From positions 1-64,000 of the forward strand of contig CALHQW010000017.1 in assembly GCA_938040315.1 (NCBI GenBank): 64,000 bases of DNA, written 5' to 3'. Under the pieces are notes generated by a model, which had not been told where the DNA came from, made no database searches, and saw only the letters and a list, made by a program, of their open reading frames with translations. Below are positions 1 to 64,000 of this stretch, piece by piece. The DNA comes from an uncultured bacterium (GTDB lineage Bacteria > Hydrothermota > Tepidihabitantia > Tepidihabitantales > DTDR01). Position 1 is the stretch's first letter. Every line of letters begins with the position of its first letter. A program made the translations under genes and the position numbers.

Positions 1-1718
1 CTTGGACTGGTAAAGGTGTCGTCTTATTTTATCTTGGCAGATATGAGGAGGCAATAAAATATTATGATGTGGCATTAAAAATAAACCCAGAATTGGCTGA
101 GGCTTGGAATGGTAAAGGAGTCGCCTTAGAAGAACTTGGCAGATATGAGGAGGCAATAAAATGTTATGATGAGGCTTTAAAAATAAAACCAAAAGATGCG
201 GACGCTTGGAATAACAAAGGAGTCACCTTAAATAAACTTGGCAGATATGAAGAGGCAATAAAATGTTATGGTGAGGCATTAAAAATAAACCCAGAATTGG
301 CTGAGGCTTGGAATAACAAAGGAGTCGCCTTAAGAGAACTTGGCAGATATAAAGAGGCAATAAAATGTTATGATTCCGCTTTAAAAATAAATCCAGAATT
401 GGCTGACGCTTGGAATAACAAAGGAGCCGCCTTAAGAGAACTTGGCAGATATGAAGAGGCACTAAAATGTTATGATGAGGCCTTAAAAATAAACCCAAAA
501 CATGCTAAGGCTTCGATTGGTAAAATAGTCACCTTAGACAAACTTCGCAGATATGAAGAAAAAATAAAATGTTATGAAGAGGCATTAAATTTAAATCCAA
601 AAGATACTTCGTTGTGGAAAAATAAAAGTGATCTCTTATTTAAACTTGGTCGTAAGGAGGAGGCACTAAAATGTTATGATGAGGCATTAAAATTAAACCC
701 AAAAAATGAGTGGTTGTGGTTTTATAAAGGCGCTCTCTTATTTAAACTTGGTCGTAAGGAGGAGGCAATAAAATGTTATGATGAGGCATTAAAGTTAAAT
801 CCAAAAAATGGGTATGCTTGGAATAACAAAGGAGTCGCCTTAGGAAAACTTGGCAGATATGAAGAGGCAATAAAATGTTTTGTTGAGGCATTAAAAATAA
901 ACCCAGAAGATGCTGACGCTTGGTATAACAAAGGAATCGCCTTATTTTATCTTGGCAGATATAAATTTTATCTTGGCAGATATAAAGAGGCAATAAAATG
1001 TTTTGATGAGGCATTAAAAATAAACCGAGGATATACTGACGCTTGGAATAACAAAGGACTCGCCTTAGGAAAACTTGGCAGATATGAAGAGGCAATAAAA
1101 TGTTATGATGAGGCATTAAAAATAAAACCAGAAGATACTTCGTTGTGGGAAAAGAAAGGTGATCTCTTATCTAAACTTGGTCGTAAGGAAGAGGCAATAA
1201 AATGTTATGATGAGGCATTAAAATGTTATGATGAGGCATTAAAAATAAAACCAGAAGATACTTCGTTGTGGGAAAAGAAAAGTAATTTCTTATTTAGACT
1301 TGGTCGTTATGAGGAAGCAATAAAATGTTATGACGAGTTATTAAAATTAAAACCAAAAGATACTTGGTGGTGGAAAAAGAAAAGTAATTTCTTATTTAGA
1401 CTCGGTCGTTATGAGGAGGTAATAAAATGTTATGACAAGTTACTAAAATTAAAACCAAAAGATGCTGAAGTTTGGAATAACAAAGGACTCGCCTTAGGAA
1501 AACTTGGCAGATATGAGGAGGCAATAAAATGTTTTGATGAGGCATTAAAATTAAAACCAAAAGATATTGACACTTGGATTGGTAAAGGACTCACTTTATT
1601 TTATCTTGGCAGATATGAAGAGGCATTAAATTGCGCAGAGGAAACACTAAAAATAGATCCAAATTATGAAGAGGCATACGAATTAAAAAATAAATGCCTT
1701 AAAAAATTAGGAAAATAA
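1..1718 (+). CDS. TPR-repeat protein, 5' end cut by window
   Basis: The frame is open from position 3 with no stop, so the gene begins outside the window. The visible part is almost entirely tetratricopeptide repeats of 34 residues: one partial repeat at the edge and 15 more, each close to the pattern AWNNKG-AL-LGRYEEAIKCYDEALKINP. TPR arrays are protein-binding scaffolds; no catalytic domain is visible. The repeats are alike at DNA level too (period about 102 bp), which suggests recent expansion. Two repeats carry an extra in-frame 7-residue duplication. The array ends with a more diverged repeat and the short tail LKNKCLKKLGK. Partner and cell location cannot be told; any signal peptide would lie upstream. 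The TPR assignment is certain, the role unknown. Confidence 0.93.
   Translation, partial: WTGKGVVLFYLGRYEEAIKYYDVALKINPELAEAWNGKGVALEELGRYEEAIKCYDEALKIKPKDADAWNNKGVTLNKLGRYEEAIKCYGEALKINPELAEAWNNKGVALRELGRYKEAIKCYDSALKINPELADAWNNKGAALRELGRYEEALKCYDEALKINPKHAKASIGKIVTLDKLRRYEEKIKCYEEALNLNPKDTSLWKNKSDLLFKLGRKEEALKCYDEALKLNPKNEWLWFYKGALLFKLGRKEEAIKCYDEALKLNPKNGYAWNNKGVALGKLGRYEEAIKCFVEALKINPEDADAWYNKGIALFYLGRYKFYLGRYKEAIKCFDEALKINRGYTDAWNNKGLALGKLGRYEEAIKCYDEALKIKPEDTSLWEKKGDLLSKLGRKEEAIKCYDEALKCYDEALKIKPEDTSLWEKKSNFLFRLGRYEEAIKCYDELLKLKPKDTWWWKKKSNFLFRLGRYEEVIKCYDKLLKLKPKDAEVWNNKGLALGKLGRYEEAIKCFDEALKLKPKDIDTWIGKGLTLFYLGRYEEALNCAEETLKIDPNYEEAYELKNKCLKKLGK
941..987 (+). repeat. 21-bp in-frame tandem duplication in a TPR unit
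   Basis: Inside the ninth full TPR unit the codons for FYLGRYK occur twice in succession, with almost identical DNA. This makes the unit 41 residues long instead of 34. It looks like replication slippage within the repeat array. Confidence 0.8.
1201..1245 (+). repeat. second 21-bp in-frame tandem duplication in a TPR unit
   Basis: The codons for CYDEALK are repeated back to back with identical DNA (tgttatgatgaggcattaaa twice), again adding exactly 7 residues. This is an independent slippage event of the same size as the one near 941-987. Confidence 0.8.
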
Positions 1719-1744
1719 AACTTGTGAAGGTCGTATCTTCCTTA

Positions 1745-1772
1745 TTGATTTTTGCTTGATTTTTATTTTAAT
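1745..1772 (+). promoter_or_regulatory. predicted purQ promoter
   Basis: TTGATT at 1745-1750, a 16-bp spacer, then TTTAAT at 1767-1772. The GTG start of purQ at 1779 follows after 6 bases, the same geometry as stronger promoters in this window. The -10 match is only moderate. Confidence 0.45.
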
Positions 1773-1778
1773 TATTGG

Positions 1779-2531
1779 GTGGTAAATAAGGTAAAGGTTT
1801 TGATTATTTTCACAAGTGGCACAAATTGTGACGAAGAGACTGAATTTGCCTTCTATCAAGCAGGTGCTTATGTCTCTAAAATCCATATCAATTATTTAAA
1901 GAAAAATAAAAATCTATTTAAGGAATTCCATATCCTCTGTTTTCCTGGTGGCTTTACTTATGGCGATTATATCTCTGCCGGAAAAATCCTCGCTAACGAA
2001 CTGCGCCACCACTTCCAAGAAGAGATAATAGAATTTATTAACGAAGGTAAATTAATAATCGGTATCTGTAATGGCTTCCAAGTTTTAGCAAAAACTGGCC
2101 TTTTGCCTTCCTTTCATTCTTCTGATTATTTCTCTTTGCCAAAAATAACCCTTGCCTTTAACGACTCCCAAAAATTTGAATGTCGCTGGATTTCTTTAAA
2201 AGTGAACTTTAATTCTAAAACTCCTTTCATCAAAGATTTAGAAGAAATAATTGAACTACCCATCGCCCATGCCGAAGGTAAATTTTTTACCTCTGATAAA
2301 GAAGTTTTAAATAGATTAAAAGAGAATAATCAAATTGTTTTAACTTATATCAATAATCCCAACGGCTCAATAGAAAATATCGCTGGTATCTGTGATAATA
2401 CTGGTAGGATTTTAGGAATGATGCCCCATCCGGAAAGAGGTATCTTTAACTACCACCATCCATTAAGAAAAAATGTTTATGGTCTAAAATTTTTTACTAA
2501 TGCCTGTGAATATGTCAAAAAGGAACTTTGA
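1779..2531 (+). CDS. purQ: phosphoribosylformylglycinamidine synthase, glutaminase subunit PurQ
   Basis: PurQ is the class I glutamine amidotransferase part of FGAM synthase (purine synthesis step 4); it passes ammonia to PurL. The nucleophile lies in GICNGFQ (Cys near residue 97), the catalytic His/Glu pair in MMPHPERG near the C-terminus, and PIAHAEGKF is also typical. The protein is 250 residues, slightly longer than the Bacillus type. The GTG at 1779 is preferred over an upstream TTG at 1752 because the family begins just before KVLIIFTSGTNCD and because a promoter-like pair ends 6 bases before it. PurL and PurS are not in the window. The next gene overlaps its end by 20 bp. Confidence 0.9.
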   Translation: MVNKVKVLIIFTSGTNCDEETEFAFYQAGAYVSKIHINYLKKNKNLFKEFHILCFPGGFTYGDYISAGKILANELRHHFQEEIIEFINEGKLIIGICNGFQVLAKTGLLPSFHSSDYFSLPKITLAFNDSQKFECRWISLKVNFNSKTPFIKDLEEIIELPIAHAEGKFFTSDKEVLNRLKENNQIVLTYINNPNGSIENIAGICDNTGRILGMMPHPERGIFNYHHPLRKNVYGLKFFTNACEYVKKEL

Positions 2532-2817
2532 AAGAAGAATCAAAGAACACCCAATTTTGGAATTCCCAAAAAGAAAATTGGTTAAGTTTTATTTTGAAGG
2601 AAAAGAATATTATGGCTATGAAGATGAACCAATCGCCTGTGCCTTAATTGCCAACGGCATAAAAGTCTTCCATATTACAAAAGAGAAAAAAAGGAAAAGA
2701 GGCTTTTTCTGTGCGATTGGTCGCTGTTCTTCTTGCCTGATGAAAGTAGACGGAAAAAAGAATGTAATGGTCTGTATTACTCGCTTAAAAGAGGGAATGA
2801 GAATTGAACGGCAATAA
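2512..2817 (+). CDS. (2Fe-2S)-binding protein, HcnA/sarcosine oxidase-type small subunit
   Basis: A small ferredoxin-like protein of about 101 residues. It has the plant-type cluster motif C-x4-C-x2-C-x11-C (CAIGRCSSC, then a fourth Cys in VMVC), plus the upstream EDEPIACALIANGIKVF stretch typical of the Fer2_4 family. Homologous domains form the N-terminus of sarcosine oxidase alpha and the HcnA subunit of hydrogen cyanide synthase, where they carry electrons from the FAD subunit. ATG 2512 is chosen; ATG 2500 is also possible. It overlaps purQ, and the next gene (FAD subunit) overlaps its end by 14 bp, so the two are almost surely one enzyme. The substrate is unknown. Confidence 0.82.
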   Translation: MSKRNFERRIKEHPILEFPKRKLVKFYFEGKEYYGYEDEPIACALIANGIKVFHITKEKKRKRGFFCAIGRCSSCLMKVDGKKNVMVCITRLKEGMRIERQ

Positions 2818-3922
2818 CTTAGATAAAAAAATATTAGATAGAAAGATAGTTGTGATTGGTGGTGGACCAGCCGGCACCAAAGCAGCCTTAATGATTGCTG
2901 ATTTAGGTGGTGAAGTCTTATTGATTGATGAAAATCCCTATATTGGTGGTCAGTTAGTAAAACAGACGCATAAATTCTTTGGCTCCGAAGAGTTATATTG
3001 CGGTCTAAGAGGATTTGAGATTGCTAAGATTTTAGAAGAGGAGATAAAGAAAAGAGAAAATATTGAACTTTTATTAAATGCCTGTGCGGTTGGTTTGTAT
3101 TTAGAGAATGATAAGAAGGTTATTGCGGTAATAAAAGAGGATGGTTTAATAAGAGTAAATACCGATGTCTTAATTTTGGCAACAGGTGCCTATGAGAATT
3201 TTTTACTTTTTGAGAATAATGACTTGCCGGGTGTTTATGGTGCGGGTGCGGTTCAGACCTTGGTAAATCAATATGGCGTAAGACCAGGGAAAAGTTGCCT
3301 AATGGTTGGCAGTGGTAATATCGGTTTGATTGTTTCCTATCAATTATTACAGGCCGGTATTGAGGTAAAGGCAGTTATTGAGATTTTACCAAAAGTGAGT
3401 GGTTGGTATGTCCATTATGCGAAGTTAAAGAGGTGTGGTGTGCCAATTTTAACTTCCCACACAATTGTCAAGGCAATTGGAAAGGATTACGTGACGGGTG
3501 CGGTGATTGCCAAAGTTAATAAGAATTTTAAGATAATAAAAGGAAGTGAAAAAAGATTAAAAGTGGATTTTATCTGTTTGGCGGTTGGTTTAACTCCTTT
3601 TGCTGATTTACTTTGGCAGGTGAATGGAAAGATTAAATATGTTCCGGAACTGGGCGGTTTTGTGCCTTATTATGATGAGAATTATGAAACTTCCATTAGA
3701 AATATCTTTGTTTGTGGTGATGTGAGTGGCATTGAAGAGGCATCAACCGCGATGATGGAAGGCGAGATTGCTGGTATTTCTGCCTACGAAAGAATTTATG
3801 GCGAAAATGAAAAGACAAAAGAACTAAAAGAAGAAAAGAAAAAATATCTTCACCATTTAAGGAAAGGTCCCCATAGTAAAAAGATATTAATTGGCTTAAA
3901 GAAATTGAGAGATGACAATTGA
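2804..3922 (+). CDS. FAD/NAD(P)-dependent oxidoreductase, HcnB/sarcosine oxidase alpha-like
   Basis: A 372-residue two-dinucleotide-binding flavoprotein. The FAD-binding GGGPAG is near residue 20, a second glycine-rich motif (VGSGNIG) lies mid-protein, and the closing FVCGDVSGIEEASTAMMEG is typical of the family. Start TTG 2804 follows a GAGGGA ribosome site by 8 bases. With the 2Fe-2S protein before it, it resembles HcnAB or the alpha part of sarcosine/proline dehydrogenases. It stops before the C-terminal BFD-like [2Fe-2S] domain that HcnB-type proteins usually carry, and no third subunit (HcnC or SoxB type, which holds the amine-oxidising FAD) follows. Cofactor assignment is firm, substrate unknown. 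Confidence 0.85.
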   Translation: MNGNNLDKKILDRKIVVIGGGPAGTKAALMIADLGGEVLLIDENPYIGGQLVKQTHKFFGSEELYCGLRGFEIAKILEEEIKKRENIELLLNACAVGLYLENDKKVIAVIKEDGLIRVNTDVLILATGAYENFLLFENNDLPGVYGAGAVQTLVNQYGVRPGKSCLMVGSGNIGLIVSYQLLQAGIEVKAVIEILPKVSGWYVHYAKLKRCGVPILTSHTIVKAIGKDYVTGAVIAKVNKNFKIIKGSEKRLKVDFICLAVGLTPFADLLWQVNGKIKYVPELGGFVPYYDENYETSIRNIFVCGDVSGIEEASTAMMEGEIAGISAYERIYGENEKTKELKEEKKKYLHHLRKGPHSKKILIGLKKLRDDN

Positions 3923-4457
3923 TACAATAATTCTTATTCCTTTTCTTTTGATTGATACTACCCTTTTAAATTACTTACAAAAGGAACTTTATAAGACCTT
4001 TGAAATTCCGGTGATTATTGAAAAGGAGATTAATTTACCAAAATTAGGTTATTCGGAAAAGCGAAGACAATATGAGGGTCATTATTTTTTAGAGGAATTG
4101 AAAAAGTTGGGTTATAAAGATAAGATAGTTTTAGGGGTTTGTGATGTGGATCTTTATGTTTGGGGGTTTAATTTTATTTTTGGTTTAGCCTCTCCCCGGG
4201 AAAAGGTTGCGGTTATCTCTTTAACAAGATTAAAAGAAGAGTTTTATAATAAACCAAAAAGGGAATCAATCTTTTTTATTAGGAGTTTAAAAGAAGCAAC
4301 CCATGAGATTGGTCACCTCTTTTATTTGGAACATTGTAAAGATAAAAAATGTGTGATGTTTTTCTCCAATTCCTTATTAGATACTGATAGAAAAGGTCCT
4401 AATTTTTGTCCTTCCTGCTTAAAAAAATTAAAAGAGAGATTGCCAAAATCAAAGTGA
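3912..4457 (+). CDS. amzA: archaemetzincin-type zinc metalloprotease
   Basis: A 181-residue protein with the archaemetzincin signature: HEIGH at residues 131-135, a third His at 141 followed at once by Cys 142, then C-x4-C-x-M and a later CPSC, which in this family bind a second zinc. These are small, probably cytoplasmic metallopeptidases common in archaea and scattered in bacteria. The usual Gly of HExxHxxGxxH is replaced by Tyr 138, which is odd because that Gly shapes the turn between zinc ligands. The start overlaps the FAD enzyme by 11 bp, so it is co-transcribed. The 3' end overlaps the convergent yfhO-like gene by 59 bp. Confidence 0.85.
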   Translation: MTIDTIILIPFLLIDTTLLNYLQKELYKTFEIPVIIEKEINLPKLGYSEKRRQYEGHYFLEELKKLGYKDKIVLGVCDVDLYVWGFNFIFGLASPREKVAVISLTRLKEEFYNKPKRESIFFIRSLKEATHEIGHLFYLEHCKDKKCVMFFSNSLLDTDRKGPNFCPSCLKKLKERLPKSK

Positions 4458-6573
4458 TAACTGTCAAAGATAGACCAATTAAAATATTTTTCTTATTATA
4501 ATAAAATTTAACTAAATGTTTTCCTTCACCTATTGGCACTGCCCTTAAAAGATAATTTGCCTCATAAACTTCTTCCTTTTTATTATCCACCGTTACCTCC
4601 CATTCTGGATAATAAATCTCCGAAAGTAAAAGGATTGCCGGATAATTGGTCTCTGCCTCAATTAATATCTCGTCAATATCATACTTCAAAATTTTAATAG
4701 AATTTCTAATCTTTTCCTTTTCGGTAACTTTATTAAAATTAGGGATAACTTTCTTTAAAATCAACTTCTCATAAATATTAAAAGTATCAGAATCTAAAAC
4801 TTTCAAAATCTCATTATCATCATTAATAACCACATAGTCATAATAGAGTCTTGCCCTTTCCAAATAGTTTTCTCTTTTAATAAGTTCCATTTTTTCTTTA
4901 TCAACCTTAATTTCATATTTCACATTTAAAAGTTGGTTTTTTCTATCTTTCTTGATATGGAAAGTAGCGAAGTTATGAAGATTTAAAGGAGTATAACCCT
5001 CTAACAATTCCAATTTCCATAGACAGCCTTCGTTTCTTTTTAATATCATATAACTATCTTCTCTTGAATTTATTCTAAAAAATTCTTTTTCTCTTTCCTT
5101 TTGGAGTTCTCTTACCAAACTGGTATAAGGATAATAATCTTCATCACTGATTGGTGATTTACTAAATTTATTGCCAAAGATAAACAAATCAAAGTAACCA
5201 ATTAGACCAATAGCGACTAAATAGGGAATGATTTTTTTAGTTCTAATAAAGAAGATAAAAATTGTGAGAATTAAAAAGAGAAGATAGATAAAGAATTGGT
5301 TTTCGCAATTCTTATAAAATCTATCAGGAATTTTTTCTTTAAAAAAGAGAAAGAGAAGAATTGAGAAGAAGGCAAAGAGAATAAGAAACTTATAAAAATT
5401 CTTTCTTTCTCTCTCTTTTAAAAGGGCTTCAATTCCGAAGGCAGATAGGATTACCATATTAAAAGTATAGATGGCAAGGAAACGGGAAGGAAAGCGAAAC
5501 TGTTTTAAACCGGGCAAGATATTAAAAAGAAGGTTATATAAGAAAAAGTTTTTACCAAAGGCAAATAGTAGAGAAAGAATTGCTGGTATAAAAAATAGGT
5601 ATTTCTCTTTTCTTTTTGAATAGACTAATCCGTAGATAGATAGAAAGAAAGGCAAGATTCCTAAATAGATTCCCGTTTCCCAATAATAATGACCATAAGG
5701 ATAAAGCCAATAAAAAATAGTATCGGTTCCTTCGCCACTAACGCTACCAAAGAATTTGGGAATAAAAATATTTATCAATTGTAAAAAAGATAAGGAACCA
5801 TCGCTCGCCTCTTCAAAGGTGAGTCTCTTTCTTACAGTAAAGGGAAGATATTTATAACTGGGATAAAACTGAATCATCGCTATTAAAAAGCCAACTAAAA
5901 AGAAGATAAAAAGATTAATAAATTGAAAATAATTAAACTTCTTGTTGATAAGAATATTTAAGAGAAAATATAAAAGAAGATTGTAAATCAAAAATAAAGA
6001 GAACTGGGGATAACCAGCAAAAAAGGAGATACCAAAGATAATTCCACCATAAATGGCATTCTTACTAATTTTATCTTCTTTTAGAAATTTAAAGAAAAAG
6101 TAAGTGATAATTGGAAAATAAGTAAAAACTGCTAAAGGACCAAGTTGAATTGTCCTTAAAGTAACAAAAGAAGAAAAAGTTAAAAATAAGGAGGAAAGAA
6201 AGGCAATTTTTTCATCAATTTTTAAACTTTTGAAGAGAATAAAAGAAAAGAGAAAGATAAGAAAGATATGGGAAAGCACAATCAACTCTACTTGATAATA
6301 GGTTAGTTTTAAAAAGAGATTAAGAAAAAGAAAGAGATAATTTAAAGGATAAAAGACCTGTGATTGGATATCGTTTAAGAAGGGCATACCGGAAAAGACA
6401 TAGGGATTCCAAATAGGTAATTTAAAATTTTTTATACTCTCTTTTAAATAGGTTAAAAAAGGATACCACTGGTATAAGATATCATCCCATAAATACTTCT
6501 CTTTAAAGATAATCTCTTTATAAAAAAGAAGGATTGAAAGGCTACCTAAGAGATAGGGTAATTTTTTCCTCAT
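4399..6573 (-). CDS. YfhO-like polytopic membrane protein
   Basis: A 724-residue protein with about a dozen hydrophobic segments in its first 470 residues, including an early loop GMPFLNDIQSQVFYPLNY, followed by a soluble C-terminal part of about 220 residues and one last membrane helix. This is the YfhO family layout, related to GT-C-type membrane glycosyltransferases; Bacillus YfhO is linked to sugar modification of lipoteichoic acid. The gene directly before it is a polyprenyl-phosphate-type GT2 enzyme, its stop sharing one base with this start (TAATG), so the pair probably makes and uses a lipid-linked sugar for the envelope. Acceptor unknown. Confidence 0.8.
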   Translation of the reverse strand: MRKKLPYLLGSLSILLFYKEIIFKEKYLWDDILYQWYPFLTYLKESIKNFKLPIWNPYVFSGMPFLNDIQSQVFYPLNYLFLFLNLFLKLTYYQVELIVLSHIFLIFLFSFILFKSLKIDEKIAFLSSLFLTFSSFVTLRTIQLGPLAVFTYFPIITYFFFKFLKEDKISKNAIYGGIIFGISFFAGYPQFSLFLIYNLLLYFLLNILINKKFNYFQFINLFIFFLVGFLIAMIQFYPSYKYLPFTVRKRLTFEEASDGSLSFLQLINIFIPKFFGSVSGEGTDTIFYWLYPYGHYYWETGIYLGILPFFLSIYGLVYSKRKEKYLFFIPAILSLLFAFGKNFFLYNLLFNILPGLKQFRFPSRFLAIYTFNMVILSAFGIEALLKERERKNFYKFLILFAFFSILLFLFFKEKIPDRFYKNCENQFFIYLLFLILTIFIFFIRTKKIIPYLVAIGLIGYFDLFIFGNKFSKSPISDEDYYPYTSLVRELQKEREKEFFRINSREDSYMILKRNEGCLWKLELLEGYTPLNLHNFATFHIKKDRKNQLLNVKYEIKVDKEKMELIKRENYLERARLYYDYVVINDDNEILKVLDSDTFNIYEKLILKKVIPNFNKVTEKEKIRNSIKILKYDIDEILIEAETNYPAILLLSEIYYPEWEVTVDNKKEEVYEANYLLRAVPIGEGKHLVKFYYNKKNILIGLSLTVITLILAISLLIFLSRKDKN

Positions 6574-7505
6574 TAAATATTATGGATCTCTTCTATAATA
6601 TACTGGGGTCTTCTTTTCAATTCAAAATGGATTCTTAAAAGATATTCACCAACAATTGATAAGGCAATAAAAAGAATACTTAAAAAGAAGGAAGAAAGGG
6701 TAAAAATTAAGACTATTCCCTTTTTATTGATTAGAAAAAGGATAAAAAGAATGAAAGTTAAGATAATAAAAAATAATGAGGATAATTGGATTAATCTTAC
6801 TGGTAAAGTGGTGAAATTGATTAGGCCATCAATTGCCAAGGAGGCTAATTTAAAAAAAGACTTACTTTTGCCACCTTTTCTTTCTGGTCGTTCGCTTTCA
6901 ATACCAATTTGGGAAAAACCGACATAAGCAAAAAGACCTGGTAAAAATTTCTTTTCTTCTTGAAGATTTTTTAAAATCGAAATTACCTTTCTATCAACTA
7001 ACCGAAAGAGTCCAACATTAGGCGGAATGTTAATATTAGAAAAGCGGGTCAAAAGGAAATAAAAAATCTTCATTCCTAAAACCTTCCAGAAAGGTTCACC
7101 GAGCCTTTTCTTTCTGATATGATAAACAATATCATAACCCTTTTGCCAATAACTAACGAAATCTTTTATTAGATTGGGTGAATCCTGTAAATCAGCATCC
7201 ATTATTATTACTCCATCATTTTTAGAGTAATCTAAACCACAACTTACCGCTGCTTGTTGACCAAAATTCCTCGCTAACTTAATCACCTTCACCCTTCTAT
7301 TCTCATGAGCAAATTTCTTTAATATCAAATAAGAACTATCAGTACTACCATCATCTACATAAATAACCTCATATTCCATATTCAAAGATTCTAAAACCTT
7401 TATTAACTCCTGATGTAACACCTCTAATACCTTCTCTTCGTTATAAACTGGGATAACCACTGAGAGCGAATTTCTTTTATTTTTAATATTACTAGGTAAT
7501 AACAT
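6573..7505 (-). CDS. family 2 glycosyltransferase, polyprenyl-phosphate sugar transferase type
   Basis: A 310-residue protein with an N-terminal GT-A domain (VVIPVYNEEKVLE, then YVDDGSTDSS and the metal-binding DADLQD near residue 104) and two C-terminal membrane helices (about 235-290). This is the layout of DPM1/ArnC/GtrB-type enzymes that move a sugar from a nucleotide donor to undecaprenyl phosphate on the inner side of the membrane. It overlaps purA by about 14 bp upstream and the YfhO-like gene by one base downstream. The sugar is unknown. Confidence 0.88.
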   Translation of the reverse strand: MLLPSNIKNKRNSLSVVIPVYNEEKVLEVLHQELIKVLESLNMEYEVIYVDDGSTDSSYLILKKFAHENRRVKVIKLARNFGQQAAVSCGLDYSKNDGVIIMDADLQDSPNLIKDFVSYWQKGYDIVYHIRKKRLGEPFWKVLGMKIFYFLLTRFSNINIPPNVGLFRLVDRKVISILKNLQEEKKFLPGLFAYVGFSQIGIESERPERKGGKSKSFFKLASLAIDGLINFTTLPVRLIQLSSLFFIILTFILFILFLINKKGIVLIFTLSSFFLSILFIALSIVGEYLLRIHFELKRRPQYIIEEIHNI

Positions 7506-8787
7506 TTTCTTTCTTAAAAATTATATCTTCCCTTCTTTCACCAATAGAAACTGCCCAAATTTCACAACCGGTTAATTTTTCAATCGTTTCCAAAAATTCC
7601 AAGACCTCTTTATCAAAATCTTGATAACTTTTTACTTTACTAAAATCTTGATTAAAGGGCTTTAATTCTAAATATTTTGGTTTCAAATGGTTTGCCAATT
7701 CTGGCACAAACTCATCAATCTCTTTTTCTTCATAAAGATAACCATTGGCAACTTTTAACTCCTTTAAACCAGAAAGGATATCAATTTTAGTAATAATCAA
7801 TTTCTCAAAACCATTAATTCTTTTCGCATATCTAATAATTCCGCAATCAAACCAGCCACACCTTCTTTTTCTACCAGTGGTGGCACCAAACTCTTTTCCT
7901 TTTTCTTGTAAATACTTACCAATCTCATCGGTCAGTTCCGTGGGAAAAGGACCTTCACCAACTCTTGTTGTATAAGATTTAGCAACACCGCAAACTTCAT
8001 CAATTAGATTATAAGGAATGCCCACTTGACCACAAATACTACCAGCAATTGTATGGGAACTTGTCACATAAGGATAGGTTCCGAAATTTATATCTAAGAG
8101 AGTGCCTTGAGCACCTTCAAAAATTATCTTCTTAGAATTCTTTAACTCCCAATAAACCGCTTTACTCACATCGGTAATTAAAGAAAGAAAAAACTCCCGA
8201 TTCTCTTTTATAAAATTCAAATATTCCTTTTCCGAGATTGGCGGACTTTCATATATTTCCATCAAAAAATAATTCTTTCTTAAAAATTCTTGTTTTAATT
8301 TTTCGGTAAATAAATTGAAATCTCTTAAATCACCGATTCTAATTCCAATTCTTTGATATTTATCTTCATAACAAGGACCAATCCCTTTTTGGGTAGTACC
8401 AATTTTTACTCCTTTTTTTAATTCTTCCCTTTTTTTATCTATCTCTTTATGAAAAGGAAATATTAGATGACAACGATAATCAATAAAAAGTCGGTTTTTA
8501 ATATCAATTCCCAGATTTTCTAATTCAGTTATTTCCTTTTTTAAAACTTCTAAATCAATTATGCAACCACTGGCAATATAACCCTTTAAATGAGGATGAA
8601 GAAGACCACTCGGTAATTGGTGAAAAACTATTTTCTTATCATTTAAGATAACAGTATGCCCAGCATTCGGTCCTCCTTGAAAACGAACACAACCATCGGC
8701 ATATTTACAAAAAAAATCAACAATCTTACCTTTTCCTTCATCTCCCCATTGGGCACCAATAATTGCGAGACTTTTACCTTTTATCAT
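7492..8787 (-). CDS. purA: adenylosuccinate synthetase
   Basis: PurA joins IMP and aspartate using GTP, the first step from IMP to AMP. The N-terminal GAQWGDEGKGK loop, GGPNAGHTV, GTTQKGIGPCYEDK and the late TTGRKRRCGWFD block are all present. The protein is 431 residues, the usual length. Start ATG 8787 is chosen; an upstream TTG at 8808 lies within the predicted promoter and would not be transcribed. It is the first gene of a purA - glycosyltransferase - yfhO operon. Confidence 0.96.
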   Translation of the reverse strand: MIKGKSLAIIGAQWGDEGKGKIVDFFCKYADGCVRFQGGPNAGHTVILNDKKIVFHQLPSGLLHPHLKGYIASGCIIDLEVLKKEITELENLGIDIKNRLFIDYRCHLIFPFHKEIDKKREELKKGVKIGTTQKGIGPCYEDKYQRIGIRIGDLRDFNLFTEKLKQEFLRKNYFLMEIYESPPISEKEYLNFIKENREFFLSLITDVSKAVYWELKNSKKIIFEGAQGTLLDINFGTYPYVTSSHTIAGSICGQVGIPYNLIDEVCGVAKSYTTRVGEGPFPTELTDEIGKYLQEKGKEFGATTGRKRRCGWFDCGIIRYAKRINGFEKLIITKIDILSGLKELKVANGYLYEEKEIDEFVPELANHLKPKYLELKPFNQDFSKVKSYQDFDKEVLEFLETIEKLTGCEIWAVSIGERREDIIFKKENVIT

Positions 8788-8798
8788 TAAATCCCAAT

Positions 8799-8827
8799 AT
8801 TTTATCAAAAATTTTTTTCTATGTCAA
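8799..8827 (-). promoter_or_regulatory. predicted purA promoter
   Basis: On the minus strand a perfect TTGACA (8827-8822), a 17-bp spacer and TAAAAT (8804-8799). ATG 8787 follows after 11 bases, so the leader would be about 5 nt. Confidence 0.75.
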
Positions 8828-8861
8828 GAGTTAAGGATTTAGTAATTAGACTTAAAGAGTA

Positions 8862-10295
8862 TTAAAAGATAATAGTTATCTTATTTTCTTCTTTTTTTAA
8901 AATTTGGAATTTTAAATTATGGGAAGCACAAGCCAGACAAGGGTCATAGGCACGGAAAAACATCTCTATCCGGTTTAATACCTTTTCATCTTCCTTATTT
9001 AAATACTCTTCTACCGAAAGGGCACCAATTTTTAAACTAATATTTAAAACACCATTATTATTAGTTGTTGCCACTATCAAATTAACTTTTTCAATTATTC
9101 CTTCTTCATTTAAGAAATAGTGATGAATTAAGGTGCCTCTTGCTGCCTCAACAATTCCCACACCATCCTTTGGCTTTTTTAAATCGAAATTTCTTATTCC
9201 TTCATAACCCACGATCTCTTTATCCAAAGAAAGTTCTAATGCCCTTTCTGAGGCATAAAGCAATTCAATTAATCTTGCCCAGTGATAAGCAAAGATATTA
9301 TTTATCGGTTTCTTATTATAGGTTTTATAAAAATTCTCAAACTCTTTTTGGGCTTCCTTTGTCTTTAAACTTTCAGAAACATTTAAACGGGCAAGCGGAC
9401 CAACCCGATAAAGCCCATTATCCGGTGAAGATACCAATCCTTTGAAACCAATATTTTTTAAATAAGGAAATTTTACAAAGGACCATTCATACACATATTC
9501 ACTAATATAATTTAAATATTCTCTTGGCTCAAATAAAGCATATTCCGAATTATCTGGTGCGGTTACCCTCACTTTACCATCATAGAAATTTAAACATTTA
9601 TCCTCATCTACCAATCCCATATTATATACTTCCAAATCAAATTTCTCATTAAAGAATAGATCTTTATAATTTTCTAAAATATTTTTCTTAAAAATTTCTA
9701 AGGTAAAAAGGGAAAATTGGACACAACTTCTTGCCATCTCCTCTATTTCTTTTCGTTCTTCTTCACTTATTCCTTTTGTTAAACCACCAGGAACGCCACA
9801 AACCGGATGAGTTGCTTTGCCACCAATAATCTCAGTAATTTTCTGACCATAGGCACGATGTTTAATCACTTCTCTCCCAATCTCTTCGCCATATTTTTCT
9901 ATTACACCAATAATATTTCTTTTTTCTTTTGGTATATCCTTGCCAAGCAAAAAATCTGGTCCGCCAAGGAAATAAAAATGCAAAATATGATCATAAATGA
10001 TATAGCCACAATACATCAACTCCCTTAACTTTTTTGCTTTAATTGGCACTTCGCAACGATAAGCATTATCTAAGGCTTTAGTCGCAGCGAAATGGTGAGC
10101 CACTGGACAAACTCCACAAATCCGCGAAGTAAGTTGAGGCATATCCTCTCCTTTCCTACCTTCACAAAACTTCTCAAATCCCCGAAATTCTGGAACTTGT
10201 AAAAAGACCTCTTTTACTTTATTATTCTCTAAAAAGATCTCAATTTTTCCATGACCTTCTAATCGAGTAATTGGATCAATAGAAATTTTCTTCAT
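8862..10295 (-). CDS. [NiFe] hydrogenase large subunit, group 3 (MvhA/sulfhydrogenase alpha-like)
   Basis: This is the catalytic subunit of a [NiFe] hydrogenase, 477 residues. Nickel ligands come from RICGVCPVAHH (Cys 60, Cys 63) and DPCLACASH (Cys 453, Cys 456). The tail of 18 residues after His 459 is what a maturation endopeptidase normally removes; no hyp or protease gene is in the window. The N-terminal ITRLEGHG motif is present. The 4-bp overlap with the small-subunit gene shows co-expression. Sequence style fits cytoplasmic group 3 enzymes (methylviologen-reducing or sulfhydrogenase type), which use a soluble partner rather than a membrane anchor. Confidence 0.92.
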   Translation of the reverse strand: MKKISIDPITRLEGHGKIEIFLENNKVKEVFLQVPEFRGFEKFCEGRKGEDMPQLTSRICGVCPVAHHFAATKALDNAYRCEVPIKAKKLRELMYCGYIIYDHILHFYFLGGPDFLLGKDIPKEKRNIIGVIEKYGEEIGREVIKHRAYGQKITEIIGGKATHPVCGVPGGLTKGISEEERKEIEEMARSCVQFSLFTLEIFKKNILENYKDLFFNEKFDLEVYNMGLVDEDKCLNFYDGKVRVTAPDNSEYALFEPREYLNYISEYVYEWSFVKFPYLKNIGFKGLVSSPDNGLYRVGPLARLNVSESLKTKEAQKEFENFYKTYNKKPINNIFAYHWARLIELLYASERALELSLDKEIVGYEGIRNFDLKKPKDGVGIVEAARGTLIHHYFLNEEGIIEKVNLIVATTNNNGVLNISLKIGALSVEEYLNKEDEKVLNRIEMFFRAYDPCLACASHNLKFQILKKEENKITIIF

Positions 10296-11272
10296 TCTTC
10301 TCTCCTTTTATTAAGAATTGCTTTTGCTAAACTATACATATAAAAAGTTCCGACTGGATCTTTTATTTTCTCAATCTCTTCCTCTAATATTTTATAGAAT
10401 TCTTCGTAATTTTTCTTTTCTTCATCAAGTAAAAGAATGGAAGTTAAAGCACTCATCATTTTTGCTCCTTGGTCAGAAACTTCCGGTGTTGGCCCCATAC
10501 AGCCAGTGCAGGGCCAATTAGCATTGATACAAAGATTTTTACAACCGCTTCTTGTTGCTGGTCCCAAACAAATAATTCCTTGTTCTAAAAAACAAGTATT
10601 TGGATCCGGCTGAATTTCTATCATTCTTTTTATCTTTGGCAGTTTTTTAGGAAATGTTTTATTTCTTTCACAGGTATCGCATAAAGATTTTGTTGGTGCT
10701 AAATAGGTTTTCTTTTCTATATTTTCATTAGCAAAAATTTTTTCCATCGCATCAATAATTAAACCAGTTGGTGGTGGACAGCCAGGAAGATAATAATCCA
10801 CTTCACAAATTTCATCTAAAGGAAAAACCTGATGATAAAATTCGGGTAATTCCATTTTTTCACCATTATAAGAAATCTCTTTTTGTGGTAAAATTTTTTT
10901 AGGATTATCGGTTGATTCGGTTTCAATAAATCCTCTTTTCAAAATATCTTCTTTACGATATAAATTTGCCAAACCGGGTATACAACCTTCTACTGCACAA
11001 GAACCAAAAGCAACCAATACCTTTGATTTCTTTCTTAAGAGTTTGGCCAAATATTCTTGTTCGGAATTTCTTATTGAACCATTAAAAAAACAGAAATCAA
11101 AATATCCGTCAGGCAATTTTTCCACATCTTTATATTTGGTATCAATTGCTACCGGCCAAAAGAGAATGTCAGCATTTTTAATCACATCCAAAATTTTTTC
11201 ATTTATATCTAATACTGCGATTTCACAACCGCCACACGAGGCAGCCCAATAAAAAGCAAATTTCTTTTTCAT
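10292..11272 (-). CDS. [NiFe] hydrogenase small (electron-transfer) subunit
   Basis: A 326-residue Fe-S subunit. Proximal-cluster motifs are SCGGCE (Cys 13, Cys 16), [10 protein letters not shown] and LPGCPPPTG. Further cysteines in the second half ([32 protein letters not shown]) fit extra clusters. There is no twin-arginine signal, so it is cytoplasmic as in group 3 enzymes (MvhG or hydrogenase delta type). It is the first gene of a two-gene unit with its own strong promoter. The diaphorase subunits that usually stand next to sulfhydrogenases (NAD(P)-binding gamma and Fe-S beta) are absent, so the electron partner must be encoded elsewhere. Confidence 0.9.
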
Positions 11273-11278
11273 AGAAAA

Positions 11279-11306
11279 ATTATATTAAATTTAAAGGTAA
11301 AATCAA
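11279..11306 (-). promoter_or_regulatory. predicted hydrogenase promoter
   Basis: Minus strand: TTGATT (11306-11301), a 16-bp spacer and a perfect TATAAT (11284-11279). ATG 11272 follows after only 6 bases, so the mRNA is probably leaderless. Confidence 0.72.
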
Positions 11307-11327
11307 CAATTTCATTAGTTCTATTGA

Positions 11328-11355
11328 TTGACTTTATTTTTTCTTTTATTATAAT
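11328..11355 (+). promoter_or_regulatory. predicted rplS promoter
   Basis: TTGACT (11328-11333), a 16-bp spacer and a perfect TATAAT (11350-11355). ATG 11363 follows after 7 bases. It is divergent from the hydrogenase promoter, with 21 bp between the -35 boxes. Confidence 0.78.
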
Positions 11356-11362
11356 ACTCCTT

Positions 11363-11746
11363 ATGGAAAAGAAGATTGCTGATTTTAAAGTGGGTGATAC
11401 TATAAAAGTTCATTTTAAATATTTTGAAGGGAATACCGAAAAACATGGTAGTTTTGAGGGAGTGGTTTTAGCAATCCGTGGGAAAAACGAAAGTAAAACC
11501 TTCACAGTAAGAAAAATTTCCTATGGTGTTGGAGTTGAAAGAATCTTTCCTTTATATTCTCCTTTAATTACTAAAATTGAAATCAAAAAAAGGGCAAAGG
11601 TAAGAAGAGCAAAACTTTATTATTTGCGAGAAAGAAAGAGTTTAAAATTAAAAAAGGAAAGAGTTGTCAGCAAAGAAGAATTGGAAAAGGAAGCGAAAAA
11701 AGAAGCAAGTGGAGTTAAAAGCGAAGAGGTTAAAAAAGAAAGTTAA
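11363..11746 (+). CDS. rplS: 50S ribosomal protein L19
   Basis: L19 sits at the 30S-50S interface of the ribosome. The core [16 protein letters not shown]...[10 protein letters not shown]...[24 protein letters not shown]...RRAKLYYLR is diagnostic. ATG 11363 is chosen: it starts the family domain and lies 7 bases after a predicted -10 box, while the TTG at 11324 lies upstream of the promoter. A C-terminal Lys/Glu-rich tail of about 25 residues goes beyond the usual length (127 against about 115). The usual neighbours rpsP, rimM and trmD are missing. The stop overlaps the yraN start (TAATG). Confidence 0.96.
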
Positions 11747-12108
11747 TGTCCTCTGCTTGCCAACCAGAGAAATTAAAGGGTAAAGAAGGTGAGAAATTTG
11801 CCCTAAATTATTTAATAAAAGAAGGTTATAAAATTTTAGAAAAAAATTATCATAAAAGATTTGGTGAAATTGACATTATTGCAGAAAAGGATGATGAGAT
11901 AATTTTTTTTGAAGTAAGAAGTAAAAGAAAAAATATTTTTTCGCCCCTCTTAACAATTAACCGAAGAAAAATTGAAAAATTAAAAATTTTGGCTTTAAAT
12001 TATGTAAGCGAAAAGGGAATTTTTGATAAACAAATAAGATTTGATATTATCGGTTTAACTAAAAATAATAAAGGTTTCCAGATTGAACATATCAAAAATG
12101 CTTTCTAA
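11746..12108 (+). CDS. yraN: YraN/UPF0102 family predicted nuclease-fold protein
   Basis: A 120-residue member of UPF0102, which has a PD-(D/E)XK nuclease fold resembling Holliday-junction resolvases; no activity is firmly established. The motifs are GKEGEKFALNYLIKEGYKILEKNY, GEIDIIAEKDDEIIFFEVRSK (catalytic-type D and E-x-K positions, although the usual EVKxR reads EVRSK) and a final FDIIGL. It overlaps rplS by one base and comM by 11 bp. The rplS-yraN-comM order is common in bacteria. Confidence 0.9.
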   Translation: MSSACQPEKLKGKEGEKFALNYLIKEGYKILEKNYHKRFGEIDIIAEKDDEIIFFEVRSKRKNIFSPLLTINRRKIEKLKILALNYVSEKGIFDKQIRFDIIGLTKNNKGFQIEHIKNAF

Positions 12109-13639
12109 ACTTTATTCGGCCTCTGTTTATGGAATCGATGGATTTTTAGTAACCGTTGAAGTTGACCTTTCCATGGGACTTCCGGGGATCAATATTGTTG
12201 GACTTCCTGACACAGCAGTAAAGGAATCACAACATCGGGTCCAAGCAGCAATAAAAAATAATGGCTATCCCTTTCCTTTAAGAAAAATTACCATTAACTT
12301 AGCACCCGCCGATATTAAAAAAGAAGGCGCAGCTTTTGATTTACCAATTGCCTGTGGTATTCTGGCAGCCTTTGGAATTATTAGACAAACAATTTTTGAA
12401 AAATTTATCCTTTTAGGCGAACTGGCGTTAGATGGTTTATTAAGACCAGTGAAAGGTGTTTTATCGATGAGTTTGATGGCAAAACAACTTGGGTTTTCGG
12501 GAATTATTTTGCCCAAAGAAAATGCCAAAGAAGCAGCCATTGTGAAAGATCTCTCCATCTATGGCTTTTCCCATCTAAATGAAGTTGTCAATTTTCTTAA
12601 TGGTTCATTAAATTGGGAAGAGACAAAAGTAGATATTAACGAAATTTTTAATAATTATTCAGAATACAATATTGATTTTGCTGATGTAAAAGGACAACTT
12701 CATGCTAAAAGAGCCTTAGAAATAGCTGCCGCCGGAAGTCACAATGTCTTAATGATTGGTCCACCGGGAGCAGGAAAAACAATGCTAGCAAGAAGATTAG
12801 TAACAATTTTACCAAAAATGGAATTGGAAGAGGCATTAGAGACAACCAAAATTCATAGTGTGGCTGGTCTTCTACCATCTAATCAATCTTTAATAGCAAC
12901 TCGACCTTTTCGGGCTCCCCATCATAGTATTTCGGAAGCTGGCCTCATTGGTGGTGGCGCAGTTCCTAAACCCGGTGAGGTTTCTTTAGCCCATAACGGA
13001 GTTTTATTTTTAGATGAATTACCCGAGTTTCACCGGGATGTATTAGAATCTTTAAGACAGCCTTTAGAAGATGGTTTTATTACAATCGGTCGAAGTAAAT
13101 TAACAGTTTCTTATCCTGCTCGGTTTATGCTCGTTGCGGCAATGAATCCCTGTCCTTGCGGTTATTTTGGTGACCTTTATAAAAATTGTACCTGCCCAAT
13201 AACCGCGGTTAAAAAATATCGCCAAAAGGCTTCCGGTCCACTTCTTGATAGAATTGATATCCATATTGAAGTTCCTTCATTAAAATTTGAAGAATTAAGT
13301 TCAAAAGAACCTGGCGAAAACTCCCAAAAAATTAGAGAAAGAGTGGAAAAAGCAAGAAAAATTCAGTTAGAAAGATTTAAAGGGTTAAAGAAAAGAAAGC
13401 CAATATTTGCCAATTCCCAAATGGATCATAAGGATATTAAAAAATTTTGTGAAATAAGTGAAAAGAGCCAGAATTTAATTAAATTGGCAATGGAAAAATT
13501 CGGTCTTTCGGCACGAGCCTATGATCGTATTTTAAAAGTAGCAAGAACAATCGCTGATTTGGAAGGCGAAGAGAAAATTAAAGAAAGTCATATCGCGGAA
13601 GCAATTCAATATCGGAGTTTTGATAAAATAATTTTTTAA
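12098..13639 (+). CDS. comM: ComM/YifB family Mg-chelatase-like AAA+ ATPase
   Basis: A 513-residue AAA+ protein. ComM in transformable bacteria is a helicase that helps branch migration during integration of donor DNA. It has the N-terminal YifB domain (LYSASVYGIDGFLVTVEVDLSMGLPG...), Walker A GPPGAGKTM, Walker B LFLDELPEF, a zinc-like cluster NPCPCGYFGD...CTC, and a C-terminal Mg-chelatase domain (LSARAYDRILKVARTIADLEG). ATG 12098 fits the family start better than TTG 12083. It is part of the rplS operon. Known com uptake genes are not in the window. Confidence 0.93.
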   Translation: MLSKLYSASVYGIDGFLVTVEVDLSMGLPGINIVGLPDTAVKESQHRVQAAIKNNGYPFPLRKITINLAPADIKKEGAAFDLPIACGILAAFGIIRQTIFEKFILLGELALDGLLRPVKGVLSMSLMAKQLGFSGIILPKENAKEAAIVKDLSIYGFSHLNEVVNFLNGSLNWEETKVDINEIFNNYSEYNIDFADVKGQLHAKRALEIAAAGSHNVLMIGPPGAGKTMLARRLVTILPKMELEEALETTKIHSVAGLLPSNQSLIATRPFRAPHHSISEAGLIGGGAVPKPGEVSLAHNGVLFLDELPEFHRDVLESLRQPLEDGFITIGRSKLTVSYPARFMLVAAMNPCPCGYFGDLYKNCTCPITAVKKYRQKASGPLLDRIDIHIEVPSLKFEELSSKEPGENSQKIRERVEKARKIQLERFKGLKKRKPIFANSQMDHKDIKKFCEISEKSQNLIKLAMEKFGLSARAYDRILKVARTIADLEGEEKIKESHIAEAIQYRSFDKIIF

Positions 13640-13640
13640 T

Positions 13641-14951
13641 ATGGAGTTAAAAGAAAAAATATTAAAAAAAGAAGCAATTGTTGGTGTTGTTGGGCTTGGT
13701 TATGTAGGACTTCCTTTGATAATTGCTATTGGTGAAGCCGGTTTCAAAACGATTGGAATAGATACTGATAAAGAAAAAGTAGCCAAAGTAAAGCGTGGAG
13801 AAAGTTATTTAGAGGATGTAAAAAGTGAAGAGATTAAAAACCTTATTAAAAAAGGCTTATTAAAGGCTTACAATACTTATGAAAAAATAGAAGAATGTGA
13901 TATCATAAATATTGCCGTGCCCACTCCTTTTACTCCAACCAAAGATCCGGACATCTCTTCAATTATTGATGCGGGCAAAGAGATTAGCAAAAGGATGAGA
14001 AAAGGACAATTGATAATTTTAAGGAGTACCACTTATCCGGAAACTACGGAAAAAGTTTTAAAACCAATTTTAGATAAAAGCGGTTTAAAAATTGGTAAAG
14101 ATTATTTCTTATCTTTTGCTCCGGAAAGGATTGATCCCGGAAATAAAATTTGGACAATCAAAAATACACCCGTAGTGGTTGGTGGCGTTACTGAAAAATG
14201 TACTTATCTAACAAAAATTTTTTACGAGAAAATTGTTAATAAAGTTGTTCCAGTTTCTTCACCCCGTGTTGCTGAAATGGCGAAATTATTAGAAAATATT
14301 TTTCGCAGTGTGAATATTGCCTTGGTAAATGAACTTGCTCTTTTATGTGAAAGAATGGGAAATATTAATGTCTGGGAGGTAATTTCTGCGGCATCTACTA
14401 AACCTTTTGGTTTTATGCCCTTTTATCCCGGTCCAGGGATTGGTGGTCATTGTATTTTAGTTGACCCTTATTATCTCTCTTGGAAAGCCAAAGAATACGA
14501 TTTTCACCTAAATTTTATTGAACTGGCTGCAGAAACGAATGAGTATATGCCTTTCTTTGTGGTTAATAAACTTTTTGATATTTTAGGTCAGAATAAAGTT
14601 AAAATAAAGGATGCGGAAATTCTTATCTTGGGAGCAGCCTTTAAAAGAGATGTGAGTGATACCAGAAATTCGCCGACAATCAAAATTATCTCGCTTTTAG
14701 AAGGAAAGGTAAAAAAGATTTATTATAATGACCCTTATGTTCCCACTTTAAAAGTAAACAATAAAGAATATCATTCAGTGAAATTAAGCAAAAATTTATT
14801 AAAGAAAGTTGACTGTGTCTTAATTGCTACTGATCACTCAATTTATAATTATAATTGGCTTTTAGAAAATGCCCGACTCATTTTTGATACAAGAAATGCC
14901 ATAAAAAAGAAAAATAAAAAAGTTTATCTTTTAGGTTGTAATATATTTTAA
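13641..14951 (+). CDS. nucleotide-sugar dehydrogenase (UDP-GlcNAc/ManNAc or UDP-glucose type)
   Basis: A 436-residue NAD-dependent four-electron dehydrogenase that oxidises the C6 alcohol of a UDP-sugar to a uronic acid for surface polysaccharide. It has the Rossmann motif GVVGLGYVGLPL (residues 14-25), VPTPFTPTKDPD, the central domain ending in GPGIGGHCILVDPYYL with the catalytic Cys, and the C-terminal domain ILGAAFKRDVSDTRNSP. The style is closest to WbpA/WecC-like enzymes (UDP-N-acetylhexosamine), but the exact substrate cannot be told from sequence. It starts 1 base after comM. Confidence 0.88.
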   Translation: MELKEKILKKEAIVGVVGLGYVGLPLIIAIGEAGFKTIGIDTDKEKVAKVKRGESYLEDVKSEEIKNLIKKGLLKAYNTYEKIEECDIINIAVPTPFTPTKDPDISSIIDAGKEISKRMRKGQLIILRSTTYPETTEKVLKPILDKSGLKIGKDYFLSFAPERIDPGNKIWTIKNTPVVVGGVTEKCTYLTKIFYEKIVNKVVPVSSPRVAEMAKLLENIFRSVNIALVNELALLCERMGNINVWEVISAASTKPFGFMPFYPGPGIGGHCILVDPYYLSWKAKEYDFHLNFIELAAETNEYMPFFVVNKLFDILGQNKVKIKDAEILILGAAFKRDVSDTRNSPTIKIISLLEGKVKKIYYNDPYVPTLKVNNKEYHSVKLSKNLLKKVDCVLIATDHSIYNYNWLLENARLIFDTRNAIKKKNKKVYLLGCNIF

Positions 14952-14954
14952 ATT

Positions 14955-15539
14955 ATGAAATTAAAACTTTATTTAGGAGTAAGTATCTTTACCAGTTATT
15001 TTGAAGATTTTAAATCAAAGGCGATTGATACTCTTTTTTTAGAAATCAAAAAGGATAATTTTTGGGGATTTTATTCTTTATTAACTCTTGAAGAACTCTC
15101 CTCTTTGCCATCGCCTTTAAAAGAAAACACCTTTAATTTGATTAGCGAAACTAAATTGTACCTCTGTGAATTTAATCCGGAAGATATTGCGGAATTAACT
15201 AATGCTTACTTATCAGAAAAAATTATTGCGCCAGAAATGGAACTCTCGGCTTGCCATTTTGCGATTGCCACCATTAATGAGATGGATATTTTTGTCTCCG
15301 TTGATACTACTTATGCAGCAAATGAAATTCTTTATCGAAGATTCAAAAAAATAAACCAAAAATTTGGTTATGTAAAAACTCCGGAGATAAGAATGCCCGA
15401 AGAAATTACCGGCATTCCTGGACCTTACCAAAACTTAAAACTAATCTACCAATCAAGAAAACAAAAATACGAAAAAATGAAAGAGGAAAACCTATCCCTT
15501 TTGGATTTTCTTAACTCTTTATTGAAAAAGAAATTTTAA
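14955..15539 (+). CDS. PIN-domain-like protein with degenerate active site
   Basis: A 194-residue protein resembling VapC-like PIN ribonucleases in outline: a KLYLGVSIFTSYF start (usual form YLDTS), a middle ELSACHFAIATINEMDIFVSVD block (usual form DALHIAIA...D.LVTWN) and TTYAANEI in place of KHLAN. The first acidic metal ligand is Gly and the DAxH Asp is Ser/Ala, so metal binding and RNase activity are doubtful. The C-terminal 50 residues (MPEEITGIPGPYQNL, then a Lys-rich helix) go beyond the PIN core. No antitoxin gene adjoins it. It sits 3 bp after the sugar dehydrogenase and overlaps apgM (convergent) by 4 bp. Confidence 0.6.
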   Translation: MKLKLYLGVSIFTSYFEDFKSKAIDTLFLEIKKDNFWGFYSLLTLEELSSLPSPLKENTFNLISETKLYLCEFNPEDIAELTNAYLSEKIIAPEMELSACHFAIATINEMDIFVSVDTTYAANEILYRRFKKINQKFGYVKTPEIRMPEEITGIPGPYQNLKLIYQSRKQKYEKMKEENLSLLDFLNSLLKKKF

Positions 15540-16723
15540 GCACCAAACTTCTTTAATCGTAAAGAATAAGCCAGAAGAAGGGGAAGAACTTTGGTAGCCT
15601 TAAAAATTCCTAAACTTCCTTTTTGACAACTTTTTTCACAAAATTTTACTTTTTCATTATTTCGGGAAAAAGAAGAATACAAAAGAAAGGGCGAAGGATG
15701 CCAAGAATGGCCTTTTATTAAGGCGGGAGTGGAATGATCTGAAGTGATGGCAATTACTGAAAAATTTAATTTTAAAATTTGGGGCAAAAGAGAATCAAAT
15801 TTCTCAATCAATGAAACTTTTCTTTCAAAATCGCCATCTTCACCGGCAGTATCTATTTCTTTAAAATGAAGATAGAAAAAATCATAATTTTCATAATTTC
15901 TTTTTAACTCTTCTATTTCCTCTTCCCAACTACTGATAGAAGATTTGATAACATCCATCCCAACTAAAGAGGCGATTCCTTTATACATTGGATAAGTAGC
16001 AATTGCTAAACTTTTTAATTGATACCTTTCGCAGAAATTTTCAATTTGGGGCACTTTGCTATATCCACGTAAAAGAAAGTAATTAGCCTTTTCTTCGTCT
16101 TTTAAGATTTCTGCACCTTTTTCTATTAAAATTTTTAAAATTTCGCTTGTTTTCTTACTCTCTTCTGACAGAGATGCCGGTAAAAAAGGTGGCAAACCAT
16201 CTTTTTGCGGATCAGTCTCCTTTATTTCTTCGAGCAAATTTTCTCCTTTTATTAAAATTACAAAACGATGTTCAATTCCCGGATGAAATTCAATCTCGCA
16301 ATCTTTGATAAATTTTATTTCCTTTTGTAATTTTTCACATAACCTTTTGTTCTCCTCACTATTTATTCTACCGGCTCTTCGGGAGACTATTTTACCATTT
16401 TTTAAAGTTGCAAAATTTCCTCTTATCGCCAAAGTATTTTCATTCAATTTTAATCCTAATCCCAAAGCCTCTAATACTCCCCGTCCAATTTTAATCTCCA
16501 AAGGATCATAGCCAAAAAGTGCTAAATGGCCGGGACCGGAACCGGGAGTAATACCATAATCAACCGAAATTACCAATCCTAACTCACTTTTCCTTGTCAA
16601 TTCATCAAGATTAGGAGTATTTGCCTTATCTAATTCAGTTTTTCCATTAATTGGCAAACCTCCCAAACCATCTAAAACAATTAATAAGATTTTATTCTCA
16701 TTTTTAATAATTAATTCTTTCAT
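15536..16723 (-). CDS. apgM: 2,3-bisphosphoglycerate-independent phosphoglycerate mutase, archaeal type
   Basis: Interconverts 3- and 2-phosphoglycerate in glycolysis/gluconeogenesis. This is the shorter (395-residue) ApgM form of the alkaline-phosphatase superfamily, with VLDGLGGLP near the N-terminus, TPGSGPGHLALFGYDP (phosphorylated-residue region), GDFATL-like RGNFATL, and the metal-binding ITSDHSTPALIKGHSWHPSP near the C-terminus. It overlaps ppdK by 4 bp, so mutase and PPDK are made together, consistent with flux between pyruvate, PEP and 2-phosphoglycerate; enolase is not in the window. Last gene of a long minus-strand operon. Confidence 0.92.
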   Translation of the reverse strand: MKELIIKNENKILLIVLDGLGGLPINGKTELDKANTPNLDELTRKSELGLVISVDYGITPGSGPGHLALFGYDPLEIKIGRGVLEALGLGLKLNENTLAIRGNFATLKNGKIVSRRAGRINSEENKRLCEKLQKEIKFIKDCEIEFHPGIEHRFVILIKGENLLEEIKETDPQKDGLPPFLPASLSEESKKTSEILKILIEKGAEILKDEEKANYFLLRGYSKVPQIENFCERYQLKSLAIATYPMYKGIASLVGMDVIKSSISSWEEEIEELKRNYENYDFFYLHFKEIDTAGEDGDFERKVSLIEKFDSLLPQILKLNFSVIAITSDHSTPALIKGHSWHPSPFLLYSSFSRNNEKVKFCEKSCQKGSLGIFKATKVLPLLLAYSLRLKKFGA

Positions 16724-19332
16724 TTTGTTGTTATCTGATTAAATTTCTTTTTCCTTAAAATAATCTCGGCTTGGGCTGATGCTAAGATTGCCTTCGGAAC
16801 TCGATAGGGACTACAACTTACATAATCCATTCCTAATTTCCTAGCAAATAAAATACTTTTCTCATCTCCGCCGTGTTCACCACAAATACCAATTTTAATA
16901 TTTCTCTTTACCCTTCTCGCACTCTTAACAGAGTTAGCAATTAAAGAGCCAACTCCTTTTTCATCAATTGTTTTAAAAGGCTCAAAATCAATTATCTTTT
17001 TTTGTTCATAAGAAATTAAGAATTTTGCTGAATCATCTCGCGAGAAACCAAAAACAAATTGGGTCAAATCGTTAGTTCCGTAAGAGAAAAAATCAACGTA
17101 CTTTGCTAATTCTTGAGCAATCAAACAAGCCCGAGGAGTTTCCATCATTGTGCCAATTTTGTAATTTAGTTTTAAACCCCTTTTTTCAAAAACCTCTTTA
17201 CTTACCTTTTCAATAATCTCTTTCTGTGATAAAAATTCTTCCAAAACCGATACCAAAGGAATCATAATTTCTAAATCGACTTCTATCCCCTCTTTCTTAA
17301 CTTCACAAGCAGCCTCCAAAATTGCTCTTATCTGCATTTCGGTTATTTCCGGATAGATAATCCCTAAACGACATCCTCTTAATCCCATCATTGGATTATG
17401 TTCGGCTAATTCTTCAATCTTTCTTATCAAAGTCTCCTCATTAACATTAAGTTCTTTTGCTAATTCCTTAATTGCTTCAATTTTTTCTTTTGGTGGCAAA
17501 AATTCATGAAGAGGTGGGTCAAGGGTTCTAATAGTCACTGGCAGTCCATTCATTACTCTAAATAATTCTTTAAAATCCTCTTTTTGAAAAGGTAAAAGTT
17601 TCGAAAGAATTTCTTTTCTTTCTTCTTTCTCCTTTGCTAAAATCATTAATTGGACATATTTAATTCGCTCAGGAGCAAAAAACATATGTTCGGTCCTTGC
17701 CAAACCAATTCCTTTTGCACCCATCTTTCTCGCATTTTCCGCATCAATCGGTGTATCAGCATTTGCTCTCACTTTCATTTTGGCAATCTTTTCAGCCCAA
17801 GATAGAAGAAGTTTCAGTTCTTCTGGAAATTCAGATTTTATTAAAGGAACCTCACCTTTAATAATTTCTCCGGTTGTGCCATTAATTGAAATTTTATCAC
17901 CCTCTTTTAAAATGATATCTTTTATTTTTAATATTTTCTTTTCCATATCAATATTAATATCTGAACAACCAACAATACAAGGTTTTCCCATACCCCGGGC
18001 AACAACTGCCGCATGGGAAGTTTCGCCACCGGTAGTAGTAACAAAGCCTTCTGCTCTTGCCATTCCCGCCACATCATCCGCCTTTGTAAAATCTCTTACC
18101 AAAATTACTTTTCTATTTTCATTTGCCCTTTCAATTGCTTTTTCGGCAGTTAAAACAATCTCACCAACGGCGCAACCAGGTGATGCTGGTTTCCCTTTCG
18201 CAATTATCTCCAAAGGATAATTAGGATCAAAAGTTGGATGAAGAAAATAATCAATATCCTCACCACTGATTCTCATAATTGCTTCTTCTTTAGTAATTAG
18301 TTTTTCTTTTACCATCTCACAAGCAATCTTTACTCCTGCCAAAGGAGTTCTTTTTGCTGCGCGAGTTTGGAGAAAATATAATTTACCATCCTCAATCGTA
18401 AATTCCACATCCTGAACATCCTTTAATTTTTTCTCTAATTTCTTAACATATTTTTCCAATTTAATATATACCTGAGGTAATTTTTCTTTTAAAACCTCCA
18501 AAGGCAAAGGAGTTACATGACCAGCAACCAAATCTTCGCCTTGGGCTTGAAAAAGAAATTCACCATAAATATTATTTTCACCATTCTTAACATTTCTGGT
18601 AAAGAGTACACCGGTACCACTTTTTTCATTCCAATTACCAAAAACCATTGTTTGAATATTTACCGCAGTCCCTAAATCCTCGGGTATTTGATAAATCTTT
18701 CGATACTCTTTAGCCCGCGGATTATTCCAAGAATTAAAAACTCCTTCAATTGCCATTTTTAAACATTCATAGGGATCCTGAGGAAAATCTCTTTTTGTTC
18801 TTTCATAAAAAAGTTCTTTATATTTTTCAATTATCTTTTCTCTGTTGCCAGAAATTTTTGAAAATTCCTCTCTCTTTATACCAAAAATAACATCCGAAAA
18901 AATTTCAATAAACCTTTTATAAATGTCATAAGCAAAATCCGGATTATTGGTCCTTTCAATTATCCCTTTAACTACTTCATCATTAATTCCTAAATTTAAA
19001 ATTGTATCCATCATCCCGGGCATGGAAAATTTAGCACCACTTCTAACAGAAATAAGCAAAGGATTATTTTTATTGCCAAATCTTTTCTTTGTTTTCTTTT
19101 CTAAATATTTAATCCCTAAATAAACTTCTTCCCAAAGACCTTTGGGAAATTTTCTGTTTTTCAAATAATACCGACAAGCAGAAGTAGCAATAATAAATGC
19201 CGGTGGCACTGGTAAACCCATTTGGGATAAAAGATAAAGTCCAGCACCTTTGCCACCAAGAATTTCCTTTAATCTATCTCTATTTTTAATATTTAAATTA
19301 TCAGAAAGAAAATATACCCATCTTCTTTTCAT
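16720..19332 (-). CDS. ppdK: pyruvate, phosphate dikinase
   Basis: PPDK interconverts pyruvate + ATP + Pi and PEP + AMP + PPi. At 870 residues it has the normal length. It contains the N-terminal nucleotide-binding domain (GGKGAGLYLLSQMGLPVPPAF), the swivelling domain TTTGGETSHAAVVARGMG with the phosphorylated His 440, and the C-terminal PEP barrel (GLRGCRLGI..., GTMMETPRA, SYGTNDLTQFVFGFSRDD) ending with GICGEHGGD and CSPYRVP. AGGAGG lies 6 bases before ATG 19332. It stands between a DUF2905 gene and apgM. Confidence 0.97.
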   Translation of the reverse strand: MKRRWVYFLSDNLNIKNRDRLKEILGGKGAGLYLLSQMGLPVPPAFIIATSACRYYLKNRKFPKGLWEEVYLGIKYLEKKTKKRFGNKNNPLLISVRSGAKFSMPGMMDTILNLGINDEVVKGIIERTNNPDFAYDIYKRFIEIFSDVIFGIKREEFSKISGNREKIIEKYKELFYERTKRDFPQDPYECLKMAIEGVFNSWNNPRAKEYRKIYQIPEDLGTAVNIQTMVFGNWNEKSGTGVLFTRNVKNGENNIYGEFLFQAQGEDLVAGHVTPLPLEVLKEKLPQVYIKLEKYVKKLEKKLKDVQDVEFTIEDGKLYFLQTRAAKRTPLAGVKIACEMVKEKLITKEEAIMRISGEDIDYFLHPTFDPNYPLEIIAKGKPASPGCAVGEIVLTAEKAIERANENRKVILVRDFTKADDVAGMARAEGFVTTTGGETSHAAVVARGMGKPCIVGCSDINIDMEKKILKIKDIILKEGDKISINGTTGEIIKGEVPLIKSEFPEELKLLLSWAEKIAKMKVRANADTPIDAENARKMGAKGIGLARTEHMFFAPERIKYVQLMILAKEKEERKEILSKLLPFQKEDFKELFRVMNGLPVTIRTLDPPLHEFLPPKEKIEAIKELAKELNVNEETLIRKIEELAEHNPMMGLRGCRLGIIYPEITEMQIRAILEAACEVKKEGIEVDLEIMIPLVSVLEEFLSQKEIIEKVSKEVFEKRGLKLNYKIGTMMETPRACLIAQELAKYVDFFSYGTNDLTQFVFGFSRDDSAKFLISYEQKKIIDFEPFKTIDEKGVGSLIANSVKSARRVKRNIKIGICGEHGGDEKSILFARKLGMDYVSCSPYRVPKAILASAQAEIILRKKKFNQITTK

Positions 19333-19333
19333 T

Positions 19334-19561
19334 TTACCTCCTTAAAAGGGAAATCAAAAAGAAAATTATTGTTAAAATTATTGAAAGAATTATTGAAGTG
19401 ATAATAGGAAAATAAAAAATAAAATTCTCTCTTTTAATTATAATATCTCCGGGTAAGGTAAAAAGTTTTAATTTTGGCGAAAGATAAATAAGTAAAGAAA
19501 TCACCAAAAATATAATCCCTAAAAAGAAGAAAAATTTACTAAAAAAAAGACGATTAATCAC
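19334..19561 (-). CDS. DUF2905 family small membrane protein
   Basis: 75 residues with two predicted membrane helices (about 9-27 and 47-70) joined by a short loop LKLFTLPGDIIIKRENFIFYFP. The PGDIIIKRENFxFYFPI block is the conserved core of DUF2905, whose function is not known. It overlaps the upstream DUF2007 gene by 8 bp and ends one base before ppdK. Confidence 0.8.
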   Translation of the reverse strand: MINRLFFSKFFFFLGIIFLVISLLIYLSPKLKLFTLPGDIIIKRENFIFYFPIITSIILSIILTIIFFLISLLRR

Positions 19562-19784
19562 TTTTCTGCGATAAAAAATCCTCTAAAAACTCTTTTGCCT
19601 TTTCAAAATCTTCTTCTAAAACTAAAATTTCTCCCCATTCACTATACATCATCTTGGCAATTCCATCAAAATAAGGCAAATCATAGGAACGGATAACTGC
19701 TTTAATACCAATACTTTCTAAAAAACTTTGGATAGTAATTGCTTCTATTTCACTTTTTGGCTTATACAATACTTTTAGTTCCAT
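19554..19784 (-). CDS. DUF2007 family small protein
   Basis: 76 residues, soluble. The pattern ELKVLYKPKSEIEAITIQSFLESIGIKAVIRSYD...WGEILVLEEDFEKAKEFLEDFL is the DUF2007 fold (a small ACT/PII-like alpha-beta domain, sometimes called putative signal-transducing protein). The role is unknown. It lies between the MFS transporter (6-bp gap) and the DUF2905 gene. Confidence 0.75.
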   Translation of the reverse strand: MELKVLYKPKSEIEAITIQSFLESIGIKAVIRSYDLPYFDGIAKMMYSEWGEILVLEEDFEKAKEFLEDFLSQKSD

Positions 19785-19790
19785 TATAAA

Positions 19791-21191
19791 TTATAGATTT
19801 TTTAAGTTATTTTTCAACATTTTCCCCCTTTTTAAAGAAGCAAAAATTCCCAAAAAACATAAGAAAGCATAAAGAAAAAATATTATCTTCATACTCTTTA
19901 AAAGTAAAAGAGAATTATTTTTATCCAAACTGGTTTTTCCAATAACAAAAGCAAAAATTAAAATAATAATTCCCATACTCAACATCTGTCCCAATATCCT
20001 CATTGTTGCCAATGTTGCCGAAGCAACTCCGTAAAAATCTTTTTTAACAGAACTCATTATCGCATTCGTATTTGGTGAAGAGAAGAGAGCTAAACCAAAC
20101 CCTAAAATAAATAATTGGATTATCAAAAATACTATTTTTAAATCTTTATTAATAAAACTTAATAAAAGAAGGGAAAAGGTGACTAAAGCCATTCCTAAGG
20201 AGGCAATTATTCTTGGTTCTCTTCGATCAGAAAGCATTCCGCTAAAAGGTGAAAAGAGTGCCATCGTTAAGGGCTGGAAAATTAAAATTAAACCGGTTTT
20301 TTGAGAATCAAAGTTTCTTAAATATTGGAGATATAAACTTAAAAGAAAACCAATTCCAAAAGTGGCACTATAATTAATCAGGGCTGCTAAATTAGAAAAG
20401 GTAAAAATTAAATTATTTTTAAAAAGTTTTATATCCAATATCGGCTCAATAGTTTTTGACTGATGGAGAATAAAAAAATATAAAAGAAAAAAACTAAAAA
20501 GGATTAATGAAAAACCAATCAGTTTTGGTAAAAAAGAAAAGCCCACCATAAGAGCAATAATTGTCAAAGAATATAAAATAAATCCTAAATAATCAAACTT
20601 TATAGGTTTTATTTCTTTTTCTTCTCTTATTTTTAATTTTAAAATTGTTAAAAAAATAATTATTAGACCGATAATTCCATTAAAAATAAAAATACTTCGC
20701 CAATTAAAATGGTGGGTTAAAATTCCTCCTAAAAAAGGACCAAAAGAAAGACCAAAATAAGTTGCCGAAACATTTATCCCTAACGCCCTACCTCTCTCAC
20801 CAAAAGGAAAAAAGGAAGATAAAAGAGCAATCGCAGTACTGAAAATCATTGCTCCACCAAGACCATGTAAAAAACGAACAACTAAAAAGAAAAAAGAAGA
20901 AAAGGAAAAACAAGAAAGAAAAGAAGCAATACTATAAATTATAATTCCTAATAAAAATATCCTTCTTTTACCATAATGATCAGCAATCTTTCCAAAAGGA
21001 ATAAGAAAAATTGCCGAGGATAAAAGAAAAATCGTCGGTATCCAACTTATCAAAATTGGCGACATCTTAAATTCTTTATTAATGGCCGGTAAAGCAATAT
21101 TTATTGAAGAACTCATAAAAGGAGTAAGAAATGCTGAAAGGCCAGCAGTCAGCGAGACATAGAATTTTAATTCTCTATCTTCTTGATTCAA
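19791..21191 (-). CDS. MFS transporter, DHA2 (EmrB/QacA-like) family
   Basis: A 466-residue inner-membrane transporter with about 14 hydrophobic helices, as in the drug:H+ antiporter-2 group. Signatures are SSSINIALPAINKEFKMS in helix 1, GKIADHYGKRRIF in the 2-3 loop (MFS motif A) and a later GMLSDRREPR. The helix-5 motif is present as GPFLGGILTHHFNWRSIF. It overlaps the upstream amidohydrolase by 4 bp. The substrate is unknown; family members export drugs or metabolites. Confidence 0.88.
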   Translation of the reverse strand: MNQEDRELKFYVSLTAGLSAFLTPFMSSSINIALPAINKEFKMSPILISWIPTIFLLSSAIFLIPFGKIADHYGKRRIFLLGIIIYSIASFLSCFSFSSFFFLVVRFLHGLGGAMIFSTAIALLSSFFPFGERGRALGINVSATYFGLSFGPFLGGILTHHFNWRSIFIFNGIIGLIIIFLTILKLKIREEKEIKPIKFDYLGFILYSLTIIALMVGFSFLPKLIGFSLILFSFFLLYFFILHQSKTIEPILDIKLFKNNLIFTFSNLAALINYSATFGIGFLLSLYLQYLRNFDSQKTGLILIFQPLTMALFSPFSGMLSDRREPRIIASLGMALVTFSLLLLSFINKDLKIVFLIIQLFILGFGLALFSSPNTNAIMSSVKKDFYGVASATLATMRILGQMLSMGIIILIFAFVIGKTSLDKNNSLLLLKSMKIIFFLYAFLCFLGIFASLKRGKMLKNNLKNL

Positions 21192-21838
21192 GTTAATTGG
21201 TTAATTATTTCGGAAGAAGAAGTAACATAAGCAAAACCATAAGCCAAATTTAATAAACTGGCTAAATGCATCTCTTCATTAATTGTTCCGGTACCATCTG
21301 CCAAAAAGAAAACTCGATAATCCCGAAAATAAGCATCCCGAGCAGTTGACTCACAACACATATTAGTCATTATTCCAGTAATCACTAAATCTTCTATTTT
21401 TAAACATCTTAATACCGTTTCTAAATCAGTGTTGTAAAAGGCGGAATAACGGTGTTTTAATACCACTTTTTCTTTTGGTAATGGAGCAATTGCGGAATGA
21501 ATCTCGCTCTCTTCACTTCCTTCTAAACATTTTCCTGGCCACCACCAACCCATAATTCCTAAATCCAAAAAGGAAGGATGATGGACATGTTTAGTGAAAA
21601 TAATTGGTCTTGCTATTTTTCTGAAAAGGTTAATCAAATTTTTGATTGTTGGTAAAATTACCAAACCACTTTCCACAAAGGTAGGAGAGTCTTCTTTTAA
21701 AAAGAAATATTGCATATCAATCACTAATAAAGCAACTTTATCTTTTTGTATTTCCATTTTATGAGTATTGAAATCTTTAATTTTTTCTAACCAAACTTTC
21801 GTTTTTTCTTTTAAATTATTTTCAGTAACATAACCCAT
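21188..21838 (-). CDS. isochorismatase-like cysteine hydrolase
   Basis: A 216-residue member of the isochorismatase-like superfamily, which hydrolyses small amides (nicotinamide, N-carbamoyl compounds) or vinyl ethers. The catalytic triad is visible: Asp in ALLVIDMQYFF, Lys in VVLKHRYSAF and the nucleophilic Cys in GIMTNMCCESTARDAYFRDY. The substrate cannot be told. It starts 3 bp after the epimerase gene and overlaps the MFS gene by 4 bp. Confidence 0.85.
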   Translation of the reverse strand: MGYVTENNLKEKTKVWLEKIKDFNTHKMEIQKDKVALLVIDMQYFFLKEDSPTFVESGLVILPTIKNLINLFRKIARPIIFTKHVHHPSFLDLGIMGWWWPGKCLEGSEESEIHSAIAPLPKEKVVLKHRYSAFYNTDLETVLRCLKIEDLVITGIMTNMCCESTARDAYFRDYRVFFLADGTGTINEEMHLASLLNLAYGFAYVTSSSEIINQLT

Positions 21839-21841
21839 AAC

Positions 21842-22246
21842 TTACTCCCTTTTCTCATTTAATTCAATTAATACTCCATAAGTGCTTTTTGGATGAATAA
21901 AACAGACAAGATTGCCTTCCGCACCTCTTTCTGGTTTCTCACTCGTTAATCTTATTCCCTTTTCTTTTAATCTTATAATCTCTTTTTCTATCTCTTTTAC
22001 TTCAAAAGAGATATGATGAATACCACCTCCTCTTTCTTCTAAAAATTTTTTCACTGGCGAATCATCACTCATTGGCTCGACTAATTCAATCCTTGTCTCA
22101 CCAATGGGAATAAAAGCCACCTTCACTTTTCTTTCCGGAATCTCTTCAATCTTTTCAATTCTTAATCCCAGTATCTCTTCATAAAAATTTCTCACTTCCT
22201 CAATATTTTTTACAGCAATCGCAATGTGGGAGATTTTTTTAATCAT
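21842..22246 (-). CDS. mce: methylmalonyl-CoA epimerase
   Basis: 134 residues, glyoxalase/VOC fold. It interconverts (S)- and (R)-methylmalonyl-CoA so that carboxyltransferase and mutase can be linked. Metal ligands are suggested by HIAIAVKNIEEVRNFYEEILGL near the N-terminus, ETRIELVEP, GGIHHISFEV and a final LIELNE. An AAAGGAGG site precedes ATG 22246. Its place in the same run as the mutase supports the call. Confidence 0.92.
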   Translation of the reverse strand: MIKKISHIAIAVKNIEEVRNFYEEILGLRIEKIEEIPERKVKVAFIPIGETRIELVEPMSDDSPVKKFLEERGGGIHHISFEVKEIEKEIIRLKEKGIRLTSEKPERGAEGNLVCFIHPKSTYGVLIELNEKRE

Positions 22247-22258
22247 TTAAAACCTCCT

Positions 22259-23392
22259 TTATAACAAAGGTAATCCTTTTTTATCTTCAAAAATCTCAAT
22301 TTCCGGTAAAGTTTTGCCCGCAATTCCTTTAATGGTTCCGTAAAATCTTGCAGCATTATCCAAAATTTTTCTAAATTGTTCTTCCCGCTTTGCCCAAAGA
22401 GCCTCCATCTTTCTTCGCTCTTCTAAATAACTTTTCTGTAATTCGGCAAAACCTTCAACAATTGCCAAAAATTGATTTTTAAACTCATTACTTGTCAAAT
22501 AATTAAATAAAAGTTCCATTTTTGTCTCTTTACCTTTCTGAATGGTTTCAATATTATTTATCTCTAAAAGAAAATGGCGTAAAATATAGGAGAGGGGTTT
22601 TAATTCAAAAAAGTTGCATATCCAAACACCCTCTTTAAAGAAAAATTTATCTTCTTTCTCAGGCATTGTCTCTGTAACCAAAACTAAAATATCTGCCTTT
22701 ATTTCTAAATTATCTTCTCTTAATTTTCTTAACCAATCCTCTCTAAACTCTTTTGTCCTTTTACTTTCGTAATAAATTTTGCCACATTCTCTTCCTTGAT
22801 TATCTACCACAATCTGTAAAACATCTGCTCCTCTTTGACCTTTTTTAATCTCTAATATCTTATCATTGGGATAAAGATTCCTTAAAAGTCTTTCAATTTC
22901 TAATTCTTGAACCTCGCCTTTTAATTGAATTGAACTTGCTTCCGCCTTTCTCTTTGCTTCCTCTAAATCCTTTTTCAACCTCTCAATTGTCTCTTCCTTT
23001 TCTTTTAATTTCATAAAAATTTCTTCCTCTATCTGTTTTTTGATTCGCTCTTTTTCTTCACCTAATTTTTTAGAAAACTTCTTTTCCATTTCTAACTCAA
23101 TTTTTGCTTTCTCCTCTTCTTTCTCCCTTTTTAATTTTTCTAATTCTGCTTGCAAAGCATACATTTCTTTTACCTTCTCGGATTTCTCTTTTAATTGTCT
23201 CTTTAAATCTTTTATAAATTCCTCTTGCTCCTTTTCAACCTCTTCCTTTAATTTCTTCTTTTCTAATAGAATTTTCTCGTTTAATTTCTTCTCGTAATCA
23301 CTTCTAATTTTTTCCTCAATCTGTTGATATAAAACTTCCTTCACATTAATTTTTGTCTTACATTTTGGGCAGATAATAATATTCTCATTCAT
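22259..23392 (-). CDS. DUF2130 coiled-coil protein
   Basis: 377 residues: an N-terminal CPKC half-ribbon (residues 8-11), a long charged coiled coil (about 20-155), then the DUF2130 domain (ELEIERLLRNLYPNDKILEIKKGQRGADVLQIV... and KIYYESKRTKEFREDWLRKLREDN). The Asp and E-x-K spacing of that part looks like a restriction-endonuclease-type fold, as noted for this family and for RmuC-like proteins. Function not established. It has a strong AGGAGG site and lies between the mutase and epimerase genes although no metabolic link is known. Confidence 0.82.
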   Translation of the reverse strand: MNENIIICPKCKTKINVKEVLYQQIEEKIRSDYEKKLNEKILLEKKKLKEEVEKEQEEFIKDLKRQLKEKSEKVKEMYALQAELEKLKREKEEEKAKIELEMEKKFSKKLGEEKERIKKQIEEEIFMKLKEKEETIERLKKDLEEAKRKAEASSIQLKGEVQELEIERLLRNLYPNDKILEIKKGQRGADVLQIVVDNQGRECGKIYYESKRTKEFREDWLRKLREDNLEIKADILVLVTETMPEKEDKFFFKEGVWICNFFELKPLSYILRHFLLEINNIETIQKGKETKMELLFNYLTSNEFKNQFLAIVEGFAELQKSYLEERRKMEALWAKREEQFRKILDNAARFYGTIKGIAGKTLPEIEIFEDKKGLPLL

Positions 23393-23416
23393 TAAACACC
23401 TCCTTTAATAATTTAA

Positions 23417-25075
23417 TTAAAAGATTTTTGATTGATATTCACCAAAAACTTCCCGAAAAATATCAGAAATTTCGCCAACCGTAGCACCCTTTCTAACCGC
23501 TTCAATCACTGCTGGCATTATATTCTCTTCGGTTTGAGCAACTTCTTTCAATCTTTTTAGTGCCGCTTTTAATTCTATCTGATTACGATTTTTTTTATAA
23601 TCTTTTAACTCTTCAATCCTTTTTCTCTCCAATGTTTCATCAATCTTTAAGATTTCATATTTTTCTTTCTTTTCTTCCCGAAAACAATTCACGCCAATAA
23701 CTTTTCTCTTGCCACTTTCTAATTCTTTTTGATATTCATAGGCGCTTTCATTTATTCTTTGTTGGATATAACCAATTTCCACTGCTTTTGTAGCACCACC
23801 AATCTTTTCAATCTCTTTAATAATTTCTTCGGCTCTTTTTTCAATCTCATCAGTTAAATTTTCAACAAAATAAGAACCGGCTAAGGGATCACACACATCA
23901 GCGACGCCGGTCTCATAAGCCAAAATCTGTTGGGTTCTTAAAGCGATCGTTACCGCCTTTTCGGTTGGCAAAGAAAAGGCTTCGTCAAAAGAATTAGTAT
24001 GAAGACTTTGGGTTCCGCCCAAAACCGCGGCTAATGCCTGATAGGCAACACGAATAATATTATTCTCCGGCTGTAAGGCAGTTAAAGTCACGCCACCGGT
24101 TTGGGTATGAAACCTTAATCGGCATGCCTCATCATTTGCTTTAAATTTTTCTCTCAAAAGTTTTGCCCATAATCTTCTTGCTGCCCGAAATTTCGCCACC
24201 TCTTCAAAAATATTAGAATGGCAAGCAAAGAAAAAGGAAATCCGCGGAGCAAATTTATTCACATCAACTCCTTTATTAACTACTTCTTTAATATATTCCA
24301 AACCATCGGCCAAAGTGAAAGCAACCTCTTCAACCGCATTGGCTCCGGCTTCCCTAATATGATAACCAGAAACACTTATCGGATTAAATCTCGGTAAATT
24401 TTCATTACACCAGATAATAATATCTCTTACTAATCTCATTGAAGATCTTGGCGGAAAGATATAACAACCCCGCGCAACATATTCCTTTAAAATATCATTC
24501 TGAACAGTGCCACTCAAATTTTTTAAATCCGCACCCTGTTTTTCTGCTAAAAGATAATACATCGCCAGAATTATACAACAAGTAGCATTTATTGTCATGG
24601 AAGTAGAAATCTTATTTAAATCAATTCCCTTAAAAAGAACCTCCATATCTGCCAAAGAAGAAATTGCCACACCAACCTTACCAACCTCGCCTTTTGCCTT
24701 AGGATGATCAGAATCATAACCAAGTTGCGTAGGTAAATCAAAAGCAACCGAAAGACCTGTCTGACCCTGAGATAAAAGATAATGATATCTTCTATTTGTC
24801 TCTTCCGCGGTTCCAAAACCAGCATACTGCCTCATCGTCCATAACCTTGAACGATACATCGTAGGATGAATACCCCGAGTAAAAGGAAACATTCCCGGCA
24901 AAGATAACTTCTCCTCATATTTTTCAACCTCATAATCCAAAGGAGTATAAACCGGCTTTACTAAGATTTTAGAAGTTAAATTAAACTCCTTCTCTCTTTC
25001 TGGTAATTTCTTAATAGATTCTTCATATATTTTCTGCCAATTTTTAATTAATCTCGCTAATTTCTTTTTTCCCAT
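23417..25075 (-). CDS. mcmA: methylmalonyl-CoA mutase, large (catalytic) chain of split type
   Basis: 552 residues covering the substrate-binding TIM barrel of the mutase (GMFPFTRGIHPTMYRSRLWTMRQYAGFGTAEETNRRY, LPTQLGYDSD, SGYHIREAGA, RTQQILAYETGVAD). It ends before the B12-binding domain, which in archaeal-type enzymes is a separate subunit of about 140 residues. That subunit and the chaperone MeaB/ArgK are not in the window. It catalyses methylmalonyl-CoA to succinyl-CoA. ATG 25075 lies 7 bases from a strong promoter; this is the head of a run of nine genes down to apgM. Confidence 0.95.
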   Translation of the reverse strand: MGKKKLARLIKNWQKIYEESIKKLPEREKEFNLTSKILVKPVYTPLDYEVEKYEEKLSLPGMFPFTRGIHPTMYRSRLWTMRQYAGFGTAEETNRRYHYLLSQGQTGLSVAFDLPTQLGYDSDHPKAKGEVGKVGVAISSLADMEVLFKGIDLNKISTSMTINATCCIILAMYYLLAEKQGADLKNLSGTVQNDILKEYVARGCYIFPPRSSMRLVRDIIIWCNENLPRFNPISVSGYHIREAGANAVEEVAFTLADGLEYIKEVVNKGVDVNKFAPRISFFFACHSNIFEEVAKFRAARRLWAKLLREKFKANDEACRLRFHTQTGGVTLTALQPENNIIRVAYQALAAVLGGTQSLHTNSFDEAFSLPTEKAVTIALRTQQILAYETGVADVCDPLAGSYFVENLTDEIEKRAEEIIKEIEKIGGATKAVEIGYIQQRINESAYEYQKELESGKRKVIGVNCFREEKKEKYEILKIDETLERKRIEELKDYKKNRNQIELKAALKRLKEVAQTEENIMPAVIEAVRKGATVGEISDIFREVFGEYQSKIF

Positions 25076-25082
25076 TATCTCA

Positions 25083-25110
25083 ATTATAAAAGATAATTAA
25101 TTTTTGTCAA
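25083..25110 (-). promoter_or_regulatory. predicted methylmalonyl-CoA mutase promoter
   Basis: Minus strand: perfect TTGACA (25110-25105), a 16-bp spacer and perfect TATAAT (25088-25083). ATG 25075 follows after 7 bases. It is the best-matching leaderless promoter in the window. Confidence 0.85.
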
Positions 25111-25501
25111 GAGATTTAAAAAATTTTAAGAAGGTTTAAAAATTAGCATCCGATGCCAAAATTTTTAAATAGAAAATATTTTGTAAGTTTTTGATTTTCA
25201 AATATTTATTCCTAAATTTACAATAAAGATAGGGAACTGCTTCCTCCCTTCTTCTATATTCCTCTTAAAAAACCTTTTAATCATTATCTTTATAAAGGTA
25301 TTATTGTTAATTCTCTGAAGGATATTATTAATAATCTTTTTAAATATTTTGGTAAAAATTTTTAGAAGTAGATTGTTAATAATTTTTTAAGGGGTATTAT
25401 TGATAAACTTTATAAGCGTTTGGATATAGGAGTCTTAGGGATAGGTAGTTAGAAATTGAGGGTTTAAAGAATAAGCAAAAATTAAAAGGGAAAAAGGATT
25501 A
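25111..25501. other. gene-free region between mmdA and the mutase promoter
   Basis: About 390 bases of very AT-rich sequence. It holds a stem-loop at 25135-25169 and four degenerate copies of a tattattnttaat-like word (near 25299, 25323, 25372 and 25394). Two short plus-strand frames read similarly (KGIIVNSLKDIINNLF and RGIIDKLYKRLD), which may be gene debris. I see no convincing gene or RNA. Confidence 0.5.
25135..25169. terminator. stem-loop, possible terminator behind mmdA
   Basis: TTTAAAAATT (25135-25144) pairs fully with AATTTTTAAA (25160-25169), with an inner GCAT/ATGC stem closing a CCG loop. On the minus strand it lies after mmdA and just before the mutase promoter, and is followed by a T-rich stretch without a clean T run. 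The termination role is a guess. Confidence 0.35.
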
Positions 25502-27055
<1,554 letters not shown>

Positions 27056-27073
27056 ATAAAGGTAAAGAAAAGG

Positions 27074-27146
27074 AGGCGGCGCCGGGATTTGCACCCGGGA
27101 ATAGCGGTTTTGCAGACCGCCGCCTTAGCTGCTTGGCTACGCCGCC
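27074..27146 (-). tRNA. tRNA-Cys (GCA)
   Basis: 73 nt on the minus strand. The acceptor stem GGCGGCG pairs with CGCCGCC, with U as discriminator. The anticodon loop CTGCAAA sits on a GCGGT/ACCGC stem, and the T arm CCGGG-TGCAAAT-CCCGG is intact. CCA is not encoded. The 3' end is 18 bases before mmdA. Confidence 0.96.
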
Positions 27147-27154
27147 ATAGAAAA

Positions 27155-27182
27155 ATTTTAAATAAAATTTACTTTTGGTCAA
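27155..27182 (-). promoter_or_regulatory. predicted promoter of tRNA-Cys and probably mmdA
   Basis: Minus strand: TTGACC (27182-27177), a 16-bp spacer and TAAAAT (27160-27155). The tRNA starts 8 bases later. No other promoter is visible before mmdA. Confidence 0.7.
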
Positions 27183-27210
27183 CAAGTAACATAACTTCCA
27201 AGAATATTTA

Positions 27211-27238
27211 TTGACAAAATTTTTCTTTTTGTTATAAT
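27211..27238 (+). promoter_or_regulatory. predicted secA promoter
   Basis: Perfect TTGACA (27211-27216), a 16-bp spacer and perfect TATAAT (27233-27238). Unlike many others here it leaves a leader of about 30 nt before ATG 27276. Confidence 0.82.
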
Positions 27239-27275
27239 TATTTTATAAGGGATGTTTAGGTAAGAATTAAAATTT

Positions 27276-30257
27276 ATGGGGTTATCTACTGTTCTAATTA
27301 AATTATTTGGTGGCACCAAGAACGAGAGAGAATTAAAAAAACTTTTACCAATTGTTGAGCAAATTAATAGTTATTTTGAAAAATTTAAAAATCTAAAAGA
27401 GGAGAATTTTAAGAAAAAGACCGAAGATTTTAAAAAAAGAATTTTGGAAGGTGAAAGTTTAGATTCAATCTTACCCGAGGCTTATGGGTTGGTAAAGGCG
27501 GTCTGTCGAAGCCTTTGTGGTAAAAAATGGCTTGTTTGTGGAATTGAAACTACTTGGGATATGATTCCTTACGATGTTCAATTATTAGGTGCAATTGTGC
27601 TTCATCAAGGAAAGATTGCCGAAATGAAAACTGGCGAAGGAAAAACTTTAGTGGCAACGATGCCTTTATATCTTAATGCTTTAACTGGTAAAAATGTTCA
27701 TTTAGTAACCGTTAATGATTATTTAGCAAAAAGGGATAGAGAATGGATGGGGCCAGTATACGAAACCCTTGGTTTAACAGTTGGTTGTATCCAACAAGGA
27801 ATGGAAACTGAAGAAAGAAAAAGAGAATACAACTGTGATATTACTTACGGAACTAATAACGAATTTGGTTTTGATTATCTGCGAGATCATATGGTATTAA
27901 GATGGGAAGATAAAGTCCAGAGGGGACATTATTATGCAATTATTGACGAAGTAGACTCGATCTTAATTGACGAAGCAAGAACTCCCTTAATTATTTCAGG
28001 ACCGGTGGAAGAGAAAGAAAAAGATATCTATAAAGAATTAACACCGGCAGTAAGAAATTTATATAATTTGCAAACGGTGTTAGTTTCGCGGATTGTTGAG
28101 GAAGGAATGAAATTATTAAAAGAAGGAAGGGTAGGAGAAGCAAGGATAAAATTTCTTCAAGCAAAAAGAGGCTCACCGAAAAATACCCAATTTTTAAAAG
28201 CCGAAAGAGAAGTAGAAGTAAAAAAACTGATTGAAAAAACTGAGTTGGAATTTATTCGTGAGAAAAAGATTTATGAGTTAGATGAAGAACTTTATTATGT
28301 TACTGATGAAAAGGATCATAGTATCCGACTTACTGAAAAGGGTAGGAAACAAATAATTGAATATCTTAGAGACCCGGATTTTTTCTTGTTGCCCGATTTA
28401 TCTATTGAAACTAAAAAAATTGATGAAAATCCTAATTTAACTCCCAAAGAAAAGATATTTGAAAAAGAAAAACTTTATGAAATCTATGCAAAAAAAAGTG
28501 AAAAATTGGCTTCCTTAGAAGCCTTACTTAAAGCCTTTGACCATTTTAAAAAAGATGTTGATTACATTGTGCAGGATGGCAAAGTAATTATTGTTGATGA
28601 ATTTACCGGTCGGTTGATGCCCGGAAGAAGATTTTCCGATGGCATTCATGAAGCCTTAGAAGCAAAGGAAAATGTAAAGGTACAAGCCGAGACACAGACT
28701 TTAGCAATGATTACTTTACAAAATTATTTTCGGCTTTATAAAAAACTTGCGGGAATGACTGGCACAGCGGCAACCGAAGCGAAAGAGTTTTGGGATATTT
28801 ATAAATTAGATGTGGTAGTAATACCAACCCATAAGCCGGTAAGAAGAATTGATGCTCCGGATATTATCTATAAAACCAAAAATGAAAAATATAAGGCAAT
28901 TTTAGACGAAATAGAAAGGTGGCATAAAGAGGGAAGACCAATTTTAGTGGGCACTACCTCAGTAGAAGTTTCTGAATTATTGTCACGGATGTTAAGAAGA
29001 AGAGGGATAAACCATCAGGTTTTGAATGCGAAACATCATCAGAGAGAGGCGGAGATTGTTGCTAAAGCCGGTCAACCTTATGCGGTAACGATTGCTACTA
29101 ATATGGCTGGTCGAGGAACAGATATAAAATTAGGAGCCGGAGTAGTAAAAGGAAAGAAATGTTATATTAATAGTAATGGTGATGGTGAATGTGAATATTG
29201 GGAGAAAAATCCAGGAAAATGTTTAGCAGAGCCTCCTTGTGGATTATATATTATTGGTACGGAAAGACACGAGGCAAGAAGAATTGATAACCAATTACGG
29301 GGAAGAAGTGGTCGCCAAGGAGACCCAGGATATTCAAGATTTTTCTTATCTTTGGAAGATGATTTGATGCGCCTTTTTGGTAGTGACCGGGTAATAAGTA
29401 TTATGGAAAGATTTGGTAAGAAAGAAATGGAACCCTTAACCCATCCATTAGTTAGCAAGGCGATAGAAAATGCTCAAAAAAGAGTAGAAATGCGGAATTT
29501 TGAAATCAGGAAACACCTTTTAGATTTTGATAATGTAATGAATAAACAACGAGAAGTAGTTTATGCTTGGCGGGATGAGATTCTTAAGGGCGAAAACCTA
29601 ATAAACCTTTATGAGGAGGCAAGTGAAGCAATTATTGATAATCTCATTGAGAAATATACTACTGATAAGTTTCCGGAAAATTGGCAATGGGACGAGTTAA
29701 AAGCAGAATTTGGAATTATTTATCTTGTGGATCTCCAGATACCAAAAGAGGAAATACCTAAAATGAAAAGAGAAATTTTGAAAGAAAAACTTTTTGCGGT
29801 TGCTAAAAACCGAATAATAAGAAGAAAAGAAGAATTAGGAGAAGAAATTTTTGGAGAACTTATTAGATTTATCTTTTTGAGAACTTTGGATTCAAAATGG
29901 CAACAACTTTTGAGAGAATTAGATACTATTCGCGAAGGAATAAATTGGCGTGCCTATGGCCATCAAGATCCATTAATTGAATATCAAAAAGAAGCCTATA
30001 ATCTCTTTCAAACATTAATGTTTGAATTTTATAAGGAGAGTATAAGCATGTTATTCAGAATTACGGTGCCACCAAAAGAAGGAAAGGCACCAAGAAGAGT
30101 GGTGGCATATAAACCAACAATTACTGCCACCCCTAATGAAAAACCAGAAGAAATAGTTTCTCAACAAGTAATAAAAGAAAAAAAAGTTGGAAGGAACGAT
30201 CCCTGTCCTTGTGGGTCAGGGAAAAAATATAAAAAATGCTGTGGAAAAAACAAATAA
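27276..30257 (+). CDS. secA: preprotein translocase ATPase SecA
   Basis: SecA drives proteins through the SecYEG channel. At 993 residues it has both nucleotide-binding folds (MKTGEGKTLVATMPLYLNAL; DEVDSILIDEARTPLIISG; later GTTSVEVSELLSRML, TNMAGRGTDIKLG, RGRSGRQGDPG), helical wing and scaffold parts, and the C-terminal zinc-binding SEC-C tail CPCGSGKKYKKCC for SecB/ribosome contact. The preprotein cross-linking domain has a charged insertion (about 255-345). A second insertion after GTDIKLG carries four cysteines (629, 639, 649, 655), possibly a zinc site. First gene of a two-gene unit. Confidence 0.97.
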   Translation: MGLSTVLIKLFGGTKNERELKKLLPIVEQINSYFEKFKNLKEENFKKKTEDFKKRILEGESLDSILPEAYGLVKAVCRSLCGKKWLVCGIETTWDMIPYDVQLLGAIVLHQGKIAEMKTGEGKTLVATMPLYLNALTGKNVHLVTVNDYLAKRDREWMGPVYETLGLTVGCIQQGMETEERKREYNCDITYGTNNEFGFDYLRDHMVLRWEDKVQRGHYYAIIDEVDSILIDEARTPLIISGPVEEKEKDIYKELTPAVRNLYNLQTVLVSRIVEEGMKLLKEGRVGEARIKFLQAKRGSPKNTQFLKAEREVEVKKLIEKTELEFIREKKIYELDEELYYVTDEKDHSIRLTEKGRKQIIEYLRDPDFFLLPDLSIETKKIDENPNLTPKEKIFEKEKLYEIYAKKSEKLASLEALLKAFDHFKKDVDYIVQDGKVIIVDEFTGRLMPGRRFSDGIHEALEAKENVKVQAETQTLAMITLQNYFRLYKKLAGMTGTAATEAKEFWDIYKLDVVVIPTHKPVRRIDAPDIIYKTKNEKYKAILDEIERWHKEGRPILVGTTSVEVSELLSRMLRRRGINHQVLNAKHHQREAEIVAKAGQPYAVTIATNMAGRGTDIKLGAGVVKGKKCYINSNGDGECEYWEKNPGKCLAEPPCGLYIIGTERHEARRIDNQLRGRSGRQGDPGYSRFFLSLEDDLMRLFGSDRVISIMERFGKKEMEPLTHPLVSKAIENAQKRVEMRNFEIRKHLLDFDNVMNKQREVVYAWRDEILKGENLINLYEEASEAIIDNLIEKYTTDKFPENWQWDELKAEFGIIYLVDLQIPKEEIPKMKREILKEKLFAVAKNRIIRRKEELGEEIFGELIRFIFLRTLDSKWQQLLRELDTIREGINWRAYGHQDPLIEYQKEAYNLFQTLMFEFYKESISMLFRITVPPKEGKAPRRVVAYKPTITATPNEKPEEIVSQQVIKEKKVGRNDPCPCGSGKKYKKCCGKNK

Positions 30258-30275
30258 ACTAAAAAGGAGGAAACA

Positions 30276-30698
30276 ATGAAAACAAGAACAATAGTTTGGA
30301 CAATCGTTGGTATTGTGGTGGTTGCCGGTGTGATTTTCACCATTATTTCTCGACGACAGGCCGGCGCCTTAGGACCTTATCACCGCAAAAGAGATATGGC
30401 CGATTGGCAAAAGGATTATCAAAATATGTTAAAAGATATCGAAAAATTTCAAACAAGATATGAGCGGGAAAAAGGCAAAATTAGTAGCCCAACAGGAGAA
30501 GAAAGTAATATAATGAGCCAAATAGATGCTACTCTTCAGGAATGGAAAACCGAAACTGAAAAATTTAACCAACTCCAAACCGAAGAAGAAAGAAGAGCCT
30601 GGTGGGATAAAGTTACTGACTTAAGAAAAGAGGCGAGGAAACTTCTTAGAACATTAAGAAAAGGCGGTGGAAAAGAGGGAGAAGAGGAAGGTGAGTAA
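30276..30698 (+). CDS. small single-pass membrane protein, unknown
   Basis: 140 residues: a single N-terminal membrane helix (about 5-25, IVWTIVGIVVVAGVIFTII), then a charged, mostly helical segment (DWQKDYQNMLKDIEKFQTRYEREKGKI... and TLQEWKTETEKFNQLQTEEERRAWW) likely to be coiled coil, and a Gly/Glu-rich tail. I do not recognise a family. It begins 19 bases after secA with an AAAGGAGG site and so is co-transcribed; a link with secretion is only inferred from position. Confidence 0.75.
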   Translation: MKTRTIVWTIVGIVVVAGVIFTIISRRQAGALGPYHRKRDMADWQKDYQNMLKDIEKFQTRYEREKGKISSPTGEESNIMSQIDATLQEWKTETEKFNQLQTEEERRAWWDKVTDLRKEARKLLRTLRKGGGKEGEEEGE

Positions 30699-30713
30699 AT
30701 AATAAACTAATAT

Positions 30714-30762
30714 AAAAAAGACCCTCTCTTCTTAAAATTAGATTCGAGGAGGAGAGGGTCTT
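30714..30762 (-). terminator. intrinsic terminator between the secA unit and tRNA-Ile
   Basis: The 11-bp perfect stem AAGACCCTCTC (30718-30728) / GAGAGGGTCTT (30752-30762) has a 23-base loop. Read on the minus strand it is followed by TTTTTT and so ends the tRNA-Ile transcript. On the plus strand the T run is weaker, but it may also end the secA unit. Confidence 0.75.
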
Positions 30763-30785
30763 AAATATTTTTAAAATAAAAAAAA

Positions 30786-30857
30786 TGGGCCTAAGAGGGA
30801 TCGAACCTCTGACCTTCCCGTTATCAGCGGGACGCTCTACCACTGAGCTATAGGCCC
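30786..30857 (-). tRNA. tRNA-Ile (GAU)
   Basis: 72 nt, minus strand. The acceptor stem GGGCCTA pairs with TAGGCCC, with A as discriminator. The anticodon loop CTGATAA lies on TCCCG/CGGGA, and the T arm AGAGG-TTCGATC-CCTCT is intact. CCA is not encoded. It stands alone, not in an rRNA spacer. Confidence 0.96.
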
Positions 30858-30867
30858 TTTTATAAAA

Positions 30868-30895
30868 AATATATATAAATTTTTTGAAAAGTCAA
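30868..30895 (-). promoter_or_regulatory. predicted tRNA-Ile promoter
   Basis: Minus strand: TTGACT (30895-30890), a 16-bp spacer and TATATT (30873-30868). The tRNA starts 10 bases later. Its -35 box directly abuts that of the divergent pckG promoter. Confidence 0.7.
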
Positions 30896-30911
30896 ATATT
30901 TCTTCTATAAT
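30884..30911 (+). promoter_or_regulatory. predicted pckG promoter
   Basis: TTGAAA (30884-30889), a 16-bp spacer and a perfect TATAAT (30906-30911). ATG 30918 follows after 6 bases, implying a leaderless mRNA. Confidence 0.75.
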
Positions 30912-30917
30912 TTAATT

Positions 30918-32780
30918 ATGCTACAAAAATTTGAAAAGAGATTTAAAAAAGATCATTGGGAAAAGTTATTAAGAATTAAAAATAAAGAATTATTTTCCTT
31001 TTTATCTTTCTACTTAGAACTTCTTAATCCAAAAGAGATTTATTTAGTTACTGAAGAAAAAGATTTTGATTATATTCGTAAAAAGGCAATTGAAAGGGGC
31101 GAAGAAATTTTAACCGCTATTTTTGGTCATACTATCCATTTTGACAGTTATTACGACCAAGCCCGGGATAGAAAGAATACCAAAATTTTATTAAGGGAAG
31201 AAGAAAAATTGGGCGAAGAGATTGCCGTTTCTTCGCAGAAAGAAGGGATTGAAGAAATTCATAGTCTTTTAAAGGATATTATGAAAGATCGAGAACTTTA
31301 TATTGGTTTTTATCTTCTCGGGCCAAAAGACTCTCCTTACGCGATTCCGGCAATTCAATTAACCGATTCTCCTTATGTCTGCCATTGTGAAAATTTGCTT
31401 TATCGTTTAGGTTACGAAAATTTTTTAACGTCAGAAGATAACCGATTTTTTAAATTTATTCACAGTCAAGGGGAGTTAGACGAAAGAAAAACTTGTAAAA
31501 ATCTTGACAAAAGAAGAATCTATATTGACCGAGATAATTTAACTTGTTACAGTGTCAACACCCAATATGGTGGGAATTCTATTGGTTTAAAGAAATTAGC
31601 AATGCGTTTGGCTATTTATTTGGGGTATCAAGAAGACTGGCTTTGTGAGCATATGTTAATCATGGGTATTAATGGACCAAATGGTCGAGTAACTTATTTT
31701 ACTGGTGCCTTCCCCTCTTATTGCGGTAAAACTTCTACTGCGATGATGGAAGGTGAAAGATTAGTCGGTGATGATATTGCTTATCTCTTTATCAAAAATG
31801 GTGAATTGAGAGCAATAAATGTGGAAAAAGGTATGTTTGGAATTTTAGAAGGAATTAATAGCGAAGATGATCCGATTCTTTATAAAGTTCTAACGACTCC
31901 CAAAGAGATAATTTTTGCCAATGCTTTACTTACGAAAGAGGGTTATATCTATTGGAATGGAAAGGATAAGGAAATGCCTAAGGAAGGATATAACTTTTCG
32001 GGTGAATGGTATTTAGGCAAAAAAGATGAAAAAGGTAAAGAAATACCTGCTTCTCATGATAATTCTCGTTTTACCATTGAATTGAAACACTTTGAGAATT
32101 TAGATTTAAAGGCATTAGAAAATCCCGAAGGAATTTTAATTAAAGGTATTGTTTATGGTGGAAGGGATACCGACACTTCGCTTCCGGTGGAAGAGGCTTT
32201 TGATTGGGCTCACGGAGTAATCACCAAGGGAGCTGCCTTAGAATCAGAAACCACTCCCGCCACTTTAGGAGAAACCGGAATTAAGAAAATTAATCCTATG
32301 TCTAATCTTGATTTTTTATCAATCCCTTTAGGAAAATATTTAAAAATTTATTTAGAATTTGGCAAGAAATTGAAAAGGGAAGTTAAAATATTTGGAGTCA
32401 ATTATTTCTTAAAAGATAAAAAGGGTAATTTCTTAAATGAGAAGCGAGATAAAAAAGTCTGGTATAAATGGATGGAAAAGAGGGTACATAATGAAGTAAA
32501 AGCAATAAAAATTCCTACCGGATATATTCCTTATTATGAAGATTTAAGAATTCTTTTTAAAGAGATTTTAAATAAAGATTATTCCTTAGAAGATTATCAT
32601 AAACAATTTTGTTTACGGGTTAACGAAAATCTGAGGAAAATTGAAAGAATAATAAAATTTTATGAAAAAGAAAATGTGCCCAAGGAAGTTTTTCAAATAT
32701 TAGAGGAACAAAAGGAAAGATTATTAAAAGCCCAAAACAAATTTGGTGATTATATTATCCCGGAAAAATTTTTAACTTAA
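30918..32780 (+). CDS. pckG: phosphoenolpyruvate carboxykinase (GTP)
   Basis: Converts oxaloacetate + GTP to PEP + CO2 (or the reverse). It is a 620-residue GTP-type enzyme. The P-loop region TGAFPSYCGKTSTAM has the reactive Cys at 269 (FPSACGKTN in typical members), followed by GERLVGDDIAYL. Also visible are NTQYGGNSIGLKKLAMR and GIVYGGRDTDTSLPVEEAFDWAHGV. The C-terminal 100 residues are helical and rather divergent. It is monocistronic with a leaderless promoter. Together with PPDK it gives two PEP-forming routes in this region. Confidence 0.93.
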   Translation: MLQKFEKRFKKDHWEKLLRIKNKELFSFLSFYLELLNPKEIYLVTEEKDFDYIRKKAIERGEEILTAIFGHTIHFDSYYDQARDRKNTKILLREEEKLGEEIAVSSQKEGIEEIHSLLKDIMKDRELYIGFYLLGPKDSPYAIPAIQLTDSPYVCHCENLLYRLGYENFLTSEDNRFFKFIHSQGELDERKTCKNLDKRRIYIDRDNLTCYSVNTQYGGNSIGLKKLAMRLAIYLGYQEDWLCEHMLIMGINGPNGRVTYFTGAFPSYCGKTSTAMMEGERLVGDDIAYLFIKNGELRAINVEKGMFGILEGINSEDDPILYKVLTTPKEIIFANALLTKEGYIYWNGKDKEMPKEGYNFSGEWYLGKKDEKGKEIPASHDNSRFTIELKHFENLDLKALENPEGILIKGIVYGGRDTDTSLPVEEAFDWAHGVITKGAALESETTPATLGETGIKKINPMSNLDFLSIPLGKYLKIYLEFGKKLKREVKIFGVNYFLKDKKGNFLNEKRDKKVWYKWMEKRVHNEVKAIKIPTGYIPYYEDLRILFKEILNKDYSLEDYHKQFCLRVNENLRKIERIIKFYEKENVPKEVFQILEEQKERLLKAQNKFGDYIIPEKFLT

Positions 32781-32790
32781 ATAATTTTAT

Positions 32791-32818
32791 TTGACAAATC
32801 AATTTATTTTATTATTAT
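32791..32818 (+). promoter_or_regulatory. predicted promoter of the barrel-liv operon
   Basis: Perfect TTGACA (32791-32796), a 16-bp spacer and TATTAT (32813-32818). ATG 32825 follows after 6 bases, so transcript and reading frame probably start together. Confidence 0.75.
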
Positions 32819-32824
32819 ATAAAA

Positions 32825-33682
32825 ATGAAAAAAATATTTTTTCTTCTAATTTTTGCCTTCCTTTTTAGTTATCAAGAATTAAAAATTCCTTTATCTTCTT
32901 ACGAATTGACTACCGGAAACAAAGTTTTACCAAGTTATTATACTAATTTTATCTTTAATAATCCTTTAGGGATAGAAAAGCGAGCGATAAGTTTCAGTTA
33001 TCTCTCTTACTTAGTAAATACCCATTTTGGTGGATTAGGTTTTGCTGAAAATAGCGGTAAAAATCAATACGGAATTTTTCTTAATTATTTTAACAGTGGT
33101 GATATAAAAAAGACTGATGAATTTGGTGGAGAGTATGGTTCTTATTTATATTCTCATATTTCTTTAAACCCTTTTTTTACTTATAAGTTAAAAAATTCAA
33201 AAATTGGTATTTTAACTAACCTTATCTATTCTTCTTGTGATACTCTTTATTCTCTGGGAACGGGGATTAATTTTTTAGGTATGAGCGAAATTAATATTTT
33301 TCGAATTGGCTACGGAATAAAAAATTTAATATTTATTTTTAAACCTTATTATCAGACCAAAAAAATAGAACAACCAGAATTTATTTTAGAAGCCGAGGCA
33401 AATTTAACCGAACTAATCAATTTACCCCAAAATAATGGTTTATCTTTCTCTACTGGTTTTGCTCATTCTAATTTAGGATTAGATTTTCATTTTGGCACAG
33501 AATTAATGATAAACAATCTGATAATCTTTCGCTTAGGTTATCTTGGTTTCAAAGAAGGGTTTTTAACTCGTTTTTCTTTAGGATTCGAATTTACCAAAAG
33601 GCCAATCACTTTTTCCTACGGATTTTTACCCTATCAAAACTTAGGAATTGCTCACATTTTTAATCTTATCTTTTATTTTTAA
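32825..33682 (+). CDS. predicted outer-membrane beta-barrel protein (PorV/PorQ-like)
   Basis: 285 residues with a clear signal peptide (KKIFFLLIFAFLFSY), then alternating hydrophobic strands rich in Tyr, Phe and Gly, and a C-terminal Phe (NLIFYF), as expected for an outer-membrane barrel of about 14 strands. The N-terminal ELTTGNKVLPSYYTNFIFNNPLG and GLGFAENSGKNQYGIFLNYF parts resemble PorV/PorQ-type proteins used in type IX secretion or fatty-acid uptake (FadL fold), but similarity is weak. It lies 12 bases before livH, so it may be the outer-membrane entry for the transporter substrate. Confidence 0.68.
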   Translation: MKKIFFLLIFAFLFSYQELKIPLSSYELTTGNKVLPSYYTNFIFNNPLGIEKRAISFSYLSYLVNTHFGGLGFAENSGKNQYGIFLNYFNSGDIKKTDEFGGEYGSYLYSHISLNPFFTYKLKNSKIGILTNLIYSSCDTLYSLGTGINFLGMSEINIFRIGYGIKNLIFIFKPYYQTKKIEQPEFILEAEANLTELINLPQNNGLSFSTGFAHSNLGLDFHFGTELMINNLIIFRLGYLGFKEGFLTRFSLGFEFTKRPITFSYGFLPYQNLGIAHIFNLIFYF

Positions 33683-33694
33683 TAATCTTTAAAA

Positions 33695-34585
33695 ATGGAA
33701 TATTTCTTTCAACAACTTCTTAATGGTTTCCAATTGGGAAGTGTTTATGCCTTAATTTCTCTTGGCTATACAATGATTTACGGAATAATTAGATTAATTA
33801 ACTTTGCCCATGGTGATATTTTTATGCTTGGTGCCTATTTTGGTTTTTATGCGATTACTCGGTTAAAATTTAATTTTTTCTCAGCAATTATTTTCTCAAT
33901 GGTTTTATGTATGATTATTAATGTTATTATTGAAAAAATTGCCTATGCGCCTTTGAGAAAAAAAAATGTGCCAAGAATAAATCTTTTAATTACCGCTATT
34001 GGTGTCTCCTTTTTTTTAGAAAATTTTACTTCTTTAAAAATAATCTTTGGTCCCGATTATCAACCTTATCCCCGGCCTTTTAAAATTATTACTTTTGATT
34101 TTTTAGGTTTAACTATCTCTTCGATTCAGATTATTGTTTTTCTTATTACTTTAGTTTTATTATTGATTTTAGATTATTTAATTAAAAGAACAAAAATTGG
34201 TCTGGCAATGCGGGCGGTATCTTATGATAAAGATACCGCTTTCCTTATGGGAATAAATGTCGATAGAATAATTTCTTTAACCTTTGCCTTAGGCGCGGCC
34301 TTGGCTGGGGCTGCTGGAGTTTTATACGGAATCTGTTATCCTCAAATTTATCCTTATATGGGAGTAATGCCTGGCTTAAAGGCTTTTGTGGCTGCTGTCC
34401 TTGGTGGAATTGGCGTTATTTCTGGTGCCGTTTTAGGGTCCTACATTATTGGAATGGTAGAAGTTTTTACTGCTGCTTTTGTATCATCAACTTTTCGAGA
34501 TGCTATTGCCTTTGCTATTTTAATTATTGTTCTCTTAACTCGTCCCCAAGGATTGTTTGGTAAAGAAGAAGGGATAAAACTATGA
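33695..34585 (+). CDS. livH: branched-chain amino acid ABC transporter permease LivH
   Basis: A 296-residue inner-membrane permease with about eight helices. The family motif YTMIYGIIRLINFAHGDIFMLGAY is near residues 26-50, and AGAAGVLYG plus PGLKAFVAAVLGGIGVISGAVLGS are near the end. Pairs with LivM to carry leucine-type amino acids or, in some bacteria, urea or other compounds. Overlaps livM by 4 bp. Confidence 0.93.
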   Translation: MEYFFQQLLNGFQLGSVYALISLGYTMIYGIIRLINFAHGDIFMLGAYFGFYAITRLKFNFFSAIIFSMVLCMIINVIIEKIAYAPLRKKNVPRINLLITAIGVSFFLENFTSLKIIFGPDYQPYPRPFKIITFDFLGLTISSIQIIVFLITLVLLLILDYLIKRTKIGLAMRAVSYDKDTAFLMGINVDRIISLTFALGAALAGAAGVLYGICYPQIYPYMGVMPGLKAFVAAVLGGIGVISGAVLGSYIIGMVEVFTAAFVSSTFRDAIAFAILIIVLLTRPQGLFGKEEGIKL

Positions 34586-35457
34586 TTAATCTCTACATTC
34601 TTCAAATTTTTTCTTATGCTTGTTGTATTACTATTTCTGCTTTAGGATTAAATCTTATTTATGGCTACACCGGTCTTTTTTCTTTAGGTCATGCTTCTTT
34701 TATGGGGATTGGTGCTTATTTATCAGCATTATTAACAAAATCTTTTTCTCATTATGGATATTTAATTTATATCGGTGCAATAATTTTTTCCATTATTTTC
34801 ACCTTTTTAATTAGCTACCTAATTGCTATTCCAATCTTAAAGTTAAAATCAGATTATTTAGGAATTGCTACCTTAGGATTTGGAATAATTGTGAAAGTAT
34901 TATTAGATAATTCTGACAAGGTTTTTTCACAAATGGGTGGCCCAAGAGGAATGCTTGGTATTCCCAATTTCACTAATTTACCAATTGTTTTATTCTCATT
35001 AATTATGGTTATTCTTTTTATGAGAAATCTTATCTATTCTAAGTTGGGTAGAAATTTAATAGCCATCCGGGAAGACGAAAATGCTGCTTATGCGATGGGA
35101 ATAAATGTTTATAAACAAAGACTTTTAGCATTTGCTCTTGGCTGTTCCTTTGCTGGTTTTTCTGGTGCTTTATATGCCCATTTATATTGCTTTCTTCATC
35201 CGAGTAATTTTGATTTTTTTAGGTCTATTGACTTGATGTTGATTATTGTATTAGGTGGCTTAGGAAGTATGAGCGGAACGATTATTGCTTCTTTTCTTTG
35301 GGTTTTTATTTTAGAAGGTCTACGAGTAATTTTACCTCAAGCGATTTTGGATTGGCGATTGGTAATCTATCCTCTTTTATTAATTCTCTTAATGCTTTTA
35401 AGACCCCAAGGAATTTTTGGTAATAAAGAAATTTTATGGCTAAAAAAAGAATATTAA
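34582..35457 (+). CDS. livM: branched-chain amino acid ABC transporter permease LivM
   Basis: 291 residues, polytopic. Diagnostic stretches are ALGLNLIYGYTGLFSLGHASFMGIGAY near the N-terminus, GIATLGFGIIVKVLLDN, the cytoplasmic coupling loop AIREDENAAYAMGINVYKQRLLAFALG, and LMLIIVLGGLGSMSGTIIAS. Second membrane subunit of the Liv importer. The stop is immediately followed by livG. Confidence 0.93.
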   Translation: MINLYILQIFSYACCITISALGLNLIYGYTGLFSLGHASFMGIGAYLSALLTKSFSHYGYLIYIGAIIFSIIFTFLISYLIAIPILKLKSDYLGIATLGFGIIVKVLLDNSDKVFSQMGGPRGMLGIPNFTNLPIVLFSLIMVILFMRNLIYSKLGRNLIAIREDENAAYAMGINVYKQRLLAFALGCSFAGFSGALYAHLYCFLHPSNFDFFRSIDLMLIIVLGGLGSMSGTIIASFLWVFILEGLRVILPQAILDWRLVIYPLLLILLMLLRPQGIFGNKEILWLKKEY

Positions 35458-36228
35458 ATGATATTAAAAATTGAAAATCTAAATAAATCTTTTGGTGGTT
35501 TAAAGGCGGTTAGGAATTTTAATCTCCTTATTAATGAAGGTGAGTTATGTGGCTTAATTGGTCCAAATGGTGCTGGCAAAACAACCGTTTTTAACTTAAT
35601 CACCGGCTTTTATAAACCGGATAGCGGAAAAATAATTTTTAAAAATAGAGATATAACTAATCTTTTACCTCATCAAATTGTCCATTTAGGAATTTCCAGA
35701 ACTTTCCAAAATCTTAGACTTTTTAATAATTTAACTGTTTTAGAAAATCTACTCTTTGCTTTTAATTACCAAATTAATTATTCAATAACCGAAAGCCTTT
35801 TCCATACAAGAAATTTTCAAAAAGTAGAAAAAGAAATAAAAGAAAAATGTTATCAATTTTTAAAACTCTTTGATTTAGAGAAAAAAGCAAATATTTTAGC
35901 AAAAAATCTTCCTTATGGTGAAATGAGAAAGTTAGAGATTGCTCGCGCTTTGGCTCTTAATCCCAAACTTCTTTTATTGGATGAACCTTCCTGTGGAATG
36001 ACTGTTGGTGAAACTTCCCTTTTAATGGATTTAATTAAATTTATCAAAGAAAAATTTAATTTAACAATTTTTATTATTGAACATCAAATGCGGGTAATAA
36101 TGAATCTTTGTAAAAGGATTGTTGTTATGGATTTTGGTGAAATTATTGCGGAAGGCACACCAGAAGAAATTCAAAATAATCCCAAAGTAATTGCTGCCTA
36201 TTTAGGAAGAGAATATGCTTTTCATTGA
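35458..36228 (+). CDS. livG: branched-chain amino acid ABC transporter ATPase LivG
   Basis: 256 residues. Walker A GPNGAGKTT is near residue 35, the signature is degenerate (LPYGEMRKLEIARAL in place of LSGGQ), Walker B is LLLLDEPSCGM, and the switch His lies in IIEHQMRVIM. The C-terminal IAEGTPEEIQNNPKVIAAYLG is typical of LivG. Overlaps livF by 14 bp. Confidence 0.93.
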   Translation: MILKIENLNKSFGGLKAVRNFNLLINEGELCGLIGPNGAGKTTVFNLITGFYKPDSGKIIFKNRDITNLLPHQIVHLGISRTFQNLRLFNNLTVLENLLFAFNYQINYSITESLFHTRNFQKVEKEIKEKCYQFLKLFDLEKKANILAKNLPYGEMRKLEIARALALNPKLLLLDEPSCGMTVGETSLLMDLIKFIKEKFNLTIFIIEHQMRVIMNLCKRIVVMDFGEIIAEGTPEEIQNNPKVIAAYLGREYAFH

Positions 36229-36922
36229 AAATCTTTTCGTTAATTACGGAATGATTAAAGCGTTACAAGGGGTATCCTTAGTTGTTAAGGAAAAAGAAAT
36301 TGTTGCTTTAATTGGCAATAACGGTGCCGGTAAAACGACAACTTTAAAGACAATTTCTGGTTTAATTAAACCAACAAGTGGCAAAATATATTTTAAAGAT
36401 ATTGACTTAATAAAACTAAGCCCTTGCCAAATTACTAAATTGGGAATTATCCATGTTCCGGAAGGAAGAAAACCTTTTGCTAACCTTTCTGTTTATGAAA
36501 ATTTAAGATTGGGTGCTTATTTTGTTAATAAAAAAAGTGAGATTGAAGAAAGACTTTCTTTTGTCTTCAAAATTTTCCCCCGTTTAAAAGAAAGATTAAA
36601 ACAGCCAGCCGGTACCCTCTCCGGCGGCGAATTACAAATGCTTGCTATTGGCCGAGGTCTAATGGCAAAACCTAATTTACTTCTCTTAGATGAACCATCG
36701 ATGGGACTTTCTCCCATTCTTGTTGAAGAGATATTTTCAGTAATTAAGAATATCAATGAAGAAGGTACTGCCATTTTACTTATTGAACAAAATGCTGCTA
36801 AGGCTTTATCGGTAGCCCATCGGGCATATGTTTTAGAAACAGGAAAAATAATGTTGGAAGGAAAAGCCGAAGAACTGATTAATAATGAGAATGTAAAAAA
36901 TATTTATTTGGGAGTTAAATAA
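36215..36922 (+). CDS. livF: branched-chain amino acid ABC transporter ATPase LivF
   Basis: 235 residues. Walker A GNNGAGKTTT, signature LSGGELQMLAIGRGLM, Walker B LLLLDEPSMGL, then LIEQNAAKALSVAHRAYVLETGKI, all LivF-like. With livG it forms the ATPase pair. No periplasmic binding protein (LivJ/K) is in the operon, so it must come from elsewhere. The last 19 bp overlap the convergent nadE. Confidence 0.93.
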   Translation: MLFIENLFVNYGMIKALQGVSLVVKEKEIVALIGNNGAGKTTTLKTISGLIKPTSGKIYFKDIDLIKLSPCQITKLGIIHVPEGRKPFANLSVYENLRLGAYFVNKKSEIEERLSFVFKIFPRLKERLKQPAGTLSGGELQMLAIGRGLMAKPNLLLLDEPSMGLSPILVEEIFSVIKNINEEGTAILLIEQNAAKALSVAHRAYVLETGKIMLEGKAEELINNENVKNIYLGVK

Positions 36923-38484
36923 AATTTGTTAATAATTGGGAAATCAAAACTTTCTTTTTTTAAGATTAATTTAAGAGGCGCCTGCTTCCTTTTAAATTCA
37001 CTTTGATAAATCAAGCCGATAATTTTGTTCACTTCTTTTGGTAAAAAACCTTTCTTAATAATATTTCGGAGAGGTTGATTTTCAACTAGATAATTTTTAA
37101 TAATTTCATCTAATTGAGAATAGGGAATTAAATCTTTTTCATCTTCTTGATTAGGTCGTAACTCAGCCGAAGGTTTTTTAGTTAAAATTCTTTGCGGAAT
37201 TAAATTAAATTTTTTATTTAAATATTCGGCCAATTTATATACTTCCGTTTTCGTCAAATCACCAATCGGCGCCAAACCACCACTCATATCACCATAAAGA
37301 GTCGCATAGCCAACGGTCATTTCTGATTTATTACCGGTTGCCAAAACTAAATAGTTAAATTTATTTGCTAACGCCATTAACAAATTTCCCCTTATTCGGG
37401 CTTGAAGATTTTCTTCAGTCTTATCAAAGGGTAAATCTTTAAAAATTGGTTTTAAGGTATTTAAATATTCTTGATAGAGATTATTTATAGAAATTTCAAT
37501 AACTTCTATTCCTAAATTTCTTGCTAAGGCATAAGCATCCTCAAGGCTTTCTGGTGAAGAATAGGGTCCGGGCATTGTCAAACCAATCACATTCTTTTTC
37601 CCCAATGCTAAAACTGCCAAAGTAGCAACCACGCTTGAATCAATTCCACCGGATATCCCCAAAATTACTTTGGAAAAATTATTTTTTCTTACATAATCTT
37701 TAATTCCCAAAATAATTCCTTGATAAATTTCCTCCATTTCCTCTTCCTCTTCTTCTTTCCAAGGAGCATGAATAATACTCTCGTCATAAATAATAAAATC
37801 TTCTTCAAATTTCTTTGCCCTCATCAAAATCTCACCCTTTTCCGAAACTACCATACTACCGCCATCAAAAATCTTTCCATCGTTACCACCCACCAAATTA
37901 CAATAGATCATCCTAATGTTATTTTCTTTTGATTTTCTTTTTAATAACTCTTTTATTTCTTTATCTTTGCCAAGATAAAAAGGTCTTGCTGATATATTGA
38001 TAATTAACTCCGCACCTTTTCTTTTCAATTCTTTTATAACATCATATCTCCCTTCTAAATCTTCCCCAATAATTATTCCTAATTTTTTATTATTAAAATT
38101 AAAAACTACCCTTCTTTGGGAAGGAGTAAAATAATCTCGCTCTATCAAAGAAAGATTAGTTTTTACACTAAAACTTAATAATTTTCTATCTTTTATTAAA
38201 TAAGCCACATTAAGAAGGCTTCTTCCTACTTTCAAGGGCAATCCAATAACAATTGAAATTCCTTGAGTATTAAAAAGCACCCTTCTTAAACTTCTTATAG
38301 CACTATTAAGAAAATCAGGCTGTTTTAATAAATCCTTAGGAAAATAACCAGTAAGAAAAAGTTCTGGGAAAATAATTAAATCCACTTTTCTTTGCTGAGC
38401 AATTTTAATAGTATTTAGGACTTTATTTAAATTTCCTCTAAAATCGCCAACCGTGGAATTTAATTGAGCAATCCCTATTCTCAT
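36904..38484 (-). CDS. nadE: glutamine-dependent NAD+ synthetase
   Basis: 526 residues with two domains. The N-terminal nitrilase-type glutaminase (about 1-245) has Glu in IFPELFLTGY, Lys in SVKTNLSLIERDYF and Cys in YCNLVGGNDGKIFDGGS. The C-terminal synthetase has the P-loop GISGGIDSSVVATLA, then LATGNKSEMTVGYATLYGDMSGG. It makes NAD+ from deamido-NAD+, ATP and glutamine. NadA is encoded at 58.4 kb, so the organism probably makes NAD de novo. Monocistronic; its 3' end overlaps livF. Confidence 0.96.
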   Translation of the reverse strand: MRIGIAQLNSTVGDFRGNLNKVLNTIKIAQQRKVDLIIFPELFLTGYFPKDLLKQPDFLNSAIRSLRRVLFNTQGISIVIGLPLKVGRSLLNVAYLIKDRKLLSFSVKTNLSLIERDYFTPSQRRVVFNFNNKKLGIIIGEDLEGRYDVIKELKRKGAELIINISARPFYLGKDKEIKELLKRKSKENNIRMIYCNLVGGNDGKIFDGGSMVVSEKGEILMRAKKFEEDFIIYDESIIHAPWKEEEEEEMEEIYQGIILGIKDYVRKNNFSKVILGISGGIDSSVVATLAVLALGKKNVIGLTMPGPYSSPESLEDAYALARNLGIEVIEISINNLYQEYLNTLKPIFKDLPFDKTEENLQARIRGNLLMALANKFNYLVLATGNKSEMTVGYATLYGDMSGGLAPIGDLTKTEVYKLAEYLNKKFNLIPQRILTKKPSAELRPNQEDEKDLIPYSQLDEIIKNYLVENQPLRNIIKKGFLPKEVNKIIGLIYQSEFKRKQAPLKLILKKESFDFPIINKFYLTPK

Positions 38485-38495
38485 TAACTATTTTT

Positions 38496-38523
38496 ATTTT
38501 AATTATAATTTTCTAAAAATCAA
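38496..38523 (-). promoter_or_regulatory. predicted nadE promoter
   Basis: Minus strand: TTGATT (38523-38518), a 16-bp spacer and TAAAAT (38501-38496). ATG 38484 follows after 11 bases. A second TATAAT-like word lies in the spacer. Confidence 0.6.
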
Positions 38524-38630
38524 GATGGTATATAGCCAAAATTATTATAAAACTTCTTTCCGTTCCCCGAATAGTATAGGATATAGTCTTATAGGCTAAA
38601 GGATTATCTTTATAGACTACTTATTATCTT

Positions 38631-40346
38631 TTAACTCAATAAAATATTTAAAATAAAAGATATCAAAAACCCTAATACTAATTGAAAAATAATAATTTTA
38701 AAGGCATCCTTGATTTTAAATTCCCTTATCAAAATTAAAGTTGTTGAGAGACAGGGTAGATAAATAATTAGAAATATTGAGGAAATAATTAACTCTCTAG
38801 GAGTCAAATTGAAGGGCACTAATAAAGCAATACTAACATCTTTTCTTAAAAAACCAGTTATCATTAGTGGTACTATTTCCTTCGGTAAAGATAAGAATCT
38901 TTGAAAAATCGGTTCCGAAAAATACTCTAAAAACTTAATAATTTTCAAAATATCTAATATTCCAAAAAAGAATACACCACCAATAATTAAAGGAACCGCT
39001 TCTTTAATAAATAATTTTATCCGAAAATACAGTTTCCTAAAAACCATTGAAAAATAGGGTAGCCGATAAGGTGGAATTTCTATAAAAATTTCTTGGGCTT
39101 CACTCTGGAAAATTCTATTTAAAATAAAAGTAGAAATTAAGGAGAGAAATATTAAAAGAGAAAATATTAGAAAAAGATATTTTACTCCATAGGGAGATAA
39201 AAGGGCAATCACCATGGTTGTTTGTGGTAAGCAAGGTGATGAGAGTAAGATTAAAAGACCGGTCAAAATCCTTTCTCTTTTCCTTTCTAAAATTCTCGTT
39301 GCCATAATCGCTGGAACTTTACAACCAAAACCTAAAATTATTGGAATAAGAGAATAGCCATGAATACCTAATCGGTGCGTAAAACCATCAAATACTGCGG
39401 CTAATCTTACTAAATAGCCAACATCTTCTAATACCGATAAAATTAAATAAAAAGCAAAAAGATAAGGCAAGACAACAACAAAAGGAATATAAATACCAGT
39501 ATTTAACAATCCAAAAGATTTTAATGGTTCTATCTCTTTGCCGATTAAAATATTAAATATTAATGGCGACTTTATTTTTTCTATTAACTTTATTATGTTT
39601 GGTAAGTATAAATTATTGAAAATTGGATCAAAAAGATAGTTTATCAAATTTTCTCCTATCAATCTTACCAAAATAAATGTTAAAAATAAAATACTAATTG
39701 CCGTTATTAAACCAGTAATTGGTTTGATAGTAAAGTCTTCAATCCTTTCTAAAAAAGTATGGTGGCGATGAGTAATTTTCTGAACTTCCTTTATAATTCT
39801 ACCAATTTCTTGCCATCTCTCTTCTTCTTTAAATTGAAAATTACTTATTCTTGCCTTGCCTAAATTTTCTTTCAATTCCTTTATTCCTTCACCAGTTATT
39901 GCACAGGTAGGAAATATTGGTAAATCTAATATCTGAGAAAGTTTTTTATAATCAATACCAATTCCTAAATGTCTCGTTTCATCCCAAAAATTTAAAACGA
40001 TAACCATTGGCACTTTCTCTTTTATTAATTGAAGTGTTAAATTTAGATTTCTTTCCAAATTTGTTGCATTTACTACATTAATAACAACAAAAGAACCTTC
40101 CCTTTTTGCTTCCGCTAACATCTCTTTTGCTACTTCTTCTGCTTGATTGGTTGGTTCTTTTAATGAATATATTCCCGGAACATCAATAACCTTGACTTTT
40201 TCATTATTTAATTTCGTTTCCCCTTCATGATATTCAACAGTGGTTCCCGGATAATTGCTGATAATTACTGTCGTACCCGTTAACCGAGTAAAAATTATTG
40301 ATTTACCAACATTCGGGTTACCAAAAAGAAGAATTTTTCTAATCAT
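38631..40346 (-). CDS. feoB: ferrous iron transporter FeoB (short form)
   Basis: FeoB is the inner-membrane Fe2+ permease with an N-terminal G domain: P-loop GNPNVGKS (9-16), NYPGTTVEY (G2), DVPGIYSL (G3), NFWD (G4). Membrane part has the two Gate domains (YLVRLAAVFDGFTHRLGIHGYSLIPIILGFGCKVPAIMATR with the conserved Cys, and AVPLIIGGVFFFGIL). At 571 residues it is about 200 shorter than the E. coli protein, mostly through a short G-domain linker and C-terminus. Last gene of the fur-feoA-feoA-feoB unit; overlaps feoA by 8 bp. Confidence 0.94.
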   Translation of the reverse strand: MIRKILLFGNPNVGKSIIFTRLTGTTVIISNYPGTTVEYHEGETKLNNEKVKVIDVPGIYSLKEPTNQAEEVAKEMLAEAKREGSFVVINVVNATNLERNLNLTLQLIKEKVPMVIVLNFWDETRHLGIGIDYKKLSQILDLPIFPTCAITGEGIKELKENLGKARISNFQFKEEERWQEIGRIIKEVQKITHRHHTFLERIEDFTIKPITGLITAISILFLTFILVRLIGENLINYLFDPIFNNLYLPNIIKLIEKIKSPLIFNILIGKEIEPLKSFGLLNTGIYIPFVVVLPYLFAFYLILSVLEDVGYLVRLAAVFDGFTHRLGIHGYSLIPIILGFGCKVPAIMATRILERKRERILTGLLILLSSPCLPQTTMVIALLSPYGVKYLFLIFSLLIFLSLISTFILNRIFQSEAQEIFIEIPPYRLPYFSMVFRKLYFRIKLFIKEAVPLIIGGVFFFGILDILKIIKFLEYFSEPIFQRFLSLPKEIVPLMITGFLRKDVSIALLVPFNLTPRELIISSIFLIIYLPCLSTTLILIREFKIKDAFKIIIFQLVLGFLISFILNILLS

Positions 40347-40587
40347 TAATTCTTTTTACTAATATCTTCTTTGCCATACCGTAACCAATTGCTATTTTAC
40401 AATTTTTAACTTCAATTATTACCGGACCTCTAAAAAGTGCTTTACTTATCTTTTTTATTTTTACTCCCTCATAAATTCCCAAACTTTCTAAACGAAAACG
40501 CATTCTTAAACCACCAAGAATTTTCATAACTTCGGCATAAGAACCTTCCTCCAAACTTACCAAATCAACTAATTGAGAATTATTCAT
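40339..40587 (-). CDS. feoA: FeoA domain protein (copy adjoining feoB)
   Basis: 82 residues, SH3-like FeoA fold: LVDLVSLEEGSYAEVMKILGGLRMRFRLESLGIYEGVKIKKISKALFRGPVIIEVKNCKIAIGYGMAKKILV. The RLESLGIYEGVKIK and GPVIIEVKNCKIAIG blocks are standard FeoA. FeoA is a cytosolic accessory factor for FeoB. It overlaps feoB by 8 bp and the other feoA by 8 bp. Confidence 0.9.
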   Translation of the reverse strand: MNNSQLVDLVSLEEGSYAEVMKILGGLRMRFRLESLGIYEGVKIKKISKALFRGPVIIEVKNCKIAIGYGMAKKILVKRIND

Positions 40588-40828
40588 TTTTAATGATTAT
40601 CATCTTTGCCAAATTTTCGGGCAAAACAAGCATACCTTTCTTTATTTTAAAAATTAATAAATTATCAATTTTACCTATCTTCTCAATTTTACTTCCCTTT
40701 TTTATTCCCAAAAGATTCAATCTTTTTACATAAGAAGAAGAAAGATTAATCTTTTTTATCTTTGCCTTTTTATTAATTTCTAAACTCTTTAAATTATTAA
40801 CTTTTTTGACATTTTTCGCAGTACCCAT
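40580..40828 (-). CDS. feoA: second, diverged FeoA domain protein
   Basis: 82 residues with the same FeoA outline (LKSLEINKKAKIKKINLSSSYVKRLNLLGIKKGSKIEKIGKIDNLLIFKIKKGMLVLPENLAKMIII), but very Lys/Ile-rich and lacking the GP of the usual GPxxIxV stretch. It is probably a paralogue of the next gene. It overlaps fur by 32 bp, so translation is coupled to fur. Assignment by pattern and position. Confidence 0.8.
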   Translation of the reverse strand: MGTAKNVKKVNNLKSLEINKKAKIKKINLSSSYVKRLNLLGIKKGSKIEKIGKIDNLLIFKIKKGMLVLPENLAKMIIIKNE

Positions 40829-41213
40829 AAATTTCCAATTTATGAAAAACCATTTTAAAATTATATTTTTCTGCCACTTTTTTTTGGATATTTTCTATCT
40901 TTTTCTCATTAAACTCAATTATCTTTCCACATTTTAAACAGATAAGATGATCATGATGATAAGAAAGATGAAGCGGTTCGTATCTTCTATTCTTCTCTTC
41001 AAATTTCTGTTCAATTACCAACCCGCACTCTTTTAAAAGTTTTAATGTCCGATAAATTGTTGAACGACTAACTTTTTTCCCCAATTTCTCATACAATTCA
41101 TCAACACTAAAATGCTTATCTGCCTTAAAGAAAAAATCAATAAACTTTTTTCTTTTTACTGATTTTTTTAATCCCTTTTCATTAAAATATTTTGCTAATA
41201 TCTCTTCCCACAT
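40797..41213 (-). CDS. fur: ferric uptake regulator (Fur family)
   Basis: 138 residues: N-terminal winged helix (SRSTIYRTLKLLKECGLV recognition helix), then metal sites HHDH (86-89), Cys 92/Cys 95 (CLKC) and Cys 132/Cys 135 at the C-terminus (structural zinc). Placement before feoA-feoA-feoB and a Fur box over its own start make an iron-responsive Fur more likely than PerR or Zur. ATG 41213 is chosen; an upstream TTG (41270) overlaps the -35 box. Confidence 0.93.
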   Translation of the reverse strand: MWEEILAKYFNEKGLKKSVKRKKFIDFFFKADKHFSVDELYEKLGKKVSRSTIYRTLKLLKECGLVIEQKFEEKNRRYEPLHLSYHHDHLICLKCGKIIEFNEKKIENIQKKVAEKYNFKMVFHKLEIYGYCEKCQKS

Positions 41214-41220
41214 ATTAAAA

Positions 41221-41241
41221 TGAAATTGAAATTCATTTTCA
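41221..41241 (-). promoter_or_regulatory. Fur box in the fur-feo promoter
   Basis: A 21-bp near-palindrome with arms TGAAATTGAA and TTCATTTTCA around one central base (9 of 10 pairs match). It agrees with the classic 21-bp Fur box at 16 positions. It begins 2 bp past the -10 box and covers the expected +1, so bound Fur would block its own operon. Confidence 0.82.
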
Positions 41242-41242
41242 A

Positions 41243-41270
41243 AATATAACAAAAATCTAATAAAAGTCAA
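41243..41270 (-). promoter_or_regulatory. predicted fur-feoAAB promoter
   Basis: Minus strand: TTGACT (41270-41265), a 16-bp spacer and TATATT (41248-41243). The leader to ATG 41213 is about 23 nt. A near-identical copy of this promoter occurs at 43194-43221. Confidence 0.75.
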
Positions 41271-41338
41271 ACTTAAATCCTATTTTCATAAGCAAGTTTA
41301 AGACCTTTGGACAGTTTAAATTTCTTATAAAAAATCTC

Positions 41339-41366
41339 TTGACTTTTTGGAAATTTTATTTATTAT
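41339..41366 (+). promoter_or_regulatory. predicted promoter of the NucS-like nuclease gene
   Basis: TTGACT (41339-41344), a 16-bp spacer and TATTAT (41361-41366). Two overlapping TATAAT words follow (41364, 41372), so the exact -10 is uncertain. Confidence 0.6.
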
Positions 41367-41372
41367 AATTAT

Positions 41373-41520
41373 TATAATATTTGTTCTTTGGAAATTGCGG
41401 AAGGTACTTTTTATTGGGCATCAGAGAATAAAAAAGGCGGTTGAAGGGAAAAAGGCTCTACCCTTCTTTCGCAATAAATAATTAGGAGCCAAAACATAAA
41501 TAAAAAAGGAGGTGATTTAA
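41373..41520 (+). promoter_or_regulatory. long structured 5' leader with boxA-like element
   Basis: A leader of about 150 nt. A boxA-like TGTTCTTTGG starts at 41382. TTGCG-GAAGG (41395-41404) can pair with CCTTC (41462-41466) and CGCAA (41470-41474). GAAGGG (41443-41448) competes for the same CCCTTC (41461-41466); its 12-nt loop holds GGCTC (41454-41458), complementary to GAGCC (41486-41490), giving a possible H-type pseudoknot. The strong ribosome site AAGGAGGTGA is at 41507-41516. It matches no riboswitch class I know. Confidence 0.5.
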
Positions 41521-42489
41521 ATGGCTTATTTAATGAAAATATCTACAAGATTTTTAGGAGAACAAACTTATTTTAAGCGAGAAGCCGATTTGGAAAATTT
41601 TATTTTAACTCATCCACTCATTTTATCATCCTCAGAAGATGCTCCTGAAAATCTTGTTCCAGTTTATATCATTGGGCGGCAAGAAAAATTACCAAATAAT
41701 GACGGGATTATGGATTTAATTTGTTTAATTTGGAATCCTGATTTAGGAAAGTATCAAATTTGGGTATATGAGTTAAAAGTATATTCACAAAATTCTAATG
41801 ATGTTCAGCAACTTATTAACTATCTGAGAGCGATCGACGAAAATCAGGAGTATAGGAATGATCTCATCCAGAGAGCAGCAAATTTTGTAAAAGAATTTTT
41901 GGATAATAATATTAGAGGAGCTCTTTGTGCACAGGCCTTTTCTGATGAAGTGGTAAAAGGAATAATTGATGAAAATTTAAACCGCTCGTATGAAAAAAAA
42001 TTACTTGCTGTTAAGATATATCTTTTTCCAGTAGATAATGATATGTTTGCTTTGATTGAACCGTTCATAGGTGAAGAGAGAACTACCACAGGAGGAAGGC
42101 GTGCTACTCATTATGATGATATTCCTGATTTATCAGACTTTGAGTTAGAAGAAGAATTATTTAGAATTCTGTCAAATAGAAAAAAGACCCATCCCCAAAG
42201 ATTTGAGCAACTTAAAGCATTTTTAGAGTTATTTGTTAGTAACCCTAAGCGCAGTGTAAATCAAAAAGAATTGAGGGAAGAGTGGCAAAATAGAGGTCTT
42301 CCCAAAGAAGACAGGGGTCTGTCAGTTTCGCAGGTGTTGGGCTATAAAAATAATGGTGCACTACGAAAAATTTTGGAGTGGGATGTTATCCCACCGGATA
42401 TAAAAGATAACTATAGATTAAAAGATGAAAGATATGCAGAAGTTCTTAGAAATGTGCTTAATAGAATAAGTAAACAGCAGATAACATAG
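41521..42489 (+). CDS. PD-(D/E)XK nuclease, NucS/DUF91-like, with C-terminal helical domain
   Basis: 322 residues. The N-terminal half follows the NucS/EndoMS nuclease pattern: acidic helix EADLENFILTHPLIL, VYIIGRQEKLP (about 49-59), catalytic-type Asp 65 in GIMDLICL, E84-x-K86 in VYELKVYS, then a Gln in VQQLINYL. The C-terminal part (about 215-320; VNQKELREEWQNRGLPKEDRGLSVSQVLGYKNNGALRKIL) looks like a helix-turn-helix DNA-binding module. The N-terminal beta domain and PCNA contacts of true NucS are absent, so a defence or repair nuclease is possible. It stands alone, and its leader is unlike any other in the window. Confidence 0.72.
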   Translation: MAYLMKISTRFLGEQTYFKREADLENFILTHPLILSSSEDAPENLVPVYIIGRQEKLPNNDGIMDLICLIWNPDLGKYQIWVYELKVYSQNSNDVQQLINYLRAIDENQEYRNDLIQRAANFVKEFLDNNIRGALCAQAFSDEVVKGIIDENLNRSYEKKLLAVKIYLFPVDNDMFALIEPFIGEERTTTGGRRATHYDDIPDLSDFELEEELFRILSNRKKTHPQRFEQLKAFLELFVSNPKRSVNQKELREEWQNRGLPKEDRGLSVSQVLGYKNNGALRKILEWDVIPPDIKDNYRLKDERYAEVLRNVLNRISKQQIT

Positions 42490-43193
42490 CCTATACGCTT
42501 TGAATTGATATCTTTGTTCTTTGGGATAGTGCTTTTTATTTGACCACAATGGTGCATAAGTTAGAGCCGTTAAATGATATTTTATTTAACAAATTGAATA
42601 AAAAATTGGTTCGTCACTAGAAAGGGGAGTGAAAAATTTAAAAGGCATTTCCATAAATTCATATAATATTGTAATTTTCTCCTTTATAATCTTTTCAAAA
42701 GGGACTATATTATGATGAATTTATTATATTTCTTTCCAAAAATAAAATAAAAATAGGATTTTGAAAATGGCAAAAGGAGATAAATAGGAAGAAGGGAGCA
42801 ATGCCCTCTAGGGCTACCAACGACAAAAAATAATCGGCGACAAACCTTTTTATAAATAAGCGACTTTTCTATTTTTAAAAAATGCGAGCATCTTATTTTT
42901 TTAATAAGTGATTGCCGCTTTTAATAAAGAAAGGAAAACGCCATTTATTATAAGATTTTCAATTATTTTTAATGGGAAAGGAATAAACTTTATAAAAAGG
43001 AATTATATTGAGATCTTTACCATTTTATATCGTTTAATGAGAAGGAGTGGATATATAATCGCAAACGCAACTTCTTCTTGTAGTACCGATCATTCTGATA
43101 TCTATTTATATCTATTTAATCAAGATTAACGGAAACAGCACTCTACTGATAATATTTCTATCCGATCCAAAAAATTATCCAATTTATTTTTAA

Positions 43194-43221
43194 AATATAA
43201 AAAAATCCAATAAAAAGTCAA
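43194..43221 (-). promoter_or_regulatory. orphan promoter, copy of the fur promoter
   Basis: Minus strand: TTGACT (43221-43216), a 16-bp spacer and TATATT (43199-43194), within about 37 bp almost identical to the fur promoter (41241-41277 against 43192-43228). It has no Fur box. It points into 700 gene-free bases; downstream only very short frames exist, e.g. 18 codons from a TTG soon after the -10 (ending in SVECCFR). Confidence 0.5.
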
Positions 43222-43291
43222 ACTTAAAAAATAAATGGTACAAAAATTGATTTTATATTAAATAAGAAAATATGAATTTAGCAAAGAAATT

Positions 43292-43329
43292 TGTAAAAAT
43301 TATTACCCATTGTAAAAATTATTGCTCAT
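43292..43329 (+). repeat. 19-bp tandem repeat before the C25-like gene
   Basis: Two units of tgtaaaaattattNcNcat (43292-43310 and 43311-43329) differ at two positions. Part of the second unit can fold with the ribosome site of the next gene. Confidence 0.65.
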
Positions 43330-43350
43330 TTTTTAAAAATGGGAGGCAAT

Positions 43351-46300
43351 ATGAAAACATTAAAAAAAGCAATTTTATTTTTAATAATATTATTTTATCC
43401 TATTTATCCCTTTATTGGTGCCCGGTATTTAATTATTACTCCTGATGAATTTGTAAATACTTTATTACCCTTAAGCCAATGGAAAACCAAAAAGGGAGTT
43501 CTTTCAAAAATTGTTAGTTTATCAGAAATTGGTGGAAATGAGCCTAATCTTATAAAAAATTATATCATTAATGCTTATAATAAATGGCAAATCAAACCAG
43601 AATATGTGTTATTAGTTGGTTATCCAAATTTATTAACAAGTTATTGGGATAATACTTATCGGATTTATACGGATAATTGGTTTTTTGATATTAATGGTGA
43701 TAATAAAGCAGATATTCCTTATGGTCGTTTTCCGGCAAGAAATACAAAGGAATGTTCATTGATGGTAAGAAAAACTTTGATTTATGAAAAATTTTTATCG
43801 CCTGATACCTTCTGGATAATTAAAGAGATGGGGATTATTAACGAAAATAACGACAGTGACGACACAATTTATTGGAATGATATTAGATATTTTGCTTCTT
43901 CCTTTAATAATAGATTGCTTTATTTTGACACTCTATCAAGATTAAATGATAATGATTGGCGAGATATAATTGAAGGTGTTAATGACGGAAGAGGAATAGT
44001 AGTTTATCGAGGTAATGGGGTAGGTAATTGGTATATCCCTTTTAATGTGAATCCCTATCTTGCTCAAAACTATTTTAATTTACCAATAATTCTTTCTTTT
44101 ACTTGTCAAACTTTAAGTTTGAACCCTTCCTTAGTAGAAACAACCGCTGTCGGTGGTAAATGGCTTTGGGCAGGAAATTATTATTATCCTACCGGCGCAG
44201 TTGCTTTTTTAGGAAGTAGTTATTCTTTTCTTTTCCTTGCTCGAGTAAGGAGTTGTGGTTTACGCGCTTTTATTAAAAATCTCCTTATTGAAAAGGATAA
44301 TATTTTAGGACACTGCTTTCTAAAAGCAAAAGATTCCATGTCATATTGGGATTTGCCCTCAAGTATTGGTCTAAATCTTTTTGGCGACCCGGAATTAAAT
44401 ATTTGGACAGAAAAACCAAAACCAATTATTGTTATTTATCCAAATCAAATATCTCCCCAACAACAATTCTTTACCGTTGAAGTTTATAATGAAGATAACG
44501 AACCTTTAAAAGATGCTTTGGTTTGCCTTAAAAAGGGCGACACCCTACCTTTTGAGTTATATCATTATGGCTATACTGATAGTACTGGAAAAATTAGATT
44601 TTTAATAAACCCACAAACAACCGGCATTATGGAAATAACTGTTAATGCCAAAAATTATTTTCCTTATGAGGGTTTTTGTAGTATTGTAAGGGAAGAACCT
44701 TTTTTAATATTTGATTCCCTTTCTATTTTTGATTTTCCTCCTTTAGGAAATGGTAATCTTCAAATTAACCCCAACGAAACAATTTTATTTAAAATCAAAA
44801 TAAAAAATACTGGCAGAACAATGGCAGAAAGTGTTTTTGGGAAATTATCTACCCAAAATAATTTTGTTACTCTTTGTGATTCGGTGGCTTTTTATGGTAA
44901 TATTTTGCCTGAAGAAAGAAAAGAGAATTTAAATTATTTTAAAGTATATTTTACTCATAATGTACCTGATGGGTTTATTAACTTTAATTTAATTTTAGAA
45001 GATAAAGACAACCATATTTGGCAAATTCCTTTTTGGGTAGAAGTATATAAAGGGAATCTCCTATTTTTAAATTATCAAATTAAAGATACTCTTCCTTTTG
45101 GTAATAATAACCAATTATTAGAACCAGGAGAAGGAGTCCTTTTTTATCTCACTTTTAAAAATGAAGGAAACGACCAATTTCAAAATGTGTATTGTCGATT
45201 AAAAACAAATAATCAATATTTAAAAATTAGTGATTCCTTAGGAAGTTTTGGAGAAATTTTACCCCAACAAATTAAAACCAATCTTTCTGACCCATTGGCT
45301 TTCTATTTATCGCCTTTCGTTATCCCAGGAGATAATATTTTGCTAAAAGTATATTTTTTAGCAAAAAATCCTACTTATATAATTGAAGATTCCTTTGATT
45401 TAATTTTAAATATTAGCGGAGCAAATTATAATTTACCCAGCGGACCTGATGACTATGGATATTATTTATATGATGATAACGATTTTCTTTATGGTAATGC
45501 GCCACAATTTAATTGGATTGAAATTTCCACTATTGGTGAAGAAATACCCGTAGTTTCCGAAAGTGATGATACTATTATTACCATTCCTTTACCTTTTCGT
45601 TTTAAATTTTATGGTAATTATTATGATTCAATAACTATTTCTTCCAATGGTTTTATCTCTTTAGGAAGAATAGAAAATTTTTTAGGAAGAGATAATTTAT
45701 ATTTACCGAATAATTTTAACATTAATATTATTGCTCCTTTTTGGGATAATCTTGATACTAGAAATATTTCCAGAATTCAGCCAGCAATTTATCAATATTA
45801 CGACAATGAAAATCACATTTATATAATTGAATATTATGATGTTTACCATTGGGATGCCCGCTCCCAAAGAGAAACTTTTGAAATGATTTTTTATGACCCT
45901 AATTATTATCCTACAATTACTGGCGATGGAGAGATTATCTTTCAATATCAACAAGTAACAAACTCTAGTAGTAATACTGTTGGCATCCAAAAGGGAGAAA
46001 ATAATTACGGTTTTACCTATCTTTTTAATAATGAATATCATCCCAATGCTTCCTTCATAGGTTCTAACCGAGCAATTAAAATTACCACTAACCCACCAAC
46101 TATTGCTGCTTCTCCTTTTATTTCTTTGGAAAATCTTACAATTAGTGACCATTTAGGAAATAATAATGGAATCATTGAAATTGGCGAGCCAATTTTATTA
46201 TCAGTGACATTAAAAAATTTGGGTAACTTAAGGGGAAATAATCTTTTAGCAATTTTGGAAAAAAGGGATAATGACTGTCTAATTAGCGAATCAATTTTTG

Positions 46301-46665
46301 ATATTGGTGATTTATTACCGAACGAAGAGAGTAATAACTCAACAAATCCTTTTCTCTTTTTTGTGAATAATAATCCGAATGATACCATTTTAGATTTTCT
46401 TTTAAAAATAATTGGTGAAAATTATCTATCAGGAATCTATTTTTCCTTAGGCATCGCTCAATTTTCAAATATAAAAGAAAAAGAAGAGAAAATATTGCCC
46501 ACAATTATTAAAGAAAAAGAATTTAGAAATCTTTCGAAATTAGAAAAAAATATCAAAATTTTTGATTCCTCTGGAAGAAAAATTAAAAAGGAAAATATAA
46601 AAAAGGGAATTTATTTTATAAAAAATGGAAAAAGGATTAGAAAAATAATTTTATTTGACTTTTAA
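43351..46665 (+). CDS. C25 (gingipain)-like secreted protein with type IX-like sorting domain
   Basis: 1104 residues. Signal peptide (TLKKAILFLIILFYPIYPF), then a C25-type caspase/gingipain fold (about 25-370): YVLLVGYPNLL, ADIPYGRFPARN, VVYRGNGVGNWY and ILSFTCQTLSLNP. The Cys at 252 is in the nucleophile position, but the catalytic His of the usual GHG is Asn 222, so proteolysis is doubtful. After it come Ig-like and CARDB-like beta modules (about 370-1010) and a C-terminal domain IKIFDSSGRKIKKENIKKGIYFIKNGKRIRKIILF typical of type IX sorting. ATG 43351 follows GGGAGG. Probably secreted and surface-bound. Confidence 0.85.
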   Translation: MKTLKKAILFLIILFYPIYPFIGARYLIITPDEFVNTLLPLSQWKTKKGVLSKIVSLSEIGGNEPNLIKNYIINAYNKWQIKPEYVLLVGYPNLLTSYWDNTYRIYTDNWFFDINGDNKADIPYGRFPARNTKECSLMVRKTLIYEKFLSPDTFWIIKEMGIINENNDSDDTIYWNDIRYFASSFNNRLLYFDTLSRLNDNDWRDIIEGVNDGRGIVVYRGNGVGNWYIPFNVNPYLAQNYFNLPIILSFTCQTLSLNPSLVETTAVGGKWLWAGNYYYPTGAVAFLGSSYSFLFLARVRSCGLRAFIKNLLIEKDNILGHCFLKAKDSMSYWDLPSSIGLNLFGDPELNIWTEKPKPIIVIYPNQISPQQQFFTVEVYNEDNEPLKDALVCLKKGDTLPFELYHYGYTDSTGKIRFLINPQTTGIMEITVNAKNYFPYEGFCSIVREEPFLIFDSLSIFDFPPLGNGNLQINPNETILFKIKIKNTGRTMAESVFGKLSTQNNFVTLCDSVAFYGNILPEERKENLNYFKVYFTHNVPDGFINFNLILEDKDNHIWQIPFWVEVYKGNLLFLNYQIKDTLPFGNNNQLLEPGEGVLFYLTFKNEGNDQFQNVYCRLKTNNQYLKISDSLGSFGEILPQQIKTNLSDPLAFYLSPFVIPGDNILLKVYFLAKNPTYIIEDSFDLILNISGANYNLPSGPDDYGYYLYDDNDFLYGNAPQFNWIEISTIGEEIPVVSESDDTIITIPLPFRFKFYGNYYDSITISSNGFISLGRIENFLGRDNLYLPNNFNINIIAPFWDNLDTRNISRIQPAIYQYYDNENHIYIIEYYDVYHWDARSQRETFEMIFYDPNYYPTITGDGEIIFQYQQVTNSSSNTVGIQKGENNYGFTYLFNNEYHPNASFIGSNRAIKITTNPPTIAASPFISLENLTISDHLGNNNGIIEIGEPILLSVTLKNLGNLRGNNLLAILEKRDNDCLISESIFDIGDLLPNEESNNSTNPFLFFVNNNPNDTILDFLLKIIGENYLSGIYFSLGIAQFSNIKEKEEKILPTIIKEKEFRNLSKLEKNIKIFDSSGRKIKKENIKKGIYFIKNGKRIRKIILFDF

Positions 46666-46682
46666 ATAAAATTTATTATATT
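46655..46682 (+). promoter_or_regulatory. predicted promoter of tRNA-Glu and tRNA-Gly
   Basis: TTGACT (46655-46660), a 16-bp spacer and TATATT (46677-46682). The -35 box lies within the last codons of the C25-like gene (FDF-stop). tRNA-Glu begins 11 bases after the -10. Confidence 0.68.
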
Positions 46683-46693
46683 ATTTAATAAGT

Positions 46694-46766
46694 GGCCCCA
46701 TCGTCTAATGGTTTAGGACATCGCTCTTTCAAGGCGAAAATGGGGGTTCGATTCCCCCTGGGGCCA
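46694..46766 (+). tRNA. tRNA-Glu (UUC)
   Basis: 73 nt. The acceptor GGCCCCA pairs with TGGGGCC, with A as discriminator. The anticodon loop CTTTCAA lies on a CGCT/GGCG-type stem, and the T arm GGGGG-TTCGATT-CCCCC is intact. CCA is not encoded. Confidence 0.96.
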
Positions 46767-46791
46767 TTATATAAAATAGTAGTGTAATAAT

Positions 46792-46863
46792 GCGGGAGTA
46801 GCTCAGCGGTAGAGCATCACCTTGCCAAGGTGGGGGTCGCGGGTTCAAATCCCGTCTCCCGCT
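46792..46863 (+). tRNA. tRNA-Gly (GCC)
   Basis: 72 nt. The acceptor GCGGGAG pairs with CTCCCGC, with U as discriminator as usual for Gly. The anticodon loop TTGCCAA lies on CACC/GGTG, and the T arm GCGGG-TTCAAAT-CCCGT is intact. CCA is not encoded. It lies 25 bases after tRNA-Glu; its end is one base from the stop of the convergent glycosyltransferase gene. Confidence 0.96.
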
Positions 46864-46864
46864 T

Positions 46865-48007
46865 TTATTTTTTTATAATTTCAATTAGTTTTCCAGTTAA
46901 ATAAGGAAAGGAAAATAAATAAGAAATACTTTTATTTACTTCTAAATCTTCCTTTTCAATAATCTTTTCTTTTAACTTTTTATCATAATAATAACCGATT
47001 TTATATTTCTCATTTAACATTTTTATCTCTTCGCTTATTTTACCATAAAAAATGATTGGCTTTTGAGCACCAATATATTCAAAAAGTTTTAACCCAACTA
47101 TCTGATTTGGCTTTGATAAATAAAGTAAATAATCCGCTCCTTTCATTAAAGAACAAACCTCTTTATGAGAAAAATTTCCTAAATAGATAATATTAGAATA
47201 ATTTATCAACGCTTTCTTTATAGAAAAATCAATATGACCAGCAAGATAAATTTTCAAATTAGGAATATCTTTTAAATCTTCTGCTAATAAAAATATCTCC
47301 TTAGAATTTCTCTCCAAATTTCCTGCATAAAAAATACTTCTTGTTGGAAATCTCCATTCTTTTATAATAAAATCTTCCGGATCATAACCATTAGGAAGCC
47401 AGATTGCCTTATTGTCTAAATCTTTCAAATTTTCATAATGGCAAGAAAGCACAATATCGCTATTTTTTACTATTTTTTTTCTTAACTCATCCAAAATTTT
47501 TCTAAAATAAAATGGCGGTGGCATTGTTCCGGTAGGATAAAGATCGCGAAAATCAGAAATTAAAGGCAAAGAAAATCTCTTTTTTAAAAATAAACCAATT
47601 AATAAAGCAGTATAAGGTGGTGAAGTAGCAAAGATAAAAGCGGGTTTTTCTTTTTTAATTATCTTTTTAGAAAGAAAATAACCAAAAGGTAAAAATCCAA
47701 TTTTAGCATCAGGAAACAAAATCTTGTTTAGAAAATGGGAATAAGAAGTGCCCGCATAAGAAAATTCCTTCCTTACACCAAAATGATACAACAACCGAGC
47801 AAAATCTATGCTTTCTGCTTGATAAATTTTTGTTCCTTCAATTTCTTTTAATAACTCTTTATCATAAAGATAATAAGGAATCCTTTTTACTGTTATTACT
47901 AATATTTCGTACCCTTTTCTTTTTAAATATTTAATAAATTTTGAAATCCTGATAACTCCCACACCTCCTAAAGGTGGGAAATAATAAGAGATAAACAAAA
48001 TTTTCAT
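46865..48007 (-). CDS. GT4-like glycosyltransferase
   Basis: 380 residues, GT-B fold. The N-terminal FISYYFPPLGGVGVIRISKFIKYLKRKGYEILVITV and the C-terminal YAGNLERNSKEIFLLAEDL...IYLAGHID...YLGNFSHKEVCSLMKGADYLLYLSKPNQ...KLFEYIGAQKPIIFYG are typical of family 4 enzymes in cell-surface polysaccharide synthesis. Donor and acceptor unknown. Its start shares one base with the helicase stop (TAATG); last gene of the etfA run. Confidence 0.85.
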   Translation of the reverse strand: MKILFISYYFPPLGGVGVIRISKFIKYLKRKGYEILVITVKRIPYYLYDKELLKEIEGTKIYQAESIDFARLLYHFGVRKEFSYAGTSYSHFLNKILFPDAKIGFLPFGYFLSKKIIKKEKPAFIFATSPPYTALLIGLFLKKRFSLPLISDFRDLYPTGTMPPPFYFRKILDELRKKIVKNSDIVLSCHYENLKDLDNKAIWLPNGYDPEDFIIKEWRFPTRSIFYAGNLERNSKEIFLLAEDLKDIPNLKIYLAGHIDFSIKKALINYSNIIYLGNFSHKEVCSLMKGADYLLYLSKPNQIVGLKLFEYIGAQKPIIFYGKISEEIKMLNEKYKIGYYYDKKLKEKIIEKEDLEVNKSISYLFSFPYLTGKLIEIIKK

Positions 48008-50049
48008 TAAATATATCCCTCTAAAAAGATTAGTGCCAAATCTTTATTTATTTCCACCAGGGAAACATTATCTAAAAATTTAAATAACCTTTCAATATCT
48101 AATCTTAAAGCGTGGTCATAAATCTGTAAATCTTTAGGTAAATATCTAAAAAATCCACCGCTTCCTAAGGCATCTTCTAATATAAATAAGTTATTTTCAA
48201 TAATTTTTAATATCGCCTCTTTATCTGCCTTGGGAAACTTTCTTTCTAAAAGAATATCCGCATAATTTTCTTCAAATAAAAAAACTTTACCATCTAAATC
48301 AATTACTTTTCTTTCATCTAATTTATAAGCCATTGCCAAAATTGAGCCATAAAGACTACCAAGAAAATGAAAAAGATATAATTTATCTTGGTCAATAAAA
48401 AAAGGAAATTCCCATTCAGATAAATTAGGGAAAATCCTTTTTTTAATAATTTTTGCTAATTCAAAGAAATAACCACCTGTTCCGGTTCCTTCAAAAAGTT
48501 TTGATGTCGCTTCACTTTCGCCTATTTTTCGGGCATAAATTCTTCTTTCTTTCTTTTTTATTTCCACAAGTTCGTAAGTTATACCACCAAAGATAAATTT
48601 TGGTTGAGGATAAAAAATATAACCCAATTTCCTTTCAGTATCAATATCATAAAGTTCATACTCTCCAAAACTTTTCTGCTGGATATTAGAATGAATCCTT
48701 CCATAATTTACTAAGTTCTCTAATTTCTCTGATAAAAAATAAACTCCTTTGCTTTGGGTTTTAATATACTCATTTTCTAAAAGATAACTTAAAACCTTTT
48801 TTATTATCTCTTCTTCATAAATATTATTAAAAATATTTTTCAAAGAATTAAAAGTTGTGCCAACTCTTCTTCGTTGATATAAATAAGAAAAGATTTGTTG
48901 GGGAATAACGGCGAGCGAAGGATTATAATAACGTTCATAAAGTTTACCTTCTTTAGCACAATCAAAGAAGATTTCAAATAATAATCTTTCCCAATTATTC
49001 TTATAAATACCAATAGCGAAAATCTTTTCACTTCTCCGATTGCCACGACCAATTCTTTGTAAAAGGGAACTAATATTAAAAGGTGGTCGATATAATACTA
49101 CACAATCAATATCACCAATATCAATACCCAATTCCAAAGTTGTGGTGGCACATAAAATTCCCATCTTTTCTTTTTCCATTAACTTCTCAACCTCTTCTCT
49201 CTTCTGTTTGGTTAAACTGGCATGATGAACCCAAACTTTATCAGTGTTTAAATGCTTCTTTAAAAGGGGAACGAACATCTCCGCGGTACTTCGGGCATTA
49301 AAGAAAATTAAAATCTTATTTAAAATCTTTTGTTTAAAGATTTGATAAAGTAACGGAATTACATCAATAGGTTTTTCTTTTTCGGGAATTAACATCTCTT
49401 CAATCTCTTTTTTTAAAGAAATTTCACATACTTCCCAATCAGAGAAATATCTTTCCCCAATATTTTTATCATCAATTGTTGCTGAGAGGGCATAATACTT
49501 AATATTAGAATTAATTCTTCTTAAACGATTTAATAAAATTCTTAATTGGTCACCTCTCGGAGTATTATCTAAAAGATGTAATTCATCAAGGACCACATAA
49601 GAAAGGGAGATGAAAATCCGAGGATGGCGAGAAAGTAAAGAATCAAAAGATTCCGGAGTGGTTAATAAAATAAAGGGAAGTCTTTTCTCATTGATCCTTG
49701 GTCTATCACCGGTTTTTTTCTCAATTTTCAAATTTAAATATTCCAAGGGATATTGAAGTCGCCGATATAAGTCGTTGACCAAAGCCCTTGTTGGTGAAAC
49801 ATATAAAATAGAAAAATCAGTTTTATTTTTCTCTAATAATCTTTCAACAATTGGTGCCACCGCCGCTTCTGTCTTTCCGGTAGCAGCCGGTGAAATAATT
49901 ACTAAATTTTTATCTTCTAAAATCTTGGGAATAACCTTCTTTTGAATTTCCGTTAAACTACCAAATCGAGAAAAGAAAGGAATCCAAGTTCTTTTTAATC
50001 TTTCTTTTATTATTTGCTCTGCCATTGGAAAAGAAATTTTAATGGACAA
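48007..50049 (-). CDS. DEAD/DEAH superfamily 2 helicase, Lhr/Ski2-like
   Basis: 680 residues. Motif I is ISPAATGKTEAAVAP (near 50-65), Ia is YVSPTRALVNDLYRR, motif II is VLDELHLLD, motif III is ALSATI, then ATTTLELGIDIGDIDCVVL and motif VI RIGRGNRRS. The C-terminal 300 residues have a winged helix and an Lhr-like domain (RKLGYIFYPQPKFIFGGITYELVEI). Lhr-type helicases act in DNA repair or RNA processing. It overlaps the DNA glycosylase gene by 40 bp, hinting at a repair role. Confidence 0.86.
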   Translation of the reverse strand: MSIKISFPMAEQIIKERLKRTWIPFFSRFGSLTEIQKKVIPKILEDKNLVIISPAATGKTEAAVAPIVERLLEKNKTDFSILYVSPTRALVNDLYRRLQYPLEYLNLKIEKKTGDRPRINEKRLPFILLTTPESFDSLLSRHPRIFISLSYVVLDELHLLDNTPRGDQLRILLNRLRRINSNIKYYALSATIDDKNIGERYFSDWEVCEISLKKEIEEMLIPEKEKPIDVIPLLYQIFKQKILNKILIFFNARSTAEMFVPLLKKHLNTDKVWVHHASLTKQKREEVEKLMEKEKMGILCATTTLELGIDIGDIDCVVLYRPPFNISSLLQRIGRGNRRSEKIFAIGIYKNNWERLLFEIFFDCAKEGKLYERYYNPSLAVIPQQIFSYLYQRRRVGTTFNSLKNIFNNIYEEEIIKKVLSYLLENEYIKTQSKGVYFLSEKLENLVNYGRIHSNIQQKSFGEYELYDIDTERKLGYIFYPQPKFIFGGITYELVEIKKKERRIYARKIGESEATSKLFEGTGTGGYFFELAKIIKKRIFPNLSEWEFPFFIDQDKLYLFHFLGSLYGSILAMAYKLDERKVIDLDGKVFLFEENYADILLERKFPKADKEAILKIIENNLFILEDALGSGGFFRYLPKDLQIYDHALRLDIERLFKFLDNVSLVEINKDLALIFLEGYI

Positions 50050-50678
50050 TAATCACAAAGAGGATTTTTTAAACAATAGGTCTTTGCCAGTTTTACCAGG
50101 AGAGCATGGTATTCGTTATAGATTTTTGGATCCTTTGGTAAATTTTTAATGAAATACTCTTGCCACTCCTCATAGGATTTTCCAAAGAATAGTTTGTGAC
50201 GAGTAAATATTCTTTTTGTGTAATTGTCAATAACAAAAACAGGTTTATTTAAAGCATAAAGTAAAATTGAATCGGCAGTTTCTTTACCAATTCCCTTTAC
50301 TTTTAGCAACTTTTCTCTTAAAATCTTTTCATCTTCTTTTTCCATCGTTTCTACTTTTCCCTGATATTCCTTTAAGAAGAATTTTATAAATTCTTTTAAT
50401 CTTTTTGCTTTGAGATTATAAAAACCAGTTGGTTTAATTATTTTTGCTAATTTTTTTAATGGTAATTTATTAATGATTATTGGGTCTAAATTTGTCGCTT
50501 CTTTTAAATTTTTTATTCCTTTTTCTACATTTTGCCAATTAGTATTCTGGGTTAAAATAGCACCGACCATAATTTCTATTTCATTTTCACCAGGCCACCA
50601 ATTTTGGGAACCAAAGTGGTTTAATAAAACTTGATATATTTTAAAAAGAATGTTTGGGGCAGTATTCGGTTGGCTCAT
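50010..50678 (-). CDS. HhH-GPD DNA glycosylase, endonuclease III-related
   Basis: 222 residues. MVGAILTQNTNWQNVEKGIKNL (base-flip helix), hairpin LLKVKGIGKETADSILLYAL, catalytic Asp in VIDNYTKRIF. The C-terminal cluster region has only three cysteines (C-x5-C-x2-C in YCLKNPLCDYC), and the fourth ligand of endonuclease III is missing. It resembles the COG2231/MagIII-like group (base excision of alkylated or other damaged bases) more than true Nth. It overlaps pbp1A by 38 bp and the helicase by 40 bp. Confidence 0.84.
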   Translation of the reverse strand: MSQPNTAPNILFKIYQVLLNHFGSQNWWPGENEIEIMVGAILTQNTNWQNVEKGIKNLKEATNLDPIIINKLPLKKLAKIIKPTGFYNLKAKRLKEFIKFFLKEYQGKVETMEKEDEKILREKLLKVKGIGKETADSILLYALNKPVFVIDNYTKRIFTRHKLFFGKSYEEWQEYFIKNLPKDPKIYNEYHALLVKLAKTYCLKNPLCDYCPLKFLFQWQSK

Positions 50679-52668
50679 TTCCTTTAAGAAAATATTCTTC
50701 TCTTATATCCGGACAATTGGGTGTCGCTAAATAACCAGTCTCTTTACAAATTGTTAATTTAACAATTGAATCAGGCATAGGAAACTCATCGTTTGGATAA
50801 AAATTAGTTATATTTTTCATAAATTCTCCCCAAATCGGAGCACAAACAAAACCACCAGTAGCACCTTCAAAAATTTTTTTCTTTTTATCAAAACCTACCC
50901 AAATACCACAAGTTAAATAGGGAGTATAACCAATAAACCAAGCATCAGTGAAATTGTCGGTTGTCCCCGTCTTGCCAGCGCCAATTCCATAATAGCCATA
51001 TCTTCTTATTAAATAACCAGTCCCTTCGTCTAAAACACTTTTTAACATTGCTGTTACTAAAAAGGCTGTTTGGGGAGAAAGCACCTGTTCAGCCGAAGGA
51101 TAATTCTCTTTTAAAACAATTCCATCGCTATCAACAATCTTAGTAACTAAAATTGGTACTATCTTCCTTCCTAAATTTGCCAAGGTAGCAAAACTTCTCG
51201 TCATTTCCAAAAGAGAAACTTCCGAAGAGCCTAATGCCAAAGAATAATAAGGTCTCAATTTGCTATTTATTCCCATTAAATAGGCATATTCCGCCACTTT
51301 TTCTGGTGTTAATTTTTCAATCAATTTTACAGCACAAACATTTCTTGATAAAGCAAGCGCTTCTCTTAAAGTTATCTTTCCAATATAACGATAATCATAA
51401 TTTTTTGGCTCGTAAGGCTCTTGGACACCGGTAATTTCAATACTAATTGGACTATCTTCAATAATATCTGAGGGTTTATAACCATTATCAATTGCTGCCG
51501 TATAAACAAAAACTTTAAAAGCACTTCCTGGCTGCCTTTTTGTTTGAACTGCTCGGTTTAGTTGAGAATGAAAAAAGTTTCTACCACCAATTAATGCTTT
51601 AATAAAACCGGTTTTATTTTCTATGCAAATCAAGGCACCTTGTAAATAATTGGGCGGAGGAATCTCTCCTTTTTTCTCTTTAAAAAGTTCATCATAATCT
51701 TTCTTTTTTTCTTTAAATTGATAATTTTCTTCAATCTCTCTCAATCTTTTTTCCAGAACAATACTTGCTTCTCTTTGAATATCCAAATCAATTGTTGTAT
51801 AAATTGTCAAACCCTTTTTATATAAGTAATCAGTGCCCAAAAGGTCTTCGACATATTGTCTCACCATTTCCATAATATAACCAACTTCTTGCCGGTTTCT
51901 TTGTAAAGGCAAAAGATTTATCTTTTCTTTTAATGCCTTTTCGTATTCTTCTTTACTTATCTTCTTATTTTTGTAAAGCCTCTTCAAAAAGAAATCTCTT
52001 CTTTTTAAGACTAAATCAAAATTTTTATAAGGTGAATAATAATTAGGCGATTTAATAATACTTACCAAAAAACAGGCTTCACTCAAACTTAAATCTTTAA
52101 CACTTTTGCCAAAAAATCCTTGAGAAGCCATTTCAACTCCATATAGACCATAACCAAAATAAACCTGATTTAAATATCTTTCTAATATTTCCTCTTTGGT
52201 ATAAGTTCTTTCTAATTTTATTGCCAATATTAATTCTTTTATTTTTCTAATAATATCTTTTTTATAAGTTAAAAACATATTTCTTGCCAATTGTTGGGTA
52301 ATTGTGGAAGCACCCTGTTTAATACTTAAACTTTTTAAATTATAGAAGATAGCGCCAATTATTCTTATAACATCTATTCCCGGATGAGAATAAAATCTTT
52401 TATCTTCAACGGTTATTAGGGCATCAATTAAATATTGAGGAATTTCTTTTAAAGAGGCAATCTTCCTTTTTTGTTCAAAAAATTCACCAATCAATCTACC
52501 TTTACAATCCAAAACTCGGGAAGAGAGTGGTGGAACATAAGTTTGGATTTCTTCTAAAGATGGTAAATCAAAACTTAATAGATAATAAATGAGTGGAATA
52601 CCAAAAAAGAAAAAAATTAATGAAGAGAGAAAGGGAATTAAGAAGATTTTAAATTTTTTTCTTTTCAT
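50641..52668 (-). CDS. mrcA: penicillin-binding protein 1A (bifunctional)
   Basis: 675 residues. One N-terminal membrane anchor (FLIPFLSSLIFFFFGIPLIYYLL), GT51 glycosyltransferase (VEDKRFYSHPGID with catalytic Glu; QGASTITQQLARN; LERTYTKEEILERYLNQVYFG), then transpeptidase with SAFK (RQPGSAFKVF), SRN and KTGT (GAGKTGTTDNFTDAWFIGYTP). It polymerises and cross-links peptidoglycan in the periplasm. It sits between an HdrD-like gene and a DNA glycosylase with no functional link apparent. Confidence 0.95.
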   Translation of the reverse strand: MKRKKFKIFLIPFLSSLIFFFFGIPLIYYLLSFDLPSLEEIQTYVPPLSSRVLDCKGRLIGEFFEQKRKIASLKEIPQYLIDALITVEDKRFYSHPGIDVIRIIGAIFYNLKSLSIKQGASTITQQLARNMFLTYKKDIIRKIKELILAIKLERTYTKEEILERYLNQVYFGYGLYGVEMASQGFFGKSVKDLSLSEACFLVSIIKSPNYYSPYKNFDLVLKRRDFFLKRLYKNKKISKEEYEKALKEKINLLPLQRNRQEVGYIMEMVRQYVEDLLGTDYLYKKGLTIYTTIDLDIQREASIVLEKRLREIEENYQFKEKKKDYDELFKEKKGEIPPPNYLQGALICIENKTGFIKALIGGRNFFHSQLNRAVQTKRQPGSAFKVFVYTAAIDNGYKPSDIIEDSPISIEITGVQEPYEPKNYDYRYIGKITLREALALSRNVCAVKLIEKLTPEKVAEYAYLMGINSKLRPYYSLALGSSEVSLLEMTRSFATLANLGRKIVPILVTKIVDSDGIVLKENYPSAEQVLSPQTAFLVTAMLKSVLDEGTGYLIRRYGYYGIGAGKTGTTDNFTDAWFIGYTPYLTCGIWVGFDKKKKIFEGATGGFVCAPIWGEFMKNITNFYPNDEFPMPDSIVKLTICKETGYLATPNCPDIREEYFLKGNEPTEYCPKHSF

Positions 52669-52674
52669 TTACTT

Positions 52675-53751
52675 TTAAAAGAAAATCAGTTCTAAAATAT
52701 CAAAAACTCTTATTTTTTCATCAATTCCTAAAACTTTGGTAGCATCTTCAATTGTCAAAAGACAAAAGGGGCAACTAACCGCAATAACTTCTGCGGATTT
52801 TAAAACTGTCTCCTTTACTCTTATTTCGGCTAATCTTTCCTTTCCTTTCTTTTCAATCCACATCCGACCACCGCCTCCTTCGCAACATAAAGAATTCTCT
52901 CTATTTTGATCAAATTCAATTAAATTATCAGTAATCAATCTTAGTAGTTCTCTTGGTTCATCAAAAATTTTATTCTGCTTTCCTAAAAAACAAGGATCAT
53001 GATAGATAATTTTTTTATTATCCTTTTTAATAAAATCCCTTATTTTCTCTTTCATTACATATAAAAATTGGGTATAATGATAAATCTCGGCATTTAAATT
53101 ATAATCTTTCTTTAAAACATTATAACAATGGGGAGAAAGAGTTATTATCCTTTTTTTCTTTATCTTATTTATTATCTCTTCGTTCTTTTGTTTTAATTCT
53201 AAAAATAGACCTTCTTCACCTAATCTTTTTATTTCACTTCCGCAACAACTCTCCTCCTCACCAATTATTCCAAAATCAATATTTAATTTTCTTAAAAGCA
53301 AAACAAAGTTTTTTAATAAATTTAAAAACCTTATATCATAATGAATGGTACAGCAGATAAAAACCAAATTCTCAACTTCCTCTCCCTCTTTTATTACTCT
53401 TACATTTAATTCTTTATTCCAATCAACCCTCTTTTCGCGTGCCCTTTGCCAAGGATTACCAAAAAGATAGGTGCTTTCGAAAATTTGAATAATACTTTCT
53501 TCTATCCTACCTTTCTCTATTTCTGCTTTTCTTAAGTTCAAAATCAAATCCATTGGCTGACAATCTTTTGGGCATCTTAATGAACAAGTCTGGCAAGTGG
53601 TGCATTCCCAAATTGATGATTTTATCTCCTCAGGAAGTTCTTTTAAAGAAATTTGTTCAAAATAAATCAATTTTCTAATATTTAAATTATTTCTGCTCAC
53701 CGGACAACCACTGGTACACCGGGCACATTGAATACAAGTATTAATATTCAC
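52675..53751 (-). CDS. HdrD/GlpC-like Fe-S oxidoreductase with CCG domains
   Basis: 358 residues. Two ferredoxin-type [4Fe-4S] motifs (CIQCARCTSGCP near 5-16; CTTCQTCSLRCP near 50-61), then two cysteine-rich CCG domains (CCTIHYD...EESCCGSE and HDPCFLGK...SLCCEGGGG). In heterodisulfide reductase and similar proteins CCG domains hold a non-cubane cluster or contact a disulfide/quinone site. It lies 4 bases after etfA, so electrons probably pass between EtfA's FAD and this protein. No membrane helix is seen, so it is soluble or peripheral. Confidence 0.88.
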   Translation of the reverse strand: MNINTCIQCARCTSGCPVSRNNLNIRKLIYFEQISLKELPEEIKSSIWECTTCQTCSLRCPKDCQPMDLILNLRKAEIEKGRIEESIIQIFESTYLFGNPWQRAREKRVDWNKELNVRVIKEGEEVENLVFICCTIHYDIRFLNLLKNFVLLLRKLNIDFGIIGEEESCCGSEIKRLGEEGLFLELKQKNEEIINKIKKKRIITLSPHCYNVLKKDYNLNAEIYHYTQFLYVMKEKIRDFIKKDNKKIIYHDPCFLGKQNKIFDEPRELLRLITDNLIEFDQNRENSLCCEGGGGRMWIEKKGKERLAEIRVKETVLKSAEVIAVSCPFCLLTIEDATKVLGIDEKIRVFDILELIFF

Positions 53752-53755
53752 CTTT

Positions 53756-54718
53756 TTACTCCTTTAACTTTTTAATTTCTTCAATTAAAAGGGGTATAAT
53801 TTCAAACAAATCACCAACAATTCCGTAATCACAAACTTTAAAAATATTTGCCTCTTTATCTTTATTTATTGCCACAATAATTTTGGAATTAATCATTCCT
53901 ACTAAATGTTGAATGGCACCAGAAATTCCGCAAGCAATATACAAAGTTGGCGCCACGGTTTTACCTGTCTGACCTACTTGGTCAGAATGGTCTCGCCACC
54001 CAGCGTCAACTGCTGACCGGGAAGCACCAACTGCTCCATTTAACAGACTCGCTAACTCTTCTAAAAGTTTAAAATTCTCCGCACTTTTCATTCCCCGACC
54101 ACCGGAAACAATGATATCCGCCTCTTGTAAATCCACTTTTGTAGTTAACTTCTTAACAAAATCAACTATTTTAACTTTTGTTTGAATATCAATCTTGTCT
54201 ATTTCAATAATTTCTGGTTCTAAAGTTTCGCTTTCTTTTATACCAATTGCCTTTGGTCTAATTGAGAAAAATAATGGAAACTCTTTCTCCAAAATAATTT
54301 CGGAAATCACTTTACCAGCATAAATTGGTTTAATAATTTTAAATTTATCATCCCTAATTTCTAAGGAGGTTATATCTTGAAAAAAGGACTTTCGAAAATT
54401 GGTTGCTAAAATAGGTCCGATCTCCTTTCCTTTAATTGTGGCTGGCAGAAGGATAATAGTAATATTTTCTTTTTTAATAAGTTGAGCAAGAATTTCACCG
54501 ATTTCTAAAGAAGTAAATTGAGCCTTATTTTCATATAAAAAAACTTTATTAATACCAAAATTCTTAAAAGAAGGAATATGCTCTTTGAGAGTATCACCAA
54601 AAAGAACTACACCTGTCGCTTTGTTCAAAACTTGACCCAGATTATAAGCAAGAATAGATAATTCAAAACTAACTCTTTTTATTTGATTATCTCTAATTTC
54701 CGGATATACTAAAATCAT
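53756..54718 (-). CDS. etfA: electron transfer flavoprotein alpha subunit
   Basis: 320 residues. N-terminal ETF domain (VYPEIRDNQIKRVSFELSILAYNL...), then the FAD-binding C-terminal domain with SGGRGMKSAENFKLLEELA, GAVGASRSAVDAGW, QVGQTGKTVAPTLYIACGISGAIQHLVGM and AINKDKEANIFKVCDYGIVGD. It normally pairs with EtfB, which is not in the window. It is first in its operon with a good promoter, and an HdrD-like gene follows. Confidence 0.94.
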   Translation of the reverse strand: MILVYPEIRDNQIKRVSFELSILAYNLGQVLNKATGVVLFGDTLKEHIPSFKNFGINKVFLYENKAQFTSLEIGEILAQLIKKENITIILLPATIKGKEIGPILATNFRKSFFQDITSLEIRDDKFKIIKPIYAGKVISEIILEKEFPLFFSIRPKAIGIKESETLEPEIIEIDKIDIQTKVKIVDFVKKLTTKVDLQEADIIVSGGRGMKSAENFKLLEELASLLNGAVGASRSAVDAGWRDHSDQVGQTGKTVAPTLYIACGISGAIQHLVGMINSKIIVAINKDKEANIFKVCDYGIVGDLFEIIPLLIEEIKKLKE

Positions 54719-54726
54719 AATTTTTT

Positions 54727-54754
54727 ATTTTAATAATTTTTCTAATTTTTTCAA
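54727..54754 (-). promoter_or_regulatory. predicted etfA promoter
   Basis: Minus strand: TTGAAA (54754-54749), a 16-bp spacer and TAAAAT (54732-54727). ATG 54718 follows after 8 bases. Confidence 0.65.
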
Positions 54755-54791
54755 GTATTTTTATAAATTACCCAAATTACATAATTTATAA

Positions 54792-54819
54792 TTGACTTTT
54801 TAGATGATTTATTTATTAT
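54792..54819 (+). promoter_or_regulatory. predicted amrS operon promoter
   Basis: TTGACT (54792-54797), a 16-bp spacer and TATTAT (54814-54819). ATG 54825 follows after 5 bases. A TATAAT at 54787-54792 has no good -35. Confidence 0.55.
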
Positions 54820-54824
54820 TATTA

Positions 54825-55886
54825 ATGTTTATCTATTTTTTATTATTAAGCCTTTTTATGGAGAAATTTAATATCCCTTTAAAAGAGGCGATGTTTTATA
54901 GGTCTCTTAATAATAAAAAGGTTGTCTGTGAATTATGTCCAAGAAATTGTATTATTGATATAAATAAAAGAGGGTTTTGTCGTAATCGGCAAAATATCAA
55001 TGGCAAATTATATTCCATTGTTTATGGTAAACCCTGTTCTATTGGTGAAGAACCAATTGAAAAGGCGCCTTTCTTTCATTTTTTTCCAGGAAGTTTAAGA
55101 TTGACATTGGCGACCGTTTCTTGTAATCAAAGATGTAAGTATTGCCAAAATTGGGCCATTTCGCAGGTTAGTGTAGAAGATGTGCCTTATTATGAAAAGA
55201 CACCGGAAGAGATTGTAGAAATGGCAAAAAGAAGAAATCTAAAAATTATTTGTTTTACCTATACCGAACCGATTGTTTTTTATGAATATATGTATGATAT
55301 TGCAAAAATAGCAAGAAAAGAAGGGATAAAAACTGCTGTAGTTACTGGTGGGTATATTAATCCGACGCCTTTAGAAAGTTTGTGTAAAGTAGTTGATGCC
55401 ATTAAGATAGACTTGAAAGGTTTTAACGAAGATTTTTATAATAAAGTTTGTGGCTCCTCTTTGGGACCGGTATTGGAAGCCTTAAAGATTATTAAAAAAA
55501 ATGGTGTTTGGTTAGAGATCGTCAATTTAGTAGTACCTACTTTGAATGATAAAGAGGAAGATATAAGAAGAATGTGCCAATGGGTAAAAGATAATTTGGG
55601 TGACGAAGTGCCGTTACATTTTACTCGCTTCTTTCCTCAATATCAATTAACCCATCTACCGCCAACACCAATTTCTACGTTAGAAAGGGCATACCAAATT
55701 GCTAAAGAAGTTGGTTTAAAATATGTTTATATTGGCAATGCGCCTGGGCATCCTTATGAAAATACTTATTGTTCTCATTGTAAAAAACTATTGATAAAAA
55801 GAGTAGGGTTTTCGGTTTTAGAAAACAATATTATTAATGGAAAATGTAAATTTTGTAAGAAAAAAATTCCGGGAGTTTTTAAATGA
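54825..55886 (+). CDS. amrS: AmmeMemoRadiSam-system radical SAM enzyme
   Basis: A radical SAM protein of about 350 residues. The cluster motif C-x3-C-x2-C is CNQRCKYC (Cys 100, 104, 107). The N-terminal CELCPRNCIIDINKRGFCRNRQN and the GKPCSIGEEPIEKAPFFHFFPG block are diagnostic of AmrS. CxxC pairs at the C-terminus (YCSHCKKL, CKFCKKK) may bind zinc. The start is uncertain: ATG 54825 fits the promoter, but ATG 54858 (MEKFNIPLKEAMFY) fits the family better and avoids a hydrophobic N-terminus. The usual partners AMMECR1 and Memo are not adjacent. It overlaps the DUF362 gene by 4 bp. Confidence 0.88.
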   Translation: MFIYFLLLSLFMEKFNIPLKEAMFYRSLNNKKVVCELCPRNCIIDINKRGFCRNRQNINGKLYSIVYGKPCSIGEEPIEKAPFFHFFPGSLRLTLATVSCNQRCKYCQNWAISQVSVEDVPYYEKTPEEIVEMAKRRNLKIICFTYTEPIVFYEYMYDIAKIARKEGIKTAVVTGGYINPTPLESLCKVVDAIKIDLKGFNEDFYNKVCGSSLGPVLEALKIIKKNGVWLEIVNLVVPTLNDKEEDIRRMCQWVKDNLGDEVPLHFTRFFPQYQLTHLPPTPISTLERAYQIAKEVGLKYVYIGNAPGHPYENTYCSHCKKLLIKRVGFSVLENNIINGKCKFCKKKIPGVFK

Positions 55887-56935
55887 GTAAAAGTATTGTT
55901 TATTTTATTCCTTATAAACAAGGTGAGGGTAATTTTAATAATTTAAAAAGGAAGATTGAGAAAATCTTTTCTTTAACTAAGTTCTTAGATAAATTAAATT
56001 ATGGAAGGAAATTGGCAATCAAAGTCCATTTTGGAGAAGAAGGAAATAATAACCATCTAAAACCAGAATATGTGAGAATTATTGCTGAATTAGTTGCTCA
56101 AAAAACTATTCAGCCTTATCTGGTAGAAACTTCCACTTTGTATCGGGGAAAGAGGAATAATAAAAAAGACCATATCCAATTAGCAAGAGAACATGGTTTT
56201 ACTTTAGAGGATACCCTTTGCTTAATAGAAATTCTTGATGGCAATACTGGTGAAGGGTATTATGAAGTACCAATAAATTCTCCCTATACTAAAAAGGCAA
56301 AAATTGCCCAAAAACTAAGACGTTATTTATATTTAATAAACCTTGCCCATTTTAAAGGTCATTTGGCAACCGGTTTTGGTGGTGTTTTAAAAAATTTAGG
56401 AATGGGTTTGGCGGCCAAAGGTGGTAAACTGGATATGCACTCTTCTTCTCATCCTTTTGTTAATGAGAATAAATGTAGTGGCTGTGGTATTTGCGTTGAT
56501 TATTGTAAAGAGGGAGCAATAAAGATCCATCATTTATATGCAAAAATTGGACCTCTCTGTGTGGGTTGTGCTGGTTGTTTAGCCATCTGTCCTAACCAGG
56601 CAATTGAATTTCGTTGGGATCAGAGTACCGAGATTCTTGCTAAAAAGGTATTGGAATATGCTAAAGCCGCCCTTCTTGATCGTTATGCTCTTCATTTTAA
56701 TTTCTTAATCAATATTACTTCTAATTGTGATTGTTATCCCAAAACCGAAGAGAAAATAATGGAAGATATTGGTATCCTTGCCTCTTTCGATCCACTTGCT
56801 TGTGATCAAGCCGGCTTTGATTTTACTAAAAAGGCAATAACCAAATTATATTCTCATTTAAATTACGAGGAAATCTTTAATTTTGGCGAAAAGATTGGTT
56901 TAGGGAAAAGAGATTATGAACTCATTGAGATTTGA
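55883..56935 (+). CDS. DUF362 protein with ferredoxin domain
   Basis: 350 residues. DUF362 domain (LAIKVHFGEEGNNNHLKPEYVRIIAELV...PYLVETSTLYRGKRNNKKDHIQLAREHGF; LAHFKGHLATGFGGVLKNLGMGLAAKGGK) with a two-cluster ferredoxin insert near 190-245 (CSGCGICVDYCKEGAI and CVGCAGCLAICPNQAI). The function of DUF362 is not established. It overlaps amrS (4 bp) and scpA (20 bp), so a shared Fe-S redox task with amrS is possible. Confidence 0.87.
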   Translation: MSKSIVYFIPYKQGEGNFNNLKRKIEKIFSLTKFLDKLNYGRKLAIKVHFGEEGNNNHLKPEYVRIIAELVAQKTIQPYLVETSTLYRGKRNNKKDHIQLAREHGFTLEDTLCLIEILDGNTGEGYYEVPINSPYTKKAKIAQKLRRYLYLINLAHFKGHLATGFGGVLKNLGMGLAAKGGKLDMHSSSHPFVNENKCSGCGICVDYCKEGAIKIHHLYAKIGPLCVGCAGCLAICPNQAIEFRWDQSTEILAKKVLEYAKAALLDRYALHFNFLINITSNCDCYPKTEEKIMEDIGILASFDPLACDQAGFDFTKKAITKLYSHLNYEEIFNFGEKIGLGKRDYELIEI

Positions 56936-57644
56936 AGTTGATTTAGATTTTTTTAATGGTCCTTTAGATTTACTTCTTTACCTCATTCAAAAAGAAGAAA
57001 TCCCTTTAGAAAAAATCCCGGTTGCCTTTATTACTGAAAAATACCTATCCTTTCTTACTCCCTATTTAGAAAAACCCGATTTAACAAGTGAAGAGATTAA
57101 CAGACTTTCTGATTATTTACTTCTCGCAATTATTTTAATCCATTACAAATTAAAGGGCTTTTTAAAATTAAAAAGAGAAGAAACAGTGAATATCAAAGAA
57201 GAAGAGGAAGTTAGTTTTTATCAAATTAAGGAAGAGTTTAATTATTATAAAAAAGTTGCTTTTCTTTTAAAGGAACTGGAGGAAGAAAAAGCCAAATTCT
57301 TTTCTCGGGAAGGAAACTTTATAAAAGAAAATATTGAAGAGCAACCAACAATTTTGGAACTTCTAAAAAGTTACCAAAAAGTGTGGACAACTCTTAACAA
57401 TTTATCCTCAGAGATAACCTGGTTAGAAAAAAGAAAAATTAATGTGGACGAGAAAATGAAGGAAATAAGAGAAAGGATAGAGGAAATGCGTTTTTTAGAG
57501 TTTCGCCAGTTGATAAATGACCTCACCTGTAAAGAAGAGATTGTGGTTACTTTCTTTTTATTATTGGAATTAGTTAGATTAGGCGAAGTTAGACTTATTC
57601 AAGAAGAGATTTTTGGCAATTTAATTGTGATTGCCTTAAAATGA
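56916..57644 (+). CDS. scpA: segregation and condensation protein A
   Basis: 242 residues. ScpA is the kleisin of the bacterial SMC condensin. The N-terminal FEVDLDFFNGPLDLLLYLIQKEEIPLEKIPVAFITEKYL, the middle SDYLLLAIILIHYKLKGFL and the C-terminal winged helix (VVTFFLLLELVRLGEVRLIQEEIFGNLIVI) are all present. ScpB usually follows scpA, but here a Mth938-like gene overlaps its end by 4 bp; scpB is not in the window. Confidence 0.93.
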   Translation: MNSLRFEVDLDFFNGPLDLLLYLIQKEEIPLEKIPVAFITEKYLSFLTPYLEKPDLTSEEINRLSDYLLLAIILIHYKLKGFLKLKREETVNIKEEEEVSFYQIKEEFNYYKKVAFLLKELEEEKAKFFSREGNFIKENIEEQPTILELLKSYQKVWTTLNNLSSEITWLEKRKINVDEKMKEIRERIEEMRFLEFRQLINDLTCKEEIVVTFFLLLELVRLGEVRLIQEEIFGNLIVIALK

Positions 57645-57985
57645 AAATAGAAAAGGTTGGATTCGGTTGGATAATTATTGACGGTAAGAAGTATGAACAG
57701 GATGTTTTAATTTTGGCAACGGGAGAAATTCTCAATCGTTATGAAAATTTTAGTGGTAATAATCATGAATTTAGCATTGAGGAGGCAAAAAAATTATTAA
57801 ATCCCAAACCAGAAGTAATCATTATCGGCACTGGTCAAAGCGGTTTTTTAAAAGTGAAAGAGGAGACAATAGAATTTTTAAAAAGTATAAAGGTAAGATT
57901 GATTGCTCTGCCAACGCCCAAGGCGATAGAAATTTTTAACAAGTTAAAAGAAATAAAAGCAGCCATTTTCCACCTCACTTGTTAA
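57641..57985 (+). CDS. Mth938-like (DUF498) domain protein
   Basis: 114 residues: FGWIIIDGKKYEQDVLILATGEILNRYE, PEVIIIGTGQSG, LIALPTPKAIEIFNKL, and the final AAIFHLTC, all hallmarks of the Mth938/NDUFAF3 fold. Function in bacteria is unknown; the eukaryotic member assists complex I assembly. It overlaps scpA and the DUF488 gene by a few bases. Confidence 0.87.
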   Translation: MKIEKVGFGWIIIDGKKYEQDVLILATGEILNRYENFSGNNHEFSIEEAKKLLNPKPEVIIIGTGQSGFLKVKEETIEFLKSIKVRLIALPTPKAIEIFNKLKEIKAAIFHLTC

Positions 57986-58479
57986 TGAGAATATATACCT
58001 TAGGAACCGCCAATCGCACCAAAGAGGAATTTTTAAAAATCCTTAATAAATATCAGATAAAAGTTATCTTTGATGTCCGAAGGTTTCCTACCTCCCATTT
58101 TGAACATTTCAAGCGAGAGAATTTAATAAAATTGTGTGATGAAAATAAAATAACCTATACCTATTTGGGAAATGAACTTGGTGGTTTTCGAAAAGGTGGT
58201 TATTTAAAATGGATAGAAACCCAAACCTTTAAGAGGGGAATTGAGATTATCTACAAAACTGCTAGTTATTTACCAGTGGTAATTATCTGCAAAGAAAAAT
58301 ATCCCTTTTATTGTCATCGGAAATACGTTGCTAATGATTTAAGTAAAAAAGGTGTGGAAGTAATTCATATAATTGATGAAGAAAAAATTATTATCCATAA
58401 GGAGTTAACTTATGAAAGAGATAATAAAAGAAATAAACGAACTGAAGAAAAAGAAAAAAGCAGTAATTTTGGTCCATAA
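57979..58479 (+). CDS. DUF488 family protein
   Basis: 166 residues: [55 protein letters not shown], then [22 protein letters not shown] with the conserved Cys/CHR motif of DUF488. Role unknown. The C-terminal 20 residues are Lys/Glu-rich and encoded within the start of nadA (68-bp overlap). Confidence 0.85.
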
Positions 58480-59314
58480 TTATCAACGACCGGAAATTTA
58501 CGAAGTTGCTGATTTCATTGGTGATTCTTTGGATTTATCATTAAAGGCAAAAGAGACTAATGCCCAATTAATTGTTTTTTGTGGTGTCCATTTTATGGCC
58601 GAAACCGCAAAGATTTTAAATCCCAAATCAAAGGTTATCATTCCTGATATTAATGCCCGTTGCCCAATGGCTGATATGGTTGATAAAGAAAAATTATTAA
58701 TTCAATTAGAAAAACTACCGGATGTTTATATCGTGAGTTATGTTAATACTACTGCGGAAATAAAAGCCCTTTCTTATATCTGCTGTACTTCAGCAAATGC
58801 GGTTAAAGTAGTAAGTCAAATTCCGGAAGATAAACCAATATTATTTTTACCTGATAAAAATCTGGCAAATTATGTGAGCAAAAAAACCGGTCGAAAGGAC
58901 ATAATACCTTGGGATGGTTTTTGCTATGTCCATCATCTCTATTTTGAACCAGAAGATATTAAAAAGAAAAGGAAAGAATTTCCTAATGCCAAAATTATTG
59001 CCCATCCCGAATGTAAACCGGAAGTTTGTGAAATGGCTGATTTTATTGCTTCTACTTCCGGGATGGTAAAATTAGCAAGCCTTTTTGATGAACTTATTTT
59101 AGCAACCGAAGTCGGTTTATGTGAAAGGATAAAAAGAGAATATAAAAATAAAAAATGCCTGCCTTTAAAAGATAGCGCCCTCTGTAGTAATATGAAAAAG
59201 ATAACAATTGAAAAAGTCTTAAAGGCATTAGAAGAAGAGATTTATGAAATCACCATTGAAGAAGAAATAAGAGAAAAAGCCGAAGAAGCCTTAAAAAGAA
59301 TGTTTGCTTTATAA
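58412..59314 (+). CDS. nadA: quinolinate synthase A
   Basis: 300 residues. NadA condenses iminoaspartate with dihydroxyacetone phosphate to quinolinate using a [4Fe-4S] cluster. Ligand regions are [23 protein letters not shown] and [10 protein letters not shown]; also [27 protein letters not shown] and [26 protein letters not shown] 58412 has an AAGGAG site. nadB and nadC are not here. The last 65 bp overlap the convergent Lpt permease gene. Confidence 0.95.
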
Positions 59315-60371
59315 TAAGAATTATTCCTACAAAAAGAAAAGTAAAATTGGGAAGCCAGCAAGCAAAAAAAGGAGAAAGAAGATTAATCTCACCCATCGCA
59401 TAAGTTATCTGTAAAAAACCCCAATATAAAAAAGAGATTAATAAACCAATACCCAAACCAAGCATTACCCAACCTTTTTTTAGATGCAAAACAATTCCAA
59501 AGGATAATATTGTCACGATGATAATAATAACTGGATAACTAAATCGGCTATGAAAATTTACCATTTCTTTATCCATCCTAAAACCAGCCTTTTGAAATTT
59601 TTTAATTTGAGAATAAAGTTCTAAAAAATTCATCATTTCTGGTTCTTTCATTTCCGCAAACAGTTCCTGAGGTGTTTCCTTTAAAAAATCAAAAATTAAT
59701 GAATCATAGTAAAATAAATTATTTCCTTCCTTTTGAAAATCATAAAGATAAACATTATATCCAATCCATTTTTTATTGCGATAATAAGCAATTTTTCCAT
59801 CGTATCTTTTTTCTAAACCCTTTTTGGGATTCATAATCATAATGGAAAAATCCTTCATTTTATCATCAAGAATTAATTCTTTTATATAGTAAACCACATT
59901 ATTCTCGCCCAAAAAATAAATATTATTTTTACTTTTCTCCTCCTCTTTCTTTCTTTTCTCAATCTTTTCCTTTTTTAAATACTCCAGACTTATTTTGCTC
60001 TTGATGTCAACGATTTCTTGATTAAAGAAGAGAAAGAGCGAGAAAATTATTGAGATTAAAAAGGGGATTTTAAAAAGTTTTTTTGGATTTATTCCCATAA
60101 TTTTTAAAATATTAAACTCATTAAATCTTATTGCCCGACCAAAAACAAAAAATATTGCCAAAATTAATGATGGGCTTAAAAGAAGATTAATGACGCTTGG
60201 TAAAGTATAAAGATAATAAACCAAAATATCTTTATATTTCGTTTGGTATTGAACAAAATAAGAAAGAGATTCAAAAAAATCAATTAAAAGATAAATACCT
60301 GCTAATGATAAAAAAGCAAGTAAAGTATATTTTAAAATCTCTTTTGTATAAAAACGATAAATAATTTTCAT
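59250..60371 (-). CDS. LptF/LptG family permease (YjgP/YjgQ), second copy
   Basis: 373 residues: about three membrane helices at the N-terminus ([73 protein letters not shown]), a periplasmic beta domain (about 120-270), then three helices. This is the LptF/G layout; these permeases lift lipopolysaccharide from the inner membrane with LptB. It overlaps the other permease gene by 4 bp. By order it is more likely LptG. Confidence 0.87.
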
Positions 60372-61564
60372 TCTTTTATTTTTTTGTAAAGAAAATAAAG
60401 GGCAAAAGGAAAATTAATAACTGTTGGTAACCACATACCGAAGAAAGCAAGTAATTTTCCTCTTAAAACCATTTCTTCAAAAAGTAAAAGCAAAACATAA
60501 TAAAAGGCAAAATAAATTAAACCGAAAATAAAACTAATACCAATACTTCCCTTTTTGATTATTAAACCCAAAGCAATTCCAAAGATTAAGAAAAAGATAT
60601 TGGCAAAGGCTAAGGTTGTTTTTTTATGAAATTCTAATAAAAACCTCTCTTTTTCTCTTATTTTATATTTCAATTTTATCTCCTCCTCTTTAATTCTTCC
60701 CATCTTAATTTCTTCCACTATTTTCTCTTGCTTTAAATCTTTAATTTTCTTTCTTAGACTTCTTATTTCGCTATCAATCTCTTTAATATTCTTAAAAAGT
60801 TGGAAAATATTCATCTCTCTTATTGGTCGATAAGTTCTCTCACGCCTTACTAATTCTTCTTCGTAAGGAAAATTAATTGTTGTCTCTTCAAAGATTATCT
60901 GACGATATTTACTATCTTCTAATTGATGAAGTTCACCCTTTTTCAAAATAAAAGTAAAATAATTCTCCTTTTCCTGTTCTTTTAAAATTCCTTCTTTAGC
61001 AAAGATAAATATTGGTTTAATTTCACCCTCCTTTTTAAAAATAAGGATATCTCTCATCTTGCCACTTTTCTCTTCTAAATAGCCAATATAAATCACATAA
61101 GGAGCAAAATCTTCAAAGAAAATTCCCTCCCGAATTTTAATCTGCGGTTTTTTTCTTGCTAAATCTAATAAAAGATTTCTAATCCGAAATTCTGATTCTG
61201 GCCAAAAAAAATTATTAAAGAAGAACATAAAAAGAGATAAAAAAATAATAAAAATTATTGGAATTTTAATAATCTTAATAATATTAATACCGCTCATCTT
61301 CAAAGCAATTATCTCATTATCTTGGGAAAAACGACCAAAACTACTTATGCCAGCAATGAGGGTAGCAATTGGTAAAATATAGGAAAGCACATAGGGCAAA
61401 GAATATAAAGCAATCTCAAAAACAATCCTTATTTTAACACCTTTCTTTATTAAAAGGTCAGCAAGAATAAACATCCGATCCATCAACATAATAAAAGTGA
61501 GAACAATTATTGAGAAGATTAAAGGAAAGAGATATTCTTTAATTACTTGTTTTTGAATAATCAC
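60368..61564 (-). CDS. LptF/LptG family permease, first copy
   Basis: 398 residues with the same layout: N-terminal helices (LFPLIFSIIVLTFIMLMDRMFILADLL; FGRFSQDNEIIALKMSGINIIKIIKIP), a periplasmic part including a charged helix pair (EIDSEIRSLRKKIKDLKQEKIVEEIKMGRIKEEEIKLKYKIREKERF) unusual for LptF, and C-terminal helices. It overlaps mnmA by 26 bp. Its presence implies LPS or a similar outer-membrane lipid. Confidence 0.87.
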   Translation of the reverse strand: MIIQKQVIKEYLFPLIFSIIVLTFIMLMDRMFILADLLIKKGVKIRIVFEIALYSLPYVLSYILPIATLIAGISSFGRFSQDNEIIALKMSGINIIKIIKIPIIFIIFLSLFMFFFNNFFWPESEFRIRNLLLDLARKKPQIKIREGIFFEDFAPYVIYIGYLEEKSGKMRDILIFKKEGEIKPIFIFAKEGILKEQEKENYFTFILKKGELHQLEDSKYRQIIFEETTINFPYEEELVRRERTYRPIREMNIFQLFKNIKEIDSEIRSLRKKIKDLKQEKIVEEIKMGRIKEEEIKLKYKIREKERFLLEFHKKTTLAFANIFFLIFGIALGLIIKKGSIGISFIFGLIYFAFYYVLLLLFEEMVLRGKLLAFFGMWLPTVINFPFALYFLYKKIKE

Positions 61565-62669
61565 TTTCGTTATCTAATACTTTTAAAATTGTTCCACCAC
61601 CCAAAACAATTTCGTTTTCTAAATCATAAAAGACCGCCTTCTGACCAGGCGTTATCGCCCACTGGGAAGTTAAAAATTCACAAAGGAATAGATCTTCGTT
61701 AATTTTTTTAACTCTTATTTCACTTGGCTGATGAACATTTCTTATCTGGCATAAAAAGTTTTTATTCTCTATCTCTTTTTCTTTCCAAATTTCCTTTTTA
61801 AGCAAAAATCTTCTTTTATACACCAAATCTTTTTTACCTACATAAAGGGCATTGTTTTTACTATCGATCTTTAAAACATAGAGTCTCTCTTTATAAGGAA
61901 TTCTTAATCCCCTTCTTTGACCAATCGTATATTGATAGATTCCTTTATGAGTTCCTAAAAAAGTTATCTTCCCATTTTCTATTAAATAAATGGGACCTTC
62001 TTTATTTAATTTATCTTTTCCTTTTTCTTCTAAAATCTTCAAAATAAAATCACTATATTTCTTATCAGGAATGAAACAAATTTCTTGACTCTTTTTCTTT
62101 TTGGCTACCGGCAAAGAAAGTTTTAAAGCAATTTCTCTTACTTCCTTTTTACTTTTTTCTCCTAAGGGAAAAATTGTTCTTGCTAATATCTCATCGGTTA
62201 AGGAATAAAGAAAATAGGTTTGGTCATCCTTTTTACTCTTTGCTCTTTTTAAAAAATAATTGTTATTAATTTTTATGATTTGGGCATAATGACCAGTGGC
62301 AATATAATCTGCCGAGACTTTGTTAGCAAAATCTAAAAGGGCTAAAAACTTAATGTAACGATTACATTCCGCACAAGGATTAGGAGTAAAGCCGGAAAGA
62401 TAATTGTTAATGAAATCTTTTATTATTATTTCATTAAATAGTTTTCTTAAATCTAATAGATAATGGGGGATTTTCAAATTTTCGGCACAACTTTGAGCAT
62501 CTCTTATGCCGTAATAGCCGCAACAGATTTTCTCATTTTCTTTTATTGAATATCTATCCCAGATATGAAAGGTAACGCCGATAACAGAATAGCCCTTTTC
62601 TTTTAAAAGATAGGCGGCAACTGCTGAATCCACACCGCCACTCATTGCGACAACTACTTTCTTTTCCAT
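61539..62669 (-). CDS. mnmA: tRNA-specific 2-thiouridylase MnmA
   Basis: 376 residues. MnmA makes 2-thiouridine at position 34 of tRNA-Glu, Gln and Lys. PP-loop MSGGVDSAVAAYLL at the N-terminus, nucleophilic Cys in NPCAECNRYIKF, catalytic Cys in SQEICFIPD, then GQRRGLRIPYKE and a C-terminal beta barrel. A substrate, tRNA-Glu(UUC), is encoded at 46.7 kb. It overlaps the anti-sigma gene (16 bp) and the first Lpt gene. Confidence 0.95.
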   Translation of the reverse strand: MEKKVVVAMSGGVDSAVAAYLLKEKGYSVIGVTFHIWDRYSIKENEKICCGYYGIRDAQSCAENLKIPHYLLDLRKLFNEIIIKDFINNYLSGFTPNPCAECNRYIKFLALLDFANKVSADYIATGHYAQIIKINNNYFLKRAKSKKDDQTYFLYSLTDEILARTIFPLGEKSKKEVREIALKLSLPVAKKKKSQEICFIPDKKYSDFILKILEEKGKDKLNKEGPIYLIENGKITFLGTHKGIYQYTIGQRRGLRIPYKERLYVLKIDSKNNALYVGKKDLVYKRRFLLKKEIWKEKEIENKNFLCQIRNVHQPSEIRVKKINEDLFLCEFLTSQWAITPGQKAVFYDLENEIVLGGGTILKVLDNESDYSKTSN

Positions 62670-62911
62670 TTTTTAATCTTAATATAGGTATGGATTCTTT
62701 CCAGAACATCTTTTGGTACTTCATAATTAGTTAAACTCCTCAGTTCATAAATTATTTTTCGTAAAGATTTAATCAATCTTGTGCATTCCCGACAGACCAT
62801 TCGGTGTTTTTCTAACTCAATAAAAATCTCGGAAGGCAATTCTTCGTCCAGATATTCAACCAGATATTTTTGAAAAACTTCACAATTATATTCAATCTTT
62901 CTCTTTTTCAT
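62654..62911 (-). CDS. zinc-finger anti-sigma factor (ZAS/zf-HC2 type)
   Basis: 85 residues. The zinc motif H-x3-C-x2-C is at EKHRMVCREC, preceded by CEVFQKYLVEYLDEELPSEIFIELEKH. No membrane helix follows, so it is a soluble ZAS protein. It overlaps the ECF sigma gene by 4 bp and most likely binds and restrains it. Confidence 0.85.
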   Translation of the reverse strand: MKKRKIEYNCEVFQKYLVEYLDEELPSEIFIELEKHRMVCRECTRLIKSLRKIIYELRSLTNYEVPKDVLERIHTYIKIKKWKRK

Positions 62912-63549
62912 ATTTTAATCAAATCTTTAAGTTTTTCTCTTAAAAATAATCTTCCGCGGTGCAGGCGAGATTTGACCGCCGGCACAGTAAGTTTTAAAAT
63001 CTCTGCAATCTCCTTATTAGATAAACCTTCCACATCTTTTAAGAGTACTACGGACCGATAAACCTCCGGTACCTCTTCTAAAGCCTTTCTTATTGCCTTT
63101 TGCAGTTCTTTTCGTTCATAAATCAATTCGGGATTTTGAGTCTCGTCAGGAATTTCTTGAGGAATATCTTCATAACCCGGAACTGTCTGGTCAAGAGAAA
63201 TAACTTTCTCTTCTTTGGAACGCCTTTTTAATTTTCTCAGTGCCACATTCATGGCGATCCGATAAAGCCAGGTATAAAAACTTGACCTTTCTTGAAATTT
63301 TTTAATGAACCGATAAGCCCTTATTAAAGTCTCTTGTAAAACTTCAATCGCATCTTGCTCATTATTTAAAAATCGATAGGCTAAATTATAAATTTTCTTC
63401 TCATAACGACTAATTAACATCTCAAAGAATTCATCCTTTCCTTCCTTTGCCCTTTTTATCAATTCGCTTTCGGGCAAAGGTAAAGATTTTATTTCTTCCT
63501 TAGGTTTAATTAAACTTTTTTTGACTTCGTTTCTCTGTTTTTCTATCAT
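62908..63549 (-). CDS. ECF (sigma-70 family) RNA polymerase sigma factor
   Basis: 213 residues. Region 2 is FFEMLISRYEKKIYNLAYRFLNNEQDAIEVLQETLIRAYRFIKKFQERSSFYTWLYRIAMNVALRKLKRR; region 4 is AIRKALEEVPEVYRSVVLLKDVEGLSNKEIAEILKLTVPAVKSRLHRGRLFLREKL. The N-terminal 30 residues are a charged extension. It pairs with the anti-sigma downstream; the operon also holds mnmA and two Lpt permeases, so an envelope-stress role is a fair guess. Confidence 0.92.
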   Translation of the reverse strand: MIEKQRNEVKKSLIKPKEEIKSLPLPESELIKRAKEGKDEFFEMLISRYEKKIYNLAYRFLNNEQDAIEVLQETLIRAYRFIKKFQERSSFYTWLYRIAMNVALRKLKRRSKEEKVISLDQTVPGYEDIPQEIPDETQNPELIYERKELQKAIRKALEEVPEVYRSVVLLKDVEGLSNKEIAEILKLTVPAVKSRLHRGRLFLREKLKDLIKI

Positions 63550-63552
63550 TCT

Positions 63553-64000
63553 CTATTTAATTTTTATTCCCTTGCCTTTACCGGGAGAATTATCAAACAC
63601 CTCAACAATATAATAAATTACCGCAATTGATTTTCTTTCTGACTCACCATGAAAATAGTCATGAATAAGGTTAATATATTCACAAACATCCTTTTCGTAT
63701 TCATTAAGATAAGGATTTTTCGGATGTAATAAATGGGCAATAACTTTTAACTTATAAGAAGGGATATCTAAAAAAACTATGGCACAAGCCGGGTTAACTA
63801 TCTGGTTTAAAAAAGTTTGGGTATAAAAATCTTTGGTTGTGTATAATTCTAAGGAGACCTGCTTATTCAAATCAAAAATTTCTTTACCCTTTTTGTAGAG
63901 ACTCTCTAAAATATTAATCTTTCTCTCAAAGGAGTCATTAATACTTTCTTTTAAGAGATTTATAACTTCTTTTAATTTTTCTTTTTTTGGTAAAAATCCC
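63553..64000 (-). CDS. unknown protein, N-terminus beyond window end
   Basis: The frame is open from the window edge (64000) to the stop at 63553: at least 148 residues. It begins with a charged helical stretch (LPKKEKLKEVINLLKES, then NDSFERKINILESLYKKGKEIFDL), then VSLELYTTKDFYTQTFLNQIVNPACAIVFLDIPSYKLKVIAHLLHP and a C-terminal EYINLIHDYFHGESERKSIAVIYYIVEVFDNSPGKGKGIKIK. I do not recognise the family. It ends 3 bases before the sigma-factor start, so it belongs to that operon. Confidence 0.7.
   Translation of the reverse strand, partial: GFLPKKEKLKEVINLLKESINDSFERKINILESLYKKGKEIFDLNKQVSLELYTTKDFYTQTFLNQIVNPACAIVFLDIPSYKLKVIAHLLHPKNPYLNEYEKDVCEYINLIHDYFHGESERKSIAVIYYIVEVFDNSPGKGKGIKIK

Follow-up and report, generated by a model that had tools for sequence, protein, structure and literature searches.

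A boxA leader of the rRNA and CRISPR type on a NucS-like nuclease gene from a lineage of candidate phylum WOR-3

In the 64,000-nt stretch of bacterial DNA analysed here (the window, to which positions refer unless a contig is named), the gene of a NucS-like nuclease is preceded by an untranslated leader of about 145-150 nt (predicted start near 41373-41377, ATG at 41521). What does such a leader do on the mRNA of an accessory nuclease? The preliminary description of the locus saw a boxA-like element at the start of the leader and, further down, two mutually exclusive stems and an H-type pseudoknot that would together form an RNA switch. All its motif coordinates proved correct when the sequence was re-checked (TGTTCTTTGG at 41382-41391, GAAGG at 41400-41404, GAAGGG at 41443-41448, GGCTC at 41454-41458, CCCTTC at 41461-41466 and GAGCC at 41486-41490). 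The features of the locus are collected in Table 1.

Table 1 Features of the nuclease locus, in window coordinates
Feature	Position	Strand	Basis and remarks
Predicted promoter, -35 TTGACT	41339..41344	+	Consensus scan; TTGAC-boxA spacing as at the rRNA, CRISPR and G014 sites
Predicted promoter, -10 TATTAT	41361..41366	+	Consensus scan; alternative TATAAT at 41364-41369
boxA TTTGTTCTTTGG	41380..41391	+	Site shared with 16S and 23S leaders of the own and related genomes
Segment alignable to the own 16S rRNA promoter-leader	41327..41410	+	Spans the promoter, boxA and the stretch that follows boxA
Stem A, 5' arm ATTGCGGAAGG	41394..41404	+	Partner 41462-41475; predicted probability ~0.006
Hairpin B, GAAGGG/CCCTTC	41443..41466	+	12-nt loop including GGCTC; predicted probability ~0.99
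Possible pseudoknot, GGCTC (41454-41458) with GAGCC (41486-41490)	41454..41490	+	Complementarity in the sequence, without comparative support
Strong ribosome site AGGAGGTGA	41507..41515	+	Sequence; 115 nt downstream of boxA
NucS-like nuclease ORF, 322 aa	41521..42489	+	Profile match to NucS 2vld; catalytic residues
Second boxA-like element, TTTGTTCTTTGG then GTGCTTTTTATT	42513..42540	+	24 nt past the nuclease stop codon; suggestive

The element at the start of the leader was rightly called boxA-like: element and promoter jointly match the 16S rRNA leader of the same organism. The similarity extends over about 84 nt, that is, the promoter and roughly the first 35 nt of the transcript, and reaches a local alignment score of 43; the null, 56 other gene upstream regions of the window, averaged 14.6 and did not exceed 23. 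Another null was set aside because it contained a tile overlapping the leader's own promoter (probably its top value, 36). Used as a query against the own genome, the leader returned one clear second match (G000:C32:11879-11928, E = 4.8e-6), which is the 16S rRNA promoter and leader; the 23S rRNA gene is missing from the assembly and the comparison within the genome is made with the 16S leader. The 18-mer TTTGTTCTTTGRAAATTG, which has one ambiguous base, is found exactly in the nuclease leader and the 16S leader and nowhere else in 1.49 Mb, for an expected count of about 0.0007 from base composition, and the boxA of the nuclease leader is far beyond chance. A third exact copy of TTTGTTCTTTGG in this genome (G000:C3) lies antisense inside an ORF and was taken as a chance occurrence. 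Given the start predicted from the promoter, boxA would be among the very first nucleotides of the nuclease RNA, as it is in rRNA operon leaders, where it serves NusB-NusE antitermination. The nuclease transcript differs from these in coding for a protein and, past about 41410, in having nothing alignable to rRNA leaders.

Like rRNA operons, the nuclease transcript may also carry a second boxA-like element further down, shortly after the stop codon. The pattern GTTCTTTGN{4,16}GTNCTTT, which was derived from the sites themselves, occurs three times in the own genome (the 16S leader, the nuclease leader and this element) and its reversed control does not occur. In a plain alignment, the similarity between the second boxA region and the first copy remained within background. 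The idea that a decayed second nuclease gene lies behind this element was rejected, as no translated similarity was found.

The promoter-boxA unit is reused in relatives from the genus or the order. It is present in the 16S leaders of both congeners (G001 and G002) and in the 23S leaders of G002 and G006, the last of which has the GTTCTTTGGAAA variant identical to that of the nuclease leader. A search of eight related genomes also found boxA sites outside rRNA in G001, G002, G010, G014 and G006; when one mismatch was allowed, counts came near those of the reversed-pattern control, so that only exact matches or those with promoter or gene context deserve trust. A TTGAC lies 40-48 nt upstream of boxA at the nuclease, at the 16S (own, G001, G002) and 23S (G002, G006) leaders, at both CRISPR-type sites and at the G014 site. 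In the nuclease leader, whose start site is predicted, it stands 42 nt upstream of TTGTTCTTTG, with the same spacing as at the rRNA and CRISPR sites. TTGAC is missing upstream of boxA at cas1 (G010), at an AAA ATPase gene (G006) and at those one-mismatch chance matches that were displayed and correctly oriented. Both the shared sequence of the unit and its recurrence at rRNA, CRISPR and mRNA sites of relatives are directly observed.

Outside rRNA, the unit is followed in G001 (C5, L108, 1430-1970) by a CRISPR array with the 29-nt repeat GTTCACCTTGATTAAAAAAGGATTGCGAC in five copies and a degenerate one. In G002 (C19, L126, 390-760), it is followed by noncoding DNA with a single repeat-like remnant, CCCTGATTAAAAAGGGATT, and the region looks like a decayed CRISPR locus or leader. 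The G010 site (C1, L107, 1501-2848) lies within a cas gene cluster, about 50 nt 5' of cas1, which cas2 follows, and lacks a TTGAC of its own. In G014 (C43, L106, 1458-1577), a terminator-like hairpin, AATTTACTAGTCAGTAGTAAATTTTTG, directly follows the unit and precedes a lipoprotein-like ORF for which no Pfam match was found. Finally, an AAA ATPase gene (461 aa) in G006 (C22, L128, 1440-1566) has a leader in which a terminator-like hairpin of high stability (GAGGCGGA...TCCGCCTCTTTTTTT, z = -5.16) encloses boxA, TTGCTCTTTGGAAAATTTGG, in its loop, just 5' of the ribosome site. For boxA-linked attenuation, this AAA ATPase leader makes a better candidate than that of the nuclease.

The nuclease locus itself has a restricted distribution. 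The leader and the gene are lineage-specific and probably an insertion, because the congener G002 has the same ORF downstream of fur but lacks the nuclease and holds a single copy of a 48-nt sequence that, in the window, flanks the nuclease insert as a direct repeat (41230-41277 and 43181-43228, 83%) and carries the fur promoter. Two further repeats were observed in the vicinity. At 43291-43328, two tandem copies of the 19-nt unit TTGTAAAAATTATTACCCA lie just 5' of an ORF of 1108 aa and are also found in G002. A noncoding element of about 330 nt (42653-42998) has four copies in the own genome (the others in L060, L061 and L062) which are 65-73% alike over longer alignments; each copy begins with the promoter-like CTATATTAT, and GGGAGCGATACCCTGTAGGGCTACC is common to all. 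The window copy has no Rfam match and the element is a possible small-RNA family or dispersed repeat.

The label NucS-like given to the protein holds: a profile of three sequences matches the NucS catalytic domain (2vld, E = 8.3e-7), and D65, E84, K86, Q97 and Y101 are invariant across the three. The likeness to archaeal NucS/EndoMS lies in this catalytic domain, with its D, ELK, Q and Y residues. Contrary to NucS, the nuclease domain is N-terminal here (residues ~16-107), with a C-terminal part of another kind behind it. From its sequence, the protein is thus NucS-like rather than NucS. No NucS N-terminal domain was found ahead of the nuclease domain, and the single sequence reached 15.5 bits against the NucS model, whose cut-off is 216. 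Of 147 genomes from the phylum, the nuclease was detected in 3, one of them its own, and the two relatives share 23 and 27% identity with it. Genome contigs yielded one homologue, a WOR-3 protein that is apparently the same as the match in G130; viral contigs, phages and plasmids yielded none.

How may the leader act? On rRNA, loading of NusB-S10 at boxA lets RNA polymerase resist Rho. Precedents outside rRNA come from CRISPR arrays, whose transcription boxA raises in Legionella constructs (PMC7862264), and from the boxA control of suhB and of a ParE-like toxin gene (PMC5725501). The explanation that we favor, with a probability of about 0.6, is that the nuclease mRNA carries an rRNA/CRISPR-type boxA leader where NusB-S10 is recruited, either to make transcription resistant to Rho or to exert a control that depends on Nus factors. 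The RNA would start near 41375 and expose boxA in its first nucleotides; NusB-S10 (NusE) would bind it and, as happens on rRNA, associate with the polymerase during elongation along with other Nus factors. So modified, the polymerase would then resist Rho across the untranslated leader of about 145 nt and on into the untranslated region 3' of the gene, perhaps aided by the second boxA-like element, and a Nus-dependent tuning of nuclease output is possible. The steps from Nus binding on, Rho resistance included, and any consequence for the nuclease are inferred.

Several other scenarios may explain the leader. The gene could simply have captured an rRNA promoter by duplication and gained strong expression, boxA being a passenger without effect on the mRNA. 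This is unlikely, but deserves to be taken seriously, as the similarity covers promoter and boxA jointly and the nuclease gene is lineage-specific. Nevertheless, boxA was kept between the nuclease and 16S leaders though their flanks diverged, a second boxA-like element lies 3' of the gene and the unit recurs at a CRISPR array and at another mRNA. Alternatively, Nus factors at boxA could reduce translation of the nuclease and promote early termination by Rho. There is a precedent for such repression in protein-coding mRNAs with boxA in the 5' untranslated region: boxA represses E. coli suhB through a translation block and controls a ParE-like toxin gene of Citrobacter koseri, CKO_00699 (PMC5725501). 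The latter is, like the nuclease, an accessory and potentially harmful gene, albeit of another protein family, and an overproduced nuclease could be costly. Yet in suhB, whose product is a Nus factor and not a nuclease, 6 nt separate boxA and the ribosome site, and the other candidates, CKO_00699 among them, were sought within 50 bp of the start, a criterion that would exclude the nuclease leader (PMC5725501). Since the corresponding distance is 115 nt here, a suhB-style block seems, by analogy, less likely for the nuclease and the rRNA/CRISPR mode a better guess; repression of this type is improbable. A third scenario takes the leader for a fossil: the nuclease would have replaced or entered a CRISPR locus and retained its leader. 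The array of G001 lies behind the same promoter-boxA unit, its leader scoring 35 against that of the nuclease, with an apparently decayed counterpart in G002. However, the nuclease leader resembles the own 16S leader more closely (42 against 35) and the G001 repeat, sought in 41390-43180, scored at background level (best 12, null up to 15), so a CRISPR array remnant at the locus was rejected and a CRISPR ancestry of the leader is very improbable.

As for the switch of the preliminary description, a novel riboswitch-like RNA that would control the nuclease through two exclusive stems and a pseudoknot near the ribosome site, the elements are there but little speaks for the regulation. The segments are complementary, as had been said, and stem A is even longer than the GAAGG pairing first noticed, since ATTGCGGAAGG pairs with CCTTC-TTT-CGCAAT in 11 bp with a 3-nt bulge; bulged 6+5 stems resembling it arose in 28 of 400 shuffles. 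The two stems are not in balance, though: computed pairing gives hairpin B ~0.99 and stem A ~0.006, on which a balanced switch between them was rejected. Hairpin B probably forms as an ordinary leader structure in the computed fold. The GGCTC and GAGCC of the pseudoknot are present, and the exact arrangement of hairpin, alternative arm and pseudoknot recurred in just 2 of 3000 dinucleotide shuffles, for a pattern set post hoc (hairpin and alternative arm alone: 57 of 3000). The folding energy of the whole leader is ordinary compared with shuffles (z = -1.12 and -1.07). The leader has no Rfam match at gathering score, and a lax search gave a chance match to Histone3 (E = 0.27, 17.2 of 34 bits). 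The leader is known from one species, no homologous leaders for covariation were found in the searched collections, and the genes of the two nuclease relatives start about 20 and 9 nt after another gene and hence have no leader; this comes near to what the preliminary description had named as refuting the switch, in proteins too distant to decide. The proposed switch is without evolutionary support, and a riboswitch, rejected on the Rfam result, the ordinary folding energy and the lack of homologous leaders, is scarcely credible. A variant would make boxA itself the switch. In the predicted fold of the leader boxA is paired with CAGAGAAUAAA, and this pairing could mask it after the RNA is released, a point against the favored explanation; if boxA either bound NusB-S10 or paired with CAGAGAAUAAA, the choice could set the state of hairpin and pseudoknot and hence the nuclease output. 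This is a long shot but, if true, such a Nus-dependent switch would tie a nuclease to the capacity for rRNA synthesis.

The favored explanation, a boxA leader acting through Nus factors, extends a known theme. boxA on genes other than rRNA is already known from suhB, the ParE-like toxin gene and CRISPR arrays, and the nuclease leader adds to that class. To our knowledge, boxA control outside rRNA has been shown mainly in gamma-proteobacteria. Here, a lineage of candidate phylum WOR-3 has one promoter-boxA unit at rRNA genes and a CRISPR array as well as at an accessory nuclease gene and one further mRNA, and a TTGAC about 40-48 nt upstream of boxA offers a simple search rule for more such sites. 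The presence of the unit at several sites suggests a broader Nus-factor control of defence-type and accessory genes.
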